Both the position numbers and the translations under genes were made by a program. A stretch of 36,118 nucleotides of DNA from a virus, in the IMG/VR virus record IMGVR_UViG_3300049489_000116, positions 1 through 36,118 of that record; one strand, written 5' to 3'. This document shows, one piece after another, positions 1-36,118 of the stretch; within the stretch, counting starts at the first letter, position 1, and every line of letters starts with the position of its first letter. The notes below the pieces were generated by a model. The model was given only the letters and a program-made list of their open reading frames with translations, searched no databases and was not told the origin of the DNA.

Positions 1-20
1 ATTATATATAATATAATAAA
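1..20 (+). promoter_or_regulatory. A/T-only left end with two -10-like hexamers (candidate promoter for the virion arm)
   Basis: The first 20 bases contain no G or C. They include two perfect TATAAT hexamers, at 7-12 and 12-17, on the plus strand ahead of the first gene of the virion arm at 99. A matching -35 element would lie off the left edge, or in the A/T-only right end if the molecule is circular. Any AT-only stretch will contain such hexamers by chance, so the call rests mainly on its position upstream of a long co-directional gene block. Confidence 0.35.
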
Positions 21-23
21 CAT

Positions 24-77
24 CCCTATCCAGTGGGGTAGGGTGCCTGATAATCGACCATAGTCCCTGGTGGGACT
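24..77 (+). promoter_or_regulatory. Two hairpins in the 5' leader of the first virion gene
   Basis: Hairpin one pairs CCCTATCC (24-31) with GGGTAGGG (36-43), with one G-T wobble and a four-base loop. Hairpin two pairs AGTCCC (62-67) with GGGACT (72-77) around TGGT. Both lie between the putative promoter and the start codon at 99 and leave the ribosome binding site AGGGAG (87-92) free. They could stabilise the 5' end of the long transcript, act as processing sites or attenuate it. Role is inference; the pairing is seen directly. Confidence 0.4.
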
Positions 78-98
78 TTGTAACCTAGGGAGATTGGA

Positions 99-803
99 AT
101 GGGTGGGGAAGATATCCAAGACACGGACAATGGTCCGGTCCTGGCCTCGGAGGAGGAGCGAGGGAGCGACAGCGACCACAGCGAGTCTATCGAGCGGGGG
201 AGCGTACCTGCTAAATCTCAGGTGACTCGTCTGGCAAAGGCTAAGTCACCTGTGCCTGATATCGTACCTCGGGTACGGGATACCCGTGGACGCTACCTGA
301 CCTCAGCCCTGTTCGCTGAGACTATCCACTCCCTGTCACCCTACACCCCGGTCTACACCCTCTCCGAGTTTCCGAAAGACGGTCTACTGTCCGCCCGTCA
401 GATCTACCTTGAGTCTAACGACCCCACAGAGTACGCCGCTGCCATGAAGCTTCTCGGTTCCTGGGAACACTGGCAGCACCTCTGTGGGACCACCTGGTTC
501 GCCCCCATCGTCGAACAATGGCGTGGGGAGCTGAAGGCCCGCCTCCTCTCGGAGGCCACGAAGAAGGTTATCGAGCTTTCCGGCTCCTACGAGTCCTCAA
601 GCGCCCTTGCGGCGGCTAAGAAGCTCATGGAAGTCACATCTCCTTCCAGAAGTGCCACCAGACGCAATAAAACGCTCTCAGACGAACGATCTCCCGAAAC
701 CCATACCAACCCCGTGGGTCGGCCTCCGAAAGCCCCTGTGCTCAATGAGGTGGCTCCTGAGGACACCGACGCGGACCTAGCGAGGATATTAGAACTTGGC
801 TAA
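99..803 (+). CDS. Probable small terminase subunit
   Basis: This 234-residue protein probably recognises phage DNA and directs it to the large terminase for packaging. The N-terminal 60 residues are acidic and low in complexity. The conserved-looking core is residues 95-130, with a segment around SARQIYLESNDPTEY followed by GSWEHWQHLC; this resembles putative small terminase subunits I recall from other podoviruses. A basic VGRPPK stretch lies at 206-211, before an acidic tail. The ATG at 99 has a good ribosome binding site (AGGGAG, 87-92). The gene overlaps the fibre gene by eight bases. Being first in the arm that contains the large terminase supports the call. No helix-turn-helix is obvious by eye, so DNA binding is inferred. 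Confidence 0.65.
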   Translation: MGGEDIQDTDNGPVLASEEERGSDSDHSESIERGSVPAKSQVTRLAKAKSPVPDIVPRVRDTRGRYLTSALFAETIHSLSPYTPVYTLSEFPKDGLLSARQIYLESNDPTEYAAAMKLLGSWEHWQHLCGTTWFAPIVEQWRGELKARLLSEATKKVIELSGSYESSSALAAAKKLMEVTSPSRSATRRNKTLSDERSPETHTNPVGRPPKAPVLNEVAPEDTDADLARILELG

Positions 804-2454
804 GATAAATCTCACCGATGTAGCAAATGGCACCAACGCTGCGGCTGCCATTAACGCCAATAACAACGTTATCGAGACAACCAGCGATACGTTCCTGTCC
901 CGCACGGGAGAGTCCCCTAACGCCATGGAAGCGGATTTGGACATGAACTCCAACCGCATCCTGAACCTGCTTCCTGGGGTTGGCCCCACGGAGCCGGTTA
1001 CCGTAGCTCAGCTGGAGAGCTGGGATGGTGGTAGCGGCACTAGCGTGGTGGGCGTCACCGACGGCAATAAGGGGGACATCACGGTATCGAACTCCGGTAC
1101 CAGTTGGCTCCTGAACACGAGGGACATTGCAGCAAGTAACATTACCTCCGGGACGGTTGCCACTGCTCGTCTGGGATCTGGTACGGCTGATTCGACCACG
1201 TATCTGCGAGGAGATCAGACGTGGGCTCCTGTAGCTGGCGGTGTAGGTGTACTGCCCCCGGATGACACATACGGGGATGTGACCGTAACGGACACTGGCA
1301 CCACGTGGACTATTCCCAACTCAACCATCACTCACGCCAAGTACCAAACCCTGGCTGCTAACTCCATTCTCGGTACCGCTGGCAGCTCTGGTCCTCCGAC
1401 AGAGATCTCGTGCACGCCCACTGGTCGCTCCATCATCGCCGGCAGCAGCCCCTCGGCTGTACGTGGCACCCTCAGTTTGGGTGGTCTGTCTGTGCTCAAT
1501 GAGGTTGGCACTGCCGAGATAGCTTCCCAGGCTGTAACTCACGACAAGTATCAGGAGATCGCGGCCAATCGTCTGCTAGGTACCGACGGTACGGCAGCTG
1601 TACCGCAAGAGATCGAATGCTCGGCGAACGGTCGGCAGATCATAGCCACGGCCTCTGCAGCCGACACTAGGGCGTATCTGGGCGTTCCAGCGGCGGCGCA
1701 CACTCACGGTGAGGGTGAAATAACCTCGGTGAGTGTGGCGGCCATTAACGCCACGACCGGCACGATTGCCATGACCAAGCTGGCTCCATCCCCTAGTGCG
1801 GTTAACTTCTTGCGTGGTGACGGAGTGTGGACCAATGCAGTGGGTGGTAGCGCCTTGCTCACCTCTGGGTCGTCTCTTAACGCCACCAACATCCTGACTG
1901 GCACTGTTCCTAACCCAGCGCGACTCGGTACTGGTACTCCTAGCGGCTCCAACTTCCTTCGTGGCGACGGCACGTGGGCCATCCCGCCCAGCGTTGCTGG
2001 TGGGGATGGGTTTCCGGCGTGTGGTGGCAGCATCACTACCGGTATATCAGGTGATCCGTGGATTGACACCACCGGGATGCCCATAAGTCCAACGCTGGTC
2101 ACGTTCGGAGCCACCACTGGTGGTGTATTCGGCGACGCTACACGAGGTTCGACAGGCATCACCGTCGCCCCTGGCGTGACGTGCTGGTACGAGATTACAC
2201 TCACGGTAGTGCTGATTCGTTCAGGCGGCACAGGGTCGTCTGCGTTCTACCTGTACACTGGGGCAGATTCACCACTAGACCTTATTGGCATCGAGTCTCT
2301 AACCACCACCACCGCACTGACTACCTTGTACACAATGACGGAGTACAGGCGGATGAACAGCGGAGACACCATTAAGCTAGTGTTCGCCAGAGGCACTGAT
2401 AATACGTATGATTTCCGCGCTAATCTGATGATTAAGCGCATTACTGCTGACTGA
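796..2454 (+). CDS. Tail fibre with repeated RGD-x-x-W modules and a jelly-roll-like tip
   Basis: This 552-residue protein is probably a trimeric adsorption fibre. Residues 40-75, ending in a segment like EPVTVAQLESW, look like the adaptor regions of phage fibres. Three copies of the fibre motif YLRGDxTW or FLRGDGxW occur near residues 137, 338 and 387. A roughly 50-residue unit is duplicated at 179-230 and 248-298 (THAKYQTLAAN / THDKYQEIAAN). The C-terminal 140 residues are beta-rich and end with a GDTIKLVF-type strand, reminiscent of C1q/TNF-like trimeric knobs. The start is TTG at 796, with GAGG at 782-785 upstream and an eight-base overlap with the small terminase gene. The position between the terminase subunits is unusual. 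Fibre identity is confident; receptor and fold are inferred. Confidence 0.8.
   Translation: MAKINLTDVANGTNAAAAINANNNVIETTSDTFLSRTGESPNAMEADLDMNSNRILNLLPGVGPTEPVTVAQLESWDGGSGTSVVGVTDGNKGDITVSNSGTSWLLNTRDIAASNITSGTVATARLGSGTADSTTYLRGDQTWAPVAGGVGVLPPDDTYGDVTVTDTGTTWTIPNSTITHAKYQTLAANSILGTAGSSGPPTEISCTPTGRSIIAGSSPSAVRGTLSLGGLSVLNEVGTAEIASQAVTHDKYQEIAANRLLGTDGTAAVPQEIECSANGRQIIATASAADTRAYLGVPAAAHTHGEGEITSVSVAAINATTGTIAMTKLAPSPSAVNFLRGDGVWTNAVGGSALLTSGSSLNATNILTGTVPNPARLGTGTPSGSNFLRGDGTWAIPPSVAGGDGFPACGGSITTGISGDPWIDTTGMPISPTLVTFGATTGGVFGDATRGSTGITVAPGVTCWYEITLTVVLIRSGGTGSSAFYLYTGADSPLDLIGIESLTTTTALTTLYTMTEYRRMNSGDTIKLVFARGTDNTYDFRANLMIKRITAD
1330..1689 (+). repeat. Diverged tandem repeat inside the tail fibre gene
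   Basis: Two copies of an approximately 50-codon unit lie at about 1330-1485 and 1537-1689. At protein level they share THxKYQ, AANxxLGT, a CxxxGRxII segment and an Alaxx-(R)-x-x-LxxLG/LGVP-like end. Copies are diverged, so this is an old duplication that lengthened the fibre shaft. Confidence 0.55.
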
Positions 2455-3995
2455 TGGCGTCCAAGCACGATGAAGTAAAGCAAGCGGCGGAAGACTCACT
2501 GCTTGCTTTTATCCGGCTTATAGCTCCGCATCGTGTACTGAGTCCGTGTCACATCGAGCTGATTCGCTGGTGGACTAGAGAGGACGCAAAGTCGCATCAG
2601 TTGACCCTGATGCCTCGGGATCACCAGAAGTCAGCACTGATAGCCTATCGAGTAGCCTGGACTATAACCAAGAACCCAGGCATAACCGTACTGTACATAT
2701 CGTCTACTGCCAACCTTGCTGAGAAGCAACTCAAGTTCATCAAGGACATTTTGACCAGCAAGATCTACCGGCGCTACTGGCCGGAGATGGTCAACGTAGA
2801 GGACGGCAAGCGCGAGAAGTGGACTACAAGTGAAATAGCTGTCGACCACCCCATCCGCGCAGCAGAGGGTGTGCGAGATCCTACTATCTTCACAGGTGGT
2901 CTTACTACGAGCCTAACCGGCATGCACTGCATGTTGGCGGTGCTGGACGACGTGGTGGTGCAGGAGAACGCCTACACCAAGGAAGGTCGGCAGAAGGTCA
3001 AGGAGCAGTATAGTCTTCTGGCCTCCATCGAGTCAGCTGACGCACAGGAGTGGACGGTCGGCACCAGGTACCACGCCGACGATCTCTACGGCGCACAAGT
3101 TGACATGATGGCTGAGGAGTACGACGAAGCTGGTAGCCTGATCTCGCAGGAGCCAGTGTACGAGGTCTACCAGAGAGAGGTCGAGGACGTAGGTGACGGC
3201 ACTGGTAATTACCTGTGGCCGCGTCAGCAGAGATACGACGGTCGGTGGTTTGGGTTCGATCAGCGGGTGCTCTCGCGTAAGCGCGCACAGTACCTAGACC
3301 GATCGCAGTTCCGAGCCCAGTACTACAACAATCCGAACGACCCAGACAACGAGATCATCGATTCTGGGCTGTTCCAGAGATACGACCGAAAGTACTTGGA
3401 GCGAAGCGACGGCGTGTGGACCATGAAAGGCAAGCGGTTGCAGGTGTTTGCTGCTATCGACTTTGCATTCAGCCTAAGCTCCACTGCCGACTACACAGCA
3501 ATTGCTGTGGTTGGAGTCAATAGCCTCGGTGCCATCTACGTACTGGATATTGAGAGATTTCGCTCTAACAGGATAACTGACTACTTCGACGCCCTGATTG
3601 AGTTACACCAGAAGTGGGGGTTCAGGAAGCTGCGAGCCGAGGTCTCTGTAGCACAGGAAGTGATCGTCGAGGAGCTTAAGGCACGGATACGAGAACAGGG
3701 ATACGGGCTGTCGATTGACAAGGCCCGTCCTACGCGAAACGAGGGAGACAAGGCTGAGCGCATCCACGCCATCCTGGCTCCGCGCTACGAGAATCAGACT
3801 ATTTGGCACTACGACGGAGGTTTTGTCTCCGATCTGGAGGACGAATTGAAGCAAGAGCACCCACGACACGACGATTTGAAGGACGCGCTGGCTAGCGCTG
3901 TCTCAATCACCGTTGTGCCTAAAGAGCGCCAGAGCTCCAATGTCATCCCTATCAATATAAACTCCAGGTTTGGCGGGGTAGCTTTCCGTGGCTAA
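2454..3995 (+). CDS. terL: Terminase large subunit (packaging ATPase and nuclease)
   Basis: This 513-residue protein is the DNA-packaging motor. It would dock on the portal, hydrolyse ATP to translocate DNA and cut concatemers. The ATPase domain has a deviant Walker A at residues 54-60 (PRDHQKS) and a Walker B ending in LAVLDD at 161-166. The nuclease domain begins with an AIDFA strand carrying an acidic residue near 336 and ends with the DDLKDAL acidic cluster near 473, as expected for an RNase H-like fold. Length is normal for podovirus large terminases. The ATG overlaps the fibre stop codon (TGATG), and the 3' end overlaps the portal gene by eight bases. The deviant Walker A is usual in this terminase group rather than a defect. 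Confidence 0.93.
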   Translation: MASKHDEVKQAAEDSLLAFIRLIAPHRVLSPCHIELIRWWTREDAKSHQLTLMPRDHQKSALIAYRVAWTITKNPGITVLYISSTANLAEKQLKFIKDILTSKIYRRYWPEMVNVEDGKREKWTTSEIAVDHPIRAAEGVRDPTIFTGGLTTSLTGMHCMLAVLDDVVVQENAYTKEGRQKVKEQYSLLASIESADAQEWTVGTRYHADDLYGAQVDMMAEEYDEAGSLISQEPVYEVYQREVEDVGDGTGNYLWPRQQRYDGRWFGFDQRVLSRKRAQYLDRSQFRAQYYNNPNDPDNEIIDSGLFQRYDRKYLERSDGVWTMKGKRLQVFAAIDFAFSLSSTADYTAIAVVGVNSLGAIYVLDIERFRSNRITDYFDALIELHQKWGFRKLRAEVSVAQEVIVEELKARIREQGYGLSIDKARPTRNEGDKAERIHAILAPRYENQTIWHYDGGFVSDLEDELKQEHPRHDDLKDALASAVSITVVPKERQSSNVIPININSRFGGVAFRG

Positions 3996-5802
3996 GCGAG
4001 TAATAGACGTACGAGAGTTGGCTAACGCCGATACGCTGGCCACCACGATCGCCAATCTATGGCAGACTTGGAAGAGCTCTCGTGTAGACTGGGAGCGCTC
4101 GACTGCCGAGGTGCGCGAGTACATCTTTGCCACCGACACTACAAAGACCACGAACAGTCAGCTTCCGTGGAAAAACTCCACCACCACACCGAAGCTCTGT
4201 CAGATCCGCGATAACCTGCACGCCAACTATATGGCCGCCCTGTTCCCGACAGAGGATTTCTTCAACTGGATCGGGGACGACAGCCAGGCTGTAGCCAAGG
4301 ACAAGGTACGCGCCATCAAGGCGTACATGAAGACTAAGCTGAAGCAGTCTGACTTTGAGACGGAGATCAGCAGGCTGATCTTTGACTACATTGACTACGG
4401 TAATGCGTTTGCGGAGATTGTGTACGTAGATGAACCGCATACGCTATCCGATGGGTCGGTCATTACGGTGTACACGGGCCCGAGGCTTCAGCGGATCTCT
4501 CCGTACGACATCATGTTTGACATTACCGCGGCCTCGTTTAAGGACGCTCCGAAGATCACTCGTGAGTACCTGTCGCTTGGTCAACTAGAGCAGCGGCTGC
4601 TTACCACCGCCGATGCGGCGTACGCAAAGGCAGCCATCGACCGCGTCAAGAACTTTCGTCAAGAGCTGTACTCCGTTGCCCCTGATCAGATCAAGACCGA
4701 GGGCATTGAGTTTGATGGGTTTGGTAGCATCCAGGCGTACATAAGCTCTGGTCTGATCGAACTTCTGACGTTTGAGGGTGACATCTACGATCCAAAGACT
4801 TTTGAGATGCAGAGCAACCGCCGCATCGTAGTCATGGACAAGATGTTCTTGCTGGAGAACGAGCCAAACAACAGTTGGCTCGGTAAGTCCAACAAGCTGC
4901 ACGTTGGCTGGAGGCTCCGCCCAGACAACCTGATGGCCATGGGCCCTCTAGATAACTTGGTGGGGCTGCAGTATCGCATCGATCATCTTGAGAACCTCAA
5001 GGCAGACGTGTTTGACCAGATTGCCACTCCAGTTGTGTACCAGAAGGGGTATGTAGAGGACTGGCAGTGGGGTCCAGGTGCCCGCATCTACGGCGACACC
5101 GAGTCTGATGTGCAAGTGCTCCGTCCAGACACTACGGCACTGAACGCAGACCTCCAGATCGCTCAGTACATGAATCTGATGGAAGAGCTGGCCGGTGCAC
5201 CAAAGCAGGCCATGGGTATCCGCACTCCTGGCGAGAAGACTGCCTACGAGGTGTCCTCGCTTGAGAACGCCGCTGGTCGAATCTTTCAGAGCAAGACACA
5301 GTATTTTGAGAAGGTGTTCCTTGAGGACGCCCTTAACCAGATGCTCGTCGCCGGTCGTCAGAACGTCCGCCCAGACGACGTTGTTCGTACGCAAGACGAC
5401 GAGACTGGTGCTATGATCTTCCTCAACCTGACCCCGGAAGATCTCAAGGCAAAGGGCAAGTTGGTACCAGTTGGTGCTCGCCACTTCGCCAAGCAGGCTC
5501 AGATCGTGCAGAACCTTACCAGTCTCTCCAATTCTGCTGTGTATCAGGATCCTGCGGTCAACATGCACATCTCTGGAATGCGCATGGCTGAGCTGCTCGT
5601 AGACTCGATCAACTTAGGTAGTGGGCCATCCTCGTTGGTCACTCCACATGTCAGGTTGTATGAGAATGCCGAGGCTCAGAGGGTGCAGAACGTCATCAAC
5701 ACGCAGGTAGCGCAAGAGGCCGGTATGGACTCTCAGGTACTTGACGAGCAGATGAACGGTGAGGATCCGATTACCGAGGAAGAGGCGGTGCCCGAGGAAT
5801 GA
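3988..5802 (+). CDS. Portal (head-tail connector) protein
   Basis: This 604-residue protein matches the size and style of podovirus portal proteins, which form the dodecameric vertex through which DNA enters and leaves. Typical features are an N-terminal helical region with YIFATDT and LPWKNSTTTPK, a CQIRDNLHANYMAALFP-like helix, and a long helical C-terminal part with an acidic tail (EDPITEEEAVPEE). The order terminase, portal, scaffold, capsid supports the call strongly. The start is GTG at 3988, overlapping the terminase stop by eight bases; translation begins with MAK, as the fibre does at its own eight-base overlap. I see no interruption. Confidence 0.92.
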   Translation: MAKRVIDVRELANADTLATTIANLWQTWKSSRVDWERSTAEVREYIFATDTTKTTNSQLPWKNSTTTPKLCQIRDNLHANYMAALFPTEDFFNWIGDDSQAVAKDKVRAIKAYMKTKLKQSDFETEISRLIFDYIDYGNAFAEIVYVDEPHTLSDGSVITVYTGPRLQRISPYDIMFDITAASFKDAPKITREYLSLGQLEQRLLTTADAAYAKAAIDRVKNFRQELYSVAPDQIKTEGIEFDGFGSIQAYISSGLIELLTFEGDIYDPKTFEMQSNRRIVVMDKMFLLENEPNNSWLGKSNKLHVGWRLRPDNLMAMGPLDNLVGLQYRIDHLENLKADVFDQIATPVVYQKGYVEDWQWGPGARIYGDTESDVQVLRPDTTALNADLQIAQYMNLMEELAGAPKQAMGIRTPGEKTAYEVSSLENAAGRIFQSKTQYFEKVFLEDALNQMLVAGRQNVRPDDVVRTQDDETGAMIFLNLTPEDLKAKGKLVPVGARHFAKQAQIVQNLTSLSNSAVYQDPAVNMHISGMRMAELLVDSINLGSGPSSLVTPHVRLYENAEAQRVQNVINTQVAQEAGMDSQVLDEQMNGEDPITEEEAVPEE

Positions 5803-6092
5803 GCTTAGACTCAGACATCACGGCCACCATGTCTACTGCTGGCAGTGTCCTGCAGGCATGGAAACGAGCGTACGACGGCAAAGAGGCCGAGTCGTTCATA
5901 AAACAGGTGAGTGCCCAGACGATCATCTGGCGCACTTTGTCGAAAATGCTCTTGGGCATGTACCGGGAGCGTCACACGGCTGAGTTCGATTTTACGGACC
6001 CAGCCTTTCAAGCAAAGCTTCTCTATAGCGAAGGTTATAAAAAAGCTTTGCAAGACGTATATCGTCTTATTCCCCAGACCACGGAGAATTAA
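5799..6092 (+). CDS. Small protein between portal and scaffold, function unknown
   Basis: This 97-residue product is soluble and rich in helix, with several aromatic and basic residues in the middle (KAYDGKE to YRERHTAEF) and no membrane segment or cysteine. The ATG overlaps the portal stop (ATGA), so it is translationally coupled to portal. The scaffold gene starts three bases after its stop. Position suggests a head assembly or portal-associated role, but no family is recognised. It is counted as real because of the tight spacing and lack of any alternative gene in this interval. Confidence 0.7.
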   Translation: MSLDSDITATMSTAGSVLQAWKRAYDGKEAESFIKQVSAQTIIWRTLSKMLLGMYRERHTAEFDFTDPAFQAKLLYSEGYKKALQDVYRLIPQTTEN

Positions 6093-6094
6093 CT

Positions 6095-6892
6095 ATGGCT
6101 GACCAAGCCGCTACAAACGAAGATATTATTTCAGCAAGCAGTGAGACCACCTCACAGGCGGAGGCATCGACCAACGACGCTTTGTCTGCCCTTGTTGGAG
6201 AAGGCAAGAAGTTCCGGGATATCGCAGCCCTGGCTGCTAGTAAAGTGGAATCCGACAAATTCATCGAGAAGCTCAAGCAAGAGACCGCAGACCTGCGTGC
6301 CCAGCTTGCTAGTGCGTCGGAGAAAGCTAATACTCAGCACACGCTCAGCGAGATCATGGAAGCTTTGAACCGCCGTCCAGATGCTAATGAAGACGAATCT
6401 CAGGGCTCACCACAACCCAAGACTGTATCATTAGAGGACATTTCCCGTCTTGTGCGGGCAACAAACGCTGCCGAGAAGGCTGCAGAACAGGCTAAGGAAA
6501 ATCGTATGACGGTTAACAGGAAGCTGCTTGAGATTGCTGGCGGTAACGCCGAAGCTGCCAAGACGCTGCTTGCTAACAGAACTTCCGAACTCGGACTTTC
6601 AGCCGAGCAAGTCCGCGATATGTCCGAACGCTCACCTGCCGCCCTGTTGGAGCTGTTGTCTCCCGGAACCAAGACGCAAAGTGGACCCCCGGCTTCTAGT
6701 ACTCGGTCTACTGTGAACAGCGCAGCACTTATGAATGGCACCAATAACAGCGGAGAGAGGAAGCTGTCTTGGTACACTCAAAAGCGCAGGGAGATGGGCA
6801 TAGATGCGTTCTATAACGATATGGCTCTCCAGGCTCAGTATCAGGCCGACCTCAAGAAGCACGGGAAGGGATTCTTAGATAAAACTTCCTGA
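6095..6892 (+). CDS. Head scaffolding protein
   Basis: This 265-residue protein should guide capsid assembly and then leave the procapsid. It is charged, Ala/Glu/Lys-rich and largely helical, with a coiled-coil-prone stretch around residues 50-85 (KVESDKFIEKLKQETADLR). A low-complexity linker at about 195-215 leads to a basic C-terminal helix, the part that binds capsid in known scaffolds. The ATG has GGAG nine bases upstream. It lies directly before the major capsid gene, the standard place. Similarity is by composition and context, as scaffolds diverge quickly. Confidence 0.82.
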   Translation: MADQAATNEDIISASSETTSQAEASTNDALSALVGEGKKFRDIAALAASKVESDKFIEKLKQETADLRAQLASASEKANTQHTLSEIMEALNRRPDANEDESQGSPQPKTVSLEDISRLVRATNAAEKAAEQAKENRMTVNRKLLEIAGGNAEAAKTLLANRTSELGLSAEQVRDMSERSPAALLELLSPGTKTQSGPPASSTRSTVNSAALMNGTNNSGERKLSWYTQKRREMGIDAFYNDMALQAQYQADLKKHGKGFLDKTS

Positions 6893-6906
6893 GAGGTTAA
6901 ACAAAT

Positions 6907-7893
6907 ATGTCATCTATTACTTCTGGTATCGACTATCTTACACGAACTCAAGTCTGGTCTGAAGAGCTCAAAGAGATTATGCTCGACGAGCTGCAGGGCC
7001 AGGGTCATGTACGGTGGATTCCGTTTGCTAACGGCGATACGCTTAATATTCCGTCTATCGGCGAAGGCACGGTCCGCAACTACGTTGAGGATACCGCGGC
7101 TAAGTACGACTCGCTTGATACTGGTAATTTTCAGTTCACCATTACCGAGTACCTGCAGAGCGGCACTTACATCACTGAAAAGGCGCGTCAGGACCTCTCG
7201 TACGCAGCCGAGCTGGAGGCCAGCTTCATTCCGAAGCAGTCTCGTGCTCTCGCTGAGCGCGTGGAGTCTGACATCTTCCGCCTTGCCGGTGCTGGTGCGA
7301 GCGGTGGGCAGACTGTCTCCGTAGACAACGCGATTAATGGTGCGGAGCACCGTTGGGTAGCAACAGGTACCGCAGTTAGCGGCGACAATCGTGCACTCTC
7401 GGTCAAGGACTTCGCAAAGGCGCTCTACGGGCTGAAGAAGGCAAACGTTCCGGGCTATCGCCTGATTGCGATTGTCGATCCGTCTGCTGAGTACACGATG
7501 AACACTCTTACCAACCTCGCCGATGTGAGCAACAACGCCAAGTGGGAAGGTATCATCGAATCTGGCATCGGCTCAGGTGCCCGCTTCGTGAAGAACATCT
7601 ACGGCTTTGACGTATATTGTTCTAACTACCTCTTCGGTGCTGGTGCAGCCGGTGCTGGTACTGAGACCATCGACGGTACGCAGATCACTAACGGTGTGTG
7701 TAACATCTTCATGTCTGCTGCAGATGCTCGCCTGTTGCCGTTCATCGGTGCGTGGCGTCAGATGCCGAAGGTTGACGGTGAGTACAACAAGGACTTCCAG
7801 CGCGAAGAGTATCTTACCACGGCTCGATATGGTCTGAAGGTATATCGCCCTGAAAACCTCGTCGTCGTGCTTTCCAGCACAGCTGTTGTTTAA
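6907..7893 (+). CDS. Major capsid protein
   Basis: This 328-residue product has the size and position of an HK97-fold podovirus capsid protein. Recognisable parts are the N-terminal helix with EELKEIMLDELQGQGHV, the NGDTLNIPSIG strand, an elongated E-loop-like segment around residues 50-75, and a C-terminal domain with a segment like YGLKVYRPENLVVVLSS. It follows the scaffold gene by 14 bases and precedes a probable decoration protein and then a terminator hairpin. This makes it the kind of gene that would be expressed at high level. Confidence 0.92.
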   Translation: MSSITSGIDYLTRTQVWSEELKEIMLDELQGQGHVRWIPFANGDTLNIPSIGEGTVRNYVEDTAAKYDSLDTGNFQFTITEYLQSGTYITEKARQDLSYAAELEASFIPKQSRALAERVESDIFRLAGAGASGGQTVSVDNAINGAEHRWVATGTAVSGDNRALSVKDFAKALYGLKKANVPGYRLIAIVDPSAEYTMNTLTNLADVSNNAKWEGIIESGIGSGARFVKNIYGFDVYCSNYLFGAGAAGAGTETIDGTQITNGVCNIFMSAADARLLPFIGAWRQMPKVDGEYNKDFQREEYLTTARYGLKVYRPENLVVVLSSTAVV

Positions 7894-7908
7894 TAGGGGG
7901 AACTAAAT

Positions 7909-8451
7909 ATGCCTAAAGCTAATTATTGGGTTAACGGTGGCCTTGCCGTTGGTTTTGGTCGTCGAACAGTAGATGACGCGCTTCCTGGTGTGGTCAACAC
8001 TGCCGGCGTTGTCAAGCAGCTTATTCTTGAGTTGGAGGATCTTACTACCCTTCCTCTCAACACGGCTGTGGGTACCATCACTGCTGGTTCAGTGTCTAAC
8101 GCAGCGCTGATCCCAGCCAACGCCTCTGTGCAGTCGGTGACCATTATCACCAAGACGGCTGCCACTAGTGGTGGTGCAGCGGATCTTCTGCTCGGTGTGT
8201 ACACCATCAACGCTACTACGGGCGCGCTCGTGGCGGTGGATGAGGATGGCCTTGCTGCTGCTACCGACTCGGCGCTGGCTGACTTCAGCGCAGCTGGTGA
8301 GACTATTGTTCTAGGTAAAGCAGCTAACGCAGCTCTTGTTGGCAAACTTACTGTTGGCTCGTCTCCTGTCGTTGTCGCTGCTGCGTACGCTACTGCTGCG
8401 TACACGGCCGGTGCGCTGCAGGTTATTGTCGAGTACGTCGACGCTGCGTAA
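7909..8451 (+). CDS. Probable head decoration or minor capsid protein
   Basis: This 180-residue protein is very rich in Ala, Val, Thr and Gly and lacks cysteine. It alternates short hydrophobic strands, as beta-sandwich decoration proteins do. Its ATG has a strong ribosome binding site (GGGGGAAC) and lies 15 bases after the capsid stop. A hairpin terminator follows immediately, so it shares the capsid transcript and probably capsid-level expression. No named family was recognised; the decoration role is inferred from size, composition and position. Confidence 0.6.
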   Translation: MPKANYWVNGGLAVGFGRRTVDDALPGVVNTAGVVKQLILELEDLTTLPLNTAVGTITAGSVSNAALIPANASVQSVTIITKTAATSGGAADLLLGVYTINATTGALVAVDEDGLAAATDSALADFSAAGETIVLGKAANAALVGKLTVGSSPVVVAAAYATAAYTAGALQVIVEYVDAA

Positions 8452-8464
8452 TCCGTGCCTAAAT

Positions 8465-8500
8465 GAGGGGCGTACGTAAGTGCGCCCCTTTACTCTCTCT
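8465..8500 (+). terminator. Hairpin terminator after the capsid genes
   Basis: AGGGGCG (8466-8472) pairs perfectly with CGCCCCT (8483-8489) around a ten-base loop. It is followed by a pyrimidine tail, TTACTCTCTCTT, in place of a pure T tract. It sits 14 bases after the decoration gene stop and before the fibre-like gene at 8526. The T-poor tail suggests partial termination, which would raise capsid transcript over downstream tail genes. Confidence 0.65.
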
Positions 8501-8525
8501 TCCAGTAACTTGCCAAGAGGCGCTG

Positions 8526-10265
8526 ATGAGCACATACCCTCCCAACTTTAACGACCCAGATATCATAAATCTGTGCTTAGACTCAGGCCAGCCCGTTAGC
8601 GTAGACGGATTCTACGCTGCTATTAACGAAGCTACCGGTAACACTAACGGTAGTATTGACGACGTGTGGAAGCTGTACGTCACCGACGTGCTGGGCTTTG
8701 AGTACGTTGGGCAAAGTCCAGCTCACTATGGGCTCACATTTGACGATGGTGGGTTGGGGACGCCGTGGGCGCTTGATTCAGCTATCAGCGATCCTGAAAC
8801 ATTTCCTACTAAGACCGAAGCCCCAACCATTGCCGGAAGTTCGTTTAGCCGCAGTACAGTAGCCCTCACTGCAGATCACGGGACGTACGGAGACTTTCCT
8901 ACCGACACTGTCGTGTTTGAGTCGGAGGCGTTCTCAAATACCAATGTTGGTTGGGGACAGCAAGCTGGTGGGGCCGACTGCATTGGTGGGCTTTGGATAG
9001 AAATAACAACCCCAATAACTCAACTAGTGGCCAGTGCTACATTGCGGATACGAACGACTGCTACAGTGTCTGGTAGTCCCACATTTCGCATTCACGCAGT
9101 CAACGGCATTTCCCCAGTTCTCCCCTCCAACGGCGACACCTCAGCTCTAGGTGCGTACACGACCCCTGGTTGGACTTCATCCTACGCTACACAGGCGTTG
9201 GTGGCGTCCACTACTTACCCCATTGATGTTACAGACATCATCAATGAGTTGGTTCTGAATAACGGAACGACTGGCACGTCTGTGCTCTTTGCGTTCTACG
9301 CAGACGCAGCTCCAGGTGCCACTGCCAGCTTCAATATTGCAGCTCCTGCCGGGTACGCAGCCGGGCTTGATATCGTGCGCTCACTCAATCACCGAGATTA
9401 TCAAACATGTGCTATTAATGGAGCCGTACTGTGGTACTGGCCGTTTGATGCTGGCACCTCTGGGACCAGAGGAGTTCAGTCTACGCACAGGGCTGTGGTC
9501 TCCCCCACCACAGAGGCCACGTCCTATGGTGAAGCGGTTGAAGTGTCCGACTCCTACAGCAATGTCCCACTGGAGTTTTATGCTCGCCCGCAACAGTTTG
9601 GGGCCGTTCCACGTGCCTTCCCCTCAGAACTAGAGCGTGGAGGACACGTTAGGCAATTCTTCGGCCCGCTGACAGAAAACAGCGACCCCGACAAGCTGAA
9701 CTGGATGTACACGTGTGTGTACAGAGCGGCAGGGGTCGAAGCACACGACTTTCTCATGTTTGCTCAGTTCACACGTTTGACGTCATCTCAGGCGTTTCCC
9801 CAGTTTTTGTTCGATGTTTTAGGAAATTTCAGCGCCTCGTTCCAGTTTGTTGGAGAGGGGTCGACAAACACATTCCATGCCCACGCTTCGTGGTCGGCCG
9901 GAGACGACTGGTACCCCGGCAAGAGTGTGAACATTGTAGATGCTGGGGCATTTACTGCAGGTTCTACTGTGTCATTGGCGCTTTGGTACGATAACTCAGC
10001 TAACGCGTTCACGTTCGGATACAACTCAGGTGCTGGCTGGCAGTGGCAGACGCCATGGGCAGACGCTGGGGTAGTAATAACAGAGATGTCTGGTGTGCAG
10101 TTTGGAGAGATTCCAAACTCAGTCGATGACTCGGTAGTTCAGGGGTGGTTGATGCTAGAGCTCATGGACGATCAAACCATGGCATCAGTTGAGCGCGCCT
10201 GCACAGAGATGAGAGTGCTTTGGGGGGCTGGAATCAAGAGTCTGCCCCCAGTACTTTTCGTGTAA
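8526..10265 (+). CDS. Probable tail spike or receptor-binding virion protein
   Basis: This 579-residue protein has an N-terminal segment (VDGFYAAIN to VWKLYVTDVLGFEYVG) that may attach it to the virion. Two beta-rich parts follow. Residues of about 130-280 resemble a carbohydrate-binding beta-sandwich, with strands such as ASATLRIRTTA and a DVTDIINELV helix; the later part is rich in Trp, Ser and Gly. The ATG at 8526 is preferred over the upstream in-frame ATG at 8463, which would be inside the terminator hairpin, because AAGAGG lies just before 8526. The virion role is inferred from composition and the neighbouring fibre-like genes; enzymatic activity cannot be judged. Confidence 0.6.
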   Translation: MSTYPPNFNDPDIINLCLDSGQPVSVDGFYAAINEATGNTNGSIDDVWKLYVTDVLGFEYVGQSPAHYGLTFDDGGLGTPWALDSAISDPETFPTKTEAPTIAGSSFSRSTVALTADHGTYGDFPTDTVVFESEAFSNTNVGWGQQAGGADCIGGLWIEITTPITQLVASATLRIRTTATVSGSPTFRIHAVNGISPVLPSNGDTSALGAYTTPGWTSSYATQALVASTTYPIDVTDIINELVLNNGTTGTSVLFAFYADAAPGATASFNIAAPAGYAAGLDIVRSLNHRDYQTCAINGAVLWYWPFDAGTSGTRGVQSTHRAVVSPTTEATSYGEAVEVSDSYSNVPLEFYARPQQFGAVPRAFPSELERGGHVRQFFGPLTENSDPDKLNWMYTCVYRAAGVEAHDFLMFAQFTRLTSSQAFPQFLFDVLGNFSASFQFVGEGSTNTFHAHASWSAGDDWYPGKSVNIVDAGAFTAGSTVSLALWYDNSANAFTFGYNSGAGWQWQTPWADAGVVITEMSGVQFGEIPNSVDDSVVQGWLMLELMDDQTMASVERACTEMRVLWGAGIKSLPPVLFV

Positions 10266-10293
10266 AGCGTACCATTTTTCGGAGTAATAATTA

Positions 10294-10584
10294 GTGGCCA
10301 GAATAGTACTAGACTCAGGAGCAAGCGCAGTAACTGCAGGATCGCCGTATGGAGACACTCCTGGTTCGTCCTTGCGTGACACCCAACTGGCGTTGGACTC
10401 AGCACTCAACTCCATAAACACAATGACGTCTGAGTTGTATCCAACGTTCTCTGCCACAATCCCAGTCACCACTCCCTCAGTCGGCACTATCGTGTACCAC
10501 TCAGCCCCAGAGGTTGGGGGGCACATCGGATGGGTATACTGTGTCGGTGGGACATGGAAACCTTGGGGAGTCATAGCGGCTTAG
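10294..10584 (+). CDS. Small fibre-tip-like protein
   Basis: This 96-residue protein ends in a sequence (GWVYCVGGTWKPWGVI) very like the C-terminal end of many phage tail fibres, where the HxGWVC...GTWKPWG motif recurs. The N-terminal half has a GDTPGSSLRDTQLALDSALN stretch suited to a short helical trimer. It begins with GTG at 10294, and GGAG (10281-10284) serves as ribosome binding site. As a free-standing gene it may be a small accessory fibre or a separated tip. The motif is seen; the assembly role is inferred. Confidence 0.6.
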   Translation: MARIVLDSGASAVTAGSPYGDTPGSSLRDTQLALDSALNSINTMTSELYPTFSATIPVTTPSVGTIVYHSAPEVGGHIGWVYCVGGTWKPWGVIAA

Positions 10585-10588
10585 CATT

Positions 10589-11743
10589 ATGGCCAATGTA
10601 ATCCTAGGCACGCACTACACCTCCACCACCAATGAGGTTTTGACCTCATACTCGTGGCCCACAGGCTCAACAGACAACCCCGTGCTGGCCACTCACGATA
10701 CCTCGTATCCCCCACTTGGAGGCGGCATACCTACGCTTACTCATGGTTCCAGCTACACCTTAAGCAAGGCTGGTGGTGGATTCGGGTCTAGATCTCAACA
10801 AACTCCGGTCATGCACTTCAAGGGCAACTCCACATCAGCGCCCACGTGGTTTGAGGAAGACTCGTACTACCCACCTGCAATAAAAACCCCAGCTGGATTT
10901 GCGTCAGAGTTGAGTCGAGGTACAGTGGCACTCCCTAGTTCGCGCTACAGCCACTACTACGTGATGGGCAGAACTAATCCGCACGAAAACATAGGCCCGT
11001 ACAGTTCGTTCCTAACACACACTTATCCGTACGCCAGCCTCCCGTGCTCCTGCTACGCCTCCTGGTACTTTAGATTTGATCCAACCTGGACGTCTGGTAC
11101 CTCGTCAGCCGTCGACCGTCAGTATAAGGCTTGTGACATAGGGAACAGCCCACAGTACGACGGGGACCACTACTTCCTGAGTTACGATTCGGTGTATGGT
11201 TCCAACGAGGGTGCTGTACCTGTAGCTGCTGGAAACTGGCAGTTTGGGTCTGGTTTGTATACCTCGCCGTCCACTGCGCTAGCCTCCACAAACCCAGTAA
11301 ATGGGTGGATCAGATTGGAGGTCGTGTGGACCGCAGACGTTACTGGGGGGTATACTACTTTGTGGGAGGTTACCTCTGTTGGCGGGCGCAAGTCCCGCCT
11401 GAGCCTCGACGGAACTGTTACAGCCGCAAGACCATCACTGCCAGGCGACGGCCTCGGTAAGTTCTTGTTCGGTGGGTATGTCCGAGACTTCGCTCCTGAC
11501 AACTTCGTCTACATGACTGACATGTTCTTGGATTCAGGTACAACTCGGGTAGTGCTGTCGGACACTGACAGTCTAGCCAATAGCTCAGCTACTTACCGAG
11601 AACCGCAGTCGTACACAGCGTGGAGCGACACGTCAATAGATTTAACTATCAATGCTGGGGCTGTGCCCACTGGAACTGCGTACTTGTTGGTAGTCACCGG
11701 CAAGTCCACTGTAGTTCACACTCAAGAGATCAACTTAATATAA
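10589..11743 (+). CDS. Lectin-like or polysaccharide-binding virion protein
   Basis: This 384-residue protein is beta-rich, with many Tyr, Trp, Ser and Gly residues and few charges. Segments such as YASWYFRFDPTW, NGWIRLEVVWTAD and YTTLWEVTSVGGRKSRLS look like the strands of a concanavalin-like jelly roll as found in polysaccharide lyases and laminin-G-like phage proteins. A separate C-terminal domain of about 60 residues (from DTDSLANSS) resembles a beta-sandwich. It starts four bases after the preceding fibre gene. A cell-surface glycan target is inferred; catalytic residues were not identified. Confidence 0.5.
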   Translation: MANVILGTHYTSTTNEVLTSYSWPTGSTDNPVLATHDTSYPPLGGGIPTLTHGSSYTLSKAGGGFGSRSQQTPVMHFKGNSTSAPTWFEEDSYYPPAIKTPAGFASELSRGTVALPSSRYSHYYVMGRTNPHENIGPYSSFLTHTYPYASLPCSCYASWYFRFDPTWTSGTSSAVDRQYKACDIGNSPQYDGDHYFLSYDSVYGSNEGAVPVAAGNWQFGSGLYTSPSTALASTNPVNGWIRLEVVWTADVTGGYTTLWEVTSVGGRKSRLSLDGTVTAARPSLPGDGLGKFLFGGYVRDFAPDNFVYMTDMFLDSGTTRVVLSDTDSLANSSATYREPQSYTAWSDTSIDLTINAGAVPTGTAYLLVVTGKSTVVHTQEINLI

Positions 11744-11757
11744 TTTGGTGAGGCACA

Positions 11758-12099
11758 ATGGATGATTACCCTGTTTTTAAGCAGATCGTTGAGTGGGTGG
11801 TCACTGGACTACTCGGGCTCATCAGTCTGTTGGCGCTTGCCGTGAGTGCTTTAAGCAAGCGCATCTGGGACGACCACGAGCAGCGGCTCAAGGCCAACGC
11901 GGACGCCATCACGGCTCACATCCAAGCAGACACAGAGGCACACGACAAGATCAAAGACAGCCTCGCTGTCGCGATTGAGAAGCTTAACGCCCGCATTGAT
12001 GACAGAACGGGAGCATTAGGTGAGCAAATCACCACTCAGCACAACTTCCTGAGTGGCCAGATACTGAAGGTCATGGAAGCTCTTCAGAGGAACAACTAA
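11758..12099 (+). CDS. Membrane-anchored coiled-coil protein (lysis or host-envelope role possible)
   Basis: This 113-residue protein has one strong membrane segment at about residues 11-33 (VVTGLLGLISLLALAVSAL) followed by a long charged, heptad-rich helix to the C terminus. This topology fits an inner-membrane spanin, a holin-like accessory or a virion-associated membrane protein. The recognisable lysozyme and holin lie 12 kb away. The next gene, two bases downstream, encodes an exported protein, so the pair may act together at the envelope. The family is not recognised; the membrane segment and coiled coil are clear. Confidence 0.7.
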   Translation: MDDYPVFKQIVEWVVTGLLGLISLLALAVSALSKRIWDDHEQRLKANADAITAHIQADTEAHDKIKDSLAVAIEKLNARIDDRTGALGEQITTQHNFLSGQILKVMEALQRNN

Positions 12100-12100
12100 G

Positions 12101-12490
12101 GTGTCAAGGCACAAAACGCTATTGCTGGCGCTAGTTATGCTGAGCGCAGCGGCACTGTTTATGCTGCCACGAGAGGCGGTGGCTCAGACAACGGTTGTCA
12201 CTTGGGAGGCCGCAACACAATACACAGACGGAGATCCTCTACCTTACGGCAAGGTCTGGACTGCCGTCAATCAGTACGATCTAGGCTGCCCCCCTGTGGG
12301 TCCAGTGGTTGCAGGGAAGGCGCGCATCAACCTACCTGGAGAGGCTCAGAGTGCTCAGTTTGATGTTCCGTTCGGAACTTGTGCTTGCTTTGAGCTAGTG
12401 ACTTGGATATACGGAGATCCCGCAGAGCGGTATATAAGCGCCCCAGTGTACACTGAGACGTGCAAAGAGACCTCTGGCGGGTGTCATTAA
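12101..12490 (+). CDS. Exported small protein with FN3-like fold and five cysteines
   Basis: This 129-residue protein begins with GTG and has a textbook Sec signal peptide: basic start (SRHK), hydrophobic core (LLLALVMLSAAALF) and an AVA-Q cleavage site after residue 28. The mature part starts with TTVVTWEAATQYTDGDPLP, close to the first strands of bacterial fibronectin type III domains (typically WxxPTxNTDGxPL). Cysteines at 63, 94, 96, 121 and 128 could form disulphides in the periplasm. There is no lipobox, so it is not a typical outer-membrane spanin. It directly follows the membrane coiled-coil gene. Exclusion of other phages, envelope modification or virion decoration are possible roles; none can be chosen from sequence. 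Confidence 0.7.
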   Translation: MSRHKTLLLALVMLSAAALFMLPREAVAQTTVVTWEAATQYTDGDPLPYGKVWTAVNQYDLGCPPVGPVVAGKARINLPGEAQSAQFDVPFGTCACFELVTWIYGDPAERYISAPVYTETCKETSGGCH

Positions 12491-12509
12491 TCGAACACAA
12501 GGTAACACC

Positions 12510-13268
12510 ATGAGCACAACGGTTCTAGACATTGTACAGGACATGCTGTCCGCAATAGACTCAGATGAAGTCAACAGCATTGGGGACACCACAGAGGCTA
12601 TGTCAGCGGCCAGGCTCGTGTCCAACGTGTACGATAACATCGTGGATGAGCACAGCCTCAAGTCAGTATCCACCCTGTTTCAGCTTGTTCCCACCAGCAC
12701 CCCGGTGATCATGACAATTCCGACCGGGTTTCACTCCATTCAGTGGATCAAGTACGACATCTCCGGTCCAGAAGATCCTACTGACTACAACACGATTTTG
12801 TACTGCCCCCCGGACGCGTTCATGGGTCACGTGGAGGGGCGCTCCCTAGAAGATAACCCTGATCTGATTGTGACAGAGGAGATTACGATCTCCAACGGGA
12901 TCAAGTTCTTTGCGTACTTTGACCGAGCCCCTGAGATTTGGACAACGTTCGATGACGTCTCTGTTGTGTTCGACTCGTACAACAAGGATTACGACGCTGT
13001 TCTGCAGGGCTCCAAGACTAACTGTTACGGAGAAGGTAAGCCGAGCCTCACTGTTGACGACACCACTCCGATAGCTCTCTCGCCCCGCTATATCACGCTT
13101 CTGCGCACCGAGTCCATTGCGATGGCTCAGGACTTGTGGAAAGATGGTGTTACCCCAAAGATCGAGCAGAGTGCACAGCGCATGCGCGTGCGAGCTCAGC
13201 GAACCAAGCACATAGACGCCCAGAGCCGGGCCACAGCATTGCCTGATTACGGGCGGAAACGGAGATAG
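12510..13268 (+). CDS. Tail tubular protein A (T7 gp11-like adaptor)
   Basis: This 252-residue protein should form the ring between portal and nozzle in the short tail. It shows the expected N-terminal helices (AARLVSNVYDNIVDEH), a central beta region with TIPTGFHSIQWIKYD, and a C-terminal helical part rich in Arg. These resemble T7 gp11-type adaptors, and the length fits (T7 gp11 is about 196 residues; many relatives are longer). Tail-tube B lies 328 bases downstream in the expected order. The ATG is preceded by AAGG. Confidence 0.82.
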   Translation: MSTTVLDIVQDMLSAIDSDEVNSIGDTTEAMSAARLVSNVYDNIVDEHSLKSVSTLFQLVPTSTPVIMTIPTGFHSIQWIKYDISGPEDPTDYNTILYCPPDAFMGHVEGRSLEDNPDLIVTEEITISNGIKFFAYFDRAPEIWTTFDDVSVVFDSYNKDYDAVLQGSKTNCYGEGKPSLTVDDTTPIALSPRYITLLRTESIAMAQDLWKDGVTPKIEQSAQRMRVRAQRTKHIDAQSRATALPDYGRKRR

Positions 13269-13271
13269 TAT

Positions 13272-13610
13272 ATGACCAGTGATACTCTGCTGACTAGTGA
13301 GATTGGCCTTGTTGAGCGCATTGATCCTACAGGCAAGAGGTGGGATGTAGGTGTCGCTCCCGGAGGCCACGCCATGTACATGATTGCCCTTGTAGATGAC
13401 GACGGTGGTATGTCTGTGCCCCGTTCGTATCCTGCAGACTGGCCCCAACTGACTGGTCGATGGACCCACAAAGATCGCGCTCTGTTTGTGCTCGACGCGT
13501 ACCTTCGGGAAGTTTGGGAGATGTCTGACGCACAGACAGCTAGGAACTCCCGTGGCAGAGCCACCAACAAAACCCCCCATAAAGAAGTAGACATCATTGC
13601 CCAAGCGTAG
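13272..13610 (+). CDS. Small protein between tail-tube genes, function unknown
   Basis: This 112-residue protein starts three bases after tail-tube A and overlaps tail-tube B by 14 bases. It is soluble, has paired aspartates (VDDDGGM) and aromatic residues (YPADWPQL, LREVWEM), and ends in a charged, flexible tail. No family is recognised. Its location between the two tail-tube genes suggests a tail assembly or chaperone role, or a minor structural part. The conserved overlap pattern supports it being real. Confidence 0.65.
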   Translation: MTSDTLLTSEIGLVERIDPTGKRWDVGVAPGGHAMYMIALVDDDGGMSVPRSYPADWPQLTGRWTHKDRALFVLDAYLREVWEMSDAQTARNSRGRATNKTPHKEVDIIAQA

Positions 13611-16170
13611 AACAACTGGCCAAGTTTCGTTTGAGAAGCCGTTTTTCCTTCTAAACGGCGGCCTGAACACTGAGACTTCCCCGCTCAACGCGCCAGCGGG
13701 CTCGTCCATTGACGAGTGCAATATGGAGATCTTGCGTGACGGAACTCGACGTAGGCGCAAGGGGTGCCAGCAGGAGACTGGCGGCGTCCCTTACTACTAC
13801 CCAGAGGAGGCGTACCTTGACGATGTGACTACATTTGCTCGCTCCAATTCCTATCAATGGGACAATGTTGGCGGTGACACTTCGCTCACGTTTCAGGTCG
13901 TGAAAGTCGGTGGCACGATTCACTTCTACAAGGATTCAGAGACTCTGAGTGCAAACAAGAAGTCGTTTACCATTTCACTCTATGACTTTGCGACTACTGG
14001 GGACGTCGTTGACGTAATCGAGAACCCTGTAACTTTTACGTCCCATCAGGGCATCTTGTTTGCGTCGGCGAAGTATGTGCATCCGATGTACATCACGTAC
14101 GACCCTGTGAACGATAGTGTTTCAGTGACCCCAATAGAAGTGAGGGTACGAGACCTTGCCGGGGTTCCTGACGAGGTACCAATCAACATCAAGCCAACAA
14201 CCCTCACCGCAGAGCACGAGTACAACCTGGTTAACCGTGGGTGGAGTCAGGGAACCAACTCACCTAGCGGGTATGGGTACCTGAAGTTCTTCGCAGACAC
14301 TGGCGCATATCCTGCCAAGAACATGATCTACTGGAAGGGGTACAGTAAAAAGGCAGAGGCAAGTACAAACATCTCTAGCAGTGTGTACAACCCAGCTGAC
14401 TGGTCCAAGTCTTACTCGTCCGCCAAGCTAGAAGCCGAGGTGTTTGGCTCTTCGGACGCTCCGCAGGGGCACCTGTTGCTGAACCCATTCGACACAAGCT
14501 ACGCTCAGGTGGGGAGCGGTGTCGGAGCCCAGAACGTTACTGCTGTGACTGCTGTGAACGCGCTTGTTGGTGGAGTTAAGTACATCCGCGTGACGCTCAC
14601 TGTTCCCAGCGCTCACGGGCTGTCCATCAACGACCCGGTAGAGGTTACCGGAGGTACAATCTCCTACACGTACAAGGGTGGCACGCACGCCGGATCTTTT
14701 GCCCTCACTGGTGTGCACGAGGTGTCCTCTGTACTGTCTACCACCTCCATCACTGTGCTCATTCGTGACACTGACAACACTTACAACCGAATATATGACT
14801 TGCTCTACGAGGTGGTGCCGCCGAAGCCAGAATGGATAACGTGGACCGGACCTACTACCATGGGGTCGGACCCAGTGACCAACACCCTGACTGGTGTAGT
14901 GACTGACACCAGACCTACGGCAGTTGAGATGTTTGCTGGGCGTATATGGTATGGCGGTTTCGGTGGCACGCAATTCGCAGATACCGTCATGTTCTCCCAA
15001 CTGGTCATGAACAGCGCCACAGACTACGAGAAGTACGGCAGGTGCTACCAGGCCGGAGATCCGACCGACGAGTTCAGAGCCATGGTAGTTCCCACAGACG
15101 GTGGCACCGTGCAGATTCCAGGCCTGTCTGGTGTGAAAGACATGGTGGCTGTGCAGAACGCTATCGTGATCTTTGCTGACAGTGGGGTATACGAAGTCTC
15201 TGGCGGCGGTGCCCCATTCAGCGCAAACAACTTCTCTGTGCGCCAGATTACTGACGCTGGGGCTTGGAGTGCCGCTGGCATAGCCAGCACCGAGTTTGGG
15301 CTTGTGTACACGTCTCCGAGGGGGGTGTACGCACTCACCCCGGACGGGCAATCTGGTCGCATGTCGGCAGTGCCGATTGTGGACGACAACATCAAGACGT
15401 TGTGGAACGCCATACCTGACATCTATCAGCGGTACGCACAACTTGTGTACGATTACGCACTACAGAACTTGTACTTGGCGTATACAGACGACTCTCGTCC
15501 AGCCTCCAGTGTACTTCACTATGACTCAGCACTTGTGTACACCCTTCGCAGTAAGGCTTGGTATCGGCTTCGCTTCCCGATGATGGCCCCCGAGTCGTTT
15601 GAGACTATCCGGTGCCTCCTGGTCACAAAGTCCGGGGACGGCGCTAACAACAACAAAAAAGTCAAGTTCATAACAGCGTTTGCTGACATCTCCGGTTATG
15701 GGGTCAAGGTCCATGACCTTGACCATACAACTTTTATGGATGGGTTTGGGGTCGGTGGGGAAGTGCTGCCGTACATAATAACGGCCTACGACGGAGTTGG
15801 TGGAGAGGACGTCCCGAGCGACTTTGGGCACAAACGTCAAGCCACCACTATCCATGTGTACAGCAAGCGCACAGAGACAGGTGTGGACGGTACAGGAGCC
15901 CCTGTCAACACGTCTAGCATTCTACTTGAGCCTAGATGGGACTTCACGGACACCAACGCCACAGGCAGGGCGTCCACGCCGCAGCAGTGCTACAGAAAGC
16001 CTAACCTGTTCCTCGGTGACCCTACGGAAGATGGCCAACCTGTAATCATCAGTCGCCTCAAGTTACGGGGCAGAGGTAAGAGTTTGCACCTGAAGTTCTA
16101 TGGGGAGGCTGGCAAGGACATGCACTTGCTGGGGTACTCAATTCACTACAAGATTGGTAGAGGTGTCTAA
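13597..16170 (+). CDS. Tail tubular protein B (T7 gp12-like nozzle)
   Basis: This 857-residue protein fits the nozzle of a short tail, with the characteristic opening of the family: a segment like FFLLNGGLNTETSPLNAPAG, then IDECNMEILRDGTRRRRKG. The rest is beta-rich, with propeller-like repeated strands such as WYGGFGGT, NAIVIFADSGVYEVSG and GLVYTSPRGVYALTPDG. T7 gp12 is 794 residues, so length is normal. The start chosen is TTG at 13597; ribosome binding is weak, but translation is probably coupled to the upstream gene, which it overlaps by 14 bases. The stop overlaps the next gene's ATG (TAATG). Confidence 0.88.
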   Translation: MPKRRTTGQVSFEKPFFLLNGGLNTETSPLNAPAGSSIDECNMEILRDGTRRRRKGCQQETGGVPYYYPEEAYLDDVTTFARSNSYQWDNVGGDTSLTFQVVKVGGTIHFYKDSETLSANKKSFTISLYDFATTGDVVDVIENPVTFTSHQGILFASAKYVHPMYITYDPVNDSVSVTPIEVRVRDLAGVPDEVPINIKPTTLTAEHEYNLVNRGWSQGTNSPSGYGYLKFFADTGAYPAKNMIYWKGYSKKAEASTNISSSVYNPADWSKSYSSAKLEAEVFGSSDAPQGHLLLNPFDTSYAQVGSGVGAQNVTAVTAVNALVGGVKYIRVTLTVPSAHGLSINDPVEVTGGTISYTYKGGTHAGSFALTGVHEVSSVLSTTSITVLIRDTDNTYNRIYDLLYEVVPPKPEWITWTGPTTMGSDPVTNTLTGVVTDTRPTAVEMFAGRIWYGGFGGTQFADTVMFSQLVMNSATDYEKYGRCYQAGDPTDEFRAMVVPTDGGTVQIPGLSGVKDMVAVQNAIVIFADSGVYEVSGGGAPFSANNFSVRQITDAGAWSAAGIASTEFGLVYTSPRGVYALTPDGQSGRMSAVPIVDDNIKTLWNAIPDIYQRYAQLVYDYALQNLYLAYTDDSRPASSVLHYDSALVYTLRSKAWYRLRFPMMAPESFETIRCLLVTKSGDGANNNKKVKFITAFADISGYGVKVHDLDHTTFMDGFGVGGEVLPYIITAYDGVGGEDVPSDFGHKRQATTIHVYSKRTETGVDGTGAPVNTSSILLEPRWDFTDTNATGRASTPQQCYRKPNLFLGDPTEDGQPVIISRLKLRGRGKSLHLKFYGEAGKDMHLLGYSIHYKIGRGV

Positions 16171-16781
16171 TGTCTAGTGCTGGAACAGAAGGGGCAGTTA
16201 GCGCAGGCACCTCCATTGCAGAGGGCGCAGCCATTGGCACAGCCATCATGCCTGGCATCGGCACAGCGATCGGAGCCGGAATTGGGGCCATTGCCGGAGC
16301 GTTTGGATTTGGATCTTCCAAGAAAAAGCGCAAGGCCAGAAAGCTGGCCAAGCAGTCCAGAGCCATCCAGAATCTCATTCTGCGTAAGAACATGGTGGTG
16401 GAGTACACTGTCGCGTCAGCAATGGCTGCCGTAGGTGGGGAGGCGTCTGGGGCTGGTACCCAGAAGACCTCTACAACTCTAGGAGTTCTGTCCTCGTTAC
16501 AGAATCAGGCCATCTCAAACCTCAAGGTCAACACAGAGTTGTTCAACAGGAACGAGAAGATCGAGAAACTCAAGGAAGAGGCCGACAAGTTGTCTGGCAT
16601 CCAAGCTGGAATCATGGGCGCTTTTCAAGGGGTGGCTGGGGCTATGGCTCCGTTAGGCGGAGGCAAGTTGCCGACTACTGAGCAGTACCTGACGCAGGCT
16701 CGTTCTATGGGGGTGTCTAATCCTGGTACCGCTGGCATACCTACCTCTCCGTACACCATCACTCCGTTCAGTGGGAAATAA
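16170..16781 (+). CDS. Small internal virion protein with glycine zipper (T7 gp14-like)
   Basis: This 203-residue protein has a Gly/Ala zipper at residues 20-45 (IGTAIMPGIGTAIGAGIGAI) followed directly by a very basic stretch (SSKKKRKARKLAKQSR) and a helical, coiled-coil-prone C-terminal half. This layout and size match small ejection proteins such as T7 gp14 (196 residues), which insert into the host outer membrane during infection. It is followed by two very large proteins as in the T7 internal core. The gp14 role is inferred from architecture and neighbours. Confidence 0.75.
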   Translation: MSSAGTEGAVSAGTSIAEGAAIGTAIMPGIGTAIGAGIGAIAGAFGFGSSKKKRKARKLAKQSRAIQNLILRKNMVVEYTVASAMAAVGGEASGAGTQKTSTTLGVLSSLQNQAISNLKVNTELFNRNEKIEKLKEEADKLSGIQAGIMGAFQGVAGAMAPLGGGKLPTTEQYLTQARSMGVSNPGTAGIPTSPYTITPFSGK

Positions 16782-16790
16782 CTCAGTAAT

Positions 16791-19700
16791 ATGTTAGAGA
16801 TTGTAATTCCTTGGCGTGAATCAGACAAGCCCACTGATCCTACGAAGGCGTTTGTTCCGCGTCCAGAGGTAACTCCGCCTCCTCCGATAATCAACGAGCC
16901 CGCTGCCACCACTATGGCAATAGTAGCAGCCAAGGCACTTAAAGTTGACGAGAGGGAGATCCCGCTGCTCAGGGATCAGTATGCTCGTTTTGGCAAGATC
17001 GAGGAATACAATCGGCTCAGCGCTCTCACAGCCAATGTCACTGACGTGAATCAGGCTAGGGCAGCCGCTGCTGCCATACAGCGCTCTGTTGCAGAGAACA
17101 AGATCGACCTGTCGCAGTTTAGCTCGCGCAAAGTCGACTCTCGCATCAAAGAGATTCTCGACAAGCACGAAGCCGACCGCATCATGATGAACAAGAATCC
17201 GGTCGCTACGGACCGCGTGCAGCAACTGCAAGCAGAGCCCGGCTCCCCGTATGCCGACGATGGGGATGCAGATCTGGCACTCTCCAGCCCGCTGATGACC
17301 GCCGATCATGTCAGATACGCCATCTCCCACGGAAGCAACGCCCGCAAGCTACTGCACGAGATGTTCCCTGATCAGGTGGACAAACCAGTATGGATAAAGG
17401 ACTTCGTGCAGGGCATATTCACTGGGTGGCAGTTGATCCCGCAAGCGGCGGCCATCAACAAGGAACTTGAGCTCGGTCTGGAAGGTGGCAGGCAGCTTGT
17501 GTTCGGGGAAGTGATCGAGGCCGTGCAGCAGCAGATCATCAAGTCCCCACCAGCTCAGCAGCGCGTCATCTACCAGCGGTTCCAGAAGGCTGTGCTGGAG
17601 AACCCGGCATTCTTCTCCGACTACGGCGTGTTCGCAGCGTACGATGAGTTGTTGTCTCCAGAGTTCCTCGCCAGCACTGGGACCAGAGGCCCGTGGGGCG
17701 ATGCTATGTCTGACTTGATGCCGTTCATAGACGCTACTGGAGTTCCAGGAACCAAGATGCTGACTGGTGCGTTTTGGAAGCTCGTCAAAGCACCAGCGCT
17801 CAAGGTGGCAGCTAAAGTAAACCCGACGTCAGCGATGGATGAGGTTGTCGCAGCTCTCCGTGCGCGCCCCGACGAGGTGCGAGCAAAGTATGACGTTAGT
17901 CAGGTCACCATTGCAAGAACTCAGCTTCCGACCTTGCCTAGCGAGCAGATTAATAACATCCCTGATGTAGCCGGTGCCATGGAAGAGGCTGAGCGTATGG
18001 CCGCTCTGCAGAAGGTCATCCTGAACAAGGTGGATGAGCTCGACAGCGAGCTCGTGCCCGTCAACTCCAAGGTGGCGGCCATTGAGCAGACGGTGGATCA
18101 GATTAATGCACTCAACAATGGGAAGGTCTTGCCCGGCAAGACTATGATAACCCCATACACTGATGGCACTGGGTATCAACTTAGCTTCATGTTGGGTCAG
18201 CGTGCGGACAAGGGCTTCGCCACACTTGGTGCAGCTAAGCGCGCTGCCGAGCGAGCGCTTGAGCGCGCAGCAGGAAAATCAGCCACCATCTGGACCACCA
18301 GTGGCGACGACATTGTGCCCATGATGACACTCCAGGAGTTGGCAGAGGAGGGGCCCAGGGCGCTAAAGGCGAAGGGCAACTTCTACGTATCCGTAACAGA
18401 CCAGTACGTGTACTCAGAGATGGACCACATCCTGTCAGCCGGAGGCAACGCCTTGGAAATGTCCAAGGGGTGGCTGGGGCGCGCGCGAGGCTTCGTGTCC
18501 AATCCGTCTGGGTGGTTTGACCGTGCCGCCTATAAGCAGTACCTTCGCAGATTCAGTGCTCAGAGTGGCTTGACAGCCAACCTGGACGCTATAATCACTC
18601 CGTACACTAAACTATCAATCAGATCTAAGTGGCGGGTCAATGACGCCCTTGAGTGGTCTGCAGACTTTGGGATCCGCATGGGCCGCAACCCCACTATCAA
18701 GGAGGTTCAGGAGCAGTTCGGCTACTCTCTCACAGACAAGGAAGTAACGGGCCTGTACAACATTCGGGTGTACCACGACACTTTATACGCGCTTGAGAAC
18801 GGGCGCGTGTTCCGCCACCTTGACGCCCGTGGCGGTAAGACTATCCGCTCCAGGGATGGTAAGATTGCATACCACGGTATCCCGTACAAGTCTGCCGCAA
18901 AGGCTAAGGACGTGACCCGCGCCTACGACCCAGCCACTAATCAGATCGTAGACCTCAACAGAACGTCTATCGAAGCTCTGTACAAGGATGGTGGACGGGT
19001 CATAAAAATGGACATAGCCCCAGCTCTGCGAGGAACTGATGAGGTTACGCACCACGCCGTATTCAACCCCAAGACCTCCAAAGGGTGGGAGTACGGTGAG
19101 CTGAGCCGCACCCCACTGAAGTACATACCCGGCTACTATCCGCGCATGTACGCTGACCCGTACATCATTACCCAGACCATGCCAGAGGTAATGGTTGATG
19201 GCAAGCTTGGTAAGCACTCTAAAGCTATCCATACAGCGTCGTCCCGCAAAGAGGCCGAGGAGCTCATCCAACACTTGACTGAGCTCAACGCAAGCAAGAA
19301 GTGGACCTACAGCATAGGGCAGGATGTGCGACTGTCCTCCCTTGATCAAACAGCCGCCAACGCTGAGTTGATGAGAATGGAGGGTCGGCTGTTCTACGAC
19401 GAGAGGAACGTGGACAGGTTGCTGCACGCCAGCGGAAAGCCTGCTGATGTGATAGCGCCGATCAATACCATCGCCCGCTCCGCTCGTATGGTGGCTAGGC
19501 AAGTCTCGTTGGAAGACTTCAACACCCATATGGTTGACCTGTGGCAGAAGACGTACGGCTCAGTGCTGCGCGCAGAGGCCAAGAAGGTCGGCTTGCGCGA
19601 GGTTGCAGACATCAATACCAGCCTCATGTCAGTCGACGAGGCACTCTCTAAACTGACCCGCCTTGCTAACGAGCCAGGCAAGCTGGGAAAGGTGGCACGC

Positions 19701-21653
19701 GACGCCCTTGAGTCATTTCGCTACATCCAGATGATGCGCGGAGCCATGGACATGTCATCCAACGTGCTGCGCAGCAAACTGATTAGCCTTGGTGAGTTCC
19801 TGTACGACACTGGTATTCTAGGCAAATCCCTTGGTACCGACGCTGCCCGCGAGCTGTGGAGGTTCTCTCCGTCGCAGCTTGCCAGGGAGCTGACGTTCTT
19901 CAGGTTCATCGTAGCAAACCCAATCAAGCAGTTTGTGCTCAACGCTCAGCAACACATGTTTCTACTTTCTCTGGACCCAGCGTACATTGGTAGGTGGCAA
20001 CTAGATACGTCCATGCTCCTGCTAGGAGCTCGTATGCGCACCAAGAGCTTTGCTGGTCTGCGTAAGTTCAGTGATAGTGCGGCCAACGCTCATGCACTGG
20101 CGATGCGCCTTACCCGCGCGGAGTACGACTTGCTGGTTGAGCGCTTCACGTCATCCGGTCTGATGAACAACGTTAACATTAGGGCAGCGCTTGGAGACAT
20201 CCCCTCTGAGGCAGCTAACGTTCCGATGACTAAGGTTGGAGCCGTTGCTGATAAGGCGTGGGGCATCGCCTCAGCTAGGTGGGCTCGCCGACGGGCAGAG
20301 GAGTACGGGTTCGACCTTGGAGAACAGGTCAACCTGGCCGCGTCCTACCTTCCCGCTCTTCGCGCAGTGATGAGGAAGTACAAGGTAAAGGGTCTGCAGG
20401 ATTTAACACCATCTCAGTGGAGCGAAGTGACCACCACAGCGCTTGACTATTCGTCAGCCATGATCCGCCCAAATGCCTCTAGATACCAGCAGGGCATCCT
20501 GGCTCTCCCTTTGCAGTTCCTCCAGTTCCAGCACAAGACGTTCCTGACCATGGTTGGAATGAACAAAGCGTTCACCAAAAAACAAGCTCTACAACTAACA
20601 CTTGGGCAGTTCATACTCTTTGGTGGGGACATGCTCGGCCTCGGAACAGAGGTTGAGAAGGGCTTGTCCGAGATTGGAGTCGAAGATCCAACCTTAGTGG
20701 ATATCATATCTGGAGGACTTGTTGACTGGACACTGGACCAGTCTTTGCAGGCCGTGTTTCGTGATGAGGGAATCAACCTTGACTGGTCACTGTTCCTGAG
20801 CCCCACCTCTGGTGTATCCAGGTTGGTGAAGAACGCCATTGATATGGCGTTTGAGACCGCCCCTCTGCAGACATTTGTTGGTGTCTCCGGGTATGGCGCT
20901 AGCAAGGTGTTTGAGGCTTTCAGTATGGCAAATCGCCTGCTTAACGCCCCAGAGGGCATGAGCTGGGACGAGAACAAGGTTAATAACATCCTCGACGCAA
21001 TTGCCGCTGGTGCACTGTCTGGGTACTCGCAGGCGCAGCAAGCAATCGTTGCTCGCAAGCTCGGGTACTGGCAGGCAGCTAACGGCGAGGTATCCTCTAT
21101 CAAGGCACGCACAACCGAGTTGGTTCTGCGAGGCTCCCTTGGTGTAAGTCCAGAGGAGTTCAGGATCCAGTATGACCTCACCAAGGCCATCAAGGGCGAC
21201 TCCGGCCTGGATTACGACAACATCAAGGACTCCCAGTCCGATGCCAGAAAGTACTACAACGACGTGCGTACGATGGTTAACCGGTACGGCGATGGTGTGT
21301 TCTCCCACGACTACTATCTGGCTCAGTCGGAGCTGCTCAAAGAGCTCATTCTTGGCACACGAGATGAGCGCGAGAAGGGGCTAATTCAGAATGAGTTTCT
21401 GGCCATCGTAGACGCTGAGCGTGAGCAGAAGGACAGTCTCTCGGACTCCATCCACAAAGCAGTGAAAGCTGGTGGCACAGTGCAGGAGTGGATGATAACC
21501 AAGATCAAGAATCATCCAGGGCTGTCTAACGAGGAGCAGCTTGAGGTCATAAAGTTCTTTGAGGACACCCTCCGCGACGCTGAGGAGCAGACTGCCCTAA
21601 TGCAGCAGAACATCGACACTGACGTAGACGCATTCAAACCCAACGTAGAGTAA
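16791..21653 (+). CDS. Very large internal virion (ejection) protein
   Basis: At 1620 residues this is the largest product in the window. It is mostly helical and charged, has a proline-rich start (PRPEVTPPPP), then long Ala/Glu/Lys/Arg-rich regions. Its size and position match the T7 gp16-type ejection protein, which forms the trans-envelope channel with its partners. I did not recognise a lytic transglycosylase domain by eye, unlike T7 gp16, although one could be missed. The ribosome binding site is weak (ATG at 16791, ten bases after the previous stop). A 1620-residue open frame without interruption argues for good sequence quality. Confidence 0.82.
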   Translation: MLEIVIPWRESDKPTDPTKAFVPRPEVTPPPPIINEPAATTMAIVAAKALKVDEREIPLLRDQYARFGKIEEYNRLSALTANVTDVNQARAAAAAIQRSVAENKIDLSQFSSRKVDSRIKEILDKHEADRIMMNKNPVATDRVQQLQAEPGSPYADDGDADLALSSPLMTADHVRYAISHGSNARKLLHEMFPDQVDKPVWIKDFVQGIFTGWQLIPQAAAINKELELGLEGGRQLVFGEVIEAVQQQIIKSPPAQQRVIYQRFQKAVLENPAFFSDYGVFAAYDELLSPEFLASTGTRGPWGDAMSDLMPFIDATGVPGTKMLTGAFWKLVKAPALKVAAKVNPTSAMDEVVAALRARPDEVRAKYDVSQVTIARTQLPTLPSEQINNIPDVAGAMEEAERMAALQKVILNKVDELDSELVPVNSKVAAIEQTVDQINALNNGKVLPGKTMITPYTDGTGYQLSFMLGQRADKGFATLGAAKRAAERALERAAGKSATIWTTSGDDIVPMMTLQELAEEGPRALKAKGNFYVSVTDQYVYSEMDHILSAGGNALEMSKGWLGRARGFVSNPSGWFDRAAYKQYLRRFSAQSGLTANLDAIITPYTKLSIRSKWRVNDALEWSADFGIRMGRNPTIKEVQEQFGYSLTDKEVTGLYNIRVYHDTLYALENGRVFRHLDARGGKTIRSRDGKIAYHGIPYKSAAKAKDVTRAYDPATNQIVDLNRTSIEALYKDGGRVIKMDIAPALRGTDEVTHHAVFNPKTSKGWEYGELSRTPLKYIPGYYPRMYADPYIITQTMPEVMVDGKLGKHSKAIHTASSRKEAEELIQHLTELNASKKWTYSIGQDVRLSSLDQTAANAELMRMEGRLFYDERNVDRLLHASGKPADVIAPINTIARSARMVARQVSLEDFNTHMVDLWQKTYGSVLRAEAKKVGLREVADINTSLMSVDEALSKLTRLANEPGKLGKVARDALESFRYIQMMRGAMDMSSNVLRSKLISLGEFLYDTGILGKSLGTDAARELWRFSPSQLARELTFFRFIVANPIKQFVLNAQQHMFLLSLDPAYIGRWQLDTSMLLLGARMRTKSFAGLRKFSDSAANAHALAMRLTRAEYDLLVERFTSSGLMNNVNIRAALGDIPSEAANVPMTKVGAVADKAWGIASARWARRRAEEYGFDLGEQVNLAASYLPALRAVMRKYKVKGLQDLTPSQWSEVTTTALDYSSAMIRPNASRYQQGILALPLQFLQFQHKTFLTMVGMNKAFTKKQALQLTLGQFILFGGDMLGLGTEVEKGLSEIGVEDPTLVDIISGGLVDWTLDQSLQAVFRDEGINLDWSLFLSPTSGVSRLVKNAIDMAFETAPLQTFVGVSGYGASKVFEAFSMANRLLNAPEGMSWDENKVNNILDAIAAGALSGYSQAQQAIVARKLGYWQAANGEVSSIKARTTELVLRGSLGVSPEEFRIQYDLTKAIKGDSGLDYDNIKDSQSDARKYYNDVRTMVNRYGDGVFSHDYYLAQSELLKELILGTRDEREKGLIQNEFLAIVDAEREQKDSLSDSIHKAVKAGGTVQEWMITKIKNHPGLSNEEQLEVIKFFEDTLRDAEEQTALMQQNIDTDVDAFKPNVE

Positions 21654-21670
21654 GCACAGGTACAGTATAT

Positions 21671-23908
21671 ATGCCAATAGAGAATCCCATCATCTCCCCA
21701 ATCGGCGGCCCAGTTGGTAGCGCAGAAGGAGCCCACGTTGAGGGTGAGAGGCTCGGAGCTGCGCTGACCGACTTTGGCGGAGCTGTAGGTCAGTGGCGGA
21801 CGGATAAGGTTGTGGATGAGTTCAAGAATGCCACCGACGCCGAAGAGGCGGCGTTCATGGAGGAGCAGTACAACCTCATCAAAGAGCGCGATAAGGAAAC
21901 TGACATTCTATCGAACCACGACGCGATTCAGGCCGCGACCGCCATTCCGCAGGCACAGCAAATGCTAGCCGCTATGACTGCTGCGGATTCAGCCGCTGAG
22001 CAGGGCATCATTGACAACAACCGTTTGGGTGTGCGCAAAGAGAAGATCTTCCGCGAGTACGCAGCAAAGTACCCACGCCTGATACCAGAGTTCCTGAAGG
22101 TAGCGTCGTCATCCGGGCTTGGTGGGACGTCCTCGCTCACTACTCAGGAGATGACGGATTACCTGAACGATGGGGCGCGCCAGCGGCAAGCTGAGTTGGA
22201 GGCAACTCGATCCGCACAGGCCGAGTATCGGTCGCAGGTTGAGAAGAACGCCCGCAAACTGGGACTTGAACCACTGCCGCCCAACGCCACTATACCGCAA
22301 CTCGGAGCATGGACCGAGCAGTACATCAAGCGCGCAGAGGAGCACAGAGCGTACGTCACGAACTCAGAGAGTTTCTCCATTTGGCAGAACAGCGTCAAGG
22401 TGGACGAGCATGTAGTCCAGCAGAGACTTAACTCCCTCTTTGCCACCCACGGGGCTGCCATGGTAGGAGAATTGGATGGTCTTGTCTACGAGGTTGCTGG
22501 GGCAGTGTATGGAGTAAGCGATCCCACAAAGTTAGGAGAGGCACTGTCTACCGGAGACCAGGACAGGTACAACACAGCTCTGCGTGCCAGATACGCTAGG
22601 TGGAAGCAGGACACCATGAACCGCATGGGAGCCAACACTCCGGGAGGGCAGTACATCACACCAGCCATGTGGCAGCAGCAGTTCGCTGCGTCGGACGCTT
22701 ACATGGAGCAGGTGTACTCCACTATAGGGACTAAGCAGACCGTAGACAAGATGAAGATGCTCAGGGATGCGCAGATTCAGATTGTGGAGAATCAGCTGAA
22801 TCCAGTCAACCAGGCCCTGTTGGGAGCTCTGACCTCAATAAAGGGCTCAAGTCTGCGCGCAGGAAACGCACACCGTGACATATCGCACGCCGTCACCGAC
22901 GAGGTTATTGACATCTTCCAGAACAAAGCCTCCACCTCCATGGTTGCTGGTAGCGACGACATGCCAGCTCTTATTGACAAGAATGGAAACGCCACTCCGT
23001 GGGGAGCCAACAACTCTCTCAGGGTAGCCGAAGCGCTCCCGGATGTCAAGGATCAGCCGACTCGTGAGAAACTCGCTGCCACACACCTTGAGATAGTGGA
23101 CGAGGCTATCCGCTCCAGCGCCACCAGAGAGGACGCAGATCCGACCATCACGTCTAGCGTGAACAACGGGCTTCTGTCTCAGGTCTTGTCCACTATGGAC
23201 TATGTTGGTGAAAAGTCCAGGATGGCCTTCCGCAGAGGTAAGACGTACGCACCGGAAGACTCACTGATGGCCGCCGGCGTCCGCGCAATGGCGTCCCCAG
23301 AGTTTGCGGAACTGTTTAACGGTCTTGATAAGAACACGAGGGCATCTGCCCAGGACTCCATGAGCTCCGTGCTGCAGTACGAGATTGCGTACTTGGCTCA
23401 GTTCGCAAACAACGCGTTTGCTGGGTACAGCCAGAGTGCTCGCAGCGGAGCCGCTAGTGCTGATGTGACGAAGGGTGGGTTCTTGGCAGGACTCTCTGGG
23501 GGAGTTTCTCCGCCGCTTCCCAAAGAGACTCTGGAAACATCCAGCTATGACGGAGAGATCTTCCAGCTCAACGTTGACCAGAGTACTGGAGAGGTCTCGT
23601 TTGTGGTCCAGGCTGGTGCGCTCAAGGCACTTCCGCCTGATCAGCGCGAAGCCGCTACTCGCTACGCCAGGAACTTCACCTTGGAGAAAGGACATAGGTT
23701 CACCAACGCCCTGCAGGCTCAAGTGAACTTGGGTCTGTACGCAGATCCAGTCTCGGCGCTTGAGGCGGCTGCTGAAGCCGAGGGCTGGCCGCGTCAGCTT
23801 GCACTCGGTGTTGTGGGAGACACTAAGGGAGCCAAGTCCAAGACCAAGGACGAGCAAGACACGGCTCTTGAGAAGCGCCAGAAGGAAACTAGGGGGGAGG
23901 TTGAATGA
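21671..23908 (+). CDS. Internal virion (ejection) protein, T7 gp15-sized
   Basis: This 745-residue protein is helical and charged, with many Ala, Glu and Gln residues and no membrane segment. Length nearly equals T7 gp15 (747 residues), and it lies in the internal-core gene block. It ends with a strongly charged tail (KSKTKDEQDTALEKRQKE). Compared with T7 the gp15-sized gene lies after, not before, the very large gene. The stop codon overlaps the lysozyme start (ATGA). Role in DNA ejection is inferred from order and size; there is no sequence signature that I can name. Confidence 0.75.
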   Translation: MPIENPIISPIGGPVGSAEGAHVEGERLGAALTDFGGAVGQWRTDKVVDEFKNATDAEEAAFMEEQYNLIKERDKETDILSNHDAIQAATAIPQAQQMLAAMTAADSAAEQGIIDNNRLGVRKEKIFREYAAKYPRLIPEFLKVASSSGLGGTSSLTTQEMTDYLNDGARQRQAELEATRSAQAEYRSQVEKNARKLGLEPLPPNATIPQLGAWTEQYIKRAEEHRAYVTNSESFSIWQNSVKVDEHVVQQRLNSLFATHGAAMVGELDGLVYEVAGAVYGVSDPTKLGEALSTGDQDRYNTALRARYARWKQDTMNRMGANTPGGQYITPAMWQQQFAASDAYMEQVYSTIGTKQTVDKMKMLRDAQIQIVENQLNPVNQALLGALTSIKGSSLRAGNAHRDISHAVTDEVIDIFQNKASTSMVAGSDDMPALIDKNGNATPWGANNSLRVAEALPDVKDQPTREKLAATHLEIVDEAIRSSATREDADPTITSSVNNGLLSQVLSTMDYVGEKSRMAFRRGKTYAPEDSLMAAGVRAMASPEFAELFNGLDKNTRASAQDSMSSVLQYEIAYLAQFANNAFAGYSQSARSGAASADVTKGGFLAGLSGGVSPPLPKETLETSSYDGEIFQLNVDQSTGEVSFVVQAGALKALPPDQREAATRYARNFTLEKGHRFTNALQAQVNLGLYADPVSALEAAAEAEGWPRQLALGVVGDTKGAKSKTKDEQDTALEKRQKETRGEVE

Positions 23909-24327
23909 CATCGCCATCCAGAGAGTTAGTGGACTCACTGAAGCATCACGAGGGGTTTCGTGCCGAGGCGTACGTCGACACCACCGGCCACCTAACCATT
24001 GGATACGGTCAGAAGATTGACGATCTGAGAGTCTCCAAGGAAGAGGCCGAGAAGTGGCTCATCGATGGAGCTGTGGCCAAGATGCGAGAACTTGAAACGT
24101 TCCTTGCATTCCGGGCAGTGAAAGATCCTGTACGCAGAGATGTGCTGATCGAGATGGCGTACAATCTCGGGGTTGACGGTCTGATGAAGTTCAGGAACAT
24201 GTGGGCGGCTGTCAAAGTCCAGAACTGGGACGATGCCGCTGTGCACATGTTGGACAGTCTGTGGGCCAAGCAAGTGGGTGCTAGGGCGCACACCCTGGCC
24301 ACGCGAATGAGAGAAGGAGTGTATTGA
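23905..24327 (+). CDS. Endolysin, T4-type lysozyme (GH24)
   Basis: This 140-residue muramidase should cleave peptidoglycan between N-acetylmuramic acid and N-acetylglucosamine at the end of infection. The catalytic motif HEGFRAEAYVDTTGHLTIGYG is complete across residues 15-35 when read in sequence, with E16, D25 and T31 at the same spacing as E11, D20 and T26 of T4 lysozyme. No signal peptide or N-terminal membrane segment is present, so release needs the holin encoded just downstream. The ATG has a strong ribosome binding site (GGGGGGAGG) and overlaps the preceding stop. It is shorter than T4 lysozyme (164 residues) but has the whole catalytic core. Confidence 0.95.
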   Translation: MTSPSRELVDSLKHHEGFRAEAYVDTTGHLTIGYGQKIDDLRVSKEEAEKWLIDGAVAKMRELETFLAFRAVKDPVRRDVLIEMAYNLGVDGLMKFRNMWAAVKVQNWDDAAVHMLDSLWAKQVGARAHTLATRMREGVY

Positions 24328-24329
24328 TT

Positions 24330-24722
24330 ATGGATCCAGTAACCATTCTAACAGCGTTCATACCCATACTGCAGCAAGGTGCAGCAGCGGTAATCAGGAA
24401 GGTCACGGGTAGCGATGGCAGCAAGCCAGCTACTGTGGAAGAGGTGGTGAAGTTAGGGGATCTGGAGATTCGCAAACTGGAGGCTATCGCAGCCATTGAT
24501 GCTGGAGCCGGGACGGCTCAGTGGGTGGCTAACGTTCGTGGAATCCAGCGCCCTCTGGCGGTGGGCCTCATCCTGCTCACGTACGTTATCGTCATCGGCA
24601 CCCCGGGAGCTGAGCCCGAGACGCTCAACTTGGTGGCTAATTTGGCGTCGTCAGCAATGTTCTACTTGTTTGGTGACCGCACTCTCATGTACATCAACGG
24701 CCCCAAGGGGGCACCCAAGTAA
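24330..24722 (+). CDS. Holin of the three-segment gene-transfer-agent type
   Basis: This 130-residue protein has a hydrophobic N terminus (about 4-22) and two clear membrane segments at about 75-90 (PLAVGLILLTYVIVIG) and 98-114, with the charged linker and QWVANVRGIQRPL motif seen in the GTA-type 3-TM holin family. It should form lesions in the inner membrane that release the endolysin encoded just upstream. The ATG at 24330 is 11 bases after AAGGAG; an in-frame TTG at 24324, overlapping the lysozyme stop, is an alternative start that adds two residues. Confidence 0.82.
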   Translation: MDPVTILTAFIPILQQGAAAVIRKVTGSDGSKPATVEEVVKLGDLEIRKLEAIAAIDAGAGTAQWVANVRGIQRPLAVGLILLTYVIVIGTPGAEPETLNLVANLASSAMFYLFGDRTLMYINGPKGAPK

Positions 24723-24743
24723 CTGCGCACTAACCGAAACAAC

Positions 24744-24782
24744 ACCCCCTACGCCTCTCCACGGAAGCGCACCATAGGGGGT
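24744..24782 (+). terminator. Candidate hairpin downstream of the holin
   Basis: ACCCCCTA (24744-24751) pairs perfectly with TAGGGGGT (24775-24782) around a 23-base loop. The tail (TACCCTCTTCC) is only weakly T-rich, so it may be a poor terminator, a transcript-stabilising structure or an RNA processing site. It lies between the holin and the last gene of the arm. Confidence 0.4.
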
Positions 24783-24815
24783 TACCCTCTTCCAACCAAC
24801 TAGGAGTTCACTACA

Positions 24816-25574
24816 ATGGCCAAGAAAAATGTTCCGTCCAACAAAGGCTACGACCCCTACAACAAACCCACGGCCAGCAAGCCTAAGCCTAAGCCGAACC
24901 CCTACAAGGCTAGTCCTAACAACCCGTACAATAATGCTGGACCGAAGGTAAAGGCATCCAGTAGTGCTAAAACTAAATCAGTTGCGCGGGCTGCTAGCCG
25001 AGCCAGCACCAGGAGCGCGGCCCTCAACACTCCCAGAAACAGCATGTACGGTGATCGTGGCGGTATGCGACATTTGTCCACAGATCCCTCCGTAGAAGCA
25101 ACTAAGGGAATGAGGGCTAAGAACGTTGCCAAGAAAGCTACTGCTGACGCGGCTCGCAGGGCGCGCCCGTCCAAGATCGGTTGGGCTAAGGCTGGTGGTC
25201 CGAAGGCTGGTGGTGTCAAGGGTCTCGGCACTGCGTCACGGCCCGGTGGAGCGATGGTCAAGTGGGGTGGAATCTCCGCTAAGAAAGCCGCCCCTCAGAT
25301 GTTGGGCGGGTACTTGAAGGGACTTGCATCCACTGCCGGAGCCGCTGTGGGCCGGTCGCTGGGTCCGATTGGCGCAGTAGTTGGAGCGGGACAGGTTGGA
25401 TATGAGATTGGCAAAGCGGCTAACAAGAAGTGGAATATTAGTGGTCGTATTGTTGATGCTGTGTCTCCGAGTTACAATCCTAACAGCACGGGCCGTAGCC
25501 GCACGCTTACGAAAAGCGGCAGCTACGACAACCCAGCGCTACAGCGGCATCACGCGAAGAAAAAGAAGCGCTAA
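24816..25574 (+). CDS. Highly basic protein at the end of the virion arm, function unknown
   Basis: This 252-residue product is extremely rich in Lys, Arg, Ala, Pro and Gly. Residues 1-45 are proline/lysine/asparagine-rich (YDPYNKPTASKPKPKPNPYK), the middle is Lys/Arg/Ala-rich, and residues about 165-200 form a glycine/alanine hydrophobic stretch (STAGAAVGRSLGPIGAVVGA). The C terminus is again basic (HHAKKKKR). Such composition could bind nucleic acid or membrane lipid; a virion-packaged or ejected protein is one possibility. The ATG has a good ribosome binding site (TAGGAG, 24801-24806). The stop overlaps the opposite-strand arm by up to four bases. No family is recognised. Confidence 0.7.
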   Translation: MAKKNVPSNKGYDPYNKPTASKPKPKPNPYKASPNNPYNNAGPKVKASSSAKTKSVARAASRASTRSAALNTPRNSMYGDRGGMRHLSTDPSVEATKGMRAKNVAKKATADAARRARPSKIGWAKAGGPKAGGVKGLGTASRPGGAMVKWGGISAKKAAPQMLGGYLKGLASTAGAAVGRSLGPIGAVVGAGQVGYEIGKAANKKWNISGRIVDAVSPSYNPNSTGRSRTLTKSGSYDNPALQRHHAKKKKR

Positions 25575-25636
25575 AGCACGCTAGCCAGGAACCACGCCCA
25601 CACCGCCAGATACGCAACAGGGCCAGCGAGCCTCAC
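25571..25636 (-). CDS. Possible 21-residue membrane peptide at the end of the replication arm
   Basis: A GTG at 25636 overlaps the zinc-ribbon gene stop (GTGA) and opens a 21-codon frame encoding MRLAGPVAYLAVWAWFLASVL, all hydrophobic after the first arginine and long enough to span a membrane. GGGAGG lies about six bases before the GTG. Its TAG ends opposite the stop of the plus-strand basic protein. The start-stop overlap and ribosome binding site are what distinguish it from chance. Such tiny hydrophobic peptides are hard to prove, so the call is tentative. Confidence 0.38.
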   Translation of the reverse strand: MRLAGPVAYLAVWAWFLASVL

Positions 25637-25878
25637 CCCTTGCCTCCCTTGTAACTCTTTGGCACCACCGACCTGATGGGCTCTGTCAGGTAGTCGTGGT
25701 ATGTGTCTAGCCGATCATACTCAGACCTCTGTGTGTGATTGTGTGGACCCTTTGTGAAGACCTTGACAACCTCCGTGGACCCACACTCCGGGCACACGGG
25801 GGTTTCGTCGTTGTTGAGCCACAGCTCTGACGTCACTGAGCAAGCTCCGCAGTAGTAGTCAAACACCTTTATACTCAC
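25633..25878 (-). CDS. FmdB-like zinc-ribbon protein
   Basis: This 81-residue protein carries a CxxC...CxxC zinc ribbon at C10, C13, C29 and C32 in the style of the FmdB-type small regulatory protein family (FDYYCGAC, then CPECGS). The rest is short and charged. It starts with GTG after GGGAGG, and is the last clear gene of the replication arm. The molecular role of this family is poorly known; in phages such proteins are often assumed to be regulators or adaptors. No other domain is visible. Confidence 0.75.
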   Translation of the reverse strand: MSIKVFDYYCGACSVTSELWLNNDETPVCPECGSTEVVKVFTKGPHNHTQRSEYDRLDTYHDYLTEPIRSVVPKSYKGGKG

Positions 25879-25908
25879 TCACTGACCTCCCATCAAGCTC
25901 ATACGCGA

Positions 25909-26730
25909 TCATAGTCCGCACATCCCCTCGCACTCCTCAGAGAATGGATCCCCATCTCCAGCGCGCTCGGCGGGAACGAGCCTCACCTCTGCCAGTGGCT
26001 TGAGGCTTCGATGCAGGTACAGCCTCTGAGTTGTTCCCCTCACCCCACCACGAATCAACTCGTCCATCTCCACAGACTGCGCCCACGACTCGGGGTCGTT
26101 TATCTTCTGCTCCAGCCACTGGCTGTCGGAGTGATAGGGGCACCAGATGCATGCGCTCTTGCTTGGTGCTGGGTAACCTTTGTCAGCCATCCACTTCAGG
26201 CAGTCGTTTCTACTCATGCGCTTTTCGATCAGCGGGTAACGGTACTCGGTCCACCTGTCCACACCTTTGCGGGCACGTTGTATCTCGTCGGAGCTAATCC
26301 CCTGCCACATGACCACGGCTATGTACTCTGGTCCGTGCTTCCACTTTGCTAGTCCTAGTATTTCACGAGTTTTTTTGATTATGGGAAGGATCTTGTACTC
26401 ATTAGTGCACTGCCGCTTTAGTTGACCTCTCCCCTTGCCGCCGGTCCTCTCAGTGAAAAACGGTGCCCCAGCGAAGCGCCCACCAACAACACTGTCAACT
26501 ATATTCTGTTTAAGTCCATCCTTCCACATCACCCGATGAACCGGGAACGGCAGTTGCTTCTCCAGCCAATCCAACCACTCATAGATTGCTCTCGGCTCGG
26601 CCCCAGTGTCGGCAAAGATCGCATGGTCAGGCATCGGCGTGATCTCCCCGTGCGCCGCCATCAGTGCCATCGTCGATGACTGGACACCGGCCCCGAGGCT
26701 TATAATGTGCAGTGGTACATTAGCCGTCAC
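25909..26730 (-). CDS. PP-loop ATPase of the PAPS-reductase-like superfamily
   Basis: This 273-residue protein starts with a P-loop-like SLGAGVQSS (residues 11-19) that corresponds to the PP-loop of adenine-nucleotide alpha-hydrolases, then has DTGAEP and a Cys-rich part: C108, C177, and SACIWCPYH with C194 and C197. Phages often carry such proteins under the name phosphoadenosine phosphosulfate reductase, but real sulfate reduction is unlikely in a phage; activation of a nucleotide or tRNA sulfur/amide transfer is equally possible. The chosen start is GTG at 26730, overlapping the previous stop (GTGA). A longer frame upstream reads through the neighbouring gene and adds a poorly conserved-looking prefix. 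Biochemical substrate is unknown. Confidence 0.7.
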   Translation of the reverse strand: MTANVPLHIISLGAGVQSSTMALMAAHGEITPMPDHAIFADTGAEPRAIYEWLDWLEKQLPFPVHRVMWKDGLKQNIVDSVVGGRFAGAPFFTERTGGKGRGQLKRQCTNEYKILPIIKKTREILGLAKWKHGPEYIAVVMWQGISSDEIQRARKGVDRWTEYRYPLIEKRMSRNDCLKWMADKGYPAPSKSACIWCPYHSDSQWLEQKINDPESWAQSVEMDELIRGGVRGTTQRLYLHRSLKPLAEVRLVPAERAGDGDPFSEECEGMCGL

Positions 26731-26909
26731 TTGTCGGTACCCACATCCCACTTGGCCGCCTTGCTCTGGGCGTCCTTCAGCACATCCCACACGGACTTGT
26801 CTGCCCCCTCACACAGACGCTTGACGTACTCTGTGGCCGCTGGTGTGCCCTCTGCCAGTAGCTTACTCTTCAGGATCTTGACCGCCCTGTTCGCCATCTT
26901 CGGATGCAT
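26727..26909 (-). CDS. Small helical protein, function unknown
   Basis: This 60-residue protein is charged and helical (ANRAVKILKSKLLAEGTPAA), with no cysteine pair or membrane segment. Its ATG has a strong ribosome binding site (AGGAGG) and it overlaps the PP-loop gene by four bases (GTGA), so both are likely co-translated. No family is recognised; it may be a partner of the PP-loop protein because of the coupling, but that is only a context argument. Confidence 0.65.
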   Translation of the reverse strand: MHPKMANRAVKILKSKLLAEGTPAATEYVKRLCEGADKSVWDVLKDAQSKAAKWDVGTDK

Positions 26910-26913
26910 AGCC

Positions 26914-27678
26914 CTATCCTCCTCGTGCTGTCTTGCGCAGCTTCCCTAGTGATATCGGAGACCAGTTGAATCTCCCAGTCTTGTAGTGGTCGATCAGTAC
27001 TATACCGCGCCAGTAAGAAGTGAGGCTACCAAGAGCGTAATCGTCAATATGTTCAAAGAAGCAGCCCACATTAAGCGCCTGGTTAAGATGCGCGGAGCCA
27101 GTTCTATGAACGGCCACTGACGCAAGTTTGTGCGTGTGACCAAAGACAACGCTATGTTGATAAATGCTGAGAGCGCGCTTACAAGCAGTGTCACCTCCAA
27201 CAGGGTTTCCGGCTTCATTAATTGGTACATGTGTAAAATATACTCCTCTGTGTACATAGTGCTCCTTGTACGGAACGTGAGTCCAGTGCTCTATGTCCAA
27301 GTCCTTGCGGTAATCCACGGCCCCGTCAAACAGGGGCTGTATATCCAGGTACCTCCACAGCCTGTCCTCGTGGTTGCCCTCAGTGAGGATGTAGTCGTCG
27401 CAGTGCTTCCCTCCGTTGTCCATCATCAGCCCAAGGAACCGCTTACCGGCATCTATGTCTTTCTGGTATCGCCTGCCCTCCATCTTTTTACGCTTGTCCT
27501 TGTCCCACGCTGACAGTGAGTCGAAGGTAAGCAAGTCACCAATGAACACCACACGATTGGGGCGCAGATCGGCAATGGCGTGACCTAGCAGCTTACCGCG
27601 GCTTAGGTTCTGCCCAGCAGATATGTGCACATCCCCAACCACCAGGGTCAGGTCATCAGACTTCAATAACTCATTCAT
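26914..27678 (-). CDS. Calcineurin-like metallophosphoesterase
   Basis: This 254-residue enzyme shows the full metal-binding motif set: GDVH at residues 15-18, IGDLLTFD (D48), GNHED at 101-105, and GHTH at about 180-183. These define a two-metal phosphoesterase; possible substrates include cyclic nucleotides, nucleotide diphosphates, or nucleic acid ends. The start chosen is the ATG at 27678, which overlaps the upstream hydrolase gene by eight bases; the longer open frame extends out of frame into that gene. It sits among DNA-recycling genes, so a nucleic acid or nucleotide substrate is more likely than a protein phosphatase role, but this is inference. Confidence 0.88.
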   Translation of the reverse strand: MNELLKSDDLTLVVGDVHISAGQNLSRGKLLGHAIADLRPNRVVFIGDLLTFDSLSAWDKDKRKKMEGRRYQKDIDAGKRFLGLMMDNGGKHCDDYILTEGNHEDRLWRYLDIQPLFDGAVDYRKDLDIEHWTHVPYKEHYVHRGVYFTHVPINEAGNPVGGDTACKRALSIYQHSVVFGHTHKLASVAVHRTGSAHLNQALNVGCFFEHIDDYALGSLTSYWRGIVLIDHYKTGRFNWSPISLGKLRKTARGG

Positions 27679-28051
27679 TTTCGAACGGCAGCTCTGGGTT
27701 AAACCAACGGGTGGGGCGGTCATCCCCCTCCCGGTACGACTTGGCGTAGTGCTCCAGCATGAGCAAGTTCGCCATTGCGTGCCCGAGGTGCGACTTACCA
27801 GACTCCGGGTCGTTGTCGTAGCCAGCGTACCACGCTGACAGGTGCCTGAGTATGCATCCGTACGGCACACTCCACCTCATACCCTTGGCCCAATTCCACT
27901 CCGCATACTTGTCAGCCCCATACTCAAACACGTCAGCCGCACTAGTCAACAGGTGCAACGGCACCAGATCAAACCTGGTCTTGCCGGCATTGGCCCTAGC
28001 GCCGGAGCCCCGCTCATTGGAGTTGATGTCCCCTATCGCGTAGTCAACCAC
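27671..28051 (-). CDS. MazZ-like dATP/dGTP diphosphohydrolase (DUF5664-type)
   Basis: This 126-residue protein belongs to the all-alpha MazG-like NTP pyrophosphohydrolases of the type now named dATP/dGTP diphosphohydrolase. Characteristic segments are GKTRFDLVPLHLL, VFEYGADKYAEWNWAKGMRW and ESGKSHLGHAMANLLML. Related phage enzymes (MazZ) remove dATP and dGTP so that 2-aminoadenine can replace adenine, but the partner enzymes PurZ and DatZ were not seen here. The GTG at 28051 is chosen because the longer frame overlaps the endonuclease gene almost entirely; the ribosome binding site is weak (GAAAGAG). It overlaps the endonuclease gene by 19 bases. Confidence 0.78.
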   Translation of the reverse strand: MVDYAIGDINSNERGSGARANAGKTRFDLVPLHLLTSAADVFEYGADKYAEWNWAKGMRWSVPYGCILRHLSAWYAGYDNDPESGKSHLGHAMANLLMLEHYAKSYREGDDRPTRWFNPELPFENE

Positions 28052-28437
28052 TCTTTCGGAACTGCTCCCATCGCGAACGGTATGTTGTGTTGGCGACACC
28101 ACATTGAGTACGTAGTTTCCGACACCGGGCTCAGGCGGTTGTCTCTTTGCAGGATCATGCGCAAATCCACCTCGGGGTTTTGTGCTATAACCGACAGAAT
28201 CTTGGTTCGATCGTCGCTCGTGAACCGACCCTTGCTCTCCAAAAGAATCCGCGTCCCCGGTATACGGAAATCCGGTGTATACCATCTCGGTTTTGGTTGC
28301 CATCTAAGCTTCTCCTCTTCTGGTTCATACTCCAACAGAACGCCAGTCTCAGCCAAGGCTCGGTCACTCAGATACTTCTCAAACCCTGATCTGAATCCGG
28401 CCTTTTTGGCCTCGGCTCGCTTACGGTGTCGCGCCAT
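28033..28437 (-). CDS. Endonuclease I, T7 gp3-type Holliday-junction resolvase
   Basis: This 134-residue enzyme should resolve branched DNA during packaging and help break down host DNA. Residues equivalent to the T7 catalytic site are all present: E20 in AGFRSGFEKYL, D56 in YTPDF, and E67 and K69 in LLESKG (T7 E20, D55, E65, K67). The N terminus is basic. The start is ATG at 28437 after a GAGGGAGT ribosome binding site; a longer frame upstream encodes a cysteine-rich prefix that lies in the neighbouring gene and is rejected. It overlaps the membrane-protein gene upstream by 17 bases. Confidence 0.93.
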   Translation of the reverse strand: MARHRKRAEAKKAGFRSGFEKYLSDRALAETGVLLEYEPEEEKLRWQPKPRWYTPDFRIPGTRILLESKGRFTSDDRTKILSVIAQNPEVDLRMILQRDNRLSPVSETTYSMWCRQHNIPFAMGAVPKEWLTTR

Positions 28438-28738
28438 CTTGCACTCCCTCAGTTGTTCCCGCGCACTCTGCTGGCGGGGTTTTTGTGTGATACCTCTTGT
28501 GCAACAGCATGGCGCACAATGCTCCACTCCCCGCCGCCGCTCCTATCGTCAACGCCAGGGGGAGAGTGAATCCGAGCGCAGCCACCTTGGCAATCACGTA
28601 AACCTCCGTGAGAGCAAGTCCGAAGCTGGTGGGAAGCACCATACCGTAGTTATCGAACGCCACGTTCCTCTGCTGATAAGCCTTAAGAAATATGAACAAA
28701 AAGTTCGCTCCAGCAACAGTTAGGTACGTTGTTAACAT
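28421..28738 (-). CDS. Small phage membrane protein, function unknown
   Basis: This 105-residue protein has two or three membrane segments at about 3-20, 33-55 and 57-80, with a KAYQQRNVAFDNY segment between the first two, and a short basic/Cys-containing tail. I recall a similar small membrane protein in other podoviruses, next to exonuclease and endonuclease genes, but no function is known to me. The start is ATG at 28738 with GGGAGG nine bases upstream; it overlaps the exonuclease stop by seven bases. A role in envelope takeover or DNA-membrane tethering is speculative. Confidence 0.72.
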   Translation of the reverse strand: MLTTYLTVAGANFLFIFLKAYQQRNVAFDNYGMVLPTSFGLALTEVYVIAKVAALGFTLPLALTIGAAAGSGALCAMLLHKRYHTKTPPAECAGTTEGVQDGATP

Positions 28739-29565
28739 CCTTCTGGCACCTCCCACCATTGGTCTGGCTCACGCCTGATCCAGATCAGTCGTCCCATTTC
28801 AGTCATCACGTCTCGCCATGCATCTCCGTAGTGTCTTCGGTACACGTCAGCCACTAACCTAGGCCAGTCCTCCTCTCCACCGTTAGCGAGCACCTTAGCG
28901 GCACCTGCTGGACCCATTCCTGGTATCCCTTGTATGTTGTCGGTAGAGTCACCAGTCAACAGTTGCCGCCAGAACGTCTTCTCTGCCTCCTCCCTGTCCA
29001 CGTAGTACGCAACGTTCTTGGCGAAGTTGTAGTGCAGCCCTGGAATCATGTTCAAGTCTTTGTCCAGCGAAGCTATGACCGAAGATTCAGGATCGCGCAC
29101 CCACATCTTGTAGTGCTGTATTCCGATGTAGTCGTCTGCCTCCTCTCCGTCACTTACAACAGAGTTGTAGCGAGCCATCAGATAGTCCTTGATGGCGCGC
29201 TCGTGAGTTGGGCGGTGAGCATCGTCCCGGTTACCTTTATACGGCTTGGTCTTCGCAACATGATACCGGAAGTTGTCAGAGCCCGACAAGCACACAGTGA
29301 TCTCGTCTCTCGTGACTTGCAATGTTTCCATCAACGAGTAGAACATAAGCTTTACTGTGTGCAAGGCGTTCTCGACAGGCTCAACTTCGCGGCACGACTC
29401 CAGTTCCGCAGGATCAACCCTGTGCTCTGACATGTACGCGCTTGCCTCTTTCTTGTACTGAAAGCGCAGTGGCTCCCCTGTGGGGGATCGCAGATAGTAC
29501 GCAGTCTTCTCAGCTGCGAACCCAGCGCGAAACACTACAATGTCTCCGTCCAACCACACGTGCAC
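28732..29565 (-). CDS. 5'-3' exonuclease (T7 gp6/flap-nuclease family)
   Basis: This 277-residue nuclease should remove RNA primers and degrade host DNA. Acidic metal ligands are visible in order: D6 and D8 at the N terminus, EEADD (141-145), SLDKD (166-170) and GDSTDN (205-210), followed by the helix-three-turn-helix IPGMGPAGAAKVL. A basic KPYKGNR lies at 107-113. The GTG start at 29565 has GAGGAG nine bases upstream; the next in-frame GTG is two codons later. It follows the SSB gene by six bases. Motif order and length agree with phage flap-nuclease proteins. Confidence 0.93.
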   Translation of the reverse strand: MHVWLDGDIVVFRAGFAAEKTAYYLRSPTGEPLRFQYKKEASAYMSEHRVDPAELESCREVEPVENALHTVKLMFYSLMETLQVTRDEITVCLSGSDNFRYHVAKTKPYKGNRDDAHRPTHERAIKDYLMARYNSVVSDGEEADDYIGIQHYKMWVRDPESSVIASLDKDLNMIPGLHYNFAKNVAYYVDREEAEKTFWRQLLTGDSTDNIQGIPGMGPAGAAKVLANGGEEDWPRLVADVYRRHYGDAWRDVMTEMGRLIWIRREPDQWWEVPEGC

Positions 29566-29571
29566 GATTTA

Positions 29572-30183
29572 TTACTCCTCGTCGTCGTATGACACAGCGT
29601 CAGCGTCGTCTGGAGCCTTGCTGTCAGCATCATTGGTGAGCGCTGCCCCAAGCAACTCCGGCGCTGCCATACGTTTCTTGGCGAGCGTAAGAGCAACCTC
29701 GTCCACCACCGAGATGAGCGTGTCGAGGATAGCACTTTTCTTGGCAGGAAGTGTGATGCCACCATTGGCGATGGTGAGCTCCACCACCTTCACAGCCAGC
29801 TCCTGAGCGCCGCAATACGTCATTCGCGGGATATCAACGGTTTGGTACCGCTCGTCCTTGGCCACGTCACGCGCTTCCTTGGCCTCCCAATACGAGTCAC
29901 GGGAGGCTGCCACAGGCGTGCTACCGCCGCGACTGGCTGGTGCCGGAGCTCGCTGAATCTCGCCATCGGCGAGCACAGTGACAGATTTGTAATCGACGTT
30001 GCCCCTCTCGTCACTGGAGAACTTGATTGACTTGCCCTCCTTGATGCCGAACTTGGCTGGGTTCATCTTGCCAGTGCGGAACCACGCCTTGTTGCCCTCC
30101 AGAGTAAACGAGTATAGCGTCACCTGCCCCTGCGGGCCATCCCAGTCCTTGGTAACAATCTTCTGTACAATACCTTGAGCCAT
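29572..30183 (-). CDS. Single-stranded DNA-binding protein (T7 gp2.5-like)
   Basis: This 203-residue protein should coat single-stranded DNA during replication. Residues 1-75 look like an OB fold (GQVTLYSFTLEGNKAWFRTG, SIKFSSDERGNVDYKSVTVL), and the C terminus is strongly acidic (DADAVSYDDEE), the hallmark of phage SSBs that contact polymerase and helicase. A Pro/Ala/Arg/Ser linker lies at about 78-95. The ATG has AGAGAGGG upstream. It follows polymerase with 66 bases between and precedes exonuclease, a standard order. SSBs diverge fast, so the call uses tail, size and context as well as the fold impression. Confidence 0.8.
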   Translation of the reverse strand: MAQGIVQKIVTKDWDGPQGQVTLYSFTLEGNKAWFRTGKMNPAKFGIKEGKSIKFSSDERGNVDYKSVTVLADGEIQRAPAPASRGGSTPVAASRDSYWEAKEARDVAKDERYQTVDIPRMTYCGAQELAVKVVELTIANGGITLPAKKSAILDTLISVVDEVALTLAKKRMAAPELLGAALTNDADSKAPDDADAVSYDDEE

Positions 30184-30249
30184 TTATAGTCCCTCTCTTT
30201 TTGTAACCCCTGTACTATATAAACGCTTGAGTCCTTGTTTTGTGACAAA
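30184..30249 (-). promoter_or_regulatory. Only sizable gap in the replication arm, possible internal promoter for the SSB gene
   Basis: Read on the minus strand this 66-base stretch contains TTTATATAGT about 25-35 bases before the SSB start and a TTGTCA further upstream, but their spacing is wider than the usual 17 bases. AGAGAGGG then provides the ribosome binding site. A second promoter here would make sense because SSB is needed in quantity. Evidence is weak. Confidence 0.25.
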
Positions 30250-32079
30250 TTAATTCACTTGCACCACCTCCATCGTCGTCATATTCAGCTCATACTTGGT
30301 CTCGTTCTTAGCTCCCCAGTGAGTGCCGCTGGTTACGCCGCACCCCAGCGGAACAGTCAACGAGACGCCGTATATGGCCTCCAGAGACCTCCTAGCATCC
30401 AGGATAAGACACTGCTTAGCCAGCTCATGGAATACCTCTAGCTCGCTCTCAGGCAGCTCAGCGATGACACTATCATGAATACTGTTAATCAGGTACATCA
30501 TGAGCTGCATAGCGTGCATTCTGTGCCACATCCACACTACAGCCAGTGGAACTATCTCCCCGGTAGCGAAGCCCTGCACAGGGTAGTTGCAAATGGACGT
30601 GGTGTTGTTGATGTAGCCGGTAGCACTCATCTTCGTGTCAGGCCAGTAGAACACAAGACCGTACTCAGTCTCAAGTTTCTTGGTGGTCAATACTTGATTT
30701 ATCCACTCGTTCTGTGTACTGGTTATTCCTGCGTAGCGCCTCCTGAAGTACGCGTAATACTCCATCTCAGCCTCAGTGCCCTGCTTGCCCCCAAACAGAG
30801 GTTTGAACGTGTGCCCCTTGGCTCTCTGTCTGTCGCATCCGATCACTGACGCAGTGGTGTTGTGTACGTCTACACGGTTTATTATGTCCTCAAGTCCAGC
30901 CTCGTCACGTCCTAGGTGCACAGCAGCACGGAACTCTAGCTGAGCCTCGTCAGCCTCACCTATCAGCCACCCCTCCCTTCTGCTGCGGAACAGCGATTTG
31001 TACTCACGTTGCAGGTTGTGCAACTGGACTTTGTATCGCAGTCCTGAAGAGGATAGTCTATGGGTGCGCGTATTAGCTTGGTTGAACGTGGCGTACAACA
31101 CGCCCCCGTCATCCTCGTTCACGCAGTCCATGAACTTTTTCAGGTAGAACCCAATGTCGTGGTGGATACGCTTGGCTTCCTTGTAAGCCGTAAGGAACGA
31201 CGATTGTTTCTTGTTCCGTGGCTTCAACTGAAGTATCGTGTCCGCGTCCGTTAGTCTGGCCCCGCCCTTGGTAGTCATAGGACGACCGTACTTGGTGCGC
31301 TCCGGTATCTTGAGCGTGTCGTACAAGAACGTAGCTAGCTGCTTGGAGCTATTGAAGTTGATGCCTCCTGTCATCTTGTCTAGAATAGTGTTCAATCTGG
31401 ACATCGTTGCTGTAGCACTTGTGTGCGCGTCAGCAACTCTATCCCTATCCAGAAACATACCATTGCGCTCAATGTCAGCCAACACTGGAGTCAGCAAGCA
31501 CCGTGAGTACACAACTGGGAGTAGTCGTGTTCCAAGCATATCCTTTAGCTGTTGCTTGAACAGCCGCACCGTCAACTCCACGTCACGTTCGCAGTAACTG
31601 GCTAGCCATGAACGAGGTATCAGATCAGGACTAACGCCAGCCTTTATGAGCTGCGACACCACTGTGCCTTTGCCTTCGCTCCATCGACGCTTTGCTATCG
31701 CGTCGAGTGCGAGTTGGGCAAACTGCCAGCGGTTACCGCCTATCACGTACTCTGCGAGCATGGTGTCGTACACCAGCACACTGTGCAAGTCTAGTCCGCA
31801 CCGCTCCAGCCACTGTAGTTCAAACTTGGCGTTATGGGCTATGAGGAAGTCTGCGTCGTTTATGTCAGCGACTAGTTCCTTTAACTCAAACTCACCAAGA
31901 AACTCCGTTCTACTCTTACCGGCGCTTGTGACCCAGTGGGCCATCACTATGCGATTATCCTTGCACAGTGCTGATCCCTTGTTGGTGTTGGTAGTCTCAA
32001 AGTCCAAAGCTACCCACGTCCCAGTGCGATACACCTCGACGTTGGGCTCAGTGAGGAACTTTGGAAGTTTATTGTCCAC
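30250..32079 (-). CDS. Family A DNA polymerase with 3'-5' exonuclease
   Basis: This 609-residue replicative polymerase carries a proofreading domain (D26 and E28 in LDFETT, N83/E87 in HNAKFEL, Y162/D166 in YCERD) and a complete polymerase domain. Motif A is DEAQLEFR with D377 and E382. Motif B is RQRAKGHTFKPLFGG with R417, K421 and F425; the residue equivalent to E. coli Tyr766 is F429. Motif C is HDS (H535-D536-S537) where Pol I has HDE. A 5' nuclease domain is missing, as usual in phages, and is supplied by the separate exonuclease. The start is GTG at 32079, with no clear ribosome binding site, overlapping the preceding gene by 11 bases; translation is probably coupled. Confidence 0.95.
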   Translation of the reverse strand: MDNKLPKFLTEPNVEVYRTGTWVALDFETTNTNKGSALCKDNRIVMAHWVTSAGKSRTEFLGEFELKELVADINDADFLIAHNAKFELQWLERCGLDLHSVLVYDTMLAEYVIGGNRWQFAQLALDAIAKRRWSEGKGTVVSQLIKAGVSPDLIPRSWLASYCERDVELTVRLFKQQLKDMLGTRLLPVVYSRCLLTPVLADIERNGMFLDRDRVADAHTSATATMSRLNTILDKMTGGINFNSSKQLATFLYDTLKIPERTKYGRPMTTKGGARLTDADTILQLKPRNKKQSSFLTAYKEAKRIHHDIGFYLKKFMDCVNEDDGGVLYATFNQANTRTHRLSSSGLRYKVQLHNLQREYKSLFRSRREGWLIGEADEAQLEFRAAVHLGRDEAGLEDIINRVDVHNTTASVIGCDRQRAKGHTFKPLFGGKQGTEAEMEYYAYFRRRYAGITSTQNEWINQVLTTKKLETEYGLVFYWPDTKMSATGYINNTTSICNYPVQGFATGEIVPLAVVWMWHRMHAMQLMMYLINSIHDSVIAELPESELEVFHELAKQCLILDARRSLEAIYGVSLTVPLGCGVTSGTHWGAKNETKYELNMTTMEVVQVN

Positions 32080-32341
32080 TAGATTTGGCCGCTTGCTCCT
32101 GCTTGAACACGTCGTTAAGGATCATGCTGGCCAGCTTGCAGATCTTGTCACTGTAAGTGTGCCTAAGTGAACCAGTGCACGTAAAGGCTAGATTTGCTAG
32201 GTCCATCGGCATGTTGGCCGCCGAGTATCTGTACACAAAGCGCTTGTCCAACCCGCTTCCAGTAAACTCTACGCTCATATCTCGATACGCACTTACCATT
32301 GTAATTGGTACACCGTTAACGGTAATGGTTATTGTAAGCAT
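32069..32341 (-). CDS. Small protein between helicase and polymerase, function unknown
   Basis: This 90-residue protein begins with a beta-rich part (MLTITITVNGVPITMV) and ends with a charged helix (DKICKLASMILNDVFKQEQ). It contains two cysteines, at about 55 and 68, without a clear zinc motif. It lies three bases after helicase and overlaps the polymerase start by 11 bases. This tight position between two replication proteins makes an accessory replication or regulatory role possible, but no family is recognised. Confidence 0.65.
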   Translation of the reverse strand: MLTITITVNGVPITMVSAYRDMSVEFTGSGLDKRFVYRYSAANMPMDLANLAFTCTGSLRHTYSDKICKLASMILNDVFKQEQAAKSSGQ

Positions 32342-32344
32342 ACT

Positions 32345-33565
32345 CTACTGCGCTCCTCTGATCCTGTTGTACGCCACCTCGACCGTCACTGGAATGATTG
32401 CATGACTGCCGCTACGTTTGTTTTTGCATAGTGTCAGTACCCTCCTGTTAGCTTCCAAACTTTGCACACTGGCACCAATGCCTATCATCACGTCAGCCTG
32501 TGCCGGGATGCCTGTGTTGCTGTAGTCCACATCCCCCTTGTCCAGCACGTCCTTGTTCGACGCACTGTCCCCAGCTTGCGTCACAGATAGCACCACTACA
32601 CGATAGCGTTTAGCTATGTTGCGGGCGGCTGTGGCAGCTTTCTCCAACTTTACGGTATAGTTCTGTTCACCAAGGTCGAGGTTACGCAACTGATCCAGCA
32701 CCACCACATCCGGCTTGTACTCCCTTACCAGTGATTCTATCACAGGAGGAGCGCCTGGGCTTAGCGGAGCGAAGATGATGTTGTCGTACCCGCGCTCTCG
32801 GGCCAGCTTCTCGGCACGGGATGGGTCGGCTTCTATCTCAGCTATTGTCATGCCGGATAACCTGCCAACCGTGCGCATAATCAAGTCCTCGACCGGCTCC
32901 TCGTTCCCAACGTACAGCACAGTAAGTCCTGCCTTGAGGAACCCAGACACTGCATTAATCACGAACATGGTCTTGCCAATCTCAGGCTGAGCAAACACAA
33001 TCACGTGATGCCCCCTGCGCAACCCTCCCCGCAGGTGATCATTCAACGCCCTAGGCAGTATCGGTATCAGCCCCTCCTCCCGTTCCTTGGCCACTAGCTC
33101 GGACAAGTCAGCACCGCGCATCACTGGTATCGTCTTCACTACCGCGTCAGAGCTGGCCGCTGCTGCAGCCACTGACCAACGCTGATAGTCAGCGAGCAGC
33201 GCATCAATGTCCGTACTACGACTGCCAAGCAAAGCGCTGGCCAGCTTGTTGCCAGCTACCTCTTTCCGCATGTGCAGCAAGTCAGACACTACGTTGGGTG
33301 GCGATACTGTCTCAGCCGCAAGCCCCGCAATCAACTCGCTAAACAGTTTCTTGTGCTTAGGGTTGCTGTACTTGCGAGACACACTGGCCGCCAGTATCTC
33401 GGGGTCCGTTACCTGGGCCGCCGAATCGTTGTTGTAATACTCAGTTACTGCGTCTAGTACTACCCTCCCCTGTTCACTGAAATCATCCGCTGCTCCCTCT
33501 TTTTGCACACTGTCCCACGCAGCTCTGGACTTTATGCACGCAACAAGAACTGTTCGCTCACTCAT
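32345..33565 (-). CDS. DnaB-like (RecA-fold) replicative helicase
   Basis: This 406-residue ATPase should unwind DNA ahead of the polymerase as a hexamer. The N-terminal 130 residues are helical, like DnaB N-domains. Walker A is AQPEIGKT at 192-199, with alanine where glycine normally starts the motif, Walker B is VVVLD at 287-291, and SVTQAGDS at 327-334 fits motif H3. Unlike T7, primase is a separate gene 1.7 kb upstream. The ATG has GGGGAG eight bases upstream. Sequence features and location beside primase and polymerase make the assignment secure. Confidence 0.92.
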   Translation of the reverse strand: MSERTVLVACIKSRAAWDSVQKEGAADDFSEQGRVVLDAVTEYYNNDSAAQVTDPEILAASVSRKYSNPKHKKLFSELIAGLAAETVSPPNVVSDLLHMRKEVAGNKLASALLGSRSTDIDALLADYQRWSVAAAAASSDAVVKTIPVMRGADLSELVAKEREEGLIPILPRALNDHLRGGLRRGHHVIVFAQPEIGKTMFVINAVSGFLKAGLTVLYVGNEEPVEDLIMRTVGRLSGMTIAEIEADPSRAEKLARERGYDNIIFAPLSPGAPPVIESLVREYKPDVVVLDQLRNLDLGEQNYTVKLEKAATAARNIAKRYRVVVLSVTQAGDSASNKDVLDKGDVDYSNTGIPAQADVMIGIGASVQSLEANRRVLTLCKNKRSGSHAIIPVTVEVAYNRIRGAQ

Positions 33566-33579
33566 TCACCACTCCCCAA

Positions 33580-33732
33580 TCATATGTCCCACTCTCGTCT
33601 AGCACACCTGCACGCCTCCTCTACAGTGAACACAGTCCGTGCACCTCATACCAACACCTCTGACTTCCTGACATCATCGTTCTCTAGTGTAACCTTAAAC
33701 AACTCTCTGCTTGCTGTGTGGTACACCACCAC
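33580..33732 (-). pseudogene. Possible small gene interrupted by an in-frame TGA
   Basis: Between the small zinc-ribbon gene and the helicase, one reading frame runs from GTG codons at 33732-33724 to a TGA at 33580-33582 and is broken only by a TGA at 33646-33648. The halves encode 28 and 21 residues. They read like coding sequence: YHTASRELFKVTLENDDV before the stop and RTVFTVEEACRCARREWDI after it. AGAGGG precedes the GTGs. It may be a decayed gene, a sequencing error, or two micro-genes. Nothing else fills this interval in an arm that is otherwise packed solid. Confidence 0.4.
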
Positions 33733-33913
33733 GCCCTCTTTCTGCTTTCAGTTGTAACTGGGCATCATTGACAACACTCTTAGTAAGCATTGTTGGAGTT
33801 ACCTCTAACAGCAGTGCAGCTAGAGCTACACGTCTGTCTTTGGGCCAGTTCCTGTATTGATATCCACAGTTACAGGGAGTACTCCAGCATTTCGGGCAAT
33901 CACTTAAAGCCAT
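33695..33913 (-). CDS. Small zinc-knuckle-like protein
   Basis: This 72-residue protein begins with a compact cysteine cluster (CPKCWSTPCNCGYQYRNW) that looks like a phage zinc knuckle, then a helical part (DRRVALAALLLEVTP). Similar CPKCWxTPCxCG starts occur in small phage proteins of unknown function. The ATG at 33913 overlaps the upstream stop (TAATG) and has GGGAGG. A longer frame adds 17 charged residues within the neighbouring gene and is rejected. Function may be nucleic acid or protein binding; it cannot be specified. Confidence 0.65.
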   Translation of the reverse strand: MALSDCPKCWSTPCNCGYQYRNWPKDRRVALAALLLEVTPTMLTKSVVNDAQLQLKAERGRGGVPHSKQRVV

Positions 33914-34113
33914 TACACACCTCCCGCGTTCTCCTTCCTGATCCTGCGTACCATCGCGTTCCATGCGCGGATGGCGTCGCGCTTTGTCTTGCGGATGGGG
34001 CCGTAAATGCTTGGGTCTTTACCCGCTCCCATCTGCACATATAAATACCCACCATCGGGACCGTCCCACCTTCCCGGCTTCCCCGGTATTCCGGCTAACC
34101 TTTCGATTTTCAT
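33913..34113 (-). CDS. Small Lar-like protein lacking zinc cysteines
   Basis: This 66-residue protein has a WDGPDGGYLYVQMG segment and ends in GPIRKTKRDAIRAWNAM (residues 38-54). That tail resembles the GPxxxTxxEAIxAWN end of the Lar restriction-alleviation family, but the cysteine pairs normal in that family are absent. Its ATG overlaps the upstream stop (ATGA) with GAGG before it. Anti-restriction activity is a family-based guess only. A second protein in the same cassette carries a similar tail. Confidence 0.6.
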   Translation of the reverse strand: MKIERLAGIPGKPGRWDGPDGGYLYVQMGAGKDPSIYGPIRKTKRDAIRAWNAMVRRIRKENAGGV

Positions 34114-34409
34114 TCCTCGATCCTCGGGTAGTATTTAGCTACAATCCGCACGAGCTTTGCCCGCTCCATGGGGCTGAAGCTTAGGTAGGGATATACTTTC
34201 GCCGCCCGGAGGAGTTCCTGTTCCAGAAGGCTACTGCGAATCGCTGGTGCGGCAAGTTTACAGATCACGATAAGACCCCCGACAGCAATTCCAACCCCTA
34301 GCAAGTCGCTGAAGTACCCCTTCAGTATCCACAGCAGCCCGAGGGTGTACGCACCCTCTCCTGCGGCAGAGAGTGTCTCAAGTATTAGTTTCAGTTCTTC
34401 GATGTTCAT
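34110..34409 (-). CDS. Small membrane protein, function unknown
   Basis: This 99-residue protein has a hydrophobic region at about 20-54 (YTLGLLWILK, then DLLGVGIAVGGLIVICKLAA), enough for one or two membrane passes, then a basic C-terminal helical part (MERAKLVRIVAKYYPRI). The ATG has GGGAG eight bases upstream. It is the only membrane protein in the small-gene cassette between primase and helicase. A role in membrane takeover or exclusion of other phages is possible but not shown. Confidence 0.65.
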   Translation of the reverse strand: MNIEELKLILETLSAAGEGAYTLGLLWILKGYFSDLLGVGIAVGGLIVICKLAAPAIRSSLLEQELLRAAKVYPYLSFSPMERAKLVRIVAKYYPRIEE

Positions 34410-34422
34410 TTCCGGTTCTCCC

Positions 34423-34701
34423 TCATGTTGTCTCCCTCAATATGTTGCTTGCAAAGTCTAGTGCAGCCTCCAGCTCAGCAATCCGCGCTGCTTGCCGCTC
34501 ATTCTCCGCCTGCAGGTCATGCAGCGGCTGCATCCAGGCGTTCCAGAGAGTGATGGCGTCCTCGGGGGAGCCGTAAATAGCCCCGGTGACTACTGGCATG
34601 TTTGGGTCATCACTCTCGGCAGATACCCAACAGCAGACAGGCGAGCCGCGCACTCGCGGCCCCACATCAGGCAGCAGCGGGCATTTGAGTATTTCGGTCA
34701 T
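34423..34701 (-). CDS. Small protein with Lar-like middle and coiled-coil tail
   Basis: This 92-residue protein has C7, C23 and C24, a GAIYGSPEDAITLWNAW segment at 40-56 that matches the Lar-type tail, and a charged coiled coil from about residue 62 (LQAENERQAARIAELEAAL). Compared with Lar proteins the zinc cysteines are reduced. The ATG at 34701 overlaps the upstream stop (ATGA) and has AGGAGG; the longer frame adds five residues (MGGGG) and is rejected. Possible restriction alleviation with an added oligomerisation helix is inference. Confidence 0.62.
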   Translation of the reverse strand: MTEILKCPLLPDVGPRVRGSPVCCWVSAESDDPNMPVVTGAIYGSPEDAITLWNAWMQPLHDLQAENERQAARIAELEAALDFASNILRETT

Positions 34702-34931
34702 GCCACCTCCTCCCACTTGTCGATGGCTCTGTAAACCGCTTCTAGGTGGTCAGGATCAGTTAATCGGCCACACACCAACCTTTCCGCCGCCTCCACCACG
34801 TCCAGCAGCGCGGCGTACTGGTTTGCTATAGGTTTACACGCAGAGAGCGCAACCAGAGGCTCAAGCTGATAATCTATCTGCTCCTCATATGCGGCAATCA
34901 ATAACTCGCGGGCTTGTTCGATCTTGCTCAT
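34698..34931 (-). CDS. Small helical protein, function unknown
   Basis: This 77-residue protein is helical and acidic (SKIEQARELLIAAYEEQIDY, then YAALLDVVEAAERLV). It contains two cysteines that are not paired. The ATG at 34931 overlaps the upstream stop (ATGA); the in-frame ATG nine bases earlier is possible. It is part of the tightly overlapping cassette after primase. No family is recognised. Confidence 0.58.
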   Translation of the reverse strand: MSKIEQARELLIAAYEEQIDYQLEPLVALSACKPIANQYAALLDVVEAAERLVCGRLTDPDHLEAVYRAIDKWEEVA

Positions 34932-35227
34932 TGCTTCCACTCCTCCACGGTCTCGACCTGCTCAATCCCGACCCAAATCTTCCTTCCATCGGCCTGATGC
35001 AGGTCGGCGTAGTGTTTGGCATCCTCTATGGCTTCACCAAGCGTATCAGCACGCCCCCCAACTAACTCCTCGTATATTTCTGCGTCCCGCACGCTGAAGC
35101 GGTAGTGAGCACAGTTTCGGTCCCTCACCGGCTCAGGCTTCGGGCCTGTGCAGGTTCTCTCGTCGTGGTGGTAGTGGATTCGCGCATCAATCCCACACTT
35201 GGGACAGGGAACATCATGGTTGCTCAT
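34928..35227 (-). CDS. Small zinc-binding protein, function unknown
   Basis: This 99-residue protein has an N-terminal CPKCG, HYHH and C26, C39 cluster that could bind zinc, then an acidic helical half (GRADTLGEAIEDAKHYADLH). The ATG overlaps the primase stop (ATGA). As the first gene after primase it is probably co-translated with it. It might be a replication accessory, host-protein binder or regulator; no family is recognised. Confidence 0.62.
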   Translation of the reverse strand: MSNHDVPCPKCGIDARIHYHHDERTCTGPKPEPVRDRNCAHYRFSVRDAEIYEELVGGRADTLGEAIEDAKHYADLHQADGRKIWVGIEQVETVEEWKQ

Positions 35228-36036
35228 TTCCTACACTCCTCGATGTAACTACACTGCTCAGCAAACGTTTGCACTTCATCCTCAGACATGTCCTTCAGGT
35301 CGTCGTTAAGTAACGCAATGTCCACGTTGTCGAACCAACCATCCAAAGAGTTACGTACCCACAGCGCCGTCTCGGCAGCATCGGGGTCTAGCGCTACGAC
35401 CACGTTACTGAACCTGGCCGACAAGGACATGATGTCCTCAGCAGCCAGCGTGGTCCCTAGCAGGGCCACCACTGACTTGTACATGGAAAGTCTGACGGCA
35501 CTCGGAATGTCCTCCACCAGAAACACCGTGTCATCCTCGTCCTTGGTGTACCAAGAGCTCTTGGTGACAGTGGGGGATATCAGGTGCGTGTGAGCCTTTG
35601 GTGTGCGCCCATCGTAGTACCGCAGGTGATAGCCCTTGATCGTCCGATCCTTGCTCATGATTGGGTAGGCGTACGCACCGTGCTCAGTTATGCGAACCCC
35701 AGAGGCAGCTACATGCTCCTCGGTAAACCCTACCCTACCCCTCAAAAACTCTACCTCACCACTGCACAACGAGAACATCGGCTCACTGAACGGGCGTACC
35801 GTGCTCCCAGGCTTCGTATAATCGCTTGTACGCGACGTTCCCACCCCAACCAAGGGTGCGTAGCCCTTAAACCCGCACGAAGCTCTGAAGCAATTATAAA
35901 CGTAGCCAGTGCCGTCCTTGTTGGTGACGCTGAGCTTGCTCTTGCCGCAGGCGGGGCACTCGGTGGTGACAGTAGCTCCTACGGGGATGCTCAGGAGCTT
36001 TATTTCTCCAGTGGCTGTTGTCTTGTGTGGTTTCAT
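35224..36036 (-). CDS. DNA primase (zinc finger and TOPRIM domain)
   Basis: This 270-residue protein should lay RNA primers for the phage polymerase. A zinc-binding motif lies at C27, C30, C49 and C54 (CPACGKSK ... CFRASCGF). The TOPRIM domain has E175 in FLVEDIPSA and D217/D219 in VVVALDPDA. T7 fuses primase and helicase in one gene; here they are separate proteins. The ATG at 36036 follows a GGGAGTAGG ribosome binding site and is the first gene after the A/T-only end. Motifs are complete for this family. Confidence 0.92.
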   Translation of the reverse strand: MKPHKTTATGEIKLLSIPVGATVTTECPACGKSKLSVTNKDGTGYVYNCFRASCGFKGYAPLVGVGTSRTSDYTKPGSTVRPFSEPMFSLCSGEVEFLRGRVGFTEEHVAASGVRITEHGAYAYPIMSKDRTIKGYHLRYYDGRTPKAHTHLISPTVTKSSWYTKDEDDTVFLVEDIPSAVRLSMYKSVVALLGTTLAAEDIMSLSARFSNVVVALDPDAAETALWVRNSLDGWFDNVDIALLNDDLKDMSEDEVQTFAEQCSYIEECRK

Positions 36037-36118
36037 ATCCTACTCCCGGTAGTATTATATAATATTATATATATATATTAATATATATAATTAATTAATA
36101 ATATATTATATATAAACC
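36037..36118 (-). promoter_or_regulatory. A/T-only right end with promoter-like hexamers and possible origin
   Basis: Bases 36053-36116 contain no G or C. On the minus strand, TATAAT hexamers occur at 36059-36054 and 36069-36064, 20-30 bases before the primase start; any -35 would lie further into the A/T block. CTAC/GTAG form a small hairpin next to the ribosome binding site. The block contains several AT palindromes, including TATATAATATTATATA and TTAATTAA. It is either an origin with divergent promoters, an assembly break in low-complexity sequence, or both. Confidence 0.45.

Follow-up and report, generated by a model that had tools for sequence, protein, structure and literature searches.

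The 1,658 b between the primase and helicase genes of this phage are filled by six minus-strand small ORFs (gA-gF). The first five, gA-gE, quite probably constitute a modular, horizontally exchanged accessory cassette that would be co-expressed with the replication genes and that includes a cysteine-less Lar-like family (gC and gE). A mobile accessory-gene cassette with such a family is the best-supported claim of the analysis. The small genes and a broken frame beside them had been noticed in an initial annotation, and both were confirmed.

The window, which is the whole stretch of DNA analysed, spans a single IMG/VR virus record (36,118 b, 55% GC) and comes from a bacterial virus, a Zobellviridae-like phage. 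By helicase, the cultivated phages closest to it are Stenotrophomonas phage StenR_269 and Vibrio phages, among them VpV262 and other Zobellviridae, with 30-37% identity. The primase (35224-36036) and the DnaB-like helicase (32345-33565) are both on the minus strand, and the order beyond the helicase on this strand is polymerase, exonuclease-like, endonuclease I, dATP/dGTP pyrophosphohydrolase-like and phosphoesterase genes. The dATP/dGTP pyrophosphohydrolase-like ORF (27671-28303, minus) runs on for about 90 codons, in a different frame, across the endonuclease I gene (28033-28527). This extension is also open in a close relative, G003, and the true start of the gene is probably farther downstream. 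The replication block also has a holin-like membrane protein (PHROG 7045; 28421-28759, minus), located away from the lysis genes, and ORFs resembling it are present in G003 and in a second relative, G002.

The small genes are tightly packed. The overlapping joints described earlier were found as ATGA at primase/gA, gA/gB, gB/gC and gD/gE and as TAATG at gE/gF, while gC and gD are spaced by 13 b. A purine-rich, Shine-Dalgarno-like stretch lies 5' of each start from gA to gF. The gene gA (34928-35227, minus) encodes 99 aa with a Cys/His-rich head (CPKCG...RIHYHH...C) and an unrelated C-terminal half; residues 1-32 share 66% identity with the corresponding head in G003, where it is fused to gB in one protein (L018:19620-19988). 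The 77-aa product of gB (34698-34931, minus) is probably helical and has the core QYAALLDVVEAA, which is strongly conserved in homologs that are 41-44% identical in G003 and in the unrelated phage G012. The gene gC (34423-34701, minus; 92 aa) encodes a Lar-like domain whose only remaining knuckle cysteine is the first one of the first knuckle, followed by a long helix. The product of gD (34110-34409, minus; 99 aa) has one hydrophobic, probably membrane, segment at about residues 36-54; the membrane segment claimed initially is thus a real hydrophobic stretch, with a maximum Kyte-Doolittle value of 2.3 over 19 residues. No homolog of gD was found in the loci of relatives or by tblastn of phage records. 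The hydrophobic segment of gD and the Cys/His head of gA are too unspecific for a function to be assigned. The gene gE (33913-34113, minus) encodes a cysteine-free Lar-like protein of 66 aa.

The sixth ORF, gF (33695-33913, minus; 72 aa), has an N-terminal Cys cluster and is a doubtful gene, since its GC3 of 0.37 is unlike the 0.60-0.66 of gA-gE and its C-terminal 14 or so residues run out of frame through gene debris. Of the six genes first listed as intact, gA-gE stand and gF is in doubt. No homolog of gF was found in the comparison with G003. None of the proteins gA-gF had a match above noise in Pfam, PHROGs or NCBIfam, and tblastn of gA-gE against 50,697 phage records returned nothing meaningful.

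The debris lies at the helicase edge of the cassette (33577..33739, minus) and was recognized by comparison with G003 (IMGVR_UViG_3300049489_000098), whose helicase is 90% identical. The primase-helicase junction of G003 contains a 215-aa RNA ligase with PF09414 above cut-off, a Cys-rich 92-aa ORF, an HNH/endonuclease VII-like ORF and a 53-aa ORF. The segment GVVVYHTASRELFKVTLENDD in the window is 65% identical to the C-terminus of this RNA ligase, and the region EEACRCARREWDI is 87% identical to the 53-aa gene, which precedes the helicase. Deletions have brought three pieces together in the broken frame: some 30 residues from the C-terminal end of the ligase, the opening residues of the 92-aa ORF and the final 13 of the 53-aa ORF. 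The PF09414 nucleotidyltransferase domain, intact in G003 and G002, is thus reduced in the window to about 30 C-terminal residues. In G002 and the near-identical G001 the primase and helicase overlap directly, and the G002 ligase is placed after the helicase. Taken with these layouts, the ligase debris indicates that the site underwent insertion and deletion and that the cassette replaced the ligase locus. The cassette would have entered the primase-helicase junction and taken the place of most of this locus. An assembly chimera is thought unlikely, as the insertion edge retains remnants of the ligase and of the 53-aa gene, both located before the helicase in G003, and a coupled ATGA overlap forms the opposite edge. 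A 139-aa protein near the RNA ligase of G002 (L075:7047-7466) reads like a 3'-5' exoribonuclease.

G003 also has homologs of the cassette in the same order, located about 6 kb beyond the helicase after phosphoesterase, 62-aa and FmdB-like genes. In this set the head of gA is joined to gB, gC is cut to its first 13-19 residues, a different 71-aa gene follows, and then gE. By tblastn of the G003 neighbours and the G003 layout, the corresponding end of the replication block in the window (25651..27870, minus) has the conserved phosphoesterase, 62-aa, PAPS-reductase-like and FmdB-like genes and no cassette. The PAPS-reductase-like protein (PHROG 424; 25909-26790, minus) lies between the 62-aa and FmdB-like genes and is absent from G003; a sulfur-transfer role is possible. 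A weak match to gC in G002 (L075:14951) was dropped because the opposite strand is the one expected to code and there is no plausible small gene.

The comparison of cassette content in near relatives, which the initial annotation had proposed, found the set absent or elsewhere. Its absence from near relatives suggests that the cassette is optional. The position inside the replication operon, the translational coupling and the Cys/His cluster of gA, as in other nucleic-acid-binding proteins, could suggest that the six proteins assist the primase and helicase. However, relatives that are 86-90% identical do not have the cassette between these two genes, and its genes are found elsewhere away from both. 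A role as replication accessories is largely contradicted and is considered highly improbable. The six genes are not strictly conserved among the relatives.

Parts of the cassette also occur in phages with another replication module. Besides the window, only three contigs carry gE: G003, G011 and G012. The last two have an unrelated replication module, with a different helicase-primase in G012. G012 carries gB, then an unrelated ORF, then gE, and G011 carries gE. The gE homologs are 53-58% identical to that of the window, and all retain the tail AIxAWNxMVRRIRK; across the four phages the head and tail are kept while the core varies. The gE genes of G012 and G003 are 93% identical in nucleotides. 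Short shared blocks surround the replaced interiors, for example 36 nt at 97% in gB and 66 nt at 91% in the gE tail. An IMG taxon prefix is common to G003 and G012, and another to G002 and G011, so the members of each pair probably come from the same metagenome. Both G003 and G012 have a second, diverged gE-like gene; the protein of G003 (IELKRLPGLEGEP...AWNAMIDRIIEECRK; L184:1497-1677, minus) is similar to that of G012. Scans of viral contigs with gC and with this second protein found no further genomes, and a search of genome contigs with the gE alignment gave no match. A protein with an 18-base repeat (QVYGDA/RVSGNA, hexapeptide-like; L177:1466-2269, with 23 copies, and L184:150-740), encoded close to the second gE-like gene, is common to two unrelated phages from one metagenome.

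The distribution of gB and gE shows horizontal exchange of small modules, in which the gB...gE framework would be retained and phages would trade the genes inside it as well as halves of proteins. The variable junctions, the relocation in G003 and the presence of gE and gB in unrelated phages together bear out one part of the initial reading, that this is an accessory island and not a set of conserved replication genes. The debris at the site, the truncated gC of G003, the doubtful gF and the endonuclease VII-type genes at the junction in relatives could also suggest neutral or selfish litter, in which recombination and homing endonucleases shuffle short ORFs whose function is under little selection. 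This is unlikely, because the ORFs are intact and coupled with core-like GC3, the core of gB is strongly conserved, and the head and tail of gE persist in four phages although its core varies.

Turnover at the primase-helicase junction extends well beyond these phages. About 140 loci were drawn, giving 80 distinct junctions, i.e. the window and 79 relatives. The gap in the relatives ranges from -50 to +3,416 b: the genes abut or overlap in 21, the gap is 1-100 b in 10, 100-500 b in 17 and 500-1,500 b in 23, and 8 have more. Inserts of other genes exceeding 500 b are thus present in 31 of the 79. Among 97 junction proteins, Pfam identified 9 phosphoesterases, 3 endonucleases VII and 2 RNA ligases; sigma factors, a cytosine methylase, a deformylase and a deaminase also occur. 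The recognised cargo consists in the main of phosphoesterases, endonuclease VII, RNA ligase and sigma factors, and not of known anti-defence genes. Unrelated genes of diverse families thus turn over between fixed anchors across the 80 junctions, as in a hotspot. Variation is as great in the gap between helicase and polymerase (median 664 b at 74 loci), and the two gaps are uncorrelated, which suggests that the operon takes cargo at several joints; the idea of a specially chosen insertion site was rejected on this ground. In T7 the primase and helicase are fused in one gene. The comparison with T7 made initially is uninformative, since the two genes are separate at 80 of 80 junctions, and a fusion broken by insertion was rejected for the same reason.

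The tail shared by gC and gE, first described as Lar-like, is real (BLASTP E = 2e-4; Smith-Waterman score reached by 1 of 3,000 shuffles). Of the 6,084 small ORFs in related loci, four contain the motif [DE]A[IVLA]xxWN, namely gC, gE, a gE ortholog and one genuine Lar. The zinc cysteines are absent as claimed: gE has no Cys and gC only C7, C23 and C24. The two CxxC knuckles of Lar (PF14354) are therefore missing from both, and the gE orthologs also lack both CxxC pairs. The HMM search proposed initially left gC and gE short of PF14354 (cut-off 28.6 bits), with no match by hmmscan at E up to 10 or in a six-frame search, where the only match in the window was the primase zinc ribbon at 13.4 bits. 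Because they fall short of the Pfam model and lack the zinc cysteines, gC and gE are classed as Lar-like, not as Lar.

The C-terminal T/S-xx-EAIxaWN helix of Lar is present in both proteins, with hhalign values of 91% for gE (15 columns) and 51% for gC (18 columns) against a set of 15 Lar-type sequences that favours the tail, having been gathered partly with the pattern KEEAIEAW. One of the 15 is a sequence taken to be that of Rac Lar. About 0.3% of 1,500 control ORFs, mostly CxxC proteins, reach that tail-helix similarity. A seven-sequence profile of the family (gE orthologs, second gE-like proteins and gC) aligned to the Lar zinc-ribbon proteins with a probability of 91.7%; the 54 aligned columns extend in register between the position of the first knuckle and WN. 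Its score was 34.2, versus at most 16.9 in 399 column shuffles, with most of the signal in about 15 residues. The family head alone gave 6%, which is weak, though above all 200 shuffles. A single-sequence AlphaFold2 model of gC has two strands and a long helix (beta-beta-helix; pLDDT 75), consistent with a Lar-like fold, and Foldseek of this model against viral structures returned nothing significant. The model of gE was poor (pLDDT 52) and was left out. Like the Lar family (PF14354; E. coli Rac Lar, with lambda Ral as functional analogue), gC and gE are small and have a beta region followed by a C-terminal [T/S]xxEAIxaWN helix. Unlike Lar, gE has no CxxC knuckles and gC only a partial one, both are under the Pfam cut-off, and gC continues into a long helix. 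The two proteins would thus have a beta-rich core and an EAIxaWN helix, with the zinc-binding cysteines lost.

Ral and Lar have been reported to stimulate methyltransferases, whereby phage DNA escapes restriction (PMC10286901; for Ral also PMC12707154). An anti-restriction island proper, in which gC and gE alleviate restriction by stimulating the host type I methyltransferase like lambda Ral and Rac Lar, is suggested by the tail and weak whole-domain similarity, the small size of the proteins, the exchange of gE between co-occurring phages and the reported stimulation by Ral and Lar (PMC10286901; PMC12707154). However, both zinc knuckles are lost, PF14354 is not reached, and the Lar label itself has seldom been tested; this reading is doubtful. 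A stronger version, in which gE and gC are an undescribed cysteine-free Lar-fold family acting as a diversifying counter-defence module against host modification and restriction and exchanged among co-occurring phages, seems quite unlikely.

Expression of the cassette appears to depend on the replication operon. The promoter scan found no minus-strand promoter or terminator inside the cassette; the only promoter-like match on this strand is an AT-rich block 5' of the primase (36037..36118, minus), and blocks of 81-83% AT lie at the same place in L002 and L004. The block of about 80 b is TATATA-like, partly palindromic and at the contig end, and is perhaps the reason the assembly ends there. 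It is a candidate promoter or replication origin and likely the promoter of the whole operon including the cassette. Since it is the sole such site, the cassette proteins are likely made together with the replication proteins. The cassette transcript is probably that of the replication operon and not a separate immediate-early island; without its own promoter, the cassette would be expressed from the AT-rich region.

The mobile accessory cassette could plausibly serve host takeover or counter restriction. Proteins that are small and exchanged between phages, and whose ends are conserved while their cores vary, would fit contact with changing partners. The most likely mode of action of gC and gE would be contact with proteins of a complex, belonging to the host or the phage, that processes DNA while replication is under way. 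The foremost specific idea is that, in the manner of Ral and Lar, they would enhance the action of the host methyltransferase on phage DNA, though its probability is low.

Cassettes between conserved phage genes are already known, and the P2/P4 phage hotspots hold 1-5 kb of high-turnover cargo between two conserved genes (PMC9122126). The window's lineage likewise has variable cargo between conserved anchors; unlike those hotspots, its site is in a replication operon with several variable joints, and the cassette has no recognised defence gene. VpV262-type phages and StenR_269 have similar podovirus modules, with a separate primase, a DnaB-like helicase and then polymerase, and small genes at the joints, but their cargo is unrelated to gA-gF. 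New here are the recognition of the ligase scar, the cassette's relocation among close relatives and the cysteine-less Lar-like family. A concrete accessory cassette has changed place between close relatives, and the scars reveal the order of events. The proteins gC and gE are small and easily expressed and would tell if the Lar fold can do without zinc. Should they prove to be anti-restriction proteins, current models miss similar cysteine-less relatives; if they are not, many 'Lar' labels given on the tail only deserve doubt.
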